From Candidatus Rhodoluna planktonica (GTDB lineage: Bacteria; Actinomycetota; Actinomycetes; Actinomycetales; Microbacteriaceae), in contig NZ_CP015208.1 of NCBI RefSeq assembly GCF_001854225.1, forward strand, positions 930,001 to 994,000: 64,000 nt of DNA, in the 5' to 3' direction. A program made the position numbers and the translations under genes. How positions within the stretch are numbered: the first letter of the stretch is position 1; each line of letters opens with the position of its first letter. Below are positions 1-64,000 of the stretch, one piece after another. The notes under the pieces were generated by a model that was not told where the DNA came from, ran no database searches, and was given only the letters and a program-made list of their open reading frames with translations.

Positions 1-2399
1 TTGAGCATGCCCTTGAGTGCATTCTCGATGTCTTCGAGGGCAGCGTAAATAACCGAGTAGTGACGAATGTCAACACCTTCGCGGTCGGCACGCTCTTTGG
101 CTTTGTTGTCTGGTTTGACGTTGAAGCCAATAATGATTGCGCTGTCGACGGTAGCAAGGTTGACGTCTGACTCGGTAATTGCACCGACACCACGGTGGAT
201 GATTCGCAACTGGACAGAGTCGTCGACTTCGATTTTGAGCAACGAGTCTTCGAGGGCTTCAACCGCACCAGAAACGTCACCCTTGATGATGAGGTTGAGT
301 GCTTCAACCTTGCCGTCTTCGAGAGCCTTGGTGAAGTCTTCGAGGCTGACACGCTTACGAGTCTTGGCCAACAAGGCGTTTCGATCGGCTGCTTCACGCT
401 TTTCCGCGATTTGACGAGCTTGACGCTCATCATCGGTGACCACGAAGGTATCACCAGCGCGAGGCACTGACTGAAGACCGAGAACCTGGACCGGGCGACT
501 TGGCTCTGCGGCTTCGACCGGGTTGCCGTTTTCGTCAAACATGGCGCGGACTCGACCGTGAGCCGCACCGGCGACAATCGAATCTCCAACATGCAGCGTT
601 CCGGATTGGATAAGAACGGTGGCAACCGAACCGCGACCCTTGTCTAGGTTGGCTTCGATGGCAACACCGCGAGCATCCTTGTTCGGGTTGGCTCGCATAT
701 CAAGCGCAGCGTCTGCGGTTAGTAGAACGGCGTCGAGCAAATCTTTGATGCCCTTACCGGTCAGCGCGGAGACATCAACAAACATGACATCGCCACCGTA
801 CTCTTCAGCAACCAAGTTGAACTCGGTAAGTTGCTGACGAATTTTGGCCGGGTTGGCAGCCTCTTTATCAACCTTGTTAACCGCGACCACAATTGGCACA
901 CCGGCCGATTGAGCGTGGTTCAAAGCCTCGATAGTCTGCGGCATTACACCGTCATCGGCGGCAACAACCAAGATGGCAACGTCGGTTACCTGAGCACCAC
1001 GGGCACGCATGGCGGTAAACGCTTCGTGACCCGGAGTATCGATAAAGGTAATTGCGCGATCGACACCGTCGTGCTCGACGTGCACCTGGTAGGCACCGAT
1101 GTGCTGGGTAATACCGCCGGCTTCGCCAGCAATTACGTTCGAGTTACGAATGCTGTCAAGCAAGCGAGTTTTACCGTGGTCAACGTGACCCATAACTGTG
1201 ACCACAGGTGGTCTCGAGACTAGGTCTGCGTCGTCATCGTCGTAGTCGGTTGAGACGTCTAGACCGAAACCTTCAAACAGTTCGCGCTCTTCATCTTCTG
1301 GAGAAACAACCTCGACTTTGTAGCCGAGTTCTTCACCCAAAATTTGGAAAGTCTCTTCATCGAGAGATGCAGTTGCAGTGGTCATCTGACCGAGGTGGAA
1401 TAGCACCGTGATCAACTGACCAGCATTGGCATCAATCTTGTCGGCGAAGTCTTGAATTGAAGCACCGCGGCGAAGACGCAAGACAGTCGAGCCGTCACCG
1501 CGTGGAACTACTGCACCACCAAGCGATGGTGCATTGCTTCTCTGTTCGAATTCTTCGCGTTTCGCACGCTTCGATTTTCTAGCCTTGGATGCTCCGCGAC
1601 CGCCGCCCTTACCAAAGGCTCCAGCAGTGCCGGCACCCTGACCGCGACCACCGCGACCAGCAGGGCCACCACCTGGACGAGGTGCACCAAAGCCACCACC
1701 GGCTGGAGCACCAAAACCTGGACGCGCACCGCCCGCACCCGGACGCGGAGCGCCACCGGCACCAGCCGGACGAGGACCACCCGGACGTGGAGCGCCGCCG
1801 GCACCAGCCGGACGAGGACCACCCGGACGAGGGGTTCCTGGGCGTGGAGCACCTGGACGAGGTGCGCCTGGACGACCCATTCCCTGTGATGGAGCAAAAG
1901 GATTATTTCCCGGACGAGAAACTGGGCGTGGAATACCCATTCCCTGAGCCGAAGCGAAAGGATTATTGCCCGGTCTTGGAATTCCGGGAGTTGGAGCAGC
2001 TGGCGCTGGAGCAGCTGGTGTAGCTGCAGCACCTGCTGCAGCAGCGGATTTCGGAGCCGCAGGAGCAGCAGGTGTCGGTGCTAGCGCAGCAGCAGCTGAC
2101 GCAGCCTCAACCGCAGGAGCAGCAGCGACAGCTGGCGTTGGTGCAGCAGGAGCAGCCGACGCAGGAACTGGCGATTCGGTTGCCGGTGCCGCAGGTGCCG
2201 CTTTAGTGGCAGCAACTTTAGGCTTTTCTTCGGCTGGCTTAGCATTTGGAAACGCCTCGCGCAGTTTTTTAGCAACCGGTGGGGCGATAGTTGATGACCC
2301 GCTCTTAACGAACTCTCCGAGTTCAGCGAGTTTGGCCAAAGCAACCTTGGAATCGATGCCAAGTTCTTTAGCGATGTCGTATACGCGTGGAAGCGCCAC
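1..2399 (-). CDS. infB: Translation initiation factor IF-2 (3' end beyond window)
   Basis: GTPase that places initiator fMet-tRNA on the 30S subunit and promotes subunit joining. About 799 N-terminal residues are visible; the C-terminal domains lie left of base 1. The start is GTG at 2399 with GGAGAA upstream. The N-terminal helical module ([10 protein letters not shown]) is followed by an Ala/Pro-rich stretch and a Gly/Pro/Arg-rich linker (about residues 140-270) containing short tandem repeats. The G domain starts near residue 400: G1 GHVDHGKT, G3 DTPGHE, G4 NKVDK. It follows rnpM and nusA in the usual order. The long low-complexity linker is typical of actinobacterial IF-2. Confidence 0.97.
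1747..1830 (-). repeat. Two tandem 42-bp repeats inside infB linker
   Basis: Two adjacent, almost identical 42-bp units (1747-1788 and 1789-1830) encode two copies of a Gly/Pro/Arg/Ala-rich 14-residue unit ([14 protein letters not shown]) in the disordered linker of IF-2. A looser PGNNPFAxSQGMG unit is also repeated twice nearby (about 1870-1975). Confidence 0.8.
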
Positions 2400-2409
2400 T
2401 TAGTTTCTC

Positions 2410-2433
2410 CTGTCTGGGCCAACCCCAAGACAG
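2410..2433 (-). promoter_or_regulatory. Hairpin in the infB leader
   Basis: On the minus strand the short rnpM-infB gap can fold into a stem: CTGTCT plus GGG with one bulged T pairs with CCCAGACAG around a five-base loop. It lies about 10 bases upstream of the infB GTG, next to the GGAGAA ribosome binding site. There is no U-run, so it is not a classical terminator. It may be a processing or translational control element. Confidence 0.35.
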
Positions 2434-2469
2434 GGCAGGCCGTTAAAGCTTTTGGGTACTCATTTCGAG

Positions 2470-2736
2470 CTACTCATTTTTTGCAAACATCATTTCTGCC
2501 TGTTCTTTCAAAATCAGATAATCTGCGTCGGTCAGAGCCAATCGCATCGATCTCGCTATTGCCTTACGGTCAATTGCCAGAACTAAACAACTAGAGCTTG
2601 GGTGAATCCAGGCGCCTCTGCCGCTTGCCGACTTTGTGAGATCTAGAAAAACCAGATTTGATTTCGCAGCGATTCGCATTAGTTCGGTTCTTGGAGAGCG
2701 CCCGCGACATCCGACGCAGGTTCTAACAGGTTTCAT
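2470..2736 (-). CDS. rnpM: RnpM/YlxR family RNA-binding protein (DUF448)
   Basis: Small (88 aa) basic protein of the YlxR family, which sits between nusA and infB in most Gram-positive genomes; a family member has been described as an RNase P modulator. The family signature is visible at the N terminus: TCVGCRGR with a Cys pair, then a GRGAWIHPS segment near residues 39-47. Start is ATG at 2736. It lies 31 bp after nusA and 70 bp before infB and is presumably co-transcribed with both. Family assignment is firm; its role here is inferred. Confidence 0.92.
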   Translation of the reverse strand: MKPVRTCVGCRGRSPRTELMRIAAKSNLVFLDLTKSASGRGAWIHPSSSCLVLAIDRKAIARSMRLALTDADYLILKEQAEMMFAKNE

Positions 2737-2767
2737 TCTAGCCCTACAGTCGGCTTATCGAGAAGAA

Positions 2768-3745
2768 CTAGTCTTGCTCGAGAATGCTGTCAGGTTGAAT
2801 GTCAATCTTCGCTCCGGTTAGTTTTGCTGCCAAACGAGCGTTTTGACCCTCTTTACCGATAGCCAATGAGAGCTGGAAATCAGGGACCAAGACACGAACC
2901 GATTTTGCGGCCGCATCCAAAGTGAAAGCAGATGAAACCTTTGCCGGGCTTAGCGCCTGGGCCACAAACTTTGGCAGATCATCGCTGAAATCTACGATGT
3001 CAATCTTTTCTTCATTTAGTTCAGCCTGCACCGCGCGAACACGCTGACCCAGTTCACCAATGCAAGAACCTTTGGCGTTCACTGCCGGGTCATGTGCTCG
3101 AACAGCAATCTTGGTTCGGTGTCCCGCCTCGCGAGCCAGCGAGACAATCTCTACTACCCCGCTGGCAATTTCTGGAACTTCGAGCGCAAATAACTTTCTA
3201 ACCAGCGACGGGTGGGTGCGCGAGACGGTAACCTGTGGGCCGCGAGTGCCGCGGTTTACCGAAGTTACATAGACGCGGATTCGTTTTCCGTGTGAGTAAT
3301 CTTCGCCGGGAACCTGTTCTTCCGGCGGCATGATTGCCTCAATTGTGCCCAGGTCAACATAGACCATATAAGGTTTTGGCCCCTGCTGAATTACTCCGGC
3401 GACAATGTCACCCTCTTTGCCTTTGAACTCGCCCATCAGGGTGTCATCGCTGATTTCGCGCAAGCGAGATGCAATTACCTGCTTTGCTGCGTACGCGGCA
3501 ATGCGGCCAAAGTTTTCCGGAGTGACTTCCTGCTCACCAATTTCTTGACCCTCATCGTCAACAATCGGCGCGTAAACAGTGACGTGGCCGGTTGTTCGGT
3601 GCAGTTCGGCACGAGCCTTATCGTGATTGCCAACATGCTTGTGATAGGCAGCCAAAATTGCGGCTTCAATAATTTGAACCAATTCGGCAAATGGAATTTC
3701 TTTTTCGCGTTCTAAAACTCTGAGAACACTCAAATCGATGTCCAT
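2768..3745 (-). CDS. nusA: Transcription termination/antitermination factor NusA
   Basis: RNA polymerase-associated elongation factor that modulates pausing and termination. The preferred start is ATG at 3745 (325 aa, MDIDLSVLRVLEREK), because GGGAGG lies six bases upstream; an in-frame TTG at 3763 would contain that site. The N-terminal RNAP-binding domain is followed by an S1 domain (near residues 130-200) and KH domains ending with SLAIGKEGQNARLAAKLTGAKIDI-like residues. It has the short actinobacterial form without the acidic repeats of enterobacterial NusA. Upstream is proS, not rimP. Downstream are rnpM and infB. Confidence 0.96.
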   Translation of the reverse strand: MDIDLSVLRVLEREKEIPFAELVQIIEAAILAAYHKHVGNHDKARAELHRTTGHVTVYAPIVDDEGQEIGEQEVTPENFGRIAAYAAKQVIASRLREISDDTLMGEFKGKEGDIVAGVIQQGPKPYMVYVDLGTIEAIMPPEEQVPGEDYSHGKRIRVYVTSVNRGTRGPQVTVSRTHPSLVRKLFALEVPEIASGVVEIVSLAREAGHRTKIAVRAHDPAVNAKGSCIGELGQRVRAVQAELNEEKIDIVDFSDDLPKFVAQALSPAKVSSAFTLDAAAKSVRVLVPDFQLSLAIGKEGQNARLAAKLTGAKIDIQPDSILEQD

Positions 3746-3784
3746 GCGATGCCTCCCGGCCAATAGTCAGTTGTCAGATGTGAA

Positions 3785-5551
3785 CTATTTGACTAGTTCT
3801 GCTACTGCCGATTCTAACGGCACTGAGCGGCGCTCGCCGCTTCGACGATTCCAAAGGTCGACTTCGCCCTGCTCTAGGCCTTTACCAACAATCAGGATGT
3901 TCGGAACACCGATTAGTTCGGCATCACCGAATTTCACTCCCGGACTTACTTTTACTCGATCGTCGAAAATTACGGTCTTTCCGGCACTCTCCAGTTGGGC
4001 AACCAGCTGCTCGGCAGCGGCATAGACGTGGTCGTCTTTGCCGGCTGCCACCACATAGACATCAGCTGGCGAAACTGCCTCAGGCCAAATCAAACCTTTT
4101 TCATCGTTGTTGGCCTCGGCGAGAACAGCAACTAGACGGGTGACGCCGATTCCGTAGGAACCCATGGTCACTGTTACTAATTTGCCGTTCTCATCAAGAA
4201 CCTGAAGCCCCAGGGCCTCGGCGTACTTGCGACCGAGCTGGAAAACGTGTCCGATTTCGATGCCTCGAGCCAATTCGAGCGGACCCGAACCATCCGGTGC
4301 TGGGTCGCCTGCGCGAACTTCAGCAATGTCAACGACACCGTCAGCATCGAAGTCACGACCTTTGACCAGATCAAAGACATGCTTCTGATCTTCATTGGCT
4401 CCGGTGATCCAAGCCGTGCCATCGACTACCCGAGGATCTAGTAGGTAGCGAATCTTGCTGGAACCTTTGATACCCAATACCTGTTGGCCATTTTTCACTG
4501 GACCGATGTAACCCTTGACCAGCTCTGGGTTTGCCGCAAAATCGGCTTCGCTGGCTGGCTCAACCTCATTTGGTGAGAAAGCTGCTTCAGCACGTTTAGC
4601 GTCAACTTCACGATCACCGGGCAAGCCAACAACCACTAGAGAACGCTTGCCTTCTGGGCTGGTCAAAGCGAGAACCACGTTTTTTAGGGTGTCGCCGGCG
4701 TTCCAAAGTCTGCCGTCAGTTCTTGGCACATCCTTGTTGGCTAAGGCAACCAAGGTTTCGATAGTTGGCGTATTCGGCGATGGATGCACCTTCGCTTCGG
4801 GCAAACCATTGATTGGCAGTGCTTCGGGTGCAACCGTAGTAACGGCTTCGACGTTAGCCGCGTAACCGCCGGGTGATCGAACGAAGGTGTCTTCGCCAAT
4901 CGGGCTCGGTGACAAAAACTCTTCTGAAGCCGATCCACCCATGGCTCCGGCATCAGCTTTAACGATTACGTAATCTACGCCCAGTCGGGTAAAAATTCGC
5001 TCGTAGGCATCTCGCTGAGCCCGATAGGAAGCGGTGAGACCTTCATCGGTCAAGTCAAAACTGTAGGCATCTTTCATCACGAATTCGCGGCCGCGCAGCA
5101 GACCCGCTCGTGGTCGGGCTTCATCTCGATACTTGTTTTGAATTTGATAGAGGCAGACTGGCAAATCTTTGTAGCTCGAATAGAGGTCTTTGACTAGCAG
5201 AGTGAACATCTCTTCATGAGTCGGAGCCAGCAAATAATCTGCTTTTTTTCGGTCTTGCAACCGGAACAGATTGTCGCCGTACTCGGTCCAACGGTTCGTG
5301 GCTTCGAAAGGCTCTCTCGGCAGCAGCGCTGGGAAGAATACTTCCTGAGCACCCGCATTAGCCATTTCCTCTCGAACCACGCGCTCAATTTTTGCCTTCA
5401 CCGCAAGCCCCAGTGGCAGCCAGGTGTAAACGCCTGGCGCAGCCCGGCGAATGTAACCAGCGCGCACCAACAGCCGGTGGCTATTTACCTCGGCATCAGC
5501 CGGGTCTTCGCGAAGAGTGCGCAGGAAAAGTTGAGATAGTCGGATAGGCAT
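3785..5551 (-). CDS. proS: Prolyl-tRNA synthetase (bacterial type)
   Basis: Class II aminoacyl-tRNA synthetase that charges tRNA-Pro; 588 aa. The N terminus ([15 protein letters not shown]) and motif 2 region ([17 protein letters not shown], about residues 140-160) are typical. The editing insertion (about residues 225-390) lies between motifs 2 and 3, as in bacterial-type ProRS, and can deacylate misacylated Ala-tRNA-Pro. Motif 3 ([16 protein letters not shown]) and the anticodon-binding domain follow. It lies 23 bp after ispG and about 40 bp before nusA, so it is probably part of the dxr-to-infB transcript. Confidence 0.97.
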
Positions 5552-5574
5552 GAAGACAATGCTAGCCTTTGGCG

Positions 5575-6735
5575 CTAGTCGTTTTGCGCGACAACAACCT
5601 GTGGCGAACCAATCAGTGCCGGATCCATCTCGGCAGCTAGCCGGTTGGCCTCTTCTATTAGGGTGGCCACGATTTCACTTTCGGGCACTGTCTTGATTAC
5701 TTCGCCCTTGACAAAAATTTGCCCTTTGCCGTTACCTGAGGCAACACCCAAATCAGCTTCTCGAGCTTCACCAGGGCCGTTTACAACACAGCCCATTACG
5801 GCAACTCGAAGCGGCACAGTCATCTTCTGCAGACCCTCGGTCACCTGATTAGCCAGGGTGTAAACGTCGACCTGAGCACGTCCGCAACTTGGACATGAAA
5901 CAATCTCTAGTTTTCGAGGTCGCAGGTTTAGTGACTCGAGAATTTGTGAGCCAACCTTGATCTCTTCAACCGGTGGCGCTGACAAAGACACCCTAATGGT
6001 GTCGCCGATACCTTTAGCCAGCAAAGCGCCGAAGGCTACTGAAGATTTGATGGTGCCCTGAAACGCAGGACCGGCCTCGGTGACTCCAAGGTGTAGCGGC
6101 CAATCACCGCGTTCGGCCAGCATCTCGTAGGCCTTTACCATCACTACCGGGTCGTTGTGCTTAACCGAAATTTTGAAATCGTGGAAGTCATGCTCTTCAA
6201 AGAGGCTGGCTTCCCAAACGGCTGATTCAACCAAGGCTTCGGCAGTAGCTTTGCCATATTTCTGCAGCAAACGAGGGTCAAGCGATCCGGCGTTCACACC
6301 GATTCGAATTGAAACTCCAGCATCTTTGGCTGCTTTGGCGATTTCACCGACTTTGTCATCAAATTGGCGGATGTTGCCAGGGTTGACTCGAACAGCACCG
6401 CAGCCGGCATCGATAGCCTGAAAAACGTATTTGGGTTGGAAGTGGATGTCGGCAATAACCGGGATTTGAGATTTGCGAGCTATGAGCGCCAGGCGATCTG
6501 CATCATCTTGGCTGGGCACAGCTACTCGAACGATGTCGCAACCGGAAGCAGTAAGTTCAGCGATTTGCTGAAGTGTTGCGTTCACATCGGTGGTGGGGGT
6601 GGTGCACATTGATTGAACGCTGATTGGGGCATCGCCACCAACTGCAACTTTGCCAACCATAATCTGCCTGGACTTTCGTCTCGGGGCGATAGTTGGTGGC
6701 GGAGTTTTAGGTAAACCCAGATTTACTGCAGGCAA
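5575..6735 (-). CDS. ispG: 4-hydroxy-3-methylbut-2-enyl diphosphate synthase
   Basis: Iron-sulfur enzyme of the non-mevalonate (MEP) pathway converting MEcPP to HMBPP; 386 aa. The N-terminal TIM-barrel half contains [15 protein letters not shown] and the conserved RVNPGN segment. The C-terminal half carries the [4Fe-4S] Cys ligands in [10 protein letters not shown] and [10 protein letters not shown]. The start is TTG at 6735. The MEP enzyme dxr is two genes upstream, with rseP between, an arrangement conserved in many Actinobacteria. Confidence 0.97.
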
Positions 6736-6802
6736 AATCGTCTCACTTTCAACAACACATAATCTAACAGCGGCAGCGGTGGAAGTATGCCCAAGCCAGA
6801 CG

Positions 6803-8110
6803 CTAAATAATTGGATTGACTAGATCGGAAAAAATTAGCAGTAGTGAAAGTGCGATGATGGCCAAAAATACGACGTATGTGAGCGGCATCAGCAATGCAG
6901 TATCTGCCGGACCAGGATCGGGCCTTTTTAGAACTTTGTATGCCCTGCGCTTCACTGCCTCGTAGACGCCACCGGCGATGTGGCCGCCGTCGAGCGGCAA
7001 TAGCGGAACCATGTTGAAGGCAAACAATGCAAAGTTCAGTGAGCCCAGAATCAAGAAACCGACTGAGAGTTTTTGCAACACTTCAAAATTATTGGAGGAC
7101 GCAACTTCACCGGCAATTTGCCCAACTCCAACAATTGAAACCAAACCATCGGTTGAGCGTGTTTCGCCTCCGAAGGTAGCGGTTGCAATTTGTGCGACCT
7201 GATTCGGCAAATCGAGCAACATGATTGCGGTCTGATTTAGAGCCATTGATGCTCGCTCAAATGATGCCGAAAGAGACAGCGGCACCAATTGATCTTTGAG
7301 CACAATGCCCAGCACCGGAGTGGCAACCAGAATTGGATTTCCGGATTCGTCTAACTGCATCGCACCGTTAGTGTCGAACTGTGGACGTTGGGCCTCGACT
7401 GGAGTGACACTGATCTGCAACTGATCGGCACCTCGCTGCACCGTGAGATTGAGTGTTTCAGCGGAGACGAGTAATTTGCTGGCCTCGGCCCAGGTTGCAA
7501 CATTTACCTGATTGATTGCCAAAATTTTGTCGTCTGGCAACAACCCCGCCAAAGTTGCCGGCGATGGTGCCGCAGTTGCCGGGTCACATGGCACTGTCTT
7601 AGCGTCGACGATTTGAGGGATGCACTGTGAAACTTCTTCGATAGTGGTGCTGCGTTGAGGTTCACCAATGGCAGAGAGACCAGAAATTATGAGCGCAAAA
7701 CCAAGAATTAGGTTCATGAAAGGCCCACCAAACATGATGATTGCCCGCTTATAAACGGGCAACTTGTAGAACATTCGGGAATGGTCTTCTGGCTGAACGT
7801 ATTCTGAGTGTGCGTTTCTAGCACTGGCAATTAAGTCGGCGAAACGTCGCTTTTTATTTGGCTTTTTATCGGGTGGATACATGCCGATCATGGTGATGAA
7901 GCCACCCAGCGGAATTAGCTTGAGCGAGTACTCGGTTTCACCAACCTGCCTCTTGAAAAGCGTTGGGCCAAAACCGATTGCATATTTAGGAACTTTTATA
8001 CCGAACAATTTTGCTGGCCAAAGGTGACCTAATTCGTGCAAACCGATTGACAAACCTATGCCGGCGGCAACAAAAACGATGCCTGAAAAGTAAAGGATGA
8101 TGTCAATCAC
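6803..8110 (-). CDS. rseP: Site-2 intramembrane metalloprotease (RseP/Rip family, M50)
   Basis: Membrane-embedded zinc protease for regulated intramembrane proteolysis, often cleaving anti-sigma factors or signal peptides; 435 aa. The zinc-binding HELGH motif is in the first membrane helix (about residues 25-29) and the second metal site is in the C-terminal [13 protein letters not shown] segment. A PDZ-like domain lies between (about residues 175-270). GTG start at 8110. Between dxr and ispG as in other Actinobacteria. The substrate is unknown; the membrane protein encoded at 21285 is one possible candidate, by inference only. Confidence 0.94.
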
Positions 8111-8148
8111 GGTAACAGGGTAACCCTAAAGTCTGACAATCTACTGAC

Positions 8149-9234
8149 CTAGCAGGCTCTCGCCATCAAGGCATCCGCGTGGTCTCTGGCCCACTTTTCG
8201 GCCCGCAGGACTGAGTCAAGCGAGAGCTCTGCCTCGGCAGTATGCACATCGACTACCCGTTCAATAATTTCAACAATCTGCAAGAAGGAAATTTTTCCCT
8301 GATGGAACGCTTCGACAGCCTGCTCATTAGCCGCGTTATAGACGGCCGGATAGGTTAGCCCAGCCTCCCCCACCCGTCGAGCTAGCGCGACCGCTCTGAA
8401 GACAGACTCATCCAGAGGCTCAAACGTCCAGGTGGCAGCTTTTGACCAGTCGCAGGCTGGAGCGATATTGGGCAAACGGCGTGGCCACGACATACCAAGC
8501 GCAATTGGCAGTTTCATGTTGGGCGGAGAACATTGGGCCAGTACCGAACCGTCAGTGAACTCAACCATGGAATGAACCACCGACTGCGGATGCACCGTGA
8601 CTTCAATCCTGTCGAAAGGGATGTCAAAGAGCAGGTGGGCTTCAATGAGTTCGAGCCCCTTATTTACCAAGGTGGCCGAGTTTGTGGTGACAACTTTTCC
8701 CATGACCCACGTTGGATGGGCAAGAGCCTGCTGTGGAGTTACCTCAGCCAATTGCTCTCGGGAAAAACCTCGGAATGGTCCGCCCGAGGCGGTCAAAATC
8801 AGCTTGGCAACTTCGTCCTTGGAGCCACCCAGTAAACACTGCGCGAGTGCCGAGTGCTCACTATCAACGGGGACAATCTGGCCAGGTTTCGCTAGGTTAG
8901 TGACCAACTTGCCGCCAACAATCAATGATTCTTTGTTAGCCAGCGCCAGAACCTTGTTCGTTTCCAAGGTGGCCAAGGTCGCTTCCAAACCCACCGAACC
9001 GGTAATACCGTTCACCACAACATCGGCATCAAGCTCACGGACCATCTCTGCAGCAGCTCTGGCCCCCTGCACCGCACGCGACACAGCAAATTTTTCGGCC
9101 TGCTGATCCAACAGCTGCCGATTAGTTCCGGCCGCTAGACCAACCACTTCAAATTCACTTGGATTTTGAGCGATAACCTCTAAGGCTTGGGTGCCTATTG
9201 AACCGGTTGAACCCAAAATAATTACTCGACGCAC
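8149..9234 (-). CDS. dxr: 1-deoxy-D-xylulose 5-phosphate reductoisomerase
   Basis: NADPH-dependent enzyme that converts DXP to MEP, the first committed step of the MEP isoprenoid pathway; 361 aa. The N-terminal GSTGSIG nucleotide-binding loop, [19 protein letters not shown] metal/substrate segment and the C-terminal [16 protein letters not shown] segment are present. GTG start at 9234. It is the first gene of the leftward block that runs through infB and is divergent from gabT across a 64-bp gap. Confidence 0.97.
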
Positions 9235-9286
9235 GATTTACATCTTGCCACCCATTTGGCTGAATCAGCGCACCAGAAAGCGGGAT

Positions 9287-9292
9287 TAGACT
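9287..9292 (+). promoter_or_regulatory. Candidate -10 element for gabT, leaderless arrangement
   Basis: TAGACT fits the actinobacterial TAnnnT -10 pattern and ends six bases before the gabT ATG at 9299, so transcription would begin at or next to the start codon. No Shine-Dalgarno sequence is seen. I see no convincing -35 box. Confidence 0.4.
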
Positions 9293-9298
9293 ATTTCT

Positions 9299-10633
9299 AT
9301 GACCGATTTCACAATTCCGCAAGAGCGCAAAGTCATCACCCCTATCCCCGGACCAAAATCGCAGGCCATGCATGCACGACGCCTAGAGGCAGTTTCTGCC
9401 GGCGCCGGAGCAGCCCTACCGGTCTACATTGAAAAAGCCAATGGCGCCATCCTGGTTGACATTGACGGTAATCAACTGATTGACCTTGGCTCGGGTATCG
9501 GTGTGACCACAATTGGCCACACCAACGCTGGTGTTGTTGAGGCCGTTGCAACTCAGGTACAAAACCTGACCCACACTTTATTTACCGCCACACCATACGA
9601 GTCCTACGTTGAGGTCTGTGAGCTACTAAACAAGCACACTCCGGGAAACTTCAAGAAGAAATCGGTACTGTTCAACTCCGGCGCTGAAGCCGTAGAAAAT
9701 GCCGTAAAAATTGCTCGGAAAGCAACACGCAAGAACGGCATTGTTGTTTTTGACCACGCATATCACGGTCGAACCAACCTGACCTTCTCAATGAATTTCA
9801 AGAATGCTCCGTACGGTAATGGTTTTGGTCCAACCGCGGCAAGCATTCAACACGTGCCAATGTCGTACCCATACCGCGACCCACAGGGAATGACCGGTGA
9901 AGAAGCGGCCCGTCGCGCAATCTCCTACATGGAAAAGCGTGTCGGAGTCGAAGATCTAGCTGCCATTTTCATCGAGCCGATCCAGGGTGAGGGTGGTTTC
10001 ATCGTGCCGGCACCTGGTTTCTTGGCAACCATCTCGAAATGGGCCCGCGAAAACGGCGTGCTAATGGTGGCCGATGAGGTTCAATCAGGTGTTGCTCGTA
10101 CCGGTAAATGGTTTGCCAGCGAATGGGAAGAGGGCTTTGAGCCTGACATGTTCACCATCGCGAAAGGTATTGCCGGCGGTATGCCGATTTCTGCAGTTAC
10201 CGGTCGCGCTGAGGTTATGGATGCCTCACACCCTGGCGGCCTAGGCGGAACTTTCGGTGGAAACCCAGTTTCGGCTGCCGCTGCACTCTCGGTTCTAAAG
10301 CAGATTGAGGATGGTGGGGTGCTCGAGCGCGCCACTGCAATCGGCGAGCTGCTAACCCGTCGACTAAACGAGTTGAAAGCCAAGTACCCGGTTATCGGAG
10401 ATGTTCGTGGTCGCGGCGCTATGATCGCAATCGAACTGGTCGAACCAGGCACTCTAAACCCAAGCAAGGCCGCAGTTGACGCTCTGGCTAAGCACATGCA
10501 TTCAAACGGAATCTTCGTTTTGACCGCAGGTACCCACTACAACGTGATTCGCTTCCTGCCACCGTTGGCAATTAGCGACGAGTTGCTAGAAGACGCACTG
10601 TCGGTTCTAGAACAAGGTCTAGCAGCCCTGTAG
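9299..10633 (+). CDS. gabT: 4-aminobutyrate aminotransferase
   Basis: PLP-dependent class III aminotransferase, likely transferring the amino group of GABA to 2-oxoglutarate to give succinate semialdehyde; 444 aa. Visible features are the GSGIGVTTIGHTN N-terminal segment, FNSGAEAVENAVKIAR (cofactor phosphate region), the IFIEPIQGEGG and VADEVQSGVARTG segments, and the Schiff-base lysine in MFTIAKGIAGGMPISA. Its position beside a polyamine importer and an aminobutyraldehyde-type dehydrogenase supports a GABA role. A close alternative is another omega-amino acid aminotransferase. No succinate-semialdehyde dehydrogenase gene is adjacent. Confidence 0.88.
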   Translation: MTDFTIPQERKVITPIPGPKSQAMHARRLEAVSAGAGAALPVYIEKANGAILVDIDGNQLIDLGSGIGVTTIGHTNAGVVEAVATQVQNLTHTLFTATPYESYVEVCELLNKHTPGNFKKKSVLFNSGAEAVENAVKIARKATRKNGIVVFDHAYHGRTNLTFSMNFKNAPYGNGFGPTAASIQHVPMSYPYRDPQGMTGEEAARRAISYMEKRVGVEDLAAIFIEPIQGEGGFIVPAPGFLATISKWARENGVLMVADEVQSGVARTGKWFASEWEEGFEPDMFTIAKGIAGGMPISAVTGRAEVMDASHPGGLGGTFGGNPVSAAAALSVLKQIEDGGVLERATAIGELLTRRLNELKAKYPVIGDVRGRGAMIAIELVEPGTLNPSKAAVDALAKHMHSNGIFVLTAGTHYNVIRFLPPLAISDELLEDALSVLEQGLAAL

Positions 10634-10663
10634 TCAGCGCTGCTAAAGCTGTTTACGGCAAAA

Positions 10664-10695
10664 CTAATGGGGAGGGCAGATGCCCTCCCCATTAG
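10664..10695. terminator. Perfect 15-bp inverted repeat between convergent genes
   Basis: CTAATGGGGAGGGCA, a two-base loop (GA), and its exact reverse complement lie between the ends of gabT and the potC-like gene. The symmetry suits a bidirectional terminator. The flanking T-runs are weak: TTATTA on the plus side and TTTTGCC on the minus side. Confidence 0.7.
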
Positions 10696-10705
10696 TTATT
10701 AACCA

Positions 10706-11506
10706 TTACTTTGCGGCTAAGAGTCGCTTCTGCTTTCTAGCTGAGCGAACCTGCACAACTACCACAATGGCGATTGCCAAAATAAACACCGCTGATCCAA
10801 CCACGTTGGCCTCAGCCGGGATTCCTCTAGCCGCAGCGGTGTAGACGTACTTAGGGAAAGTAGTTTCGGAACCGGCGTTGAAGTTGGTGATGATGAAGTC
10901 ATCAAAACTGAGGGCAAACGACAACAGCGCAGCCGCCATGATACCCGGCAACAAAAGCGGGAATGTTATCTTCCAGAAGACCTGTGCCGGCGATGCGTAT
11001 AGATCACGACCAGCTTCTTCAAGCGCTGGATCGAGGCTCGCTACCCTAGCCTTCACCGTCACAACCACAAAGCTCAGGCAGAACATAACGTGAGCGATGA
11101 TGATGGTTACTAGGCCCTTCTGGGTGCCCAGGCTTAAGAACTGAGCAGCAAGTCCCGCACCCAACACAATCTCTGGCGTAGCCATCGGCAAGAACAACAG
11201 CAGTGATATCCCGGAACGGAATTTGAAACGGTAGCGCACCAAAGCGATGGCAATCATCGTGCCCAAAACCGTCGCAATGAATGTTGATACAACTCCAATT
11301 AGTACTGAATTTGCAAATGCCTGGCAGACCCCTTGCTCGTCACAGACATTGAGCCAGTTATTGAAGGTAAACCCGCGCCAGGCGATGTTGGATTTGAAGG
11401 TGTCATTGAATGAAAAGACAAATGTGTACCCGATTGGAATAAGTAGGTAAACAAAGGCCAAGATGGCGTAAAGCGGAAGCAAGTACTTGCCGAGAGAAAT
11501 TTTCAT
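10706..11506 (-). CDS. potC: Spermidine/putrescine ABC transporter permease (PotC-like)
   Basis: Inner-membrane subunit of an ABC importer, 266 aa with about six predicted hydrophobic helices. The cytoplasmic EAA loop that contacts the ATPase reads EAGRDLYASPAQVFWKITFP. The C terminus is basic (RSARKQKRLLAAK). Its ATG overlaps the end of the neighbouring permease gene (ATGA), so the two are translationally coupled. Order on the transcript is binding protein, ATPase, permease, permease. Polyamine specificity is inferred from similarity and from the surrounding catabolic genes. Confidence 0.88.
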   Translation of the reverse strand: MKISLGKYLLPLYAILAFVYLLIPIGYTFVFSFNDTFKSNIAWRGFTFNNWLNVCDEQGVCQAFANSVLIGVVSTFIATVLGTMIAIALVRYRFKFRSGISLLLFLPMATPEIVLGAGLAAQFLSLGTQKGLVTIIIAHVMFCLSFVVVTVKARVASLDPALEEAGRDLYASPAQVFWKITFPLLLPGIMAAALLSFALSFDDFIITNFNAGSETTFPKYVYTAAARGIPAEANVVGSAVFILAIAIVVVVQVRSARKQKRLLAAK

Positions 11507-12417
11507 AGGAGGTCCTCAGTTCCTGATCTCTTCACGTAGAAAAAGACCAAAGCCAAGATGGCCCCCATTAGCAAAACGGACAAGGCTGATGCCGATGGGT
11601 AATCGTTTATGCGCAAGAAGTTAGATTCGACGACGTTTCCCATCATCGTGGTGTCCGAACTTCCCAAAAAGTCTCGGCTGGCGTTGATGTAGTCTCCGGC
11701 AATAGGAATAAAAGTTAGTAGCGTTCCTGAGATGATTCCAGGCATCGTAAGCGGCAATGTAATTTTCCTGAAAGTAGTTGCCGGTGATGCATATAGGTCT
11801 GCCCCTGCCTCGAGGTAACGCAAATCCAGTCGATCGAGAGCGGTATAAAGCGGCAAAGTCATAAAAGGGATGAAGTTATAGGTCAAACCGAAGATGACCA
11901 TGAAATCAGTTCCCACCAGATACTGATCTGGAGCCAGCATCCCGAGGGTCTGCAGTGTTGTTACGATCCACGACTCATTTGAGAAAATCTGCTTCCACGC
12001 AAAAGTACGAAGCAAGAAGCTGATGAAGAACGGGGCAATGACCAGGGTCAGCATTAGACCTTGCAGCAGTGGCCAACGGCGAGCCTTGACTCCAATGAAG
12101 TAGGCCAGCGGGTAACTGATAATCAGCGCCAAAATTGTCGCCGCAATGGCATACGCAAATGAACGCAAAATTTGAGGCAGATAAGTCTCAATTACGTTCC
12201 AGTAATTTTCGATTGCGAATCCATACTGGTATCGCCCAATCTCACCCGATGCATCAGGAACCTGAAGTGAAGTGATGATTAGGGAAAACAACGGGGTAAG
12301 AAAGAAAGCCGCCAGGTAAGCCAAACCGGGCGCCAACAAAATCCAGGCAATCCTCGAAGATTTAGTTGGTGCGCCAGACTTTGCCGCTGGAGCCGAGCCG
12401 AATGCCGCGAATGCCAC
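11503..12417 (-). CDS. potB: Spermidine/putrescine ABC transporter permease (PotB-like)
   Basis: First permease of the importer, 304 aa, GTG start at 12417. An Ala/Ser-rich N-terminal tail precedes a hydrophobic segment (ILLAPGLAYLAAFFLTPLF), followed by further membrane helices. The EAA loop reads EAGADLYASPATTFRKITLP. It begins 2 bp after the ATPase gene and overlaps the PotC-like gene by 4 bp. Confidence 0.88.
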   Translation of the reverse strand: MAFAAFGSAPAAKSGAPTKSSRIAWILLAPGLAYLAAFFLTPLFSLIITSLQVPDASGEIGRYQYGFAIENYWNVIETYLPQILRSFAYAIAATILALIISYPLAYFIGVKARRWPLLQGLMLTLVIAPFFISFLLRTFAWKQIFSNESWIVTTLQTLGMLAPDQYLVGTDFMVIFGLTYNFIPFMTLPLYTALDRLDLRYLEAGADLYASPATTFRKITLPLTMPGIISGTLLTFIPIAGDYINASRDFLGSSDTTMMGNVVESNFLRINDYPSASALSVLLMGAILALVFFYVKRSGTEDLL

Positions 12418-12419
12418 GA

Positions 12420-13550
12420 TTACTCCGCGTCGTCGGTGGTGCCGTCAGGTAAGTCAGACAAACCAAAAGTGTGATCAACTTTCCAGCTGACCCAGACCTG
12501 AGCACCCAGTTCGATCACCGGACTCTTGCCAATATTTTGAGCGAATACGGTTATGTTTCCAAGGTTTGGGATTTCAATCAAATACTGGTTCGAAACTCCC
12601 GTGAAGCGGATGTCGATGATTTCACCAGGGCCAATAAGGTTCACATTTGTATCTTCAGCTGGCTTCTCCTCGTGGAAGAACGCCTTCTCTGGTCGAACAC
12701 CAACGGTTATCTTGCCACTGTGCTTCTCAGCGCGACGCTTCGGAACTGTGATTTTGTTGCCGTTGCAGTTGATACTTACCGATTCTGCGTTTTCTTCGGT
12801 GACATTTCCAACAAACAGATTTGACTGACCCAGGAATTTAGCCACGAACGCAGTCTTCGGACGATCATAAAGAGCCTCAGGCGCACCCATTTGTTCGATG
12901 CGACCCTTGTTCATAACTGCCACGGTGTCAGCCATGTCCATGGCTTCTTCTTGATCGTGGGTAACGTGCAAGAAAGTAAGCCCAACTTCCATCTGGATGG
13001 CCTTGAGCTCAATTTGCATTTGGCGGCGCAACTTCAAGTCGAGGGCGCCTAGCGGCTCATCGAGCAGTAGTAGCGAAGGACGGTTCACCAAAGCGCGAGC
13101 CAGAGCAACGCGTTGCTGCTGTCCACCGGAAAGCTGTTGCGGACGGCGAGCACCCAGGTGACCCAATTCGACAAGGTCGAGGGCTGCTTGAGCCTTTGGC
13201 AGCGGATCGTCTACCTTGCGCTGGCGCAAACCAAAAGCAACATTGTCAAGAATTGTCATGTGCGGAAACAGCGCATAACTTTGAAAAACGGTATTGATTG
13301 GTCGTTCGTGGGCCTTAACCTCGGTTACGTCTTTGCCCCCGATCAAAATTTGACCTGAAGTAGGCTGCTCTAAGCCAGCTATCAAACGCAATGTTGTGGT
13401 CTTACCACAACCGGATGGCCCAAGCAGCGCGAAGAATTCACCAGCGGGAATATGCAAGTCGAGGTTTTCGATTGCGACAAAGCCAGGGAACTCTTTGCGA
13501 ATAGCTTTGAGTTCTAAATCAGCGCCGCGGGCAACAAATTCTGTTGCCAC
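12420..13550 (-). CDS. potA: Polyamine ABC transporter ATP-binding protein (PotA-like)
   Basis: ATPase of the importer, 376 aa. Walker A GPSGCGKTTT (near residue 44), Q-loop FQSYALFPHM, signature LSGGQQQRVALARAL, Walker B LLLLDEPLGALD and the switch His in HVTHDQEEAM are all intact. A C-terminal TOBE-type domain (about residues 240-360) is typical of PotA/MalK-like ATPases. The GTG start directly follows the stop of the binding-protein gene (TAAGTG), so translation is coupled. Confidence 0.93.
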   Translation of the reverse strand: MATEFVARGADLELKAIRKEFPGFVAIENLDLHIPAGEFFALLGPSGCGKTTTLRLIAGLEQPTSGQILIGGKDVTEVKAHERPINTVFQSYALFPHMTILDNVAFGLRQRKVDDPLPKAQAALDLVELGHLGARRPQQLSGGQQQRVALARALVNRPSLLLLDEPLGALDLKLRRQMQIELKAIQMEVGLTFLHVTHDQEEAMDMADTVAVMNKGRIEQMGAPEALYDRPKTAFVAKFLGQSNLFVGNVTEENAESVSINCNGNKITVPKRRAEKHSGKITVGVRPEKAFFHEEKPAEDTNVNLIGPGEIIDIRFTGVSNQYLIEIPNLGNITVFAQNIGKSPVIELGAQVWVSWKVDHTFGLSDLPDGTTDDAE

Positions 13551-14789
13551 TTATGCACCCAGCAATACTTCTTGGAATGCCTTGGTGAAGGCAAGTTCTT
13601 CGGCACCGGTTAGCGAACGGAAACCGTGCGCATTCTGCAAGAACTCGGATGTTGGGAAGATCAACTGGTTTTCGGCCAGAGCAGGATCTAGCTTCATAGC
13701 TTCTTCTTTTGCACCAACCACTGGGGTTACGTAGTTCACCCAGGCAGCCAGCATGGCGGCATTTGCTGGATCGTAGTAGAAGTTAATTAGTTCTTCGACG
13801 TTTTTCTTGTGTGTGGCCCCCATAGGCACAGTGAAGAGGTCTGCCGAAATGGTAACACCGCTCTCTGGGATGAAGAAGCCGTACTTCTCCTCCTCGGCGC
13901 TCAAATTCAGCTGAACTGTATCTCCAGACCACGCAATTGCGGCAATGGTGTCACCATTTTCTAGATCTTCGGAGTAGCTGTTTCCCTTAATTCGAGCAAT
14001 TTGACCGTCAGAGACCTTAGCCGCGAAAAAATCAATGGCATTCATGAATGCATCCTCGGTAAGGCTTGACTCGCTTGAGATGTCTATTCCCTGAGCAAGC
14101 AAAATAAGACCGATGGTGTCGCGCATCTCGGAAAGAACTCCGACGCGACCCTTTAGTGCTGGATCCCACAGGTCTTCAAGACTGGTTGGTGCATCTTTGC
14201 CGGTGGCCTTCTTGTACTCAACCTTGTTGTATGTGATTCCAGCCAAAATGCCCTGATAAGGAATCGTGTAATCGCGTTCTGGGTCGAAGGCAGCACCCAG
14301 ATAAGCTGGAGCCAAATTCTTCTTGTTTGGAATATTCGCAGAGTCAAACTTTTGCACGTAACCGTTGTTTACCCAGCGGGCTGCCATCCACTCGGTCGGG
14401 CAGGCAACATCTGCGCCGATGTCTTGACCAAGGGCTAGTTGATCTTTTACCTTGCCGTAATAGGTGTCGTTGTCGTCAATTTCAATTTTGTATTCGACTT
14501 TGATACCGGTCTCGGCTTCAAACTTTTGCAGTGATGGGTAGTTACCGGCATCGTCTTCATCCATGTAAAGCGACCAGTTGTGCCAGACCAACAATTTCTC
14601 GGAGTCGGACAAGTCGGCTGCTGGAGTCAGCTCAGCCTTTGCACTGCCGGCTGGTGCACACGCAGTTAGAGCGAGAGCCGCTGCCGTTGCCGAAGCACCT
14701 GCTAGTGCGGTGCGTCGAGTCATTTGGTGACGTCGGGCCATTTGAATCAGCTCGCGCATCATTGGATCTTCTGGAAGTGGCTTATTCAT
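13551..14789 (-). CDS. potD: Polyamine-binding lipoprotein of ABC transporter (PotD/PotF-like)
   Basis: Extracellular substrate-binding protein, 412 aa. After a long N-terminal stretch come paired arginines (RRTALAGASA) and a lipobox ending in LTAC, so it is probably a lipoprotein, possibly exported by Tat. The mature part has the family pattern VWHNWSLYMDEDD and FEAETGIKVEY. First gene of the importer operon, with a strong AAGGAG ribosome binding site 9 bases upstream of ATG. Substrate (putrescine, spermidine or a related amine) is inferred. Confidence 0.9.
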   Translation of the reverse strand: MNKPLPEDPMMRELIQMARRHQMTRRTALAGASATAAALALTACAPAGSAKAELTPAADLSDSEKLLVWHNWSLYMDEDDAGNYPSLQKFEAETGIKVEYKIEIDDNDTYYGKVKDQLALGQDIGADVACPTEWMAARWVNNGYVQKFDSANIPNKKNLAPAYLGAAFDPERDYTIPYQGILAGITYNKVEYKKATGKDAPTSLEDLWDPALKGRVGVLSEMRDTIGLILLAQGIDISSESSLTEDAFMNAIDFFAAKVSDGQIARIKGNSYSEDLENGDTIAAIAWSGDTVQLNLSAEEEKYGFFIPESGVTISADLFTVPMGATHKKNVEELINFYYDPANAAMLAAWVNYVTPVVGAKEEAMKLDPALAENQLIFPTSEFLQNAHGFRSLTGAEELAFTKAFQEVLLGA

Positions 14790-14837
14790 GCCGTGACTCC
14801 TTCAATTGCGTGGGCAAAGCCCGGTCAGCACAATCAA

Positions 14838-14855
14838 ATATGCACCAATGCATAT
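14838..14855. promoter_or_regulatory. Inverted repeat upstream of the polyamine importer
   Basis: ATATGCA-CCAA-TGCATAT, perfect 7-bp arms with a 4-bp spacer, lies about 50 bp upstream of the PotD-like start in an AT-rich 173-bp gap. Position and symmetry suit an operator. The Lrp/AsnC-type regulator encoded at 17665 is a candidate binder, by inference. Confidence 0.45.
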
Positions 14856-14962
14856 CACTAAAAATACTGCCACAGAATTGTTTGCCGGAATACCAAATTA
14901 GAAATCTTTAGTGCCCCTCGCCGGCACACTTTCGGCCCAGCAATTGAAACCTCTGATGCGAT

Positions 14963-15937
14963 TCAGAAATCGAAATGCTGAGCTGCCTGGCCGAGACCAA
15001 TCAACCGTGCAGAACGGGAATCTTTGGTGTTGACCACTGGAGTTGCTGCTTGATCACCCAGGGCAAGCAACTCAACCTTTTCTAGGTGGCCCACAGCGAT
15101 TCTGCTGCGCAGGTGCGCTTGCATGCTTCTGGGTATCGAACTGAGGTTCTGCGTCGCCACAACTACGTGGATGTTAACGGAGCGCCCTCTCGCTAAAAAG
15201 TTTTCAAAATATCCTGCCGCTTTTGGATATTTGCTCAGCAAATGAGCGAATTCATCTACCAACACAAAAACTGGAGTGTGTTGAAAACCCAGCTCAAGTC
15301 CGCGTTGATGCATCAGACGCTCGAGCCGTTCAAGTTCTTGTTGCAGCGCAGCCAGGTTGTTTTCGGAAAAAGGGCCGGAAATTCTTGGCTGGTCTGAATA
15401 GAAAGCGAATGTGGCCGCCATCTTGAAATCAATCAGGACAAATTGAAATTGCTGTGGTTGCGCATAGAGCGACTTGAAGTAACGGTCGAGCAGAAAGCTT
15501 TTGCCACTGCCGGTCGGCCCAATAATTGCCAAGTGGGGGTAACCGCTCAAAAGGTTAATGCCAACGGGCTCTGCAGCAACAAAACCGATGTAGCCCAAGC
15601 CTTTTTCGCTGAGTAGAAAATTCGATTCAACCAATTTCGAGATTAGCTCTAGTCGTTTTGGGGAGTTTTCAAGAGCCAACAAAAAGGCCAGAACCTTTTG
15701 CTTGATCTCGGGCGGCCAAAAGAATGCCAGTCGCGACAACTTTTGATCACCAAGGTAAAAGTGTTTTCCGGAGAAACTAAGGTCTCCGAATGCCCTTGAG
15801 TAAGCCTGGAACTGCACATTTAGCAGCGCTGCCAGTAGTGAACCAAATACAGACGCGAATAGGAAAAACCAATTGCCCGAGCTGGCTGCCAAAACCGACC
15901 CCATGAGCATTGAAGGGATCAGCCAGGCATAGTTCAT
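14963..15937 (-). CDS. Small FtsK/EccC-like membrane ATPase
   Basis: 324-aa protein of the FtsK/SpoIIIE/EccC P-loop superfamily. Two N-terminal hydrophobic helices (about residues 3-45) are followed by a soluble linker and one ATPase domain: Walker A IIGPTGSGKS (about residue 140), the EccC-like VLIDFKMAATFAF segment, Walker B VFVLVDEFAHL, and VVVATQNLSSIP (sensor region). Full FtsK (about 800 aa or more) and EccC (several ATPase domains) are much larger; there is no C-terminal winged-helix gamma domain. No WXG100, relaxase or conjugation gene is near. Role unknown: a minimal secretion or DNA-pumping motor is possible. Confidence 0.75.
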   Translation of the reverse strand: MNYAWLIPSMLMGSVLAASSGNWFFLFASVFGSLLAALLNVQFQAYSRAFGDLSFSGKHFYLGDQKLSRLAFFWPPEIKQKVLAFLLALENSPKRLELISKLVESNFLLSEKGLGYIGFVAAEPVGINLLSGYPHLAIIGPTGSGKSFLLDRYFKSLYAQPQQFQFVLIDFKMAATFAFYSDQPRISGPFSENNLAALQQELERLERLMHQRGLELGFQHTPVFVLVDEFAHLLSKYPKAAGYFENFLARGRSVNIHVVVATQNLSSIPRSMQAHLRSRIAVGHLEKVELLALGDQAATPVVNTKDSRSARLIGLGQAAQHFDF

Positions 15938-15944
15938 TCAACAA

Positions 15945-15978
15945 TTTTGGGGCAACCGTAAAAACGATTGCCCCAAAA
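15945..15978. promoter_or_regulatory. Hairpin just upstream of the FtsK/EccC-like gene
   Basis: A 15-bp stem with one mismatch (TTTTGGGGCAACCGT paired with ACGATTGCCCCAAAA, four-base A loop) ends eight bases before the ATG at 15937. On the minus strand it also lies downstream of the dehydrogenase gene. There is no U-run after it, so it could be a weak terminator, an mRNA stabiliser or a translational control hairpin. Confidence 0.5.
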
Positions 15979-15999
15979 ATAATTATCTGTGCATAACTT

Positions 16000-16090
16000 G
16001 CACTTTGATCACTTAGTCGCCGATGGGTTTGGCAACATCGACTCCGCGTTCGCAAACAGTGCGAGCACTTTGCTCACTTAGTCGCCGATG
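16000..16090. repeat. 26-bp direct repeat duplicating the dehydrogenase gene end
   Basis: Copies at 16000-16025 and 16065-16090 differ at one base. The right copy contains the last codons and stop of the dehydrogenase gene (IGD-stop); the left copy repeats them in non-coding DNA 65 bp away. Confidence 0.8.
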
Positions 16091-17514
16091 TAACTCATCA
16101 CGTGCTTGATGCGGGTGTAGTCCTCGAAGCCGTACTGCGACAGATCCTTGCCATAGCCAGAGTGCTTGAAACCACCGTGCGGCATTTCAGCAGCAAGCGG
16201 GATGTGAGTGTTGATCCAGACGCAACCAAAGTTGAGGCCCTTCGAGAAACGCATGGCACGAGTGTGGTTTTGAGTCCATACTGACGAGGCCAAACCGTAC
16301 TGCACATCGTTGGCAAAACGCATCGCCTCAGCGTCATCCTTGAAAGTTTGCACGGTTACTACAGGGCCAAAGATTTCACTCTGAATGTGCTCATCATTTT
16401 GCTTTAGGCCATCAAGAATTGTTGCCTCAAGGAAGTAGCCCTTGTCCCCGACTCGAACGCCACCGGTGACGACCTCGGCGTGAGATGGTAGACGGTCGAT
16501 GAATCCCTGAACTCGTTCAAGTTGCCCGGCATTGTTTACCGGGCCAAAAAGAATGTCGTCGCGCATTGGGTCACCGGTAAGAGCGTTTGCCTTCACCTCT
16601 GCGGTTAGCAAGGCCAAGAAGTCTTTGTGAACCGACTCGTGAACCAGAATTCGAGTTGCCGCGGTGCAGTCTTGACCCGCGTTGAAATAGCCGGCAATTG
16701 CGATTTGCGCAGCCGCTTTCTGCAGATCGGCATCATCAAAGACAATAACCGGAGCCTTACCACCCAGCTCTAGGTGAACACGCTTCAGGTCAACGGCGGC
16801 TGTCTTGGCCACTTCCATACCCGCGCGAACCGAACCGGTAATAGAAACCATCTGTGGAATCTCGTTTTCAATCATTGCTCGACCGGTGTCTCGAGTACCG
16901 GTGACCACGTTGAAAACACCCTTTGGCAAAAACTCTGCAGCAATTTCAGCAAGTAGCAGGGTTGAAGCCGGAGTCGTGTCCGAAGGCTTGATGACAACGG
17001 TGTTACCGGCAGCAATAGCTGGCGCGAATTTCCAAACCGCCATGTTTAGCGGGTAATTCCATGGAGTGACCTGACCGATAACACCGATTGGCTCGCGTCG
17101 GATTGATGAAGTGTGGTCGCGAGCGTATTCAGCAGTGGCGCGACCCTCTAGGTTTCGCGCTGCTCCCGCAAAGAAACGGATTTGGTCAACTGACGGTGCC
17201 ATCTCGTATTCGACCAGGGTTGAACGAGGCTTACCGGTATTTTCCGATTCAACATCCGCTGCTTCTTCTGAACGCGCTTCGAGCGCATCCGCGATTCGAA
17301 TCAGGGCAAGCTGGCGTTCACCCGGAGTGTAATTACTCCAAACCTCGAAAGCCGACTCAGCAGCCTGGTAAGCAGCAGCAACGTCGGCGGCGCTAGAAAC
17401 CGGAGCATGGGCGTAAGTTTCTCCGGTTGCCGGATTGACTACATCGCTGTAGTCGTCAGACTTCGCGTCTACATACTCGCCGTTGATAAAGTTCTGAAGT
17501 TTACGAACTGACAT
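16078..17514 (-). CDS. Aldehyde dehydrogenase, probable gamma-aminobutyraldehyde dehydrogenase
   Basis: NAD(P)-dependent aldehyde dehydrogenase, 478 aa. The catalytic Cys is in FNAGQDCTAATRILV (near residue 281) and the general-base Glu in LELGGKAPVIVFDDAD (near residue 248). PWNYPLNMAVWK and the C-terminal PHGGFKHSGYGKD are typical of the aminobutyraldehyde/betaine aldehyde branch. Strong AGGAAGAG ribosome binding site upstream of ATG 17514. Flanked by polyamine uptake genes and an Lrp-type regulator; oxidation of 4-aminobutanal to GABA is the best-supported role. Betaine aldehyde or succinate semialdehyde are alternatives. Confidence 0.83.
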   Translation of the reverse strand: MSVRKLQNFINGEYVDAKSDDYSDVVNPATGETYAHAPVSSAADVAAAYQAAESAFEVWSNYTPGERQLALIRIADALEARSEEAADVESENTGKPRSTLVEYEMAPSVDQIRFFAGAARNLEGRATAEYARDHTSSIRREPIGVIGQVTPWNYPLNMAVWKFAPAIAAGNTVVIKPSDTTPASTLLLAEIAAEFLPKGVFNVVTGTRDTGRAMIENEIPQMVSITGSVRAGMEVAKTAAVDLKRVHLELGGKAPVIVFDDADLQKAAAQIAIAGYFNAGQDCTAATRILVHESVHKDFLALLTAEVKANALTGDPMRDDILFGPVNNAGQLERVQGFIDRLPSHAEVVTGGVRVGDKGYFLEATILDGLKQNDEHIQSEIFGPVVTVQTFKDDAEAMRFANDVQYGLASSVWTQNHTRAMRFSKGLNFGCVWINTHIPLAAEMPHGGFKHSGYGKDLSQYGFEDYTRIKHVMSYIGD

Positions 17515-17664
17515 GATCTCTTCCTTGAGTTAGATGGTCCTGTTGAGATTCTAACCACGAAACAAAAAAGAGAAAATCTAAATCTGGTGCAAAATTAGTA
17601 GCAAAATGTCAAAACGACTACGGATTCGTTTGCCAAATGCCATTTTCACTGACAAAATCGAACC
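17515..17664. promoter_or_regulatory. Divergent control region between dehydrogenase and Lrp-type genes
   Basis: 150-bp AT-rich gap with an A-rich tract. It contains two GCAAAAT direct repeats 12 bp apart (17589-17595 and 17601-17607). Divergent placement next to an Lrp/AsnC gene suggests autoregulation and control of both directions. No exact match to the inverted repeat at 14838 is seen. Confidence 0.4.
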
Positions 17665-18138
17665 ATGTCCAGAGTCGCACGCACTAAATCGAGCCAACTT
17701 GATGAGGTTTCAAAAGCCATCATCGAACAGTTGCAACTCGACGGTCGCAAATCTTATGCCGAGATAGGCAAAGTGGTCGGCCTCAGCGAAGCGGCAATCA
17801 GACAGCGTGTTCAGAAGCTAACCGAGTCGGGCGTGATGCAGGTTGTTGCCGTTACCGACCCCATGCAACTGGGCTTTTATCGCCAAGCAATGATTGGTAT
17901 CCGCAGCGGCGGAGATACCCGTGAGTTGGCCGAAAAACTTTCAGCAATGGCCGAGGTTGACTATGTGGTGCTCACCGCCGGCAGTTTTGACATTTTGGTT
18001 GAGGTAATTTGCGAAAACGACGATCAGTTGATTTCGCTGCTCAATTCAAAAATCCGGTTGCTGCCCGGAGTAACTTCTACCGAAACCTTCGTGTATTTGA
18101 AGTTGCACAAGCAGTTCTACAACTGGGGAACCAGATAG
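17665..18138 (+). CDS. Lrp/AsnC family transcriptional regulator
   Basis: 157-aa DNA-binding regulator. The N-terminal winged helix-turn-helix (about residues 15-65, IIEQLQLDGRKSYAEIGKVVGLSEAAIRQRVQKL) is followed by the RAM/AsnC ligand-binding domain (about residues 70-150). Members respond to amino acids or amines and bind as oligomers. It is divergent from the aldehyde dehydrogenase and 36 bp upstream of the diamine aminotransferase, so it is the likely local regulator of polyamine/GABA catabolism. ATG at 17665 has no evident Shine-Dalgarno. Confidence 0.93.
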   Translation: MSRVARTKSSQLDEVSKAIIEQLQLDGRKSYAEIGKVVGLSEAAIRQRVQKLTESGVMQVVAVTDPMQLGFYRQAMIGIRSGGDTRELAEKLSAMAEVDYVVLTAGSFDILVEVICENDDQLISLLNSKIRLLPGVTSTETFVYLKLHKQFYNWGTR

Positions 18139-18174
18139 ATTCCCCGAAACAAACAAAGTAAAGAGTGATATCAC

Positions 18175-19674
18175 ATGGCAATCATGGAAAGCCAAGCAAG
18201 AAAGCTTGTTAACGGAATCAAATCCGTTTTCAAGGCTCCGGGTTCACCGGCCAGCGCAGCAGCAGACATGGCCACACCCCTTCTCGATGCCCGCAAAGCA
18301 GGCAAAGAGATTACATCTGCAATGCTGCAGAAATCGGCGCGTGAACACATGTTTATGCATTTCACCCGCCACAGCCAGTTCGACAAATCTGACATACCAA
18401 TCATCACCCGCGCCGAAGGTCACCACTTCTGGGACCAGAATGGCAAGAAGTACTTTGACGGTATTTCTAGCTTGTTCTCGGTTAATGCTGGGCACGGACG
18501 CGAGCGTCTAGCCGAAGCAGCTGCCAAGCAAATGAAGCAGCTCGACTACTTCCCACTTTGGTCAAACACCCACGCACCGGGTATTGAATTGGCAGAGCGA
18601 CTTTTGTCATACGCACCAAAGTCGCTCAGTCGAGTGTTTTTCACCACCGGAGGTGGCGAAGCTAACGAAACCGCTTGGAAGCTAGCAAAGCAGTATTTCA
18701 AGCTAATTGGTAAGCCAACCAAGCACAAAGTACTCACCCGTGCAGTTGCCTACCACGGCACCTCGCACGGTGCGCTTTCGCTTACCGGTATCCCCTCGAT
18801 GAAAAAGGCGTACGAGCCACTTGTGCCAAGCACCTTCCGTGTGCCAAACACCAACTGGTATCGCGCACAAGATCAGTTTGAAACCGAGGAAGAATTTGCC
18901 ATTTGGGCGGCCGACCGGGTTGAAGAAATGATTTTGTTCGAAGACCCAGACACCGTTGCCGCATTCTTCCTAGAGCCAGTCCAGAACTCTGGTGGATGTT
19001 TCACCGCACCCAAAATCTATTTCCAAAAAGTTCGCGAAATCTGCGACAAATACGATGTGCTTTTGGTTGCTGACGAGACCATCGACGGCTTCGGTCGCGT
19101 AGGCACAATGTTTGCTTCAGAGCTTTATGACTTTGAACCCGACATGCTGGTTTGCGCTAAGGGTATGACTTCGGCCTACGCCCCAATCGGTGCGTTGATG
19201 ATCGCTGAGAAATTGTTTGAGCCTTTCAAAAAAGGCACCACGCTTTTCTCGCACGGTTACACCTACGGTGGCCACCCGGTTTCCTGCGCCGTTGCACTCG
19301 AAAACCTCGACATCTTCGATGAAGAGGACCTAGTTGGAAATGTCGCTAGAAACACCGCAGCCTTCAGGAAGACTCTAGAAAAACTGAAGGATCTGCCAAT
19401 CGTGGGCGACGTTCGCGGCGAAGGTTACTTCTTTGCTATCGAGCTTGTAAAAGATAAGGCAACCAAAGAGACGTTCAACGATGCCGAATCGGAAAAACTC
19501 CTCCGCGGCTTCTTGTCAACCGACCTTTACGATGCTGGACTCTATTGCCGCTCGGATGACCGTGGCGACCCTGTAGTTCAGTTGGCTCCACCGCTAACCA
19601 TCGGTCAGAGCGAGTTTGACGAGCTAGAAAGCACCCTTCGCAACAGCCTAGATAAGGCCTGGAAGCTTTTCTAA
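18175..19674 (+). CDS. Class III aminotransferase, probable putrescine/diamine aminotransferase
   Basis: PLP-dependent omega-aminotransferase, 499 aa. FFTTGGGEANETAWKLAK binds the cofactor phosphate, VADETIDGFGRVG carries the conserved Asp, and the Schiff-base Lys is in MLVCAKGMTSAYAPIGALMI. The N-terminal part (about 55 residues) is longer than in GabT. The pattern resembles putrescine-pyruvate or other diamine aminotransferases. Beside an aminobutyraldehyde-type dehydrogenase and polyamine importer, conversion of putrescine to 4-aminobutanal is the likely reaction. Substrate is not proven by sequence. Confidence 0.82.
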   Translation: MAIMESQARKLVNGIKSVFKAPGSPASAAADMATPLLDARKAGKEITSAMLQKSAREHMFMHFTRHSQFDKSDIPIITRAEGHHFWDQNGKKYFDGISSLFSVNAGHGRERLAEAAAKQMKQLDYFPLWSNTHAPGIELAERLLSYAPKSLSRVFFTTGGGEANETAWKLAKQYFKLIGKPTKHKVLTRAVAYHGTSHGALSLTGIPSMKKAYEPLVPSTFRVPNTNWYRAQDQFETEEEFAIWAADRVEEMILFEDPDTVAAFFLEPVQNSGGCFTAPKIYFQKVREICDKYDVLLVADETIDGFGRVGTMFASELYDFEPDMLVCAKGMTSAYAPIGALMIAEKLFEPFKKGTTLFSHGYTYGGHPVSCAVALENLDIFDEEDLVGNVARNTAAFRKTLEKLKDLPIVGDVRGEGYFFAIELVKDKATKETFNDAESEKLLRGFLSTDLYDAGLYCRSDDRGDPVVQLAPPLTIGQSEFDELESTLRNSLDKAWKLF

Positions 19675-19675
19675 T

Positions 19676-20161
19676 ATGCTGATGGCCCCGGTGAGCAAAG
19701 CCAAGTCCATTTGGATGTTGGCAAGCTCACTGGGGCTTAGCTATTTCGCAGCCGCTTTAGGCTCGCTAGGCAGCATTTCAGGAATTCAGACCTGGTTTGA
19801 AACACTGAATAAACCCTGGTTCACTCCCCCTAATTGGGTTTTTGGGCCAGCATGGGCCTTGCTTTACACCTTTATCGGTATCGCCGCATGGCGAGTCTGG
19901 CTAGCCCAAGGCGTCAGGCCGCTTACGACATCGATTTACCTGATCCAGCTTGCCCTGAATGCAGTTTGGAGCCCAATATTCTTCGGCTTAGAGAAACCGC
20001 TCGGCGCGCTGCTCATCTTGATTGCGCTGGATGGCGTTGCTGCTCTTTGCCTATGGCAATTTGCTAAGGCGGACCGCATCGCCGGTTATTGGTTTTTGCC
20101 CTATCTGCTTTGGCTGGGGTTTGCCACAGCCTTGAATTTGGCAATAGTTATCCTCAATTAG
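19676..20161 (+). CDS. tspO: TspO/MBR family membrane protein
   Basis: 161-aa five-helix membrane protein, rich in Trp/Phe, of the tryptophan-rich sensory protein family. Signature segments are WFETLNKPWFTPPNWVFGPAWALLYTFIGIAAW in the N-terminal half and LNAVWSPIFFG in the middle. Family members bind porphyrins and have been linked to tetrapyrrole handling and stress responses. ATG 19676 is two bases after the aminotransferase stop with GGAAG upstream, so it is probably co-transcribed. An in-frame ATG at 19682 is an alternative start. Confidence 0.9.
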   Translation: MLMAPVSKAKSIWMLASSLGLSYFAAALGSLGSISGIQTWFETLNKPWFTPPNWVFGPAWALLYTFIGIAAWRVWLAQGVRPLTTSIYLIQLALNAVWSPIFFGLEKPLGALLILIALDGVAALCLWQFAKADRIAGYWFLPYLLWLGFATALNLAIVILN

Positions 20162-20206
20162 TCGCGGCCAAACTTTATTGCAGTTAGCGAGAGCAACAAT
20201 TTAGAC

Positions 20207-20683
20207 ATGGATAATTTTGACGCATCAATAAGTTTTGAAAGCCCGATTGGGCCAATCAGCATTTACTCTCGAAACAATAAAGTGGCAGCCGTGAACATCG
20301 GTGAGCGCTGCGCCCACTTTGGCAGCTCAAAAGCCCTAAAGGATGCCCAACGCCAACTCTTGAAATACCTGGCCGGCAAGTCAACCAAATTTGAACTCGA
20401 CTACGAACTGCAAGGAACCGAGTTCCAAAAAGCGGTTTGGCGACAGATTGCGGCTATCCCCTTCGGCAAAACTATGACCTACTCAGAAATTGCTGCCGCT
20501 GTCGGCAACCCGAAGGCGGTTCGTGCGGTCGGCGGTGCTGTGGGGGCAAACCCAATCCCAATTTTTATCGGTTGCCACCGCGTGCTTGGCGCAACCGGCA
20601 AAATCACCGGATACTCCGGTGGCGATGGCATTCCGACCAAGAGAGCCTTGCTCGCAATCGAAAAAATCATGGCAAAAGATTAG
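20207..20683 (+). CDS. ogt: Methylated-DNA-protein cysteine methyltransferase
   Basis: Suicide DNA repair protein that takes the alkyl group from O6-alkylguanine onto a Cys; 158 aa. The C-terminal domain has the helix-turn-helix and Arg finger (AVRAVGGAVGANP). The active-site segment reads FIGCHRVLGATGKITGYSGG, with Gly in place of the Pro of the usual PCHR motif; Cys and His are kept. The preceding FQKAVWRQIAAIPFGKTMTYSEIA is typical. The N-terminal domain is short, as in Ogt-type proteins. Stands 45 bp after tspO. Confidence 0.93.
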   Translation: MDNFDASISFESPIGPISIYSRNNKVAAVNIGERCAHFGSSKALKDAQRQLLKYLAGKSTKFELDYELQGTEFQKAVWRQIAAIPFGKTMTYSEIAAAVGNPKAVRAVGGAVGANPIPIFIGCHRVLGATGKITGYSGGDGIPTKRALLAIEKIMAKD

Positions 20684-20746
20684 CCACCAATTAGTTAATT
20701 GCCCAAGCGTACGAAAGATTTGTCACTAGCAAGACATCATAAAGAT

Positions 20747-21259
20747 ATGGACTCTCTGATGGATGATGCTCGCTTTGTCGCGATTTACCGCGAGCATTCA
20801 ATAAAAATGAGTGCATTTATCTCCCGACGGGCAGAGATGTCTGATGTTGAAGACCTAGTTGCCGATGCTTTCGAAATCGCCTGGAGAAAAAGAAATCAAG
20901 CCCCTGTTGACAATGAATTGGGTTGGCTCTTCACCATTGCCAATTTTGTTTTAGCCAACTACCAACGCAAGAAAATGAGGCGCTCCCGATTGCTGAGCCT
21001 GTTTAGCCCGGAGATTGCGGCTCCTTCGGCCGAGTTAGTGGCTCTAAAAGATTTTGAATTAGCCCAGGCCTACAGGCACCTAACTAGCACAGAACAGCAA
21101 CTGATTGGCTTGGTCTATTTCGATGGTTTATCGGTTGCCGATGCGGCAACCGTGCTAAAAATATCGCCAAACGCTGCCAGCATTAGGCTCACTCGCGCCA
21201 GGGCAAAACTTGCCGCTCAACTAAAGGGTGAAAACCAATCACAAAAAATTGAAAGCTAA
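20747..21259 (+). CDS. ECF-type RNA polymerase sigma factor
   Basis: 170-aa sigma-70 family protein with only regions 2 and 4. Region 2 (about residues 5-70) includes SDVEDLVADAFEIAWRKR; region 4 (about residues 105-155) includes LTSTEQQLIGLVYFDGLSVADAATVLKI and NAASIRLTRARAKL. Start chosen at ATG 20747 (MDSLMDDARF); an upstream in-frame TTG at 20699 would add 16 non-family-like residues. The next gene encodes a membrane protein that is probably its anti-sigma factor. Confidence 0.88.
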   Translation: MDSLMDDARFVAIYREHSIKMSAFISRRAEMSDVEDLVADAFEIAWRKRNQAPVDNELGWLFTIANFVLANYQRKKMRRSRLLSLFSPEIAAPSAELVALKDFELAQAYRHLTSTEQQLIGLVYFDGLSVADAATVLKISPNAASIRLTRARAKLAAQLKGENQSQKIES

Positions 21260-21284
21260 TCGCTATTGGCGACACTTACTAGAT

Positions 21285-22514
21285 ATGAATGTTGAAAAAG
21301 ATTTAGAAGAACGCCTGCGTCAGGCAAACCCGGTAACCGATCAGCAAGCACCTCAAGTTGATTTGAACTTGAATCGCATCATGCGAACTGGTTCCGGCAA
21401 CATTCGCCCCCGTTTTGCCAAATGGCAAATTGCGACATCGGCAGCTGCTTTGCTCATAGGTGCTGCCGTGGTGTCGACATCGCTTCCGGTTGACAATGGG
21501 CCTCTTTTTTCATTGTCCGGCACCGGCGCAGCCAAGTCTTTGGCCACCACCAACGGGTCGGCCGCCGAAGATTCTCGCATGATTATGCCAATGGTCAACT
21601 ACGAGTATTTTGCCGGCTCTGAACTCGCAGATTTTGACTTCTCCGAGACCATTTATCAATTCAAAGCGAGCCAACCAATCGAAGAAGCAGCCACCGAACT
21701 GGCTAAGTTCTTCAATCTTTCAGAACCACAAGTCAACAAGACCGATCCCAATTTTGTCTTCTATCAAAGTGGCAACTACGAGAACGGAAAACCCTACCTA
21801 AACGTGAACCAGTTCGGCTCGGTACTCAGTTTTGACTACTCTGACCCGAGCAGTTACCTGCAACCAGACTGCCTGAAATCAGATGAATTCGGCTGTCTTG
21901 AATTCAAAGAAATTAAGGCAGATAAATCAAAGTTGCCAACCGAAGCGGAAGCGGTTGACTTCATGAATTCGCTAGCCAAGGTACAGGGCTTCAACGAAAA
22001 CGACTACCGTGTGACAACTTCAGTTGACGATTGGGGTATGCGAGCATCTCTTACCCTTCACCTCAACAACCAACCATTACCGCTTGAGACATCCGCCCAA
22101 TGGAATCAGGTAGGCCAGTTATCTTATGTTTACGGAGTCGCTGGCGAATTAGTTGAGGTGAAGAAGATCCAGTCGATTAGCTCTACTGATGCAGCGCTTC
22201 GAGCAAACGACTACCGCTGGTACGGCAGCGCACACCAGAGCTTGATCAGTTACCCCGAGTTCAGTGGCGAGGTAATGCCCTTCGCAACAGAAGCCAATGC
22301 AGGTTCGGAACCGGCAAGTACCGATAAACCAGAAACAAAACGAATTGCTTTGACCGGAGCCAAGGCTGCCTTGCTCATGGTTTACGCCAGCAACTCAGAA
22401 ATGTGGTTGGTTCCAGGATTCATATTCGATTCAGAACTGGGCTCGGTGTCGGTTCTCGCAACTCCAGACGGACTGATCGAACTTCCCGAGCCTGTGACGC
22501 CGATGGTTAGATAG
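21285..22514 (+). CDS. Putative membrane-anchored anti-sigma factor
   Basis: 409-aa single-pass protein following the ECF sigma gene. A charged cytoplasmic N-terminal segment (about 50 residues, DLEERLRQANP) precedes one transmembrane helix (WQIATSAAALLIGAAVVSTS) and a large outer domain of about 330 residues with a Cys pair (near residues 193 and 201) that could form a disulfide. No HxxxCxxC zinc-anti-sigma motif is present. ATG 21285 is preferred; GTG 21228 would overlap the sigma gene. Assigned by position and topology; the outer domain is not recognised. Confidence 0.65.
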   Translation: MNVEKDLEERLRQANPVTDQQAPQVDLNLNRIMRTGSGNIRPRFAKWQIATSAAALLIGAAVVSTSLPVDNGPLFSLSGTGAAKSLATTNGSAAEDSRMIMPMVNYEYFAGSELADFDFSETIYQFKASQPIEEAATELAKFFNLSEPQVNKTDPNFVFYQSGNYENGKPYLNVNQFGSVLSFDYSDPSSYLQPDCLKSDEFGCLEFKEIKADKSKLPTEAEAVDFMNSLAKVQGFNENDYRVTTSVDDWGMRASLTLHLNNQPLPLETSAQWNQVGQLSYVYGVAGELVEVKKIQSISSTDAALRANDYRWYGSAHQSLISYPEFSGEVMPFATEANAGSEPASTDKPETKRIALTGAKAALLMVYASNSEMWLVPGFIFDSELGSVSVLATPDGLIELPEPVTPMVR

Positions 22515-22563
22515 CACAGCCTCTACTCTGCCTGAACTGTAGCGACAAGAGCTGAAAAATTGG

Positions 22564-23346
22564 CTATGGCTTGGCAATTAGGGTCAGCACTCCGGGAGTC
22601 AACTCGGCCTTGAGTCCTGCCAAACTGGCAATTTCAATCAATTGCTTGCGATCCTCTAATTTCGCCGGGTACAGCAACCAAGCGCGAGCGAATTGACCTT
22701 TTGCCTTCTTATTGAAATGGTTCAGGGCCCGGCGAACCCCAGATGGATCTTCGCTGACAACGTTTAAGTAGATGGTTTCCAAGCCCTGAGACACGGGAGC
22801 CAGCTTGGCATAGCTGCTCGACCGACCGTCGACTATCAAATCTTGGCCAGCAGTCGCGATACTTTGCCAAACTGGGTCATGCTCGGATCTCCAATCCAGT
22901 TGGCTAAAGCCTGGCAGCGCCGTTCCGGCAGTGAATCTGAAGTTTGGAATTTCATCAAACAAATCGATCAAGCCAAAAATAGCTGTGTGCAGGTAAACCT
23001 CGTTGGGGCCAAGCCGAGAAAGGTCAAGTTGATTGAATTCGGTAGCGCTTCCCTTTAGCCCCCGGTCGTGAAGAGCATCAAACAGAACTCCATCAAATCG
23101 ATCGATAGCGGGCAAGAGCAGCGGCTTCTGAGCTAATTGTTGATTCTCAACCAAATCGTTCAGGTTGCGGGCTGGCACTTTTAGCTTCCTGGCCGCATCA
23201 GGCATGGCTGATAACTTGGCAAGAGCCTCAATTGCCCTTTTCCTAATTGACAGCAATTGCTCGAAGGCCAGCAATTCCAGCCACGTTTCTGATGCTTCGA
23301 TGCCGCCAGATTTCTTTGTTTCTGAAGGGGGCAGCAGCAAAATCAT
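22564..23346 (-). CDS. yaaA: YaaA family peroxide stress protein (DUF328)
   Basis: 260-aa protein of the DUF328 family. The diagnostic N terminus MILLLPPSETK is present, as are YLHTAIFGLIDLFDEIPNFRFTAG and a C-terminal segment (VLTLIAKP). E. coli YaaA limits intracellular iron and DNA damage during peroxide stress and binds DNA. Here it stands alone, convergent with the anti-sigma gene and separated from the ATP synthase genes by their terminator. Confidence 0.88.
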   Translation of the reverse strand: MILLLPPSETKKSGGIEASETWLELLAFEQLLSIRKRAIEALAKLSAMPDAARKLKVPARNLNDLVENQQLAQKPLLLPAIDRFDGVLFDALHDRGLKGSATEFNQLDLSRLGPNEVYLHTAIFGLIDLFDEIPNFRFTAGTALPGFSQLDWRSEHDPVWQSIATAGQDLIVDGRSSSYAKLAPVSQGLETIYLNVVSEDPSGVRRALNHFNKKAKGQFARAWLLYPAKLEDRKQLIEIASLAGLKAELTPGVLTLIAKP

Positions 23347-23364
23347 TTCTCTAGCCTAAAAGAA

Positions 23365-23389
23365 AACCCTCGGTCAGTGACCGAGGGTT
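23365..23389 (-). terminator. Rho-independent terminator of the ATP synthase operon
   Basis: An 11-bp perfect stem (AACCCTCGGTC paired with GACCGAGGGTT, three-base loop) follows atpC. On the minus strand it is followed by TTCTTTT. It separates the long leftward operon from yaaA; on the plus strand a T-run also follows. Confidence 0.9.
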
Positions 23390-23404
23390 GATTCTTTTTT
23401 AGCT

Positions 23405-23665
23405 CTAGATGAGGGAAGCATTCCGAGCGACAACAGTGACTACGTTGTGCTCGATGGAAATAAAACCATCTTCTGCGTTGGCTTTTACCACTTCACCCTC
23501 TGCAAGCGTGATTCGCACCTCACCAGAGGAAAGAATTGCCAGCATTGGCTCGTGGCCCGGAAGCAAACCAATCTCACCCTCGACGGTCTTAGCCACGACC
23601 ATTTTGGCCTCGCCTGACCAGACAGCTTGATCAGCAGCAACTAGCTCAACACGAAGTGTTGCCAT
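23405..23665 (-). CDS. atpC: ATP synthase F1 epsilon subunit
   Basis: 86-aa epsilon subunit of the F1 central stalk. Only the N-terminal beta-sandwich is encoded (VELVAADQAVWSGEAKMVVAKTVEGEIGLLPGHEPMLAIL); the C-terminal helical hairpin that inhibits ATP hydrolysis in longer forms (about 130 aa) is absent or nearly so. Short epsilon subunits are common in Actinobacteria. Last gene of the atp operon, 2 bp after atpD. Confidence 0.95.
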   Translation of the reverse strand: MATLRVELVAADQAVWSGEAKMVVAKTVEGEIGLLPGHEPMLAILSSGEVRITLAEGEVVKANAEDGFISIEHNVVTVVARNASLI

Positions 23666-23667
23666 TG

Positions 23668-25140
<1,473 letters not shown>

Positions 25141-26049
25141 TTAGTCTTCGTCGTTGGTTGATGACAGTGCGTCAGCACCACCAACGATTTCGGAAATCTG
25201 CTGGGTAATTTCTGACTGACGAGCTTGGTTGCTCAATCGGGTGTAGTTCTTGATCAACTTGTCGGCGTTGTCGGTTGCTGACTTCATGGCCTTTTGGCGA
25301 GCTGCGTGTTCTGACGCTGCCGACTGCAACATAGCGTTGAAAATTCGGCTCTCGATGTAGACCGGAAGCAGGGCATCTAGCACCTTGTTCGCATCTGGCT
25401 CAAATTCGTAAAGCGGGAAGACTTCGTCACTCGAAGGCATCTCGACGCCTTCAACAACTTCAAGCGGTAGCAAGCGCACAACCTGAGGTTCCTGAGCGAT
25501 CATCGAAACAAACTTGTTGTAAACCAAGTGGATTTCGTCGACGCCACCGGCAGAAAACTCGGTGTTGAAAGCCTCAAGAACTGCCTCAGCGATTTCACGT
25601 GCTGTTTCGACAACCGGAAGATCGGTGCCACCAATCCACTGGCGAACCGACTGCATGCGACGGAAGTTAAAGTAGCTAACCGCTTTACGACCGACCAAGT
25701 AGTAAACAACGTCTTTACCTTGCTCACGCAAAAGCGAAGTGAGTTGCTCAGCCTCTTTTAGGACGTTAGAGGAAAAGGCTCCGGCTAGACCGCGGTCAGA
25801 AGTAAAAATCACTACCGCAGCACGATCAATTCGGGCTGGCTCGGTAGTCAGCGGGTGATCAACATTTGAGTAGGTCGCTACCGCCGAGACCGCGCGAGTA
25901 ACCGCACGCGAATACGGAGTTGCCGCGGCCACACGCTGTTGCGCTTTATAAATGCGTGATGCCGAGATCAACTCCATGGCGCGAGTGATCTTCTTGGTCG
26001 TCTGGGCAGACTTAATTTTCTGCCTATAGACCCGAAGTTGCGCTCCCAT
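25141..26049 (-). CDS. atpG: ATP synthase F1 gamma subunit
   Basis: Central rotor shaft of F1, 302 aa. The N-terminal helix ([33 protein letters not shown]) and the C-terminal helix with [24 protein letters not shown] and [22 protein letters not shown] form the coiled coil. A short acidic tail (NDED) ends the protein. The gene lies between atpA and atpD. Confidence 0.97.
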
Positions 26050-26085
26050 GTCTCTCCTAGTTTCTAGTCTTCAGATTCGCTTGAA

Positions 26086-27723
26086 TTACTTCTTGCGCTT
26101 CTGCTTGACAATCTGTTCTTGGTCAACTTCTTCTGCATCGAGCGCGTCGGCTTGAGCAGCTGATGAAAGTGACTCTCCAGCTGAGGTTGCAAAACCCTTC
26201 TTGAACTTGGCAACTGCTTTTTCAAGTTCAGCTACGGTGTCGTCAGCAAGGTTGTTGGTCTCGCGGATGGTGGTTAGCACGCTGGTGTTGCGGCGTAGGT
26301 AGTCAAGCAACTCTGATTCGAAGCGAAGGACATCTTCAACTGGAACCTCGTCTAGTTTGCCGGTGGTTCCTGCCCAAACCGATACGGTCTGCTCTTCAAC
26401 TGGGAATGGAGAGTACTGAGGCTGCTTTAGCAGCTCCATTAGACGTGCACCACGAGCCAACTGCTGACGTGAAGCAGCATCAAGGTCTGATGCGAACATC
26501 GCAAAAGCCTCAAGAGCGCGGTACTGAGCTAGTTCAAGCTTCAGGGTTCCGGAAACCTTCTTGATGCCCTTAACCTGAGCGGCACCACCAACACGAGAAA
26601 CCGAGATACCAACATCGATAGCTGGGCGCTGGTTTGAGTTGAACAAGTCTGACTGAAGGAAGATCTGGCCATCGGTGATCGAGATCACGTTGGTCGGAAT
26701 GTAAGCAGAGACGTCGTTAGCCTTGGTCTCGATGATTGGAAGACCAGTCATTGAACCGCCACCCAATTCGTCGTTTAGCTTGGCACAACGCTCTAGCAAA
26801 CGGCTGTGCAAGTAGAAAACGTCACCTGGGTATGCTTCACGGCCTGGTGGGCGACGAAGCAAAAGTGAAACTGCACGGTAGGCCTCGGCCTGCTTTGACA
26901 GGTCATCAAAAATGATTAGGACGTGCTTGCCGCCGTACATCCAGTGCTGACCAATTGCAGAACCGGTGTAAGGGGCTAGGTACTTGAAACCTGCAGGGTC
27001 AGAAGCAGGTGAGGCCACAATCGTGGTGTATTCCATAGCGCCGGCTTCTTCAAGGGCGCCCTTCACTGCTGCGATAGTCGAACCCTTTTGACCGATGGCT
27101 ACATAGATGCAGCGAACCTGCTTCTTTGGGTCACCAGATTCCCAGTTCGACTTCTGGTTGATGATGGTGTCGATGGCAATAGCGGTTTTACCGGTCTGGC
27201 GGTCACCAATGATTAGCTGACGCTGACCGCGGCCAACTGGAATCATGGCGTCGATTGCCTTAATACCGGTCTGCAATGGCTCGTGAACTGACTTACGAGC
27301 CATAACGCCCGGAGCCTGAAGCTCAAGAGCGCGTCGTGCCTCAGCCTTGATGTCACCGAGTCCGTCGATTGGGTTACCAAGCGGGTCGACAACTCGGCCC
27401 AAGAACTTGTCGCCAACGGGTACCGAAAGAACCTCACCGGTGCGGTGAACTTCCATACCCTCTTCGATACCCTCGAAGTTTCCGAGAACTACAGTACCGA
27501 TTTCGCGCTCATCTAGGTTTAGAGCAAGACCCAAAGTGCCATCAGCAAATTTGAGCAGCTCGTTAGCCATCGCGCTTGGCAAACCCTCAACGTGGGCAAT
27601 ACCGTCACCGGCATCAATCACGTGTCCTACTTCGGTGCGTGAGGCCTTGGCTGGCTCGTAAGACTTGACGAAGTCTTTGAGAGCGTCGCGAATCTCGTTC
27701 GGGCTGATTTTCAGATCTGCCAT
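26086..27723 (-). CDS. atpA: ATP synthase F1 alpha subunit
   Basis: Regulatory nucleotide-binding subunit of F1, 545 aa. P-loop [11 protein letters not shown] (near residue 173), [44 protein letters not shown]-type core and a C-terminal helical domain are present. The C terminus extends about 30 residues beyond typical, ending with acidic then Lys-rich residues ([15 protein letters not shown]), as seen in other Actinobacteria. Confidence 0.98.
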
Positions 27724-27774
27724 CTCGTATCCTTTGCTTTTGGGGCTAGCCCCGGTTGGTCATTGGGAACTGAC

Positions 27775-28578
27775 TTACGCCAGTTGAAGTTTTGCTTGTT
27801 GTAGACGGTTGCTTAGGCTTCCGTCGATGATTTGGCCGGCAACCTGAACTTTTAGTCCCCCGAGGAGGCTTTCGTCTACTTCGACGTTCAAGGTGACACT
27901 TTGGCCATAGGCCTTGGCCAGTGCTTTTTCAAGACGGTCAATTTGTTTCTTATCAAGTTCGGCTGCAGAAGTGACCAATGCCACCAAGCGATCGGCGAAA
28001 GCAGAAATCTGCTTGCCGAATTGCTCGAGGACCACCGAAACGCGACGGCGTCGAGCACCCGAAACTGCATTCTGCACCAGCAGCGCGGTTTCAGCACTGG
28101 CTTTCTTGCCTAAGAGAGCGTTTACCAGAGCGAGTTTTGCTTCAAGCGAGGCAGTTTTCGAGCTGAGCGCCATCTGCAAATCTTGATCGGAATCGACTGC
28201 TTGACGGAATGAAAACAACTCACTCTCAAGCTGGTCTAACTTTTTAGCTGATGCAGCGATGGCAGCAACTGTGTGAACCGCTAACTGCTCGAAGGCAGAC
28301 ACAAGGTCTGAGCCGGTAGACCAGCGCAGAACAACCAGGTGTTCGGCAAACTCAAGCGCAGCCTTAGAAACACCTTTGCCGAAAACGGCTTGCAGTGCTC
28401 CCGACTTGGCCACAGCCTCGGCGGAAGGGTCCGAGAGGATGTTTCGCAACTGGGTCGATGACGCTACTGCGTTACCGATAGTAAACAACTCGGTTGCGAA
28501 TTTGAGATCAGCCTTAGCAAGGAGAGGCTGTAGCGCCTCTTTTGCCGCGGCTAGCGACTGCCTGGTTGAACTGGCCAT
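27775..28578 (-). CDS. atpH: ATP synthase delta subunit
   Basis: F1 subunit that joins the peripheral stalk to the top of F1; 267 aa, longer than the roughly 180-aa E. coli form as in many Actinobacteria. The C-terminal part carries the family pattern VTSAAELDKKQIDRLEKALAKAYGQSVTLNVEVDESLLGGLKVQVAG. Its ATG overlaps the atpF stop (TAATG), indicating translational coupling. Confidence 0.94.
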   Translation of the reverse strand: MASSTRQSLAAAKEALQPLLAKADLKFATELFTIGNAVASSTQLRNILSDPSAEAVAKSGALQAVFGKGVSKAALEFAEHLVVLRWSTGSDLVSAFEQLAVHTVAAIAASAKKLDQLESELFSFRQAVDSDQDLQMALSSKTASLEAKLALVNALLGKKASAETALLVQNAVSGARRRRVSVVLEQFGKQISAFADRLVALVTSAAELDKKQIDRLEKALAKAYGQSVTLNVEVDESLLGGLKVQVAGQIIDGSLSNRLQQAKLQLA

Positions 28579-29153
28579 TACTTCTTCTTGCCTGCTTTGG
28601 TTTGAGAAACGCTGTCGCCAGCCTCTAGGTCGGCCAAAAATTGGTCGACCACGCCGGCGGCAATCTTGTCGTTCTTGAGGCTTGCCCCAACCACGCTTGA
28701 AGCGAGGTCGATTGCTAGTGAACCTACCTCTGCTCGCAGAGAGATTAGTGCTGCCTGACGCTCAGCCTCAATTTGAGCCTTTGCGGTTGCGGTCAATCGT
28801 GCTGCCTCGCTTGCTGCCTGTTCTTTCAGCTCAGCCAAAATAGCTGCACCTTCAGCTCGGGCTTCCTCGCGAATTGAAGCGGCTTCGGCTCGCGCCTGAG
28901 CCTGCTCGGCCTCGATGTTTGCGGTTTTGGCCGCGGCTTCTGCCTGCGCCTCTTCAGCAGCAGCAAGACGTCCTTCAATGGCTTCGGTGCGAGCATCAAG
29001 AGTTTTCTTGAAGTTCGGCAGAACCTTGAACCAGAAAAACGCCAACAGAATTACGAAGACAACCGAAGACCACAGGATGTCGTAGTCAGCTGGCAAAAGT
29101 GGGTTTGGAGCGCCCTCACCCTCAGCCGCAGCCGCGAAAATCCTTGAAATCAT
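28578..29153 (-). CDS. atpF: ATP synthase Fo b subunit
   Basis: Peripheral stalk subunit, 191 aa. One N-terminal membrane helix (about residues 25-45, ILWSSVVFVILLAFFWFKV) is followed by a long Ala/Glu/Arg-rich helix (about residues 50-160) that dimerises as a right-handed coiled coil. The gene is 19 bp after atpE and overlaps atpH by one base. Confidence 0.95.
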   Translation of the reverse strand: MISRIFAAAAEGEGAPNPLLPADYDILWSSVVFVILLAFFWFKVLPNFKKTLDARTEAIEGRLAAAEEAQAEAAAKTANIEAEQAQARAEAASIREEARAEGAAILAELKEQAASEAARLTATAKAQIEAERQAALISLRAEVGSLAIDLASSVVGASLKNDKIAAGVVDQFLADLEAGDSVSQTKAGKKK

Positions 29154-29172
29154 GGTCTAGTTTCCTGACTGA

Positions 29173-29430
<258 letters not shown>

Positions 29431-29451
29431 CTAACGGTTGTTAGCTTCTGA

Positions 29452-30264
29452 TTAGTGCTCGTCTGACAATGCCAACTGGATGTAAACAGTTGTCAGAAGT
29501 GTGAAAACGTATGCCTGCAAGAAAGCAACAAGGATTTCGAACAGGGTAAAGGCGAAGCCGAACAAGAATGTTCCGGCGCCGAAGAATTTGAAGAAGCCAT
29601 CGGCATTGAACAGGAAGAACTGGGTTGCCGAGAAGCAGAGCACAAGCAAAAGGTGCCCGGCGATCATGTTCATGGTCAAACGCAGAGCCAGAGTGATCGG
29701 GCGAAGGATGAAGGTCGAGAGAAACTCGATCGGAGTAACCATGATGTAGAACGGCTTGGGAACTCCGGCTGGGAATAGCGCTGAGGTGAAGAAGTGACCG
29801 CCGTGCTTTTTGACACCCGCGTAGATAAAGGTTACGTAGGCTGCCAGGGCCATCACAATTGGTAGACCGATAACTGAGGTACCGGCGATGTTCAAGCCCG
29901 GGATGATACCGGTGATGTTCATGCCTAGGGTGATGAAGAAGATTGTGGTCAGCAGCGGCAAGAAGCGGTCGCCATCTTTTTCGCCAAGTTGCTCGTGAGC
30001 AATGCTCTTGCGAACGAAGTTGAGTGAAATTTCGCCCATCAACTGGAAACGTGATGGAACGTGGCTACCTTCACGAAGCGAACGCTTGAATGAATTTGCC
30101 CAAAGTGTGAAGACGATGATGAGAACGGTAAGAACCAGCAAACGAATCAGCATGATTCGGTTTAGTGCGAACGGAGTACCTTCAAAGGCAACGATTTCGG
30201 GATAGAACTCCATGATTGATGGAGCGTGGAAACCGCCACCAGACTCTTCGGTGCTGGCTGCCAC
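29452..30264 (-). CDS. atpB: ATP synthase Fo a subunit
   Basis: Membrane stator subunit forming the proton half-channels, 270 aa with five to six hydrophobic helices. The essential Arg lies in LRPITLALRLTMNMIAGHLLL (about residues 185-205). The C-terminal helix FTLFEILVAFLQAYVFTLLTTVYIQLAL is typical. First of the eight structural genes; a 172-bp leader with a candidate promoter and hairpin lies upstream. Confidence 0.97.
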   Translation of the reverse strand: MAASTEESGGGFHAPSIMEFYPEIVAFEGTPFALNRIMLIRLLVLTVLIIVFTLWANSFKRSLREGSHVPSRFQLMGEISLNFVRKSIAHEQLGEKDGDRFLPLLTTIFFITLGMNITGIIPGLNIAGTSVIGLPIVMALAAYVTFIYAGVKKHGGHFFTSALFPAGVPKPFYIMVTPIEFLSTFILRPITLALRLTMNMIAGHLLLVLCFSATQFFLFNADGFFKFFGAGTFLFGFAFTLFEILVAFLQAYVFTLLTTVYIQLALSDEH

Positions 30265-30313
30265 ATAGAGCAGATTTAGAGCGTTCGCGATCAGCTTGAA
30301 CTCCTGTTTCGGG

Positions 30314-30329
30314 GCAAGGTGAACCTTGC
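30314..30329 (-). promoter_or_regulatory. Hairpin in the atpB leader
   Basis: GCAAGG-TGAA-CCTTGC forms a perfect 6-bp stem with a tetraloop about 50 bases upstream of the atpB start, inside the only sizeable gap in this part of the operon. No U-run follows on the minus strand, so it is more likely an mRNA leader structure than a terminator. Confidence 0.35.
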
Positions 30330-30370
30330 GGCGATTTACAGTGCTTGCTGCCTAGATGTGTGGCAACTCC

Positions 30371-30398
30371 ATAATCCTAACAGCATTACTGCTGCCAA
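30371..30398 (-). promoter_or_regulatory. Candidate promoter for atpBEFHAGDC
   Basis: On the minus strand TTGGCA (30398-30393) is followed after 16 bases by GATTAT (30376-30371). This would give a leader of about 100 bases before atpB and allow the ATP synthase genes to be expressed apart from the upstream housekeeping genes. Confidence 0.4.
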
Positions 30399-30436
30399 AT
30401 TCCCGGAGATTAGGCATCAACAAGATTATTTTTTGA

Positions 30437-30847
30437 TTATTTTTCGTAGAGCGGGATTCGCGCTGACAAAGCTATGCGAGTGTCAATAACCAGGGTCGAG
30501 ATGATCGCGGCAACAACGGTGAAAAAGAAAACCGGGCCGTCAATAAAATCGACTTCTTTCAGGGTTGCCGCCAACACCAAGAAAACCACTAGCTTTACTA
30601 ACCAACCGCCCATGACGACTCCGAAGAAGCCACCCAGTGGAAGTTTTCCGCCAAACCAAACGCTCAATGCGGTTAGCGAGACAAAGACCAGGGTTAGCGC
30701 GGCACCAATCAGTGCACTAATTAGGCCCGCCTGCCCCGCGACGGCAAACCCGATTGCCGAACCAAGTGCCGCGATAATCCCAATCAAGATAGAGCCTTGG
30801 ACCAACACTTTTTTGAAAACTTTCTCGAGTGAATCAGATGCCGGCAT
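30437..30847 (-). CDS. AtpI-like small membrane protein
   Basis: 136-aa protein with four predicted membrane helices (about residues 15-35, 40-62, 73-93 and 103-122), preceding the atp structural genes. Position and topology fit the actinobacterial AtpI-like proteins proposed to help assemble the c-ring; sequence similarity to classical AtpI is too weak to judge by eye. Its start overlaps the end of the WecA-like gene by 14 bases. Confidence 0.7.
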   Translation of the reverse strand: MPASDSLEKVFKKVLVQGSILIGIIAALGSAIGFAVAGQAGLISALIGAALTLVFVSLTALSVWFGGKLPLGGFFGVVMGGWLVKLVVFLVLAATLKEVDFIDGPVFFFTVVAAIISTLVIDTRIALSARIPLYEK

Positions 30848-31943
30848 TTGCAGCCCTCTTTCTCTTGATTAGTGGCCAAAGCGTATAGAGCAGAGCAAGC
30901 AGCACACCGATAGCCAAAACGATGAAAACCAAAGCTGCGTCGAGGAAGAAAAACAGCAGGCAACTTATTGAGATGACGGCTGTCCAGACGTAAAAAACCA
31001 GCACCGCACCAAGGTGGCCGTGCCCAAAGTCTTGAAGGCGGTGATGTAGGTGTTGTCGATCTGCAGCGAAGGGTGATTTGCCGGCCCGCAATCGTCGCAG
31101 CACTGCAAGAGAGAAATCGAGCATCGGCAGAATAAGGATTGCCAACGGCAAGATCAGCGGGATAAATGCGGGCCATAATTCATCATTGCTGATTAGCTTT
31201 GGATCGATTTGGCCGGTTACGGTAAGTGCCGAAGTTGCCATCAGTAGGCCGAGCAGCATGGCGCCTGAATCGCCCATAAAAATTTTGGCCGGTCGCCAGT
31301 TGAAAGGCAGAAAACCGAGGCACATTCCCAAAACAATTGCCGATAGCAGCGAAGCCAAGTTGAAGTAGTTGGTGGGCGAAGTCTGCTGACTGAGTAGGTA
31401 TGAGTATGCGAAAAAGACCGAAGTGCCGATGAGCACTACCCCAGCAACCAAACCATCTAGGCCATCGATGAAGTTGACCGCGTTCATAACCAGGACCGTT
31501 AAAAACAGGGTCACCACAAAGGATGTTCCAAAACTGCCAATGGTCAGACCATTAATCGGCAGCGAGACAATCTGAACACCCTGCCAGGCGAGAATTCCGG
31601 CAACCAGAAATTGGCCAGCAAGTTTCAGGGTCCAGTCGAGATCATAGAGATCGTCTAGGAAACCGATCAGTGTGATCAGAGTTGCCGCGCCCAAAATTGC
31701 CAGAACCTGCATCGGGTCGGCAAAAACGCTTTTGAACCAGCCAAGTGAACCAGCAATTGGCAAGGTAACCAGAAAGCCAAAATACATGGCTACGCCGCCG
31801 AGCCTAGGGGTCGGCCGGGTGTGAACATCACGGGCTCTGATTTGCGGGTAAAGCTTGAAGCGATGACTAATTTTGAGGGTGGCCCAGGTGCCAACGAATG
31901 TGACTGCCGCAGCAATCAACATCATCAGCAAATAGGCGCGCAC
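30834..31943 (-). CDS. wecA: Polyprenyl-phosphate GlcNAc-1-phosphate transferase (WecA/TagO-like)
   Basis: Integral membrane transferase of the MraY/WecA family, 369 aa with about ten or eleven hydrophobic segments. It loads an amino-sugar phosphate on the polyprenyl carrier, starting synthesis of cell-wall polymers. Catalytic motifs are visible: DDLYDLDW, NAVNFIDGLDGLVAGV, FMGDSGAMLLG and the His-rich loop DRQHLHHRL. The last fits WecA/TagO better than MraY. GTG start at 31943, three bases after the tsaC stop. Commonly found just before atp genes in Actinobacteria. Confidence 0.92.
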   Translation of the reverse strand: MRAYLLMMLIAAAVTFVGTWATLKISHRFKLYPQIRARDVHTRPTPRLGGVAMYFGFLVTLPIAGSLGWFKSVFADPMQVLAILGAATLITLIGFLDDLYDLDWTLKLAGQFLVAGILAWQGVQIVSLPINGLTIGSFGTSFVVTLFLTVLVMNAVNFIDGLDGLVAGVVLIGTSVFFAYSYLLSQQTSPTNYFNLASLLSAIVLGMCLGFLPFNWRPAKIFMGDSGAMLLGLLMATSALTVTGQIDPKLISNDELWPAFIPLILPLAILILPMLDFSLAVLRRLRAGKSPFAADRQHLHHRLQDFGHGHLGAVLVFYVWTAVISISCLLFFFLDAALVFIVLAIGVLLALLYTLWPLIKRKRAANAGI

Positions 31944-31946
31944 GAG

Positions 31947-32636
31947 CTAGTCCTCTTCGAGTAAGTCTTTAGCGATAGAGCGAATTTGTTCGATGCGCAA
32001 CGCACCCTGGCGAACAACTCTTATCTTGCCAGTGGTAGTTACCGCACCGCCAAGCGAGAGACTTTCGGTAATGCCGGTCAAATCTAGGATGGTCGAGGCC
32101 TCACCTTTCGGGCTTGGCCCACCATCGAGGTAGACCTTGACTTTGCTGCCGAAGTAGCCTTCGGCTTCGACGGCAGTTGTAGCTGCTGGCTGACCGGTAA
32201 GGTTTGCGCTAGAGACAGCCAGTGGCCCGGTTTCTTCAAGCAGCGCAAGCGTAATTTTGTGATCGGGCACACGCAACGCCACCGTGCCCTTGGTCTCCCC
32301 CAAATCCCACTTCAGCGAAGGCTGCGCTTTCAGGATCATGGTGAGCGCTCCCGGCCAAAATGTCTCAGCGAGCTGCCTGGCGATCTTAGGAATTGAGTCG
32401 GCCAGGGCATCCATAGTTTTTGCAGATGGAATAAGCACCGGTGGCGGGGACTGAGGACCTCTACCCTTGGCGGCCAAAAGAGATTCAACCCCCTTGGCCG
32501 AAAATGCATCGGCAGCGATTCCGTAAACTGTGTCGGTCGGGATGACAGCCAACTCATGTCTACCCAGCGAAGCCTTAGCCAACCGCATTCCGGTCAGCAG
32601 GTCGGTGTCTACCGAGCAGTCGTAAATCCGCTCCAA
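31947..32636 (-). CDS. tsaC: Threonylcarbamoyl-AMP synthase (Sua5/YrdC/YwlC)
   Basis: Makes threonylcarbamoyl-AMP for the t6A37 modification of ANN-decoding tRNAs; 229 aa. N-terminal VIPTDTVYGIAADAF, the SPPPVLIPS segment and GPLAVSSANLTGQPA are family signatures. It is the short form, with only the YrdC domain and a brief tail. TTG start at 32636 with AAAGGAG nine bases upstream. Next to prmC and prfA, other translation-related genes, as in many bacteria. Confidence 0.94.
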   Translation of the reverse strand: MERIYDCSVDTDLLTGMRLAKASLGRHELAVIPTDTVYGIAADAFSAKGVESLLAAKGRGPQSPPPVLIPSAKTMDALADSIPKIARQLAETFWPGALTMILKAQPSLKWDLGETKGTVALRVPDHKITLALLEETGPLAVSSANLTGQPAATTAVEAEGYFGSKVKVYLDGGPSPKGEASTILDLTGITESLSLGGAVTTTGKIRVVRQGALRIEQIRSIAKDLLEED

Positions 32637-32651
32637 GGCTGGCTCCTTTGT

Positions 32652-33506
32652 CTAAAGCTTGCGGGCTGAAACTGCCCGGTCTCTGAAGGTCAAATCTTGG
32701 TGAGCAGAAACTTGCACCCACCCATCAGCCAATAGTAATTCACAGACCTGTTTACTTTGACTGTCGGCGTGCTCGATAACTAGAAAACCACCTGGATGCA
32801 GCAGCTCTTTTGCTCGAGCCGAAATGATGCGAATTAGATCTAAACCATCATCGCCACCGTACAGGGCCAGCGCCGGATCGTATTGCTGAACCTCGGGGTC
32901 GCGCGGAACAGCATCGTTAGGAATGTAGGGCGGGTTCGAAGCCACCACCGAAACTTTGCCGATTAGTTCTTGAAATGCATCTGCCATATCACCCTGGATG
33001 AGATTCTCAATCTTGGAATATTTGGCGAAATTTTGTTTGGCGAACTCATATGCTGCGGCAGATTTTTCAACAGCAAAAACTTGCGCGTGCGGCACTTCGG
33101 TTGCCATGGCTAGAGCGATTGCACCCGAACCTGTGCCTAAATCAACCGCAACGGGCTGGTTTGAGGGATCTGCCTTGAGCGCATCAATCGCCAGTTGAGC
33201 GATCAATTCGGTTTCTGGTCGCGGAACAAACACACCGAGACCGACCGTCAATTCAAGATTTCTAAAGTAAGCGCGCCCAGTGATGTGCTGAAGTGGTTCG
33301 CGCTGCTGTCTGCGAGCAAACGCCACAATTAGCGGACCGGCCGCTACCTCATCGATCTCTTCGTCAAATATCAATTTGGTCTGTAGCTCGGAGCGAGAGA
33401 TACCTAGCGCCCAGGCAGCAAGAAGTTCTGCGTCATTTTGAGCAGAATCAATTCCGGCAAGCACAAACCGAGCAGCCGCATGATTTAGCAACTCGCGAAG
33501 CAGCAT
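32652..33506 (-). CDS. prmC: Release factor glutamine methyltransferase
   Basis: SAM-dependent enzyme that N5-methylates the glutamine of the GGQ motif of release factors; 284 aa. The N-terminal helical domain (about 80 residues) is followed by the Rossmann methyltransferase domain with VDLGTGSGAIALAMA (SAM binding) and the catalytic ASNPPYIP motif. FVPRPETE is also typical. Its ATG overlaps the stop of prfA, its substrate gene. Confidence 0.96.
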   Translation of the reverse strand: MLLRELLNHAAARFVLAGIDSAQNDAELLAAWALGISRSELQTKLIFDEEIDEVAAGPLIVAFARRQQREPLQHITGRAYFRNLELTVGLGVFVPRPETELIAQLAIDALKADPSNQPVAVDLGTGSGAIALAMATEVPHAQVFAVEKSAAAYEFAKQNFAKYSKIENLIQGDMADAFQELIGKVSVVASNPPYIPNDAVPRDPEVQQYDPALALYGGDDGLDLIRIISARAKELLHPGGFLVIEHADSQSKQVCELLLADGWVQVSAHQDLTFRDRAVSARKL

Positions 33507-34582
33507 TATTTTGTGCCGAGTGCGGCTAGACGTGCCTCTTCGTCGGTTTGAATCGCAGACTGAACCACCGGTTCAAGTGCTCCATCCATGACCTGGTCGA
33601 GGTTATAAGCCTTGTAGCCGGTGCGATGATCGGCAATTCGGTTTTCTGGGAAGTTATAGGTACGGATTCGTTCAGAGCGGTCGACGGTGCGAACCTGAGA
33701 TTTACGCGCCGCAGATTGCTCAGCTTCGAGGGCCTCTTGCTGGGCTGCCAAAATTCGTGCTCGCAAAACTCGCATCGCGGCCTCTTTGTTTTGCAGCTGA
33801 GACTTCTCGTTCTGCATCGAAACTACGATTCCAGTTGGCAAGTGGGTGATGCGAACAGCTGAGTCGGTGGTGTTCACCGATTGGCCACCCGGACCAGAAG
33901 AGCGATAGACGTCAATGCGCAAATCGTTTTGAGCAATTTCAACTTCTTCTGGCTCATCTACTTCAGGAAACACTAGAACTCCGGCGGCCGAGGTGTGAAT
34001 ACGACCTTGAGTTTCGGTAACCGGAACACGCTGAACTCGATGGACACCGCCCTCATATTTGAGGTGTGCCCATACGCCCTGCGCCGGGTCTGAAGAATTG
34101 CCCTTGATAGCAATTTGAATGTCTTTGATGCCACCGAGATCAGATTCGTTCTTCTCGATGATTTCGGTTTTCCAGCCCTTTGAATTCGCATATTGGATGT
34201 ACATGCGCAGCAGGTCGGCAGCAAAAAGAGCTGATTCTGCTCCACCCTCGCCCGCTTTGATTTCCATAATGACGTCTCGTCCGTCATCCGGGTCGCGTGG
34301 AATCAGCAGTCGGCGCAATTTTTCGTTGGCGGCAACTAGTTTTTCCTCTAAAGCCGGCAACTCTTCTGCGAAAAGCTCATCTTCTTTTGCCAGTTCACGT
34401 GCCGCTGCGATGTCGTCGTTCAAACCATTGACCTGGTTGTAAACGGCAACAATCGCACTCAATTCGGCGTAGCGACGGTTGAGCTTTTTGGCAAGTGCCG
34501 GGTTGGCGTGCACGCTGGCATCAGAGAGTTGCTCTTGCAGCGCAGCGTGTTCGGCCAACAGCGGTTGAACGGAATCAAGCAT
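33506..34582 (-). CDS. prfA: Peptide chain release factor 1
   Basis: Recognises UAA and UAG stop codons and triggers peptide release; 358 aa. GGQ catalytic motif in [17 protein letters not shown] (about residue 232) and the codon-recognition tripeptide in the [16 protein letters not shown] region are visible. Thirteen bases separate it from rho and it overlaps prmC by one base. Confidence 0.97.
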
Positions 34583-34595
34583 TTTGAACTATCGA

Positions 34596-36353
34596 TTACT
34601 CAGCGTCGTTGCCGCTAGGAACCGGCATTGACTTCTGAACCTGCATCAAAAATTCGACGTTGCTCGAGGTCTCTTTCAAGCGACTTAGAACAAGTTCAAG
34701 AGCCTGCTGCTGCTCCAGTCCGGCTAGTGCACGGCGCAGCTTCCAAACAATCTTGGTCTCGTCTGGACTCATCAGCATTTCTTCTCGACGGGTACCCGAG
34801 GCATTCACATCGACAGCTGGGAAAATACGCTTGTCGGCTAGCGCACGAGACAGGCGAAGTTCCATGTTTCCGGTGCCCTTAAATTCTTCGAAGATGACCT
34901 CGTCCATCTTTGAACCGGTCTCAACCAAGGCAGTAGCCAGGATGGTTAGCGAGCCACCATCTTCGATGTTTCGAGCAGCACCAAAGAAGCGCTTCGGTGG
35001 GTACAGCGCTGAAGAATCAACACCACCGGAAAGAATACGGCCAGATGCTGGAGCGCTTAGGTTGTAGGCTCGGCCCAGACGGGTGATCGAGTCGAGCAGC
35101 ACAACCACATCGTGACCAAGCTCAACCAAGCGCTTTGCGCGCTCGATTGCCAGCTCAGCAACTGTGGTGTGATCTTCGGCCGGACGGTCGAAGGTTGAAG
35201 CAATAACTTCACCCTTTACGGTGCGCTGCATGTCGGTGACTTCTTCTGGGCGCTCATCAACCAAAACAACCATCAGGTGAACCTCAGGATTGTTGGTGGT
35301 GATTGAGTTGGCAATAGCCTGCAGCACCAAAGTTTTACCAGCCTTAGGTGGCGAAACGATTAGACCGCGCTGACCCTTACCGATTGGTGATACTAGATCG
35401 ATGATGCGGGTGCTGAGCTTGTTTGGCTCAGTTTCAAGGCGCAAACGGCTTTGCGGGTAAAGCGGAGTTAGTTTGCCAAATTCAACACGGGCACCGGCCT
35501 GCTCGACGGTAAGACCGTTGATCGAGTCGATTCGAACGATAGCGTTGAACTTCTGGCGACCAGCACCCTCGCCTTCACGAGGTTGGCGGATTGCTCCAAC
35601 TACTGCGTCACCCTTGCGCAGGTTGTACTTCTTTACCTGGCCGAGAGAAACATAGACATCGTTTGGCCCTGGCAGGTAACCGCTGGTGCGAACGAAAGCG
35701 TAGTTGTCTAGAACATCTAGAATTCCGGCGACTGGAACCAGAACATCATCCGGCGAGATTTCTGGTTCAACCTCGTCACGATCGTTGGCACGACGGTCAC
35801 GGTTGCGGCCGTAGCGGTCACGGTTGCGGTTCCGGTTGCGGTTGCGGTTGCCGCGCTCATCGTTGAAGTCGCGCTCACCGCGCTCGTTACCACGGTCGTT
35901 GTCACGAGTCTGAGTGTCGCGGGCCGAATCGGCTGACTCGCTGTCACCAGAGTCATTCGAATTGTTGTCTGAAGAATTGTTTTGGTTGCGGTTACGGTTG
36001 CGGTTGCGGTTACGGTTGCGGTCTGAGCGCTCTTGGCGTTCTTCGCCTTCACCGTTACGGTTGCGCTCTGATCGCTCTTCGCCCTCGAAGTTACGCTCAC
36101 TGCCCTGGCCGGCCGATTCGGCGGCCTTTGGTTCATTCGACTTTGACCCAGTCGAGTTAGTTTCGGTCGAAGAAGCTTGCGCTGCCGTTGACCCTTCGGC
36201 GGTTTTGGCACGGGCGCGGGTGGTCTTTTTGGCGGCAGGAGTTTCGGTTGCCGAAGTTGTTGATGTTGCCGAGTCTGCTGCTGGGGCCGCTGAATCTGAG
36301 GTCACGCGACGTGATTTACGAACAGGCTTGGTAGGTTGCTGGATTTCATCCAT
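34596..36353 (-). CDS. rho: Transcription termination factor Rho with Arg/Asn-rich insertion
   Basis: Hexameric RNA helicase that ends transcription; 585 aa, against about 419 in E. coli. The N-terminal 200 residues are low complexity: an Ala/Thr/Lys-rich part, then an Asp/Asn/Arg-rich part with runs of RN dipeptides (about residues 85-190). The RNA-binding domain (SGYLPGPNDVYVSL) and ATPase core follow: Walker A SPPKAGKT, LVDERPEEVTDMQR, and LLDSITRLGRAYN. The N-terminal insertion is characteristic of actinobacterial Rho, and its composition here is extreme. A 105-bp gap upstream separates it from thrB. Confidence 0.97.
   Translation of the reverse strand: MDEIQQPTKPVRKSRRVTSDSAAPAADSATSTTSATETPAAKKTTRARAKTAEGSTAAQASSTETNSTGSKSNEPKAAESAGQGSERNFEGEERSERNRNGEGEERQERSDRNRNRNRNRNRNQNNSSDNNSNDSGDSESADSARDTQTRDNDRGNERGERDFNDERGNRNRNRNRNRDRYGRNRDRRANDRDEVEPEISPDDVLVPVAGILDVLDNYAFVRTSGYLPGPNDVYVSLGQVKKYNLRKGDAVVGAIRQPREGEGAGRQKFNAIVRIDSINGLTVEQAGARVEFGKLTPLYPQSRLRLETEPNKLSTRIIDLVSPIGKGQRGLIVSPPKAGKTLVLQAIANSITTNNPEVHLMVVLVDERPEEVTDMQRTVKGEVIASTFDRPAEDHTTVAELAIERAKRLVELGHDVVVLLDSITRLGRAYNLSAPASGRILSGGVDSSALYPPKRFFGAARNIEDGGSLTILATALVETGSKMDEVIFEEFKGTGNMELRLSRALADKRIFPAVDVNASGTRREEMLMSPDETKIVWKLRRALAGLEQQQALELVLSRLKETSSNVEFLMQVQKSMPVPSGNDAE
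35780..36070 (-). repeat. Short tandem repeats encoding RN-dipeptide runs in Rho
   Basis: Two arrays of a 6-bp unit (variants of CGGTTG/CGGTTA on the plus strand), near 35817-35853 and 35983-36028, encode Arg-Asn runs in the disordered insertion of Rho. Such arrays can change length by slippage in frame. Confidence 0.75.
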
Positions 36354-36458
36354 GTTTGATTTTTGCTCTTTCTTGAAGGCGCAGGGTCTTTGTTTACGAA
36401 CCTGCTAAATGCGGAATACCGCGGGAATCGCTTTAGCGAGAATTGCACACCATCGGGG

Positions 36459-37394
36459 CTAACCGCCGACTGAATTGTTCTGGTGCGCTACTACAGTAGC
36501 ACCTTTAAAGTCGACAGCCAACATTAGGGCGCGCCATTGTGGATAATGTTCAGCCGCCAATTTAGCCGCAGCTTGGCGCTGCAACGGGTCGCTAGCCAAA
36601 ACCAAAACAGATGGGCCGGCCCCTGAAACTACGGCGGCGTGGCCGTTTTCACGCATTAATTCGACCAAAGAGTTGGTCTCTGGCATTGCAGCTGCTCGGT
36701 AATCTTGGTGCAGCCGATCTTCGGTAGCCGCCATCAGTAAATCTGGGCTTTGAGTCAATGCAGCAATCAACAATGCCGACCTAGAGACGTTAAACACGGC
36801 GTCTTCGTGCGGTACCGATTCAGGTTGCAATGAACGAGCCAGAGCGGTCGACATTTTGTGATTTGGCACCAACTCGAGCAGTGCAACACCGCGGTGTACA
36901 AAAAGTTTTTTGTAGTGTGGTCCGGTTTCGTCAGTCCAGGCGATGGTTAGCCCACCAAATAAAGCTGGAGCAACATTGTCTGGGTGGCCCTCGATTTCGG
37001 TTGCCAACTCAAGTAAATCTTGGTCGCTAATCTCAACAACGCTAGCAAGTAAGCCCTTGGCGGCAACAATTCCTGATACCACTGCGGCACCGGATGACCC
37101 CATTCCACGACCGTGCGGAATGATGTTATGTGCTTTCAAGCGCAACCCAGGAACTTCCTGACCAAAGCGATTGAAAGTGAAGATTATTGACTGAACCACC
37201 AGGTTGGTGGCATCGGTAGGTACTTCGCCTGCACCCTCGCCGATAACTTCAACAAAAGCACCCTCGCCGGCAACAGCCTCAACTTCGAGTTCGTCGTAAA
37301 ACGACAAAGCCATTCCCAGGGTGTCAAACCCTGGACCTAGGTTGGCCGAGGTAGCGGGAACCCTGACGGTAACTTTTTTGCCGATTATGCTCAT
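36459..37394 (-). CDS. thrB: Homoserine kinase
   Basis: GHMP-family kinase that phosphorylates homoserine in threonine synthesis; 311 aa. N-terminal RVPATSANLGPGFDTLGMAL, the ATP loop IPHGRGMGSSGAAVVSGI and the C-terminal VVSGAGPSVLVLA glycine motif are clear. Its ATG begins two bases after the thrC stop. Last gene of the aspartate-family part of the operon. Confidence 0.97.
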   Translation of the reverse strand: MSIIGKKVTVRVPATSANLGPGFDTLGMALSFYDELEVEAVAGEGAFVEVIGEGAGEVPTDATNLVVQSIIFTFNRFGQEVPGLRLKAHNIIPHGRGMGSSGAAVVSGIVAAKGLLASVVEISDQDLLELATEIEGHPDNVAPALFGGLTIAWTDETGPHYKKLFVHRGVALLELVPNHKMSTALARSLQPESVPHEDAVFNVSRSALLIAALTQSPDLLMAATEDRLHQDYRAAAMPETNSLVELMRENGHAAVVSGAGPSVLVLASDPLQRQAAAKLAAEHYPQWRALMLAVDFKGATVVAHQNNSVGG

Positions 37395-37398
37395 CGAA

Positions 37399-38478
37399 TT
37401 ACTTCTTTTGTAGACCTAGACGCTCTGCCACTGCCTCAACTCGGTTGGCAACTGCCTGAGGTTTTATTCCGCGGCCACGCTCATCCTTGAGAGCCCACAT
37501 TGGATCTTTCAAGCCGTGTCCGGTGACGGTAACCACGATGGTTGAACCGGCTGGAACTTCGCCCCGTTTTGAGTGCTTGTAAAGACCGGCTGCTCCGGTT
37601 GCTGATGAAGGCTCAACAAAGACGCCAACCTCGTTTGACAAGAAGCGGTGCATCCACAAAATTTCGGCGTCGGTTACGGCACCAAACTGGCCGTTAGAAA
37701 CCTGCTTGGCGTTCTGTGCCAGATCCCACGATGCAGGGTTTCCAATTCGAATTGCGGTGGCGATAGTGTCGGGCTTGAGCACTGGTGCTCCGGTGGTGAA
37801 CGGTGCTGAACCGGCAGCCTGGAAACCCCACATTTTTGGAATCTGACGAATTCTTCCAGCTTCTAGATCTTCTTGGTAACCCTTGAAATAGGCAGAGTAA
37901 TTGCCTGCGTTACCCACCGGCAAGACGTGAAAATCAGGAGCAAAACCGAGTGAATCAACAACTTCGAAAGCACCGGTTTTTTGACCTTCGATGCGGTCTG
38001 GGTTGACTGAGTTCACCAGATGAACCGGGTAGTTGTCGCTAAGTTCGCGGGCGATTCGCAAACAGTCGTCGAAGTTGCCTTTGACCTGAAGAATCTGACC
38101 TTTGTGAGCTACGGCCTGGCTTAGTTTGCCGAGCGAGATTTTTCCGCGCGGAACTAGCACCACCGATTGGATGCCCGCCGCGGCAGCATAGGCAGCTGCC
38201 GAAGCTGAAGTGTTGCCGGTCGATGCGGCGATAACTGCTTTAGCGCCGTGTCCGACTGCTTTTGAAACAGCCATGGTCATGCCACGGTCTTTGAATGATC
38301 CGGTCGGGTTCATTCCCTCAACCTTTAGCAAAACACGCTCAGCACCAACCAATTTGGCAAGCGCAGGGGCCTCAACCAATGGGGTTCCACCTTCACCGAG
38401 GGTAATAATTGGCGAATCGGCACCGATGTCTAGACGATCAAAATATTCGCGAATAACTCCGCGCCACTGGTGTGCCAT
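37399..38478 (-). CDS. thrC: Threonine synthase
   Basis: PLP enzyme converting O-phosphohomoserine to threonine; 359 aa, the short class. The PLP lysine lies in [18 protein letters not shown] (about residue 60), with [19 protein letters not shown] and the phosphate-binding [15 protein letters not shown] segment. Its ATG overlaps the hom stop codon (TAATG), so translation is coupled. Confidence 0.97.
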
Positions 38479-39785
38479 TAGATTCCCTCTACTCGGATAA
38501 CTGATGTGATCGAATCGACCACATCACTCTCGGATAACGTCTGAACGACATCCTGGAGTGCTTTATTGGATGCTGCGTGCGTGCCAATTTCAAGTGTTGC
38601 AGTTTTACTGCGAACACCTTTGTCGACACGAACTGACTGCTCGACAGTTTCGATTGAAACTGAGCGGCTTGAGAAAACATTAGCGATAGTGGCGAGCACA
38701 CCCGGCTCATCCTTGGCTTCAAGTGTGACCTGAAAGCGAGTATTGACCACATCGATGGGCAGAACTTCGAGGTTGGCATGGACCGAATCGGCCAAACCAG
38801 GACCTCCGGCAACGTGGCGTTTAGCAGCTGAAACCAGGTCTCCCAGAACAGCGGACGCGGTCTGCACACCACCGGCACCGGCACCGTAGAACATTAGCGA
38901 ACCGGCGGCTTCAGCTTCAACGAAGACAGCGTTGAATGCGCCACGAACGGCACCCAAAGGATGAGTGCGGTCAATCAAGGCTGGGTGAACGCGAACCGAG
39001 ATTCCATCGGCATCGGCTAGACGCTCACAAATGGCAAGCAGCTTGATGACGTATCCGTCGCGTTGCGCTGCTTGGATCTGCTCAGCCGTGACCTTGGTGA
39101 TTCCTTCGCGGTAAACCTTTTCAAGTGGCACTTCGGTGTGGAATGCCAGCGATGCCAGAATTGCCGCCTTTTGCGCGGCATCGTAAGCCTCAACGTCTGC
39201 GGTTGGGTCGGCTTCGGCATAACCTAGGGACTGTGCTTCGGCGAGCGCCTGATCAAAAGTGGCACCGGTTGAATCCATTTGGTCAAGGATGTAGTTGGTG
39301 GTGCCGTTGACGATTCCCATAATGCGGGTAACTTTGTCGCCGGCTAGCGACTCGCGAAGCGGTCGGATGATTGGAATTGCGCCGGCAACGGCTGCTTCGA
39401 AATAAAGTTGAGCACCGACCTGCTCGGCAGTATCAAAAAGTTCTGGACCGTGGGTAGCCAACAAAGCCTTGTTTGCGGTTACTACGTCTGAGCCGCTGTT
39501 GAGCGCCTGCAAAATGTAGTTTCTTGCAGGCTCAAGACCACCCATTAGCTCAACGACAATGTCGGCGCTCAAAATCAGCGACTGAGCATCGGTGGTTAGC
39601 AACTCTTTAGGAATATCGGCGTTTCGGGGTGAATTTACGTCGCGAACAGCGATACCAATGAGTTCAAGTTCGGCCCCAACCCGAGCAGCGAGTTCAGCCT
39701 TGTTCTCGATCATCAGTCGGGCGACCTGCGAACCAACAGAGCCGGCACCCAATAGCGCAATTTTTAGTGGACGGTATTCGGTCAA
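38478..39785 (-). CDS. hom: Homoserine dehydrogenase
   Basis: NAD(P)-dependent reduction of aspartate semialdehyde to homoserine, branch point to threonine and methionine; 435 aa from TTG at 39785. The start is preferred because AGAAGG precedes it and the family N terminus ([20 protein letters not shown]) follows; a longer frame to 39863 would lie inside lysA. NAD-binding [18 protein letters not shown] and [11 protein letters not shown] are visible. A C-terminal ACT domain (about residues 355-435) suggests allosteric control, commonly by threonine. Confidence 0.96.
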
Positions 39786-39789
39786 GGTT

Positions 39790-41205
39790 CTAGCCCTTCT
39801 CGTTTTTCTGTTGCTCTTGGAATCTAATGTCGCGACTGAAAAGATCTGCCTCAGTCTCGCCACGGATGATTAGTCTCGCCTCGCCAGAGCGAACTGCAAC
39901 CACAGGTGGCCGAGTCAAAAAGTTGTAATTGCTAGAAAGCGAGTGGCAGTATGCGCCGGTGGTGGCAACTGCTAAAAGATCGTTGGGCTTGATGTCTCCT
40001 GGAAGATAATCGTGGCTCACCACAATATCGCCGCTTTCGCAGTGCTTGCCAACTACTCGAACCAGGGCAGGTTTGGCATCCGATTTTCGACCAGCGATTC
40101 GAGCGTGGTACTCGGCCTGATACAGAGCCGGGCGAGCATTGTCGCTCATTCCCCCATCAACCGAGACGTACTTTCTAACCTGAGGTTCTCCCTGATCAGT
40201 CACTGTCACGTCTTTGATTGTGCCGACGTTGTATAGCGTGATTCCTGCTGGCCCGGCAATGTAGCGTCCCGGTTCAAAAGCCAATACCGGGACTTCGATG
40301 CCTAAGTCTGCACAGACTGCAGAAACCGTGTCAGCGATAGCCTCCGCAAAATAACCTAGCTCGGGTGCTTCATCGGCAGGCTTGTAGGCTACGCCAAAAC
40401 CCCCGCCTAAATTAATTTCTGGGATGTCGCCGTGGGCCAGTAATTCGGCGTGCAGGCCGAGCAGCCTTTTAGTGGATTCGATGAAGCCATCCGCGTTGAA
40501 AATTTGGGAGCCGATGTGCTGATGCAGTCCTAGAAATCGAAGGTGCGAGTGCGAGCGAATCTTGGCGACCAAATCGGCCGCTTCGGAAAGCGGGATACCA
40601 AACTTTTGATCTTCGCGGGCAGTGGCCAAGAAATCGTGGGTGTTTGCGTGAACACCGGTGTTGACCCTGAGTCGAACACCTTGAACCACATCTTGAGCAC
40701 CGGCGGCAGCGGCAATTCGTTCAATTTCGATGTCGCTATCGATAACGATGGCACCCACACCGGCACTAACCGCACGACCAATTTCTTGGTTTGATTTGTT
40801 GTTGCCGTGTAATCCGATTCGTTTCGGATCAATACCACCGGCAAGCGCGGCCGCTAATTCGCCACCGCTGGCTACATCGATGTTGAGGCCAAGTTCGTCG
40901 ACCCAAGTGACGATTTCGGTGCTTAGGAAAGCTTTGCTCGCGTAGTAAACCTTGGCGGTCGAACCAATCTTTTCGGCAGCTGCCGTGAGCACCGATTTTG
41001 CGCTTGCTGCCCGTGCTCGAAAATCGTCTTCATCGATGACGTAAAGCGGTGTTCCGTGCAAGGCGACTAATTCACCAGCACTGACTCCGGCAATCTGTAA
41101 TTCTCCGGCTTGATTGCGCGAAGTATTTCTAGACCACACCGACTGGGCTAAATCATTGGCATCGACTGGCAGCTTTAGCCAGTCTGGGGCTAGCGTGTTT
41201 GGCAC
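39790..41205 (-). CDS. lysA: Diaminopimelate decarboxylase
   Basis: PLP-dependent alanine-racemase-fold decarboxylase making lysine from meso-diaminopimelate; 471 aa. Start assigned at GTG 41205, with GGAGAGG eight bases upstream and only two bases after the argS stop. PLP lysine in VYYASKAFLS (about residue 80), glycine-rich NLGGGFGVAY, and the catalytic Cys in GKHCESGDIV are present. The gene couples aspartate-family synthesis with argS and hom, the usual actinobacterial order. Confidence 0.96.
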   Translation of the reverse strand: MPNTLAPDWLKLPVDANDLAQSVWSRNTSRNQAGELQIAGVSAGELVALHGTPLYVIDEDDFRARAASAKSVLTAAAEKIGSTAKVYYASKAFLSTEIVTWVDELGLNIDVASGGELAAALAGGIDPKRIGLHGNNKSNQEIGRAVSAGVGAIVIDSDIEIERIAAAAGAQDVVQGVRLRVNTGVHANTHDFLATAREDQKFGIPLSEAADLVAKIRSHSHLRFLGLHQHIGSQIFNADGFIESTKRLLGLHAELLAHGDIPEINLGGGFGVAYKPADEAPELGYFAEAIADTVSAVCADLGIEVPVLAFEPGRYIAGPAGITLYNVGTIKDVTVTDQGEPQVRKYVSVDGGMSDNARPALYQAEYHARIAGRKSDAKPALVRVVGKHCESGDIVVSHDYLPGDIKPNDLLAVATTGAYCHSLSSNYNFLTRPPVVAVRSGEARLIIRGETEADLFSRDIRFQEQQKNEKG

Positions 41206-41207
41206 GG

Positions 41208-42866
41208 TTACATCCTCTCCGGCGCTGAAACACCCAGCAGAGCGAGACCGTTGCGCAAAACCACTCCGGCTGCGTCGTTGAGCCAAAGTCGGGTGCGGTG
41301 AATGGTTTCAACATCTGCACCAGAAAGCGGCGTGACTCGACAGTTGTCGTACCAACGGTGATATGCGCCAGCCACCTCTTCTAGGTAGCGGGCAACCCGG
41401 TGCGGTTCGCGGAACTCGGCAGCTTGAGCCACAACCCTTGGGAATTCGGTTAGTTTGGCAAGCAAATCAGATTCAGACTCATGATTGAGTAGCGCAGGGT
41501 CAAACTCGCTGCGGTCAACATTGAGGGTTTGCGCATTCTTGGCAACCTGAGCTGTTCTGGCATGAGCGTATTGAACGTAAAAAACCGGGTTGTCGTTGGT
41601 CTTTTTGGTTAACTGCTCAAGGTCAATGTCGAGACTTGAGTTGATCGAAGAGCGAGCCAAAGCGTAGCGGGCGGCATCGGTTCCTACGATTTCTACTAGG
41701 TCTTCAAGAGTGACAACGGTGCCAGCACGTTTAGACATTCGCACCGGCTCTCCGTCACGAACCAGGTTGACCATCTGACCGATCAAAATTTCCATGTTGA
41801 GGCCAGGCTTATCGCCAAATGCTGCACAGAGAGCCATCATTCGCGGCACGTAACCGTGGTGATCGGCACCGAGCATGTATATGCACTGGTCGAATCCGCG
41901 TTCACGCTTGTCAAGGTAATAGGCGATGTCTCCGGCAATGTAAGCAGCTTCACCATCGCTCTTGATGATGACTCGATCTCTATCATCACCAAAGTCGGTT
42001 GAGCGCAACCAGAGCGCCCCTTCGGCTTCAAAGGTGTGGCCTAGTTCAGTTAGTCGGGCAATTGCCTTTGGCACAGCGCCGCTCTCGTAGAGCGAATTTT
42101 CATGAAAATAGACATCAAAATCGACACCAAAATCGTGCAGCGACTGACGAATTTCGGCAAACATCAGATCTACGCCAGCGGCGCGAAACTTCTCTTGCGC
42201 CTGATCTTCAGGCAGCGACAAAATATCTTCGGCGGTTTCGGCTAAAACTCGCTCGGCAATTTCTTGGATGTAGAGGCCGCCGTAGCCATCTTCTGGTGCC
42301 GGCTCACCCTTAGCTTTAGCTAACAGCGACCTGGCAAATCGATCAATTTGAGCACCGTGATCGTTGAAGTAGTACTCGCGAGTAACGCTTGCGCCCTGAG
42401 CCTCAAACACCCTAGCCAGCGAATCGCCGACAGCGGCCCAGCGAGTGCCGCCCAGGTGAATTGGGCCGGTTGGGTTTGCTGAAACAAATTCGAGGTTTAG
42501 TTTCACTCCGGCCAGAGAATCACCGCGACCAAACGCCTCGTTTGCCTCAACAATCGTTTTTGCCATCTGGCCAGTTGCCGCCGCGCTGAGCGTGATGTTG
42601 ATAAAACCAGGGCCAGCTACAGCAACGGTTTCGATGTCATCCAGTTTCTGCAGTTCTGCGGCTAGCAGCTCGGCAAAGCTTCGCGGATTGTGGCCAAACT
42701 TGGCACCCAACTGCATGGCCACATTTGTTGCCCAGTCGCCGTGTTCGCGATTTTTTGGTCGCTCAATAACAACTTCGGATGGGATTTCGGCGTCGCCAAT
42801 TTTCCCGTCAGCCTGAAGGCTGGCCAGGATGCGAACAATCGCTGCAGACAAATCTGCTGGAGTCAA
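41208..42866 (-). CDS. argS: Arginyl-tRNA synthetase
   Basis: Class I synthetase for tRNA-Arg; 552 aa. An N-terminal Add1-type domain (about 110 residues) precedes the Rossmann fold with the HIGH-like motif in [15 protein letters not shown] (HLGG) and the KMSK-like [16 protein letters not shown]. The anticodon-binding helical domain ([16 protein letters not shown]) follows. TTG start at 42866. First gene of the long leftward operon; tRNA-Arg(CCG) is divergently encoded about 160 bp away. Confidence 0.97.
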
Positions 42867-43009
42867 GGTTTGGCCTAACTAAGACAAAGTCGAGTTCTCA
42901 GAATTTTTGGCGGGGTGCTCAAAAAGAGAAGTCTTGTAAATCATACCGAAATCAACCTTTTCATTGGATTTTCTCAGCCAACCAAACCTTTATCGTCCGG
43001 CGTCGCTGT

Positions 43010-43015
43010 TAGTCT
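43010..43015 (+). promoter_or_regulatory. Candidate -10 element of the tRNA-Arg/dedA unit
   Basis: TAGTCT (TAnnnT pattern) lies 12 bases upstream of the tRNA 5' end, a spacing suited to a short 5' leader removed by RNase P. No good -35 box is seen. Confidence 0.35.
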
Positions 43016-43027
43016 GGTAGGACCCTA

Positions 43028-43099
43028 GCCCCCATAGCTCAGGGGATAGAGCGCCGCTCTCCGGAGGCGGGTGCGCAGGTTCGAATCCTGCTGGGGGCG
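43028..43099 (+). tRNA. tRNA-Arg (anticodon CCG)
   Basis: 72-base cloverleaf: acceptor GCCCCCA pairs with TGGGGGC; D arm GCTC...GAGC; anticodon stem CCGCT/GGCGG with loop CTCCGGA (anticodon CCG); T arm GCAGG-TTCGAAT-CCTGC; discriminator G. The 3' CCA is not encoded. Reads CGG codons. The downstream gene begins one base after the discriminator. Confidence 0.96.
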
Positions 43100-43100
43100 C

Positions 43101-43745
43101 GTGTTTGGAATTGATTGGCTAGAGCCTGAAACCCTGATTGCTTCATTTGGTGTTTATGCACTGATTGGGGTTTGCGCCATCGTCTTTATTGAAACAGGTT
43201 TGCTGGTCGGTTTCTTTTTACCCGGTGACTCGCTGCTATTCGTCACCGGTCTAATGATTTCCAGCGGTGCCATAATTTTGCCGATTGGCGAAGGATATCC
43301 AGTTCCGATTTGGTTGGCCTGTCTACTGATATCAACTTCGGCCTGGTTGGGTGATCAGACCGGATACTGGATTGGTCGAAAAGCGGGACCGGCAATTTTC
43401 AATAAGCCGGAATCAAAATTTTTTAGTCAAAAAAATGTTTCTCGAACTAACTCGTTTTTTGAACGTTACGGAGCCAAGGCAATCATCCTGGCTCATTTCG
43501 TACCGGTAATGCGCACCTTCGTTCCAGTTGCCGCCGGTGTCGGCGAGATGCCTTACACCCGCTTCTTGAAATTGAATTTCATTGGCGTTCTCGGCTGGGG
43601 CACCGGTGTAACCCTGCTCGGTTATTTCCTGGGCAAAATCCCTTTTGTCGCAGACCACGTTGAATATTTCACAATTCTGTTCGTGGTGGTTTCGACAATT
43701 CCGATTGTGATTGAAATCGTGAAGGTTCGTCGCGAGCGTCGCTAA
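43101..43745 (+). CDS. DedA family membrane protein
   Basis: 214-aa integral membrane protein of the DedA/SNARE-associated family, whose members are implicated in lipid-carrier flipping and membrane homeostasis. Features are FIETGLLVGFFLPGDSLLF near residues 23-41, GDQTGYWIGRKAGPAIF, and the RFVPVMRTFVPVAAGVGEMPYTRF-like segment (here HFVPVMRTFVPVAAG) with the conserved Arg. GTG at 43101 is the only start that leaves the tRNA intact while keeping the N-terminal membrane region; the tRNA 3' G-rich strand is the only possible ribosome binding site. Confidence 0.9.
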   Translation: MFGIDWLEPETLIASFGVYALIGVCAIVFIETGLLVGFFLPGDSLLFVTGLMISSGAIILPIGEGYPVPIWLACLLISTSAWLGDQTGYWIGRKAGPAIFNKPESKFFSQKNVSRTNSFFERYGAKAIILAHFVPVMRTFVPVAAGVGEMPYTRFLKLNFIGVLGWGTGVTLLGYFLGKIPFVADHVEYFTILFVVVSTIPIVIEIVKVRRERR

Positions 43746-43807
43746 ACCTCAACGAAGCGTCGCTGAGCGGACGCAAAATCTGATTGAGCGTCGACTTGTT
43801 GCTGCGA

Positions 43808-44386
43808 CTACAAATGCTTGAGATAACTAGCCAGTTGTTCTAAAGCGGCTGCTCGGTGGCTGAGGGCATTCTTGACTTCAGGCTCTAGCTCAGCGGCGGT
43901 TAGTTCGAGACCCTCGGGGATAAAAATCGGGTCATAGCCAAACCCGTTTGGTCCAGCTTCAGCAAAAGCAACCCGACCCGCCCAAATGCCGGTAAAAGTA
44001 ATTTCGTTTTCACCATCCACTAAGGCAATGGTGCAAACGAAGGATGCAGCGCGATGCTCGGGTTTCACATCGGCAAGTTGAGCCAATAAGAGTTCTCTAT
44101 TTTTAGCGTTGTCGCGGGTACCCGACCAGCGAGCACTAAAAATTCCGGGTGCCCCGCCTAACACCTCGACGGCGAGCCCAGAATCGTCGGCGATGGCGGC
44201 AACGCCGGTGTGAGCATAGGCAGCCCGAGCTTTGATAAGGGCGTTCTCGGCAAAGGTGATTCCATCCTCGACCGGCTCTGGGCCGTCGTAACCCAATACC
44301 GAGAGGTCAGCAACACCCAGTTTGGCCAGAATCTGTTCGACCTCGACCACTTTGTGAGCGTTGTGGGTAGCTAAAACAAGTTTCAT
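43808..44386 (-). CDS. rdgB: Non-canonical purine NTP pyrophosphatase (RdgB/HAM1)
   Basis: Hydrolyses ITP, dITP and XTP to keep deaminated purines out of nucleic acids; 192 aa. N-terminal [14 protein letters not shown], catalytic [36 protein letters not shown] and the C-terminal ALSHRAAAL are the family signature. Its ATG overlaps the rph stop (ATGA). Convergent with dedA. Confidence 0.97.
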
Positions 44387-45111
44387 CGTGCCAGCGCTGC
44401 TTTTTGAATTGCGGTTAGTTGGTTTGTGCCAGCCAACGCCAAATCAAGCAACGCATTTAATTCATCACGGTCAAACGGTGCACCCTCAGCTGTCCCCTGA
44501 ACTTCAACAAACTTGCCAGCACCGGTGACCACAACGTTCATGTCGGTTTCAGCCCGGACATCCTCGGTATAAGCCAAATCAAGAAATGGTTCTGAATCGA
44601 TGATGCCTACCGAAACGGCAGCAACGCTATCGCGCAGTGGCTGCGCTTTAGCCGAGATAATTTTTTGTTCGCGGGCCCAGTTGATTGCGTCCGCCAACGC
44701 AATATAGGCACCGGTGATGGCTGCGGTCCGCGTACCTCCATCGGCCTGAAGCACATCGCAGTCGATGACGATGGTGTTTTCGCCTAGCTCTCTGACATCG
44801 ACTACGGCGCGCAAAGATCGACCGATGAGCCTCGAAATTTCATGGGTTCGGCCACCAATTTTGCCCTTCACAGCCTCGCGATCACTTCGATCGTGGGTGG
44901 CTCGCGGCAGCATTGAATACTCAGCGGTAACCCAACCTTCGCCCTTACCAACTTTCCAGCGTGGTACTCCCTGAGTGAAAGAGGCTGTGCAGAGCACCTT
45001 GGTTGCACCAAAGCTGATTAGTGCTGACCCTTCAGCATGCGCACTCCAACCCCGTTCAACCGTAACTTCTCGAAGCTGCTGCGGGTTACGGCCATCTAGG
45101 CGAATCGTCAT
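44383..45111 (-). CDS. rph: Ribonuclease PH
   Basis: Phosphorolytic 3'-5' exoribonuclease that trims tRNA precursors; 242 aa. [19 protein letters not shown] at the N terminus, [41 protein letters not shown]-type core, and [17 protein letters not shown] with the catalytic region are present. It sits between murI and rdgB, an order common in Actinobacteria. Confidence 0.97.
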
Positions 45112-45133
45112 TAGAACCTTTCGGGATTATTTT

Positions 45134-45937
45134 TTAGCTAAGTTTTTCGACGGAAGTTACCTCTGGACCCAAAAACCTTCGAGCCAGGGTTTCAAAACTT
45201 TTAGCATCGCCGGTGGCTTTGAAAACCCTCTGCGGTGCCGAAGCGTCAGTGCGTTGCAAGTTGTGCGCAACGAGAGTTCGATAAACATCTTTTGCCGTCT
45301 CTTCGGCTGAAGAAACCAGGGTCACATCCTCGCCCATGACGTAGGCAATTGCACCGGTGAGCAGCGGATAGTGAGTGCAGCCGAGGACCAATGTGTCAAC
45401 GCCGGCAGACTTGATTGGGTCGAGATATTCTTTGGCGGCCTGCATCAGCTCGGGCCCTGCCGTGATTCCATTTTCGACAAACTCGACAAATCTGGGACAA
45501 GCCGCTGAGCTGATTTCGACATCAACCGCGGCGGCAAAAGCGTCATCGTACGCCCGCGATGTGATTGTGGCATTTGTGCCGATCACACCAATTTTGTTAT
45601 TCCGGGTTGCGGCAACTGCACGCCGCACTGCCGGTTGAATCACCTCAACAACCGGGATGCCCATACCCACGGTGTAACGCTCTCGCGCATCGCGCAAAAC
45701 CGCGGCGGAAGCCGAATTGCAGGCAATAACTAGAAGTTTCACACCCTCGGCAACTAATCGATCCATCACGGCTAGGGCCAGCTCGCGCACTTGCGGGATG
45801 CTCTTTGGGCCGTAGGGAGTGTTGGCAGTGTCGCCGACGTAGACAATCGATTCGTTTGGCAACTGGTCGATGATGGCGCGAGCGACGGTAAGACCACCTA
45901 CACCGGAGTCAAAAATACCTATTGGAGCGTCGTTCAC
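45134..45937 (-). CDS. murI: Glutamate racemase
   Basis: Makes D-glutamate for peptidoglycan; 267 aa. N-terminal [17 protein letters not shown], first catalytic Cys in [12 protein letters not shown] and second in [13 protein letters not shown] are present. GTG start at 45937, nine bases after the DUF3039 gene stop. Confidence 0.97.
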
Positions 45938-45946
45938 GACAACAGT

Positions 45947-46243
45947 CTATTTGTCGTCGCCTGAACTCTTCGGGTCTTCTGGCCGGAGGCCCTCATAAAT
46001 CTCTTTGCAGGTTGGGCAAACTGGAAACTTATCTGGATCTCGACCGGGTACCCAGGTTTTTCCGCAGAGCGCAACTACCGGGGTGCCTAAAACAGCCGAT
46101 TCGACGATTTTTTCTTTACGAACGTAGTGGGCGTAACGCTCGTGGTCGCCGGGCTCCATGTTTTGGATCTGCTCCTCAAGCAAAGTTCCGCCCGCTGTCT
46201 GTCCGCCAATCTTGTCGGCATCCAGGCTTGCTTCAAAATTCAT
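45947..46243 (-). CDS. DUF3039 family protein
   Basis: 98-aa conserved actinobacterial protein of unknown function. The family core is visible: HERYAHYVRKEKIVESAVLGTPVVALCGKTWVPGRDP then FPVCPTCKEIYE. The Cys residues (C near residue 60 and the CPTC pair near residues 75-78) suggest a zinc ribbon. Its ATG overlaps the stop of the HtrA-like protease gene (TGATG), so they are translationally coupled. No function is known to me. Confidence 0.88.
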   Translation of the reverse strand: MNFEASLDADKIGGQTAGGTLLEEQIQNMEPGDHERYAHYVRKEKIVESAVLGTPVVALCGKTWVPGRDPDKFPVCPTCKEIYEGLRPEDPKSSGDDK

Positions 46244-47451
46244 CAGTTCTCCAAATCGGCTGCGTTACCTAAGACTGCAGTCAAATCTATTTCTTTGCCG
46301 TCTCTGATTACGGTAACGGTAACTGTGGCACCGGCAGGTTCGTTTCTAACCGCAGCGGTGAGTTCGCTCGCCGAGGTAATGGTCTCGCCATTCAGTGCGA
46401 TCACGATGTCGCCAACTAATAGTCCGGCCTTTTCGGCTGCTCCCCCGGAGGTAAGTTCTCGCACTTCAGCACCGGTAGTAAAGGTGCTCTGTCCATCGGC
46501 GGCATCGGTTACGGCAGCCCCGAGTAGACCGTGGCTCGCCGCCCCGGTTTCGATAATTTCATCAGCGATACGTTTCGCAGTGTTACTTGGAATGGCGAAC
46601 CCGACACCGATGTTGCCTGATTGACCCGAGCTACCAGCCGAAGCGATAGCCACGTTGATGCCGACTAGCTGACCATTTTGATTTACCAGGGCGCCACCGG
46701 AGTTACCTGGATTGATTGCTGCGTCGGTCTGAATCACCTTCAGGCTGATTGCTCTTCCGGAGCCGGTGAAGAACTGCAGACCGCCAAAGCCATCAGAATT
46801 GTTTGGCACCTCAGCTGAAGCAACCTGAATTGTGCGGTTTAGAGCCGAGACAATTCCGTTGGTAACGGTGTTTGACAGGCCAAGCGGAGCGCCAATGGCA
46901 ACCACCGAGTCACCGACATTCACGGAATTTGAATCGGCAAATTCAATTGGAGTGAAGCTCGCGGCCGTTTCAATTTTTACGACGGCCAAATCATTGGTCG
47001 CATCAACGCCAACAATTGCAGCTTGATAGATACGGCCGTCAAAAGTTTTTACCTCAACTACCGGATCACTGGATTCGCCGCCTAGGGTCACCACGTGGGC
47101 GTTGGTCAGAACATAACCATCCGCAGAGAGAAATACTCCAGAGCCATTTCCAGCCGATCTGGCACCAGCAACCGAAAGGGTTACTACCGAAGGCGAGGCT
47201 ATCGTGGCAGCAGCGGTGACCCAGTTGACAGTCTGAGTGTTGTTCACGACGACCGGTGCTGGACGCGTGTAATAAGTGAACGCGGTGATACCCACACCCG
47301 CACCCACTGCTCCGCCGACTAGGGCACCAAGGGTGATTGCAGCGGTTCCGGTCAGAAACGTTGTGCGCTTAGCCATTTTTTGTTTGAAGTTAGGCTTTTG
47401 AACCTGGGCAGCCGGTGCGTCAAATAAGAATTGGCGATTGTAATCAGACAA
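46243..47451 (-). CDS. HtrA/DegP-like membrane-anchored serine protease with PDZ domain
   Basis: Trypsin-fold (S1C) envelope protease, 402 aa. A cytoplasmic N-terminal tail is followed by a membrane helix (about residues 30-58), the protease domain with His in LTNAHVVTLGG, Asp in DATNDLAVVKIE and Ser in NPGNSGGALVN, and a C-terminal PDZ domain (about residues 305-395, LTSGGAAEKAGLLVGDIVIALNG). Probably handles misfolded extracytoplasmic proteins. TTG start at 47451 with GAGAGG six bases upstream. Confidence 0.93.
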   Translation of the reverse strand: MSDYNRQFLFDAPAAQVQKPNFKQKMAKRTTFLTGTAAITLGALVGGAVGAGVGITAFTYYTRPAPVVVNNTQTVNWVTAAATIASPSVVTLSVAGARSAGNGSGVFLSADGYVLTNAHVVTLGGESSDPVVEVKTFDGRIYQAAIVGVDATNDLAVVKIETAASFTPIEFADSNSVNVGDSVVAIGAPLGLSNTVTNGIVSALNRTIQVASAEVPNNSDGFGGLQFFTGSGRAISLKVIQTDAAINPGNSGGALVNQNGQLVGINVAIASAGSSGQSGNIGVGFAIPSNTAKRIADEIIETGAASHGLLGAAVTDAADGQSTFTTGAEVRELTSGGAAEKAGLLVGDIVIALNGETITSASELTAAVRNEPAGATVTVTVIRDGKEIDLTAVLGNAADLEN

Positions 47452-47507
47452 GGTTTACCTCTCAGAACTTGTTGTGCTAGCAGAATTACAACCAAGCCTG
47501 AATAGTT

Positions 47508-47535
47508 TATGTAAATTCCCTGTAAGAAAACTCAA
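47508..47535 (-). promoter_or_regulatory. Candidate promoter of the HtrA-like protease gene
   Basis: On the minus strand TTGAGT (47535-47530) and TACATA (47513-47508) are 16 bases apart in the AT-rich 90-bp gap upstream of the protease gene. Weak match, judged mainly by position. Confidence 0.3.
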
Positions 47536-47541
47536 GAGTTT

Positions 47542-48417
47542 CTAGTCGCAGCCAAAAACATCGGTTCGGCCAAGACAAAGTTGGTCAACCAAACGGACCA
47601 AGCCGCTACCCGTTTCAGCTGAGCTTTGTTCAAGCCCTTCGCCAACCTCGACCTCGAGGTGGGCATTAAGCACGATGTTGCCAACGAAATGCCGGGTTGA
47701 AACCGAGGCTACGGTGGCATAAACCGAGTAGGTAACTGCCACGGAAACCAAATAGGTTCCAGCCGAGACAAATCGGGTCGAAGTAGTTTCAGACTGGGTT
47801 ACGTAACCGTTAAGCTGCCACTGTTGGCCCACTGGCAGAAATTCAACCGTTGTTGATTTTCCAAGCAGCAAGCCGGTTCTCTGGTGCGCACTGGCATCGT
47901 GCGTGAAACTTACCCATTCACCAATCGACAAGACAGTACCGGCAGAACTCGAAATTGAAAATGCAGTCGGGTTGAAATCTTGTTCTTCTTGCTGCGCAGA
48001 GGTTGAGCCTGGCGTTGTGCTGGTTGAGATTTGGGTGACCTTGATTGGCTTTTTAGCTGGCGCCTTGGGTACGACCTTGGCAGTAGGTTTCTTGACCGGT
48101 GCTGGAATGCGATCGACCATAATTGGGCGAGCTGATTGTGGTAGCAGTTTCGGCTTTACCGCTGGCTTAGCGGTCGTTTTCGGTTTAGCTTGGGGAACCT
48201 GCTTAATCACAGTGGTTGCCGTAGCAGACCGCGCTGGTTGCACGCTACGTGCCGAGGCGCAGACGGTGACCGTTTGATTTGAAATTTTAGATTTTGCGGA
48301 CAACCCACTAGTGGTTGAAACACAATCGGCTGCCGAGGATGGCGAGGGCGTAAGCCAAAGCGTGGAACATAGCCCGAAAGCAATTGCCGAAATTGCCGAG
48401 CGCTTTTGCCAAAACAT
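47542..48417 (-). CDS. Secreted protein with Lys/Pro/Ala-rich linker, function unknown
   Basis: 291 aa. A cleavable signal peptide is likely (basic start, hydrophobic AISAIAFGLCSTLWL, cleavage after PSSAA). A Lys/Pro/Ala/Thr-rich stretch (about residues 60-135) could cross or bind the cell wall. The C-terminal part (about residues 150-270) looks all-beta, with TGLLLGKSTTVEFLPVGQQWQLNGYVTQSETTSTRFVSAGTYLVSVAVTYSVYA-type strands, reminiscent of PKD/Ig-like domains. Cys residues near the N and C termini could form disulfides. Not recognised as a named family. Confidence 0.75.
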   Translation of the reverse strand: MFWQKRSAISAIAFGLCSTLWLTPSPSSAADCVSTTSGLSAKSKISNQTVTVCASARSVQPARSATATTVIKQVPQAKPKTTAKPAVKPKLLPQSARPIMVDRIPAPVKKPTAKVVPKAPAKKPIKVTQISTSTTPGSTSAQQEEQDFNPTAFSISSSAGTVLSIGEWVSFTHDASAHQRTGLLLGKSTTVEFLPVGQQWQLNGYVTQSETTSTRFVSAGTYLVSVAVTYSVYATVASVSTRHFVGNIVLNAHLEVEVGEGLEQSSAETGSGLVRLVDQLCLGRTDVFGCD

Positions 48418-48450
48418 AACCAGAAATTAGCGAAATTGGGTCATCCGCGC

Positions 48451-48527
48451 CTGAGTTATCCACAGACAAGAAACTTCCGGGTTGTCCGCAGATCCGGGTT
48501 GTCCAGAGACCTGGGTGGTCCCGAGAA
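48451..48527. repeat. Four imperfect 17-bp repeats containing DnaA-box-like cores
   Basis: Repeats start at 48451, 48477, 48494 and 48511; the last three are in direct tandem. Their 9-bp cores are TTATCCACA (48456-48464, a perfect TTATNCACA box), TTGTCCGCA (48482-48490), TTGTCCAGA (48499-48507) and TGGTCCCGA (48516-48524). The second and third are one mismatch from the actinobacterial box TTGTCCACA. Confidence 0.6.
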
Positions 48528-48530
48528 AAG

Positions 48531-48560
48531 AAAAAGGTCCGATCGGAATCGGACCTTTTT
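48531..48560 (-). terminator. Terminator of initiator tRNA transcript
   Basis: A perfect 13-bp stem (AAAAAGGTCCGAT with ATCGGACCTTTTT, four-base loop) begins one base after the tRNA 3' CCA on the minus strand and ends in a T-run. Its symmetry means it can act in both directions. Confidence 0.9.
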
Positions 48561-48561
48561 A

Positions 48562-48638
48562 TGGTTGCGGGGGCAGGATTTGAACCTACGACCTCCGGGT
48601 TATGAGCCCGGCGAGCTACCGAACTGCTCCACCCCGCG
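48562..48638 (-). tRNA. Initiator tRNA-Met (CAT)
   Basis: 77-base cloverleaf with encoded CCA. The initiator hallmarks are present: a C1-A72 mismatch at the acceptor end (CGCGGGG against CCCCGCA) and three consecutive G-C pairs in the anticodon stem (GGGCTCATAACCC). T loop is TTCAAAT. Followed directly by a terminator. Confidence 0.97.
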
Positions 48639-48684
48639 GCGAAGTCTCGAGTATAGCACGGTTCGCAGGTTCATCTCCAGTCGG

Positions 48685-51567
48685 CTACCTTGAAGCAGCC
48701 AATGCATCCTCAATGGCTTTTTGCAGCTGCTCTTCAGCCTCGCCGTAGGCGGTCCAGTCTTGGTTAGCCAGCGCCTCTTGCTTAGCCACAATTGCTAAAC
48801 GCGCCCGCTCTAGCGCCGCCTTCAAGGCTGGGCTAACTTCAATTGGGCTCTCGCCAGCACCTGGATCGGTTGGTTCGGTCGGATCCGTTGGCTCGAGGCC
48901 GTCGCCGGCACTAGCTCCAGAGTCGCCGCCGAATAGAGAATCTAGAGCGGCATCAAGCGTGTCTTCGAAGGCAATCTTGTCACCGAAGGCGACCAATACC
49001 TTTTTGAGAAGCGGGAAGCTAGTTTCTCCAGTTGATTGGATGTAGACCGGCTGCACGTAAAGCAAGCCACCACCAACCGGCAGGGTTAGCAGGTTGCCCT
49101 TGAGCACCTTGGTTGATCCCTGGCTCAAGATGTTGAGCAAACGCGAAACCTCAGAGTCGGCATTGAAGGCGTTTTGGACCTGACCTGGACCCGGCACAAT
49201 GCTGTCCGATGGCAAGTTCAGCAATCGCAACTTTCCGTAGTTTGCCGAAACTTTGCCGGCCTGGTTTCCAGCATCACTGCTGGCTACCAAATAACCCTTC
49301 AGCACGTTTCTACTTGACTCCCCGGTAGAACGCGGGATGTAGGTGCTGTAAATCGAGAACTCTGGTGCAGTCGCCCCCGGAGTTTTCATGGTCAGGTAGT
49401 ACGGCGGCTGAAGTGCGTTCACCGCAGAAGCCGTGGTTGGGTCGTTCGGAGTCATCCAGGCGTCTTCTTGGGAGTAGAACGAACCCGGATCAGTCACGTG
49501 GTAGGCGCCCAAAATGGAACGCTGCAGCTTAAACAGATCTGCCGGATAGCGCACGTGAGCCATCAACTCGGCAGACATGTCTTTTACCGACTTCAAACTG
49601 CTCGGGAAGACTTTGCTCCAAGTTTTGAGAACCGGATCGGTGTCATCCCAGGCATAGAGCGTCACTTTGCCGTCGTAGGCATCGACGGTTGCCTTGACCG
49701 AGTTGCGGATGTAGTTGATGCTGCCGCGACTGAAGGTCTCTTGAGTGTTGCTGTCGGCAATTGCCGCAGCCAGATTGCTGGCTCGCGAATACGGATAGTT
49801 CGACGAAGTGGTGTAGCCATCGACTATCCAGAGCACTCGACCGTCTACGATAGCCGGATAGGCGTCGCTGTCGAGGGTGAGGTAAGGAGCCACGGCTGCT
49901 ACTCGTTCACGCGGAGTTCGGTCGTAAAGAATTTGCGACTGCGAGTTGATCGCGTCAGATAGCAGGATTTGCTCGCTTTGGAATTTCAACGCATAGGCCA
50001 AGCGAGCAAAAATGTTATCTAGTTTTGGACCACCATCGCCTTGGAAGGTGGTGTAGGTCTGGTTCGCTTCGCCCTCGCCAGCTGGATAATCAAGCTCACG
50101 AGGTTCAGCCGAAGCTGGTGCACCAACAATCGAGTAAGGTGGTGAGTTTTCACCAAAGTAGATTCTCGGTTCATAGTCCCCGAGTAGACCGTTCGATGGA
50201 ATACCCTGCTGCAAGAACACTGGCTGACCCTCAGTTGACCGCTGATTTCCGAAGGCGGCAACCACACCGTATCCGTGGGTGTAAACAATCACGTTGTTGT
50301 ACCAAGATTGGGAATCCCCCAAACCGGCCTGGTTTAGTTCTCGGGTGGCAATGACGGTGTCTTGAGTCTTGCCATCGATTGTGTAGCGGTCTACATCGAG
50401 GTGGGTCTGGAAGCTGTAGTACTGCTTGTACTGCTCTAACTGCTTGAACGAGGCTGAGACTAGCGCCGGGTCAATTAATCGAATGTTTGCAGTGGTTTGC
50501 GCGTCGGCTCGAAGTGCACCAGCTTCGGCATCCGTGGTTGCCGCGTATTCGATTACTTCAACTTTGTCGAGGCCGTAAGCCGCACGGGTTGCATCGATGT
50601 TGCGCTTGATAAATTCGGCCTCTAGGGTGCGCTCGTTTGGTACAACCTGAAAAGTTTGCACCACCCAAGGGTAAAGACCACCCAAAACAATGGATGAGAT
50701 AACCATCAATGCGGTTCCGAGAATTGGTAGTCGCCACTTGCCGATAACTGCGGCAAATAAAAACAGGATTGCGACGACAGCCGAGATTAGAGCCAAGATT
50801 TGGAAACCCGGGATAACAGCGTTTACGTCTTTGTAGGTGGCGCCGGTAAACAGCCCAGCACTTGATGTCATGGTCGCATACTGGTCGAGCCAAAGTGAAA
50901 CACCTTGAACTAGAAGGTAGAGAGCAGCCGTAACGGCGATTTGGATTCGAGCCGCCTTTGACACCCTGGTTTCACGGCCGTTGAAACGGATGTTGCCGTA
51001 AACCAGATGAATTGCTGCAGCGACCAGGGCTGCTATGAAAAGTGCTGCCGAAACGTAGCTGACCAAGCCGGCATAGAACGGCAAATCAAAAAGGTAAAAG
51101 CTAATGTCCAGGCCAAATTGGGGATCGGTCTGGCCCGTCTCGGTGCGGTTAAGCCAAGCCAAAGCGGTTGCCCACTCGCGCGATGCGGCCAAACCACCCA
51201 TGACTCCGAGCACTGCAGGCAAAGCCCACATGATGACCTTGCGCAATTGGTCTAGGGCCTGACGGTAGACCCCAAATGGGTCGCGCTCATCTGGGAACTT
51301 TAGATAAATTGGCCGGGTCTTGAAGGCAATAAAGAAGCTGCCCCAGACCATTGCTGCCATCAGAATTGCAGCTGATGCGAACAAACCTACTCGGGCGGCA
51401 ATCTCGGTGGTGAAGACCTCGTTGTAACCCAATTGGCTAAACCAAAGCAAGTCGGTGTATAGACCCGATGCGCCAAGCAGCGCTGCGCCGACCGCAACCA
51501 CTATCGAAATAGCGATTGAAGCTGGGCTTGGTTTTTTGAATACTGGCGGAGTTAGCGGGGTAGTCAT
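48685..51567 (-). CDS. UPF0182 family large membrane protein
   Basis: 960-aa protein of the UPF0182 (COG1615) family, widespread in Actinobacteria and of unknown function. About seven hydrophobic helices occupy the first 310 residues (starting SIAISIVVAVGAALLGASGLYTDLLWFSQLGY). A very large outer domain follows (about residues 320-870, including LNNILSQGS-like and YVQPVYIQ segments). A Pro/Thr/Asp/Glu-rich spacer (about residues 890-915) and a C-terminal helix (ALKAALERARLAIVAKQEAL) end it. Starts 18 bp after the PDZ-Lon-like protease gene, suggesting co-expression. Confidence 0.92.
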   Translation of the reverse strand: MTTPLTPPVFKKPSPASIAISIVVAVGAALLGASGLYTDLLWFSQLGYNEVFTTEIAARVGLFASAAILMAAMVWGSFFIAFKTRPIYLKFPDERDPFGVYRQALDQLRKVIMWALPAVLGVMGGLAASREWATALAWLNRTETGQTDPQFGLDISFYLFDLPFYAGLVSYVSAALFIAALVAAAIHLVYGNIRFNGRETRVSKAARIQIAVTAALYLLVQGVSLWLDQYATMTSSAGLFTGATYKDVNAVIPGFQILALISAVVAILFLFAAVIGKWRLPILGTALMVISSIVLGGLYPWVVQTFQVVPNERTLEAEFIKRNIDATRAAYGLDKVEVIEYAATTDAEAGALRADAQTTANIRLIDPALVSASFKQLEQYKQYYSFQTHLDVDRYTIDGKTQDTVIATRELNQAGLGDSQSWYNNVIVYTHGYGVVAAFGNQRSTEGQPVFLQQGIPSNGLLGDYEPRIYFGENSPPYSIVGAPASAEPRELDYPAGEGEANQTYTTFQGDGGPKLDNIFARLAYALKFQSEQILLSDAINSQSQILYDRTPRERVAAVAPYLTLDSDAYPAIVDGRVLWIVDGYTTSSNYPYSRASNLAAAIADSNTQETFSRGSINYIRNSVKATVDAYDGKVTLYAWDDTDPVLKTWSKVFPSSLKSVKDMSAELMAHVRYPADLFKLQRSILGAYHVTDPGSFYSQEDAWMTPNDPTTASAVNALQPPYYLTMKTPGATAPEFSIYSTYIPRSTGESSRNVLKGYLVASSDAGNQAGKVSANYGKLRLLNLPSDSIVPGPGQVQNAFNADSEVSRLLNILSQGSTKVLKGNLLTLPVGGGLLYVQPVYIQSTGETSFPLLKKVLVAFGDKIAFEDTLDAALDSLFGGDSGASAGDGLEPTDPTEPTDPGAGESPIEVSPALKAALERARLAIVAKQEALANQDWTAYGEAEEQLQKAIEDALAASR

Positions 51568-51585
51568 TTTGCTCGCTTTCAGGGC

Positions 51586-52662
51586 CTAGTTAGCCGAACA
51601 GGTTGGTAAGGAAGAGTAGTTTTGATTTTTTACTGCGGTGAGAGCGCTTAGCGAATCGTCTAACGATTCGACCGCAATTACGGTGAGGCCCTCAGGAACG
51701 TGACCGATAACCTCATCACAGTTGGATTTTGGGGCAAAAAACAGAGTGGCTCCTTCACGAACTGCAGAAAACATCTTTTGCTGAATTCCTCCGATTGGTC
51801 CAACCGCACCGGTGGGTGAAATTGTTCCGGTTCCAGCAATTATGTTTTTTGAGGTTAGGTCACCCGGAGTCAGTTTGTCGATGACAGCGAGTGCAAACAT
51901 AAGACCACCGGAGGGGCCACCAACATCAGCAAGTTCGAGCTTCACTTGAATCGGGAAGTCGTATTTGTAGCCAACAATGATGCCCAAGCGCCAGGCGCCG
52001 GTGTCGTCTTTGACCGGGGTGATTTCGTAATCGAACTGACTGCCGTTGCGCAGCACGGTCACCGTCAGCGGTTTCTGGCCATCGTATTTGGCAACCAATT
52101 CACGTAGTTGTTCAACGGTTGAAACTTTTACCGAATCGATCGCGACAACAAAATCTGAGGCGACCAGCTTTTTAGAGGCCGGTGATCCTGTATTTACCTG
52201 AGAAATGTAAACCCTCCCAGGAACTTCGTAACCCAACTCAAGCAACGCTGCCGCTATGGCATCCTGTTGAGAAATCTCCATTAGAGCAGTGCTCTCGGCT
52301 TCACTCTGCTCAACTGTCTGATTGGCTGGGAAAACCTGATCGATGGGAATCACCGACTGGCTTGGGTCTAGCCACGCCATACCGAGCTCGAGCCAACTTG
52401 GGGTGGCATTTCGGTTTCCGACAATGCTCACGGTCAAAAGGTGCAGTTCACCCTCGGTTGGATAAACTTTCGCCCCTTCGATGCTGATTACCGATTGGCC
52501 GTCGGTTTGAGCCAACAGGTCGAAAGTAGGACCTGGTCTTTCGATTACGTAAGGGGTCGGCAAAGCCACTAGGCCAAGCATCGAAACTGATGCCAGAGCG
52601 AGAAAACCAAGACCAAATCGGCGTCGAGTGCGCGGAACCGCTTCGGTTTCAAACAAACTCAT
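51586..52662 (-). CDS. PDZ and Lon-like (S16) serine protease, YlbL family
   Basis: 358-aa envelope protease. N-terminal membrane helix (about residues 17-37), a PDZ domain (about residues 140-215), then a Lon-type catalytic domain: Ser in GGPSGGLMFALAVIDKL (about residue 250) and Lys in GPIGGIQQKMFSA (about residue 290). The Ser-Lys dyad is intact. No ATPase domain, as in the YlbL/SdrC group. Start ATG 52662; divergent from the DUF2342 gene. Confidence 0.92.
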   Translation of the reverse strand: MSLFETEAVPRTRRRFGLGFLALASVSMLGLVALPTPYVIERPGPTFDLLAQTDGQSVISIEGAKVYPTEGELHLLTVSIVGNRNATPSWLELGMAWLDPSQSVIPIDQVFPANQTVEQSEAESTALMEISQQDAIAAALLELGYEVPGRVYISQVNTGSPASKKLVASDFVVAIDSVKVSTVEQLRELVAKYDGQKPLTVTVLRNGSQFDYEITPVKDDTGAWRLGIIVGYKYDFPIQVKLELADVGGPSGGLMFALAVIDKLTPGDLTSKNIIAGTGTISPTGAVGPIGGIQQKMFSAVREGATLFFAPKSNCDEVIGHVPEGLTVIAVESLDDSLSALTAVKNQNYSSLPTCSAN

Positions 52663-52812
52663 GGCACCTCATCCTTCGTTGAATTAAGCCTATTTGGCGA
52701 CATCAAAACTGCGAGGCGTGGGCCGCAAATCGCAGAACGCTCTAGGCGAACAAATCTGAAAGAACCCTGCATGCGCGCGCGCAAAATCAGATCGCCAGAT
52801 AGCGTTGACGTT

Positions 52813-54093
52813 ATGAAGCCCGAAGACTTCGAAGAATTTATCCGAAAATTCTTACCCGAGAACATCAACGCCGATGACTTGGCGGCCGCTGCAGGATTGC
52901 CCAAGGATCCTGAAAGTTTGCGCCTGCTCATCGAACAGATGCAAAGTGCCATGCGCGTGATGCCCAACAGCGATTCTGGTGTGAACTGGGATTTGGCTTT
53001 GTCGCAGGCAACCCAAATAGCTCGACAGGCAAATCTGCCAGTACCGGATGGGGTTCGGCGAGAGATAGAAGCCGCCCTTCAAATTGGGTCGCTTTGGCTT
53101 GGCGAGGCAACCTCGCTTAGCCAGGTGCACCATGACCCCAAACTTCTAAGCCGCGATCTGTGGGTCGCCGACGCGATTGGTCTATTCAAAGTCTTGGCTG
53201 GACCTGTTGCCGATCGAATGAGTTCGGCCTTGGCCGAAAACCTGCAGCAAAACGCACCTGAAGAGTTGGCTCAACTGCTCGGGGCAGCATCGGGCTTGCT
53301 GAAATCAGCCGGTGCCACCATTTTTGCCATGCAACTCGGTCAAGCCCTGGCCAAACTCTCAACCGAGGTGCTTGCCGGCGGTGATACCGGCCTGCCGATT
53401 TTGGACCGACCAGCTTTCATTCCGCAAAACCTGATGGCTTTTGTGGCCGAATCAGAATTACCGGCTGATCAGGTTTACATCTACCTGATCATTCGTGAAT
53501 TGGCGATTACCAGCCTGTTCCGGCAGAGTCGATGGCTGCGCGATCAGGTAACAAATCAGATTACTCGGTACGCAGCCGGAATCAGCATCGATAGTGGAGC
53601 CATCAACGAGCTGGCGGAAGACCTAGATTTAGAGAATCCAGAGGAGCTTAAGCGAGCCCTAGAATCGGGAGCTTTTATCGCTGAGCGCACCGATGAACAA
53701 AAGGAAGCACTGGAAGCCATCGAAACTGCGCTTGCCATGATTGAGGGCTGGGTTGAAGCGGTCACCACCGTAGCCACAGCACGATTGCCGAAGCAGTCGG
53801 CTATTGCCGAGGCTGTGCGCCGAAGAAGAGCGGTTGGCGGACCAGCTGAGCACACTTTTGCAGCCCTGGTTGGCTTAGAACTGAGGCCGCGAAAATTGCG
53901 TGAAGCAACCGCATTCTGGTTGACCATCACAGAAAAATTGGGCGCGAGCAAACGCGATTCAGTTTTTGAGCACCCTGATTTGCTTCCAACGGCTCAAGAA
54001 CTCGAAAATGTCGAAGATTTTATTGCCCGACTAGGCAGTAACGGCGATTCGATGGATGACGAACTTCGCAAACTTTTAGGCGAATCAAACTAG
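52813..54093 (+). CDS. DUF2342 family protein (annotated in relatives as zinc-dependent metalloprotease)
   Basis: 426 aa from ATG 52813 (MKPEDFEEFIRKFL); an upstream in-frame ATG at 52771 is possible. The family C-terminal core is clear: [47 protein letters not shown] and a HPDLLPTAQEL segment. Where relatives have a His-containing motif in the helix before RWLRD, this protein reads IIRELAITSLFRQSRWLRD; I find no HExxH anywhere, so catalysis is uncertain. Divergent from the PDZ-Lon protease and followed by an E1-like gene. Confidence 0.8.
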   Translation: MKPEDFEEFIRKFLPENINADDLAAAAGLPKDPESLRLLIEQMQSAMRVMPNSDSGVNWDLALSQATQIARQANLPVPDGVRREIEAALQIGSLWLGEATSLSQVHHDPKLLSRDLWVADAIGLFKVLAGPVADRMSSALAENLQQNAPEELAQLLGAASGLLKSAGATIFAMQLGQALAKLSTEVLAGGDTGLPILDRPAFIPQNLMAFVAESELPADQVYIYLIIRELAITSLFRQSRWLRDQVTNQITRYAAGISIDSGAINELAEDLDLENPEELKRALESGAFIAERTDEQKEALEAIETALAMIEGWVEAVTTVATARLPKQSAIAEAVRRRRAVGGPAEHTFAALVGLELRPRKLREATAFWLTITEKLGASKRDSVFEHPDLLPTAQELENVEDFIARLGSNGDSMDDELRKLLGESN

Positions 54094-54113
54094 CCGCTGC
54101 GGCGAATCAAACT
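54079..54113. repeat. 13-bp direct repeat at the DUF2342 gene end
   Basis: GGCGAATCAAACT occurs at 54079-54091 (last codons and stop region) and again at 54101-54113 in the short gap. Confidence 0.7.
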
Positions 54114-54166
54114 TTTAGCTGTGGAAAAGCCCGGCGAGGCTAAACGAAATTCGACACAATTTCGCC

Positions 54167-55186
54167 ATGGTGACAAGAATCAATCCCAGCCTTCCGGCGC
54201 TTTGGCGAGACCCAAAGAACATGCAAATTGGTTACGGCAAAAAGGCTGTCCAACTGGGCAACCTCAGCCTCTCGCAAGAGAAACTGGTAGCCGCTCTTTT
54301 TATTGGCGTAGCCGACAGCCAGTTTGATCTGATTGCTCAGCAAACCGGAAATTCAATTACCGAATCAACCGAACTTCTAACCGCTCTTGAAAAAACGCTA
54401 ATTCGAGACCGTGATCGAAATTTCCAACTCTCCCCCGAACTTGTCTCCAGCATGTTTGCCGAGATTAGCCGCGCAAACCTAGAACATAACCAATCTGGCA
54501 ACCAAATAGTTGCCATGCGCGCAACTCGAAAAATATTCATCAACGAACTAACTGCATCCGGCTTACTGGCGGCCCAAGCACTGGCAAGTTGCGGTATCGG
54601 TCAAATATTCACTGGCGATCGAGAATTAGTTTCAAAAGCAGACTTAGGGCCCTGCGGTTATCCTGCGCAGCTTCTTGGCAAACCGCGAATTACCGCCACG
54701 CGCGACCTGCTTAGCGCATCTCCCAATCAAACTCAGATTTCTTTCAACGCATCCGTTTCAGAAAATGTCGATGCCGCGCTGCTCTTGGGTCAAGAAATAG
54801 TTGATCCAAGCAGCTATCAAAATTTTCTCAGCAGCGATACCCCGCATGCGGCGCTAATTTTCAAACAGGATGGCCTGTGGTTTTCGGGACTGGTTAGACC
54901 CGGGCTAACCCCTTGCCTGAACTGTTATCTCTCGGCTCAACACGATGAAGATTCGGCTTTCCCCACCCTTGCCAGTCAGTTGGTCAACTCAAAATCTCGG
55001 CTTGACGACACCGCATCCAGGTTATTTGCAGCGGCAATAGCTACTCGACGACTGCTTCAATATCTCGACTCTGAAACCACCGGCGCCACGTTTGAGTTAG
55101 GGGCGTTGCAGTTCAACTATTCGACGCCCGAGATTGAAGCATTCGATTGGAAATTCGCCCATAATTGCACTTGCAATTTCAGCTAG
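54167..55186 (+). CDS. Degenerate E1/ThiF-like protein resembling TOMM cyclodehydratase partner
   Basis: 339 aa. The N terminus (INPSLPALWRDPKNMQIGYG) matches the pattern of actinobacterial 'cyclodehydratase/ThiF-like' proteins. A Rossmann-like stretch (about residues 130-160, ASGLLAAQALASCGIGQIFTGD) lacks the usual GxGGxG loop, so adenylation activity is doubtful. Two Cys pairs, TPCLNCYL (near residue 249) and NCTCNFS at the very C terminus, could hold a structural zinc as in E1 enzymes. No YcaO or precursor peptide gene is adjacent. Follows the DUF2342 gene by 73 bp. Confidence 0.68.
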   Translation: MVTRINPSLPALWRDPKNMQIGYGKKAVQLGNLSLSQEKLVAALFIGVADSQFDLIAQQTGNSITESTELLTALEKTLIRDRDRNFQLSPELVSSMFAEISRANLEHNQSGNQIVAMRATRKIFINELTASGLLAAQALASCGIGQIFTGDRELVSKADLGPCGYPAQLLGKPRITATRDLLSASPNQTQISFNASVSENVDAALLLGQEIVDPSSYQNFLSSDTPHAALIFKQDGLWFSGLVRPGLTPCLNCYLSAQHDEDSAFPTLASQLVNSKSRLDDTASRLFAAAIATRRLLQYLDSETTGATFELGALQFNYSTPEIEAFDWKFAHNCTCNFS

Positions 55187-56843
55187 TAATCAAACCTAAA
55201 AAGCGTGAGGGCTCACGCTGCCAGCCTTTTTGATTGTCGCGTTTTGACCAGGTGATCACCAGTTGCTGCATTGCTCGAGTGACAGCAACATAGAAAAGGC
55301 GCTGCTCCTCAAAAATTTCAGCTTCAGTTTTCGCGTAACTAATCGGAAGATAACCTTCAGTCACACCGACCACAAAAACACAGGGCCACTCGAGGCCTTT
55401 GGCCGCGTGAATTGTCGACAGCGTGACAGCGGCCCGCTGTGGTTCATCTGAGCTTCTCATCCGCTCATCCAACTCGATGGCTAGAGCCCCAAGGTCAGCT
55501 GTTTCAGGCAGCTCGTCAACAATGGTCAAGAGCCCGTTGAGGGCCTCCCATTTTTCTCGAGCAGCACCTTTAGTCTCAGGTGCCAGGGCTTGCCAACCCA
55601 GCGACCGAATGATGTTCGACACCGACTCGAAGACAGTTAGGGATGATCCGCTTAGGGCCTCGGCGCGTATAGCACGGATGGCGGCCTGGATCTCAGGCCG
55701 CTGAAAATACTTCTCGCCACCGCGAACCTGATAGCTAATTCCAGCGGAAATTAGAGCATTTTCAAAAGCTTCGGATTGCCCGTTGACTCGGTACAGTATT
55801 GCAATGTCGGCTGGAGAGGTTCCCTGCGCGAGCAACCCTTCAATACGGCTAACCACGTAGGCTGCTTCGTCTGAGACTGACTCGAACTCTTGAATCCTTG
55901 GTTTTGCCGAGCCAGTTTTGCTGGCAGATTCAAGCTCAAAACTATCTGAGGTGGCCAAGCGATTTGCCGTGGCAATAATTGATTCACTGCTGCGGTAGTT
56001 TTTGGTCAACTTGACCACCTGGGCACCCTCAAATCGATTACTGAAGGTTTGCAGAAAGCGACTTGATGCGCCGGTGAAAGTGTAGATGGTTTGATTTGGG
56101 TCGCCGACAACACAAATTTCATTGCGATTTCCGAGCCAGACGTCCAATAGTTCTTGCTGCAGCGGGCTAATGTCCTGATACTCATCCACGGTAAAAAAAC
56201 GATATTGAGCGTGAACGTGAGCCAGCGCTCTCGGCTCAGATTTCAACAAGCCGATAGTGAGCAACAACACATCTTCCCAATCGATCTGCTGCCTAGCTAT
56301 TTTTAGTTCTTCGTACTTAGTAATCAGTTCCAACAACTTTGTCGGAGACATTCCCGCTACCGAATTTTTGCGGCTTTTCGAGTAGTCACCCATGGCCGTG
56401 AGTGAGTATTTGAGCCACTCAATTTCGGCAGCTACGTCTCGCACCGATGCGGTATCGAGCTTCAGCTTCAAACTAGTGGCAGCCTCAATAATCAACTTAG
56501 ATTTCGACTCAATTACCTTTGGCGCCGCAGCACCGGTGAATTGTGGCCAAAAATACTCGAGCTGCGAGAGTGCCGCCGAGTGAAAAGTTTTAGCGCTAAC
56601 GCCGGAAACACCCAAAGCGCGCAGCCGAGTTCTGAGCTCAGCGGCCGCCTTGTTGGTGTAGGTCAAAGCCAAAACCCGATTGGGCGAAAATTGGCCGGTA
56701 GCTACCCCGTATGCGATTCGGTGAGTGATGGTGCGAGTTTTACCAGTACCTGCGCCCGCGATGATGCAGGTTGGGCCGGTGAGTAGCTGGGCGGCAAGGC
56801 GCTGCTGATCATCTAACTGGTCGAGAATCTGCTCCGGCGTCAC
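55179..56843 (-). CDS. UvrD/Rep-family ATP-dependent DNA helicase (UvrD2-like)
   Basis: Superfamily 1A 3'-5' helicase, 554 aa. Start taken at GTG 56843, which overlaps the nudC stop and has GAGGG upstream. Motifs in order: Q motif LDDQQRLAAQL, motif I AGAGTGKTRT, motif II VDEYQDISPLQ, motif III GDPNQTIYTFTGAS, motif IV region KNYRSSESI, motif V TIHAAKGLEW, motif VI VAVTRAMQQL. Shorter than mycobacterial UvrD2 (about 700 aa), without a visible HRDC domain. Overlaps the convergent E1-like gene by 8 bp. Confidence 0.93.
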   Translation of the reverse strand: MTPEQILDQLDDQQRLAAQLLTGPTCIIAGAGTGKTRTITHRIAYGVATGQFSPNRVLALTYTNKAAAELRTRLRALGVSGVSAKTFHSAALSQLEYFWPQFTGAAAPKVIESKSKLIIEAATSLKLKLDTASVRDVAAEIEWLKYSLTAMGDYSKSRKNSVAGMSPTKLLELITKYEELKIARQQIDWEDVLLLTIGLLKSEPRALAHVHAQYRFFTVDEYQDISPLQQELLDVWLGNRNEICVVGDPNQTIYTFTGASSRFLQTFSNRFEGAQVVKLTKNYRSSESIIATANRLATSDSFELESASKTGSAKPRIQEFESVSDEAAYVVSRIEGLLAQGTSPADIAILYRVNGQSEAFENALISAGISYQVRGGEKYFQRPEIQAAIRAIRAEALSGSSLTVFESVSNIIRSLGWQALAPETKGAAREKWEALNGLLTIVDELPETADLGALAIELDERMRSSDEPQRAAVTLSTIHAAKGLEWPCVFVVGVTEGYLPISYAKTEAEIFEEQRLFYVAVTRAMQQLVITWSKRDNQKGWQREPSRFLGLITS

Positions 56844-57793
56844 AATCCCTCGCGATCGGTGGCGCAAACTATCTCGGCACCGAACCAGTGTTCAATAATC
56901 GCCCTCGAGATAGAAAGTCGACTTGGCAAATACAGCCGGTCGGCTTCCGCTTCAATCTCGGCCCTCGAAAACCAGCGAAGTCTTTCGATTTCAATGCCAT
57001 CTGGAACCGCTTCAATGTCGGGATGATCTGGGTCTAAATCGGCAAAAAATCCGACCATCAGTGAGGCTGGAAATGGCCAGGCTTGACTACCAAGATATCT
57101 CGGGTTGGTAACCCGAACGCCGGCCTCTTCATACATTTCGCGAATTACAGCTGCCTGCAGAGATTCACCGGCCTCGACAAAACCAGCCAGGATAGACCAG
57201 CGGTTTTCTCCCCAACTGCCTTGCGAACCCAGCAAAATACGTTCTTGCTGATCTATAACACCAACAATGATTGCCGGATCAGTCCTGGGGAATATTTCCT
57301 GCCCATCAGCCAAACACTTGCGAGACCAGCCGGCTTTGATGATTTCGGTTGCCGACCCGCAACGTGGGCAAAACTGATGCGACTGATGCCAGTTGTTAAT
57401 GGCTAACGCCTGGGTATAAACGCCGGCATCAAGCGGGTTGAGTCCTGCGCCAGTCTTGCGCAAGCCATGCCATTCGAATTCATCAAGACCTAGTTCGGCC
57501 ACCAAGTCACGATTCAAAATTGCCAGCAAAATCGGCGCACCGTAGGAAACGTAATCTGTTTCAAGCTCACTTTTACCTAGGTAAATCAGATTTTCGTAAC
57601 TGGCGATTCTTTCGGCATCAAAATACACCAACTCCGGATTGCCATTGTGGACTCCGGTTGTCGGAACCTCGCCATTGAGCATCGGTAAAACACGCACGTT
57701 AGGTTGTAGCAAAATGTCGGAAACAGCAGAGACCGACTCGCGACTTAGGTAGTCACGATCGACGGCGTTTTGTGCCAAAGGCAATTTGAGCAT
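56840..57793 (-). CDS. nudC: NAD+ diphosphatase (NudC-type Nudix hydrolase)
   Basis: Hydrolyses NADH/NAD+ and can remove NAD caps from RNA; 317 aa. The zinc ribbon is FCPRCGSATEI (about residue 141) with a second Cys in SRKCLADG, fewer than the four of E. coli NudC. The Nudix box GFVEAGESLQAAVIREMYEEAGV is intact, followed by the NudC-type SQAWPFPASLMVGF. Overlaps the helicase gene by 4 bp, so they form one transcript. Confidence 0.93.
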   Translation of the reverse strand: MLKLPLAQNAVDRDYLSRESVSAVSDILLQPNVRVLPMLNGEVPTTGVHNGNPELVYFDAERIASYENLIYLGKSELETDYVSYGAPILLAILNRDLVAELGLDEFEWHGLRKTGAGLNPLDAGVYTQALAINNWHQSHQFCPRCGSATEIIKAGWSRKCLADGQEIFPRTDPAIIVGVIDQQERILLGSQGSWGENRWSILAGFVEAGESLQAAVIREMYEEAGVRVTNPRYLGSQAWPFPASLMVGFFADLDPDHPDIEAVPDGIEIERLRWFSRAEIEAEADRLYLPSRLSISRAIIEHWFGAEIVCATDREGL

Positions 57794-57826
57794 GCTGTCA
57801 CTTTCGCGTGGCGATTCAGCCTCTGA

Positions 57827-57843
57827 TTAGACGGTGCGTCTAA
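57827..57843. promoter_or_regulatory. Perfect inverted repeat in the nudC/phosphotransferase divergent gap
   Basis: TTAGACG-GTG-CGTCTAA, 7-bp arms with a 3-bp spacer, in the 60-bp gap between divergent genes. Its right end runs into TAACCT (57841-57846), a -10-like element placed 7 bases before the ATG at 57854. An operator covering a leaderless promoter is plausible. Confidence 0.45.
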
Positions 57844-57853
57844 CCTGAACTAC

Positions 57854-58969
57854 ATGGCAAAATCTCCCTTGATTTTAGCGGCGCTAGCTAAAGACGCAGC
57901 GCCGCATCTAGATTTCTCGCAAGTAAAACCATTGACTGCAGGAACCGGCGGAGCCTTCGACAGCGCTTTGCTAACCGCAACCTCGGGGGATCACTTCACA
58001 ATCAAACTGCCGAGAAACGCATCCGCTGGAACCGCGCTCGAGGTTGAGTTGAGGGCACTCAGCGCACTCACCGCAGAGGTTCGAGCAAAATTACCGTTTG
58101 AAATCACCCAGGTCGTAGGCGAGACTCGAGAGACAACGGGCATACGAGCCGTGCTCTTCAAGTTCGTCTATGGCGACCCATCGAATCCCGCGCAACTGTC
58201 GGTAGGCAGCAAGTTAGCCGATTCGGTGGCCAGAGCAATTGCCGCAATCCACTCAATTGACCGACAGGTAATCGATAACGCCGGGCTACCCAATCTGAGT
58301 ATCGCTGAAATTCTCAAACTACGGATCAGCGAACTCGACCGAATCGCAGCGACCGGGCGCGTTCCTTCAGCACTGCTCACCCGCTGGGAAACTGCGTTGG
58401 AAGATGTCTCGATTTTCCATTTTCAAACCTGTGTTATTCACGGCGGCCTAAATGCGGATTCGCTGCTGAACCTAGACGATGAGGTTAGTGGCGCACTGGG
58501 TTGGTCATCGCTGCGAGTCTCAGACCCAGCTGAAGATTTTGCTTGGATTTTTGGTACCGGCTTGCACGAAAACAACGATGCTCTGTTGCGCAGTTACCTG
58601 AGCTATCGCGACGTGGTTGATCATGGATTCAAAGCTCGCGCCATTCTTTACAGCGAACTCGAGCTTGGTCGTTGGTTGCTTCACGGAATCGCTATTTCAG
58701 ATCAGGCAATTATTGACGATGCGGTTGCGATGCTGAGTGTTTTAGCCGATGAGGTGCAGTCTGGCTCAATATCAAAATTGGCTGCGGGTACCGGACCTGC
58801 CGCCGTCTTGAGCAGTTCGCTGATTGAGCCAGATGTTGTGGAAGACTATGCGGCCACTGCTTTTGCCAGCCCGGCTGCAGAACCGGTATCTAACGAAGAT
58901 TTGCAATACGTAGATTTGCAAACCAAACCGATTGAGCTTCCGGAAAAATCTGACAACGAACTTTTCTAA
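57854..58969 (+). CDS. Phosphotransferase-fold (APH/kinase-like) protein, function unknown
   Basis: 371 aa. The pattern resembles aminoglycoside/macrolide phosphotransferase-like proteins of Actinobacteria: an N-terminal lobe with FTIKLPRN (ATP lysine candidate, near residue 51), ARAIAAIHSID, then CVIHGGLNADSLLNLDD, which sits where the catalytic HGDLxxxN loop should be but has Gly for Asp, and LGWSSLRVSDPAEDFAWIFG in place of the usual IDWexAxxGDP. These changes suggest weak or lost kinase activity. A Pro/Glu-rich C-terminal tail follows. Divergent from nudC. Confidence 0.65.
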   Translation: MAKSPLILAALAKDAAPHLDFSQVKPLTAGTGGAFDSALLTATSGDHFTIKLPRNASAGTALEVELRALSALTAEVRAKLPFEITQVVGETRETTGIRAVLFKFVYGDPSNPAQLSVGSKLADSVARAIAAIHSIDRQVIDNAGLPNLSIAEILKLRISELDRIAATGRVPSALLTRWETALEDVSIFHFQTCVIHGGLNADSLLNLDDEVSGALGWSSLRVSDPAEDFAWIFGTGLHENNDALLRSYLSYRDVVDHGFKARAILYSELELGRWLLHGIAISDQAIIDDAVAMLSVLADEVQSGSISKLAAGTGPAAVLSSSLIEPDVVEDYAATAFASPAAEPVSNEDLQYVDLQTKPIELPEKSDNELF

Positions 58970-59001
58970 GGTTTTACGAATCCAACGAAGTTGCGAATCG
59001 G

Positions 59002-62000
59002 CTAACCCAGTGACCTTAGAAATTGCTGCCAACTCTCGAGCAGCTCTTCAGGATCTAGGAGCTTCGGGGATAGCTCTTCGTTTTCGGCCACAAAATATAG
59101 CGTTCCGGTGATTTTCTCGGGGGCTATGTTTTTTGCTGTGGCATAAACCCAACGATAAATCGACAACTGCCACAATTTTGCCGCAGCCTCGGTCTCGGTT
59201 TTGGGTGATTTTCCAGTTTTCCAATCGACAATTTCGATGCCGTTCGGCGTTTCAAAAACCGCATCCAATTTGCAAATGATGGTGTGGGAGCCGATGGTGA
59301 GTTGGAGCTCTTCTTCTGCAGCTATTGGCTGGAGAGTAGCCCACCGCGAGTTTTCAAAATTGGTGATCAGAGTTTCTAGATTGGCCTCTTCGAAACCCGA
59401 AATGAATTCTTTCTCGGATGCTTCCGCCCTAAATTTGCGCTCAATCCACTCGTGAAAAAGAGTGCCCGTGCGAGTGGCTTGAAAAGGTCTCGTCGGAACC
59501 GGCCGCAAAATTCGCTGAGCCAGCTTCTCGGGCTCAGAAATAAGTTGGTACATCGCCGAGGCCGCAATTCGAACTGGAAGCTCAGTTTGTTTTTTGCTGA
59601 GCTGACGTTGATCTAACTCGGCCAGCAAGAGCTCGATAGTGAACGAATCGGAGTCATCAAAATTGGAGACACTTTGACCATTTTCGATTGACTGTTCGAC
59701 CTGTTCGGCCACCCGCTGCAGTTTGTTGCGATGTGCGAGACCTAAAGGCTCTAACGGCCAAGCAGTCACTTCGCTGGTCTGATCTTGGGGGTTAGTGTCT
59801 TGTTCGCGCTCAGGCATTTCAACACCGAGAGTGCTCGAACCCAAAAGCAGATAGGGAGACAGTTTTCTTGGGTTCTTGTTGCCGGCCTTCCAATAGGAGG
59901 CTGCCAGCAGTAAATTGCGTTTTGGCCGAGTTGCGGCGACATACATCAAACGCAATTCTTCACGGGCGTGATGTTCCCGATTAGCCACTTTGAAGGCCTC
60001 AACGGCATCCTTGGCATCTTTTTGAACTTGGATTTGGTCTACCTCGAGTTTTGGCAAGGCAGCGCTGTCACCGCGCAACGGAAACGGCAGCACTCCAAGG
60101 CTTAACCAGCCTGAACTTGCCCTATTCGGACTGTCAGGAAAATCGTCTTCAACCAGGTTGGCGATCGCGACGTGATCCCACTCGAGCCCTTTTGCGGCGT
60201 GAACTGTGAGCACCTGGACAACGCCCTTGACCGGTGGTTTAGTTGGAACTTCGAGACGTTCGTGTTCATCGGCAAAATCAAGCCACTCAAGAAATGCACC
60301 CAAATAGGGTCGATTGCTTGTGGTCACGTAATTTTGAACCACTTGGCCGAAAGCATTCAACTGTGCGAGCGGGTATTTTCGAACTGGATTAGCCATAAGT
60401 TCGATATCTAGCCACAGCTCCTGCTCGACAAATCGCACAAAGTCGGTCAGGTTCATTCCTGTCTGCGAGCGCAATCGCTTTAGCAGTGCTGCAGCATCGG
60501 CTAGGCGCACCAACCCGAGATCACTGAACCCGAATCGCTCTAAATTGGAAAATTGGTTGAGCACATCAAGGGCATCAACAATAGTCATCTGCTCTAAAGA
60601 TGAATGCCCTGTTTCAGACTCTTTGATTTGGCGATTGTAAAAGTGCGTGAATTTTTGCAGTGACTGTAAATCTTTTGGCCCAATTCGCCAACGTGGCCCG
60701 CTGAGCAACCTGATTAGTTCGCTACCCGCTTCGGCACGGTGAATAACTTTTAATGCGCAAACTAAATCGACGATCTCTGGATAGTCGAGCAGTCCACCCA
60801 GACCGACAACATCTACCGCCAACCCTTGGGCTTCCAGTGCAGAAACATAAAGCGCCATGTTCGATCTTTTACGCAGAAGCAAGGCGGCAGTTTTATCTTC
60901 ATCCATTTGATTCGCAAACCACTGAGCCACCTGTTCAACTTCTTGAGCCATAGTCTGCGAAACAGAAATTTCAATTTTGCCCTCGATAGCCGTCGGGCTC
61001 GGTGCGAGCTCTAACACCTTGAGTTCACCAATAAGTTGATTGGCAAAAGCGAGCACAGTTTTTGGGTTTCGCCATGACGTGGAGAGACTGAAGGTTGCTT
61101 GGCCAGAGCCGGCAAAATCAATGTGAAAATTAGCTAGGTTTGCCGCACTTGCTCCGCGCCAACCATAAATTGACTGATTTGGATCGCCGACGGCAAAGAC
61201 CGAGCGGCCCGAAAAAAGTTCAGCTAAAAATCGCGATTGCAGCACCGAAGTATCTTGATACTCATCGAGCAGAATCTGCGAAAAAGCCGCTTGCTCTTCC
61301 TGCTTTGCAGCGTCTAGTTCAGCAACCGCCCGATAAGCCAGGGCAACCTGGTCGGCGTAGTCGACCAAGCCCAACTCACGTTTGCGGTGTTGGTAGCCCT
61401 CAGCCAATTTAGCGATTATCGGGGTTTGCTGTGCTCCCCCGAGCAAGGTATCCATGTAGGCGAACCTGCCACTATCTTCAGTTTTTAGGCTTTTAGGTAA
61501 CCGAGCAAACTTTTGCGAGAGTTCACTAATTACATCTTCGATTTCGGCAGCGGTGGCACTGTTTTCAGTCATGGCCTGCGAAATATTTAGTACCGCCTCA
61601 ATCAGCTGATTGAGTGACTGATCGACTTCGAGAATTCGATCATCAATTTCTGAACCAAACCGAAACAGGGTTTCGCGAACTAATTGGTATGAAGCAGCCT
61701 CGGTAAGTAGCGCGTTATCTGGCTCGAACCCTAGGCCCAGTGACCAGTTTCGGAAAATTCGATTGGCATAGCTGTTATAGGTGGAAATTGTTGGCGGGGC
61801 AAAATCGTACTCAAGTGCGGCTGGCCACAACTCTGAGTCGCGCAATCGCAACAGCCCGTCGTAGATTCTCTTATTCAGTTCGTTAGCTGCTTTTCGAGTG
61901 AAGGTTAGGCCAAGTATTTGTTCTGGCCGGCACACTTCGTTGGCAACAAGCCAGAGCACCCGAACCGACATCAATTCGGTCTTGCCAGAACCGGCACCAG

Positions 62001-62115
62001 CAATTACCAGCGAGGGAGAATCTATCGGGGCCAGCTCGACGGCTCGTTGCTGCTCTTCGGTGAGCTGAAACGGGCGAAGCAAAGCGTAGACATCGTTTGC
62101 CGAATATTTAGTCAA
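59002..62115 (-). CDS. AdnB/AddA-like UvrD-family helicase-nuclease
   Basis: DNA end-processing motor-nuclease for double-strand break repair, 1037 aa. Helicase motifs: AGAGSGKTELMSV (I), LLDEYQDTSVLQ (II), GDPNQSIYGWRGAS (III), VLTVHAAKGLEWDHVAI (V), VAATRPKRNLLLA (VI). The C-terminal RecB-type nuclease has CKLDAVFETPNGIEIVDWKTGKSP, the core of a PD-(D/E)XK site. Start chosen at TTG 62115, preceded by AAGGCGG and overlapping the upstream stop; ATG 62157 is an alternative. Translationally coupled with the AdnA-like gene. Confidence 0.9.
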   Translation of the reverse strand: MTKYSANDVYALLRPFQLTEEQQRAVELAPIDSPSLVIAGAGSGKTELMSVRVLWLVANEVCRPEQILGLTFTRKAANELNKRIYDGLLRLRDSELWPAALEYDFAPPTISTYNSYANRIFRNWSLGLGFEPDNALLTEAASYQLVRETLFRFGSEIDDRILEVDQSLNQLIEAVLNISQAMTENSATAAEIEDVISELSQKFARLPKSLKTEDSGRFAYMDTLLGGAQQTPIIAKLAEGYQHRKRELGLVDYADQVALAYRAVAELDAAKQEEQAAFSQILLDEYQDTSVLQSRFLAELFSGRSVFAVGDPNQSIYGWRGASAANLANFHIDFAGSGQATFSLSTSWRNPKTVLAFANQLIGELKVLELAPSPTAIEGKIEISVSQTMAQEVEQVAQWFANQMDEDKTAALLLRKRSNMALYVSALEAQGLAVDVVGLGGLLDYPEIVDLVCALKVIHRAEAGSELIRLLSGPRWRIGPKDLQSLQKFTHFYNRQIKESETGHSSLEQMTIVDALDVLNQFSNLERFGFSDLGLVRLADAAALLKRLRSQTGMNLTDFVRFVEQELWLDIELMANPVRKYPLAQLNAFGQVVQNYVTTSNRPYLGAFLEWLDFADEHERLEVPTKPPVKGVVQVLTVHAAKGLEWDHVAIANLVEDDFPDSPNRASSGWLSLGVLPFPLRGDSAALPKLEVDQIQVQKDAKDAVEAFKVANREHHAREELRLMYVAATRPKRNLLLAASYWKAGNKNPRKLSPYLLLGSSTLGVEMPEREQDTNPQDQTSEVTAWPLEPLGLAHRNKLQRVAEQVEQSIENGQSVSNFDDSDSFTIELLLAELDQRQLSKKQTELPVRIAASAMYQLISEPEKLAQRILRPVPTRPFQATRTGTLFHEWIERKFRAEASEKEFISGFEEANLETLITNFENSRWATLQPIAAEEELQLTIGSHTIICKLDAVFETPNGIEIVDWKTGKSPKTETEAAAKLWQLSIYRWVYATAKNIAPEKITGTLYFVAENEELSPKLLDPEELLESWQQFLRSLG

Positions 62116-64000
62116 CTGCAGACACCGCCTTAACCAGGTGAATTCGGCAACTTCCAAATTCGCGATCGTTAGTGCAATGCGTGCTCATGCGAGCTTCAAG
62201 CGTGAGATTGGTCATCGCCATTTCGTTGGTTGCCCGCTCGATTAGGTTTTGCAGCTCTTGGCGCAAATCGACATCAGATTTGATTGATGGCTGAACTCGC
62301 TCGACAAGTTTTTCGCCACCAATTGCCACGATTGACGCGTCAAAGTCTTGATGGTTGGTTACCCCTTCAAGTTGGCCGAAAGCGCCCGCCTCAAATGCCA
62401 ATTGATAACTGCCCAACTGCGGATTTTGGCGAACATCTCTGTCGGCTGGCACCCGACTCGAGGTTTTCAGGTCGACGATTCGAATGCTGCCGTCTGGCCG
62501 AAGTTCGATGCGATCTACCTTTCCGCGCAGCCTGGCTTTACCAATATCGAACTCAAATTCGACCTCACGACCAATGACGCTGGCCGATTGAACCTCAAAT
62601 TTCTGCAGGTATTCGAGCATGTTGAATAATGCCCGGCGCGCTTTTCTGCTGGTTTGCTGCTCGATCCAGTCGGCGTCAAAGCGAAGTTCAGACCATCGAG
62701 ATTGCAGCATCTGCCAGTATTGCGCTTCGGCCTCGACTGCTGATGTCATAGCCACTTCTTGTTCGAAGAGTTGGTGCAAGATTGTGCCCAACGAAGATTT
62801 GAAGTCTTTGACGTCACCGCCGTTTGCCGATAAAAACCAGTGCAGCGGACACTTGGCAAAATTTTCTAACTGAGACGGGCTGATGCTGACTATTTCAGAA
62901 TTTAGGTCGCTGAGCGGCTCAAGGCTAGAGAGCGGGGCAAGGCCGTACCACTGACTTGGATGGGCGCCCGGTGCTGCGGCTGAGGCCAGTTTGGCCAGTT
63001 TGACGGCCAGGGGCAAAACTTGGTCGGGCGAGGCCAAGGCAATCTGACGCCGAAGTCGGCCAACCGTGGATCGAAGATTTAGCGAATCGATCTCGAACTT
63101 GGTTGCCTCTGGCAATTCAGAGCACATAAATCGGAAAAATTGTGATGGTTGCTCATCTTCGGTCTGGGCAAAAGTGAACACAATTTTTTCGGATGCGGCA
63201 CCGAGGGTCTTGAAGAGCAGCCGCGTTTCATCAGGTAGTTCAGACCTTACGAACCCTTGCTCAACATTCGAGCCGCTCAAAATCAGCGAGAGCAGCTGGG
63301 CATCGAATAGCGATGATCTGGGTTTTAGGTTCGGCCAAATTCCTTCGATTAGATCTGGAACAAAAATTCGTCGAAACCTTCGCCCGATGAGCATGGCCGG
63401 GGTGAGCAGTGGCACCTGACCAGGCAGCTCGTTGGCGGACTCGAGCGAATCTTCAGCGATGTTCTTCGACAACTGCTCGAACACAAAATGACTTGCCGGT
63501 AGCTCTGGGTTTCGCTCGACAAAGCGGTTTGCAGCCGCAAAGAGCGCGACCAGTGAATTTAGGTTTTCGGTTATCTGCGCGCTTGGATTTTCTTCAGCCA
63601 ACCAATTTTGAACGGTTATTGAGCCCTCGTAAAGCGCCCAGAGCAGCTGCTCAACGCTGCCCGGCTCCGAAGCAAGACTCTGCGCCTGGGCAAAACGCTC
63701 GAGAAAGTTGGCCGCAATTTTGGCCTCGGTTCCGCGACATTGCTGCAGTATCTGCGCATCATCAAAAAGGCTTGCCAACAACTCTGAGTTGGTGATTCGA
63801 ACCTGGGATGGCTCTGACCACTTTCGCAACTCGCGAGTCAGACGTCGAATTTGTAGCGAATCTAGAGAGCAGAAAGCATTTTGGAATAGTGCGGCTCGCT
63901 GAAACTGGTCTAGCTGGTCGAAATTAATGCTGGCCTGCGCCAGCTCAAGCAGGCTGCGTGCAGCAAATTGCTGACTAAACGCTTTGGCACTGCCCGCTTG
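62108..64000 (-). CDS. AdnA/AddB-like helicase-nuclease (5' end beyond window)
   Basis: The reading frame is open to the right edge, so only the C-terminal 630 residues are seen. Includes degenerate helicase-core remnants (LIGRRFRRIFVPDLIEGIWPN) and a RecB-type nuclease: VDRIELRPDGSIRIVDLKTSS (catalytic Asp and Lys). Cys residues before and after the nuclease (FAKCPLHWFL; HCTNDREFGSCRIH) are placed like those holding the 4Fe-4S cluster in AddB/AdnA nucleases. A TTG at 63829 is internal, not the true start. Partner of the downstream AdnB-like protein. Confidence 0.88.
   Translation of the reverse strand, partial: QAGSAKAFSQQFAARSLLELAQASINFDQLDQFQRAALFQNAFCSLDSLQIRRLTRELRKWSEPSQVRITNSELLASLFDDAQILQQCRGTEAKIAANFLERFAQAQSLASEPGSVEQLLWALYEGSITVQNWLAEENPSAQITENLNSLVALFAAANRFVERNPELPASHFVFEQLSKNIAEDSLESANELPGQVPLLTPAMLIGRRFRRIFVPDLIEGIWPNLKPRSSLFDAQLLSLILSGSNVEQGFVRSELPDETRLLFKTLGAASEKIVFTFAQTEDEQPSQFFRFMCSELPEATKFEIDSLNLRSTVGRLRRQIALASPDQVLPLAVKLAKLASAAAPGAHPSQWYGLAPLSSLEPLSDLNSEIVSISPSQLENFAKCPLHWFLSANGGDVKDFKSSLGTILHQLFEQEVAMTSAVEAEAQYWQMLQSRWSELRFDADWIEQQTSRKARRALFNMLEYLQKFEVQSASVIGREVEFEFDIGKARLRGKVDRIELRPDGSIRIVDLKTSSRVPADRDVRQNPQLGSYQLAFEAGAFGQLEGVTNHQDFDASIVAIGGEKLVERVQPSIKSDVDLRQELQNLIERATNEMAMTNLTLEARMSTHCTNDREFGSCRIHLVKAVSAVD

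Follow-up and report, generated by a model that had tools for sequence, protein, structure and literature searches.

The analysed stretch of the Candidatus Rhodoluna planktonica chromosome, referred to here as the window, comprises 64 kb (C1:930001-994000) of a 1.42-Mb single-contig genome. The locus of interest is transcribed from right to left on the minus strand and begins with a gene encoding a UPF0182 membrane protein (48685..51567), followed by a tRNA-Met (CAT) gene (48562..48638), which is the initiator tRNA of an earlier note on this DNA, and the intrinsic terminator of the tRNA gene (48531..48560). The next gene encodes a predicted secreted protein, P291 (47542..48417, start codon at 48417), and is followed by an HtrA-type trypsin/PDZ protease (46243..47451). 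A 144-bp gap (48418-48561) between P291 and the tRNA gene holds a set of repeats, which, given the right-to-left gene order, sit past the tRNA terminator and ahead of P291. Rfam analysis of the repeat region returned the tRNA as its sole match. The synteny UPF0182, tRNA-fMet, terminator, P291 and HtrA is retained throughout the genus, and the terminator keeps its position in relatives.

The gap contains four imperfect 17-nt units on the plus strand, at 48450..48466, 48476..48492, 48493..48509 and 48510..48526. Their spacings are 26, 17 and 17, so that units 2 to 4 lie in direct tandem, and Tandem Repeats Finder (TRF) reports a 17-nt period at 48477-48526. The self-match of the gap at lag 17 is 22; across 2000 dinucleotide shuffles it averaged 6.3 and never exceeded 14 (p ~0.0005). 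The earlier description of four such units, three of them in tandem, agrees with these results, as does its account of their DnaA-box-like cores: the core of unit 1 is an exact TTATCCACA, those of units 2 and 3, TTGTCCGCA and TTGTCCAGA, are each one base from TTGTCCACA, and the core of unit 4, TGGTCCCGA, is more divergent. Units 1 and 2 differ at 5/17 positions and all five differences are transitions, where the note had described them as mostly so. Short tandem repeats are also found within reading frames elsewhere in the window, at 1641-2072 and 35821-36022, the latter falling in the N-terminal RNRNRN-type region of rho.

Conservation was examined in 59 tRNA-to-P291 spacers taken from 67 genomes of the genus. 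A motif, TGTGNATAACT, recurs directly past the tRNA terminator in these spacers. When the promoters are aligned on the first ATG of P291, without use of the box and with four starts set by eye, TGTGNATAACTY appears at -47 and TANNNT at -12 to -7, and there is no conserved -35 hexamer. With up to two mismatches, TGTGNATAA lies 46–48 nt ahead of the P291 start codon in 55 of the 59 spacers; some relatives have a weak or absent site (L080, L073). In the window this conserved box is the core of unit 1 (48456..48464, minus strand), which reads TGTGGATAA on the strand of the downstream gene and TTATCCACA on the plus strand, and which spans -47 to -39 relative to the start codon. A -10 element, TAATTT (48424..48429, minus strand), is predicted 35 nt past the start of the box from the genus-wide start-codon alignment and would form a leaderless promoter. 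The box abuts the -35 position at a fixed spacing and the -35 element itself is missing, which is the arrangement of a class-II activator-dependent promoter. The site also matches the DnaA-box consensus, being exact for TTATCCACA with TTATNCACA as the genus consensus.

When scored with the genus box matrix, unit 1 (20.2) is the best of the ~128,000 positions in the window, and it is the sole composite match there with an exact core, a -10 element and a start codon. Units 2 (10.1) and 3 (9.9) reach about half of this score and unit 4 (-3.1) falls below zero. Counterparts of units 2 to 4 are absent from the 58 other spacers, save for a single additional site in L099 and another in L101. They appear to be essentially private to this genome among the relatives compared, the nearest of which share only ~75% of their UPF0182 residues, and they look like local, decaying copies of the box. 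Conservation among relatives that keep the flanking genes, which the earlier note had proposed as a check, is thus found for unit 1 and not for the rest. Units 2 to 4 could also be read as working accessory sites by which this species amplifies or tunes P291. That reading draws on the retention of GGACAACC in units 2 and 3, which rank in the top 13 positions of the window, but unit 4 has decayed, the 26/17/17 spacing is out of helical phase and relatives lack the units, and we consider it unlikely. The note had also proposed a regulatory site for the secreted-protein gene; the part that stands is a DnaA-box-like site conserved upstream of P291, while the four-unit cluster as a functional unit is unsupported, given that conservation is confined to unit 1 and that the score of unit 4 lies under background.

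The same observations bear on replication-related roles. Near-DnaA-boxes in the window number 19 against 22 expected and show no excess, so the signal is local, with three of the 19 packed into 52 bp at the repeat site. A DnaA-titration cluster resembling datA beside the tRNA gene would account for four DnaA-box-like units in 77 bp adjoining a tRNA, and datA of E. coli likewise lies in a tRNA context (PMC10950094). This explanation is nevertheless highly improbable, since the site offers one strong box and no conserved cluster, and far better clusters occur in the same genome at oriC and in the rplI-dnaB gap. The rplI-dnaB gap (G000:C1:1795-2005, L102) contains five exact TTATNCACA boxes directly upstream of dnaB, the replicative helicase gene, and is as dense as oriC. 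An origin at the repeats was rejected, as the note had anticipated: the repeats are not beside dnaA or dnaN and contain one exact box followed by unconserved units, and the origin in the dnaN-dnaA gap is located at C1:1409000-1409350, ~0.43 Mb away. Control of the initiator tRNA, which had also been suggested, is unsupported because the cluster is 3' of the tRNA terminator and the predicted promoter of the tRNA gene lies at its opposite flank, around 48650-48679. The earlier reading was too narrow, and the interest of the locus is one conserved box and its regulon rather than the tandem cluster.

The box recurs at other promoters of this genus of freshwater bacteria. The composite box-N25-TANNNT-N6-ATG, with 25–27 nt between the box and TANNNT, gave 57 matches in the 67 genomes against three for the reversed control, and 49 against one when the ATG was omitted. 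Apart from P291, the genes preceded by composite matches encode prepilin peptidases, S8 proteases and secreted Gly-rich proteins that carry a membrane segment at the C terminus. In a matrix scan, tadV has a composite score of at least 15 in 24 of 30 loci with 47–48 nt from the box to the start codon, and tadA has a box in all 30 loci, 13 of them scoring at least 15, at a variable spacing of 46–69 nt; there were no off-target matches in ~178 kb of the same strand. In Actinobacteria tadV is not linked to the remaining tad genes (PMC4322843), so the tadV and tadA boxes are not one operon counted twice. In the genome studied here, boxes are found ahead of the TadA-TadB-TadC-Flp operon, cpaB, the gene preceding cpaB and a Gly-rich adhesin, and tadV carries the variant box CTGTTAGTAACTTC. 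The sequence TTATNCACA is rare in this genome, with 36 occurrences in 1.42 Mb. A ThiF-like gene also starts in the window at 54167, and a box-like CTGTGGAAAAG (54120-54128, plus strand) precedes that start by exactly 47 nt. Similar ThiF-like genes in another Rhodoluna (L128) and in another family (L296) have a box at an equal distance, and this gene may therefore be a second member of the regulon in the window.

The first gene of the DNA-uptake operon, comEA, carries the box in the opposite orientation. With at most one mismatch, the inverted box TTNTNCACA is found at about -59 in 40 of 46 genomes, compared with a mean of 0.46 and a maximum of four in shuffled sequence. A leaderless -10 element is present in 45 of the 46, a count for which start codons were chosen partly by the presence of that element. 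A forward-strand scan of the comEA and comEC regions identified no box, the comEA site being inverted. One element thus lies upstream of unlinked tad and com genes, the pattern of a Tad/competence regulon. At promoters of comEA and of Gly-rich adhesins (e.g., L219, L229, L106 and L216), the box and the -10 element are separated by an inverted repeat that ends in TTTTA. It looks as though the preceding gene had its terminator built into the promoter, the run of Ts supplying part of the -10. The window also contains TTATGCACAG (15988-15996), which occupies -59 to -50 relative to the start, at 15937 (minus strand), of an FtsK/SpoIIIE-like ATPase gene. This position matches that of the inverted comEA box; a hairpin separates box and start, and the -10 is weak. 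Rhodoluna lacicola is naturally transformable in the dark, and comEC is reported to be more abundant in the dark in R. lacicola and A. photophilum (PMC11577799).

Pfam and NCBIfam provided no direct name for P291 itself. Its family features a PKD domain, detected in 15 of 26 relatives, and four invariant cysteines. The protein is a probable secreted partner of the surface apparatus that serves Tad pili and competence.

The spacing of box, -10 element and start codon is enriched across other Actinomycetales as well, with a clear peak. The TGTGGAYAAC pattern matches 95 of 396 genomes of the order and the reversed control four, and when the gap may range from 10 to 40 the total length is 49–52 in 94 of 150 among the matches listed against 13% expected; the genomes are phylogenetically related, so that neither these order-wide statistics nor the box counts are independent, and the p value of the length peak is overstated. 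The downstream genes include prepilin peptidase, a family resembling the gene before cpaB, short lipoproteins and RadC, and also DUF222/HNH, WXG100-like and FHA-domain proteins. Because of the latter three groups, the element outside Rhodoluna may be broader than a Tad/com regulon. Several DUF222/HNH genes have the box at -47 (L347, L349, L357, L373, L376, L379 and similar), and by eye their promoters contain LexA- or PafBC-looking sequences before the -10 element, which suggests combined control by DNA damage and the box element. These matches resemble PafBC/LexA-controlled actinobacterial promoters in having such a sequence, in some cases, between the box and the -10, but the box sits further upstream; no LexA- or PafBC-like sequence was seen by eye at the Rhodoluna Tad/com promoters.

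The breadth of the order-wide set, which takes in DUF222, RadC, WXG100-like and FHA genes, would fit an element that belongs generally to the upstream region of certain leaderless promoters and is touched by RNA polymerase or some housekeeping factor instead of a pathway regulator. We regard this as quite unlikely: in Rhodoluna the site is rare (a single composite match in 64 kb, beside the low genome-wide count of TTATNCACA given above) and is found mainly at Tad, com and secreted-protein genes, and the inverted box of comEA would be unusual for a contact of RNA polymerase. The explanation that we favour, and judge likely from the sequence comparisons, is that the box is an activator site of class-II type, belonging to a Tad-pilus/competence regulon that includes P291. 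An activator would bind the unit 1 box at -47 to -38, adjoining RNA polymerase on its upstream side at the leaderless P291 promoter. This would be an asymmetric protein, either DnaA or one with a DnaA-like site, that reads CTGTKGANAACT; once bound it would contact RNA polymerase, replace the missing -35 element and yield leaderless transcripts. The protein would act in the forward orientation at -47 and, at comEA, inverted and approximately one helical turn further up (-59). The genus-wide set of sites would jointly control the assembly of the Tad (Flp) pilus, prepilin peptidase and secreted surface proteins together with DNA uptake through comEA, and through comEC by its position, so that the targets would be expressed together and serve DNA uptake and surface attachment. 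Units 2 to 4 are proposed to be recent, species-specific tandem copies that have mostly decayed, and units 2 and 3 may provide weak accessory binding at most.

Whether the activator is DnaA itself, so that the pilus and competence genes would be read out from the replication initiator, is a tenable suggestion that we lean against. The promoter motif resembles the oriC boxes of the same genus (DnaA-box consensus TTATNCACA or TTWTNCACA) in its core, asymmetry and flanks, with a similarity of 10.05 that none of 20,000 column shuffles reached, and many comEA boxes match TTWTNCACA. DnaA is also the only PF08299 protein in the genus genomes; no second protein with a DnaA domain was found in them, the few genomes with two hits being fragmented MAGs. 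DnaA is moreover a known transcription factor that acts as an activator or repressor (PMC8203912). The regulon sites nevertheless differ significantly from oriC sites at positions 3 and 6, the latter having A27 C7 G23 T52 in the regulon against A12 C22 G2 T63 at oriC (p ~6e-7). The variant TGTGGAGAA (TTCTCCACA) is found in 16 regulon sites and in none of the oriC TGTG boxes, and at the free position N, C is preferred at exact P291 sites and G at oriC. DnaA as the binder is possible but unproven, because the site preference departs from that of the genus oriC boxes, and other proteins with an asymmetric site are possible as well. Compared with DnaA-regulated promoters, the box here differs in its fixed, class-II-like leaderless position and in its tolerance of TTCTCCACA. 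The target set of Tad/com and secreted-protein genes was not found described for DnaA in the portions of the literature examined.

Competence regulons of other bacteria have boxes of their own, namely the ComK box, the CIN box and CRP-S sites. These resemble the present case in that one short element is common to pilus, prepilin peptidase and comEA/comEC genes, but their sequences are unrelated to the Rhodoluna box. A parallel in gene content is the Flp/Tad-dependent transformation of Micrococcus luteus, for which Tad pili are essential and which likewise involves tad genes and comEA/comEC with an unlinked tadV; the sections of that report examined here mention no promoter element common to its tad and com genes (PMC4322843). 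A ComK cascade is absent from M. luteus, and the regulator of its competence is reported as unidentified (PMC4322843, PMC12849477), as is reported for the natural-competence regulator in Actinomycetota in general (PMC12849477). We found no prior description of the box sequence or of an actinobacterial Tad/competence regulon in the open-access literature, which does not prove its absence.

A more specific proposal, which we consider speculative and rather improbable on present comparisons, is that natural competence and Tad pili in Rhodoluna have DnaA as their class-II activator, that this may extend to other Actinomycetales, and that the P291 box marks one of the promoters under DnaA. If this were true, DNA uptake and surface attachment would follow ATP-DnaA and the replication state of the cell. 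In a genus capable of natural transformation, an element that comEA, tadA and tadV have in common with genes for secreted surface proteins can be used as bait for the competence regulator, and the same element offers a direct test of a link between replication control and DNA uptake.
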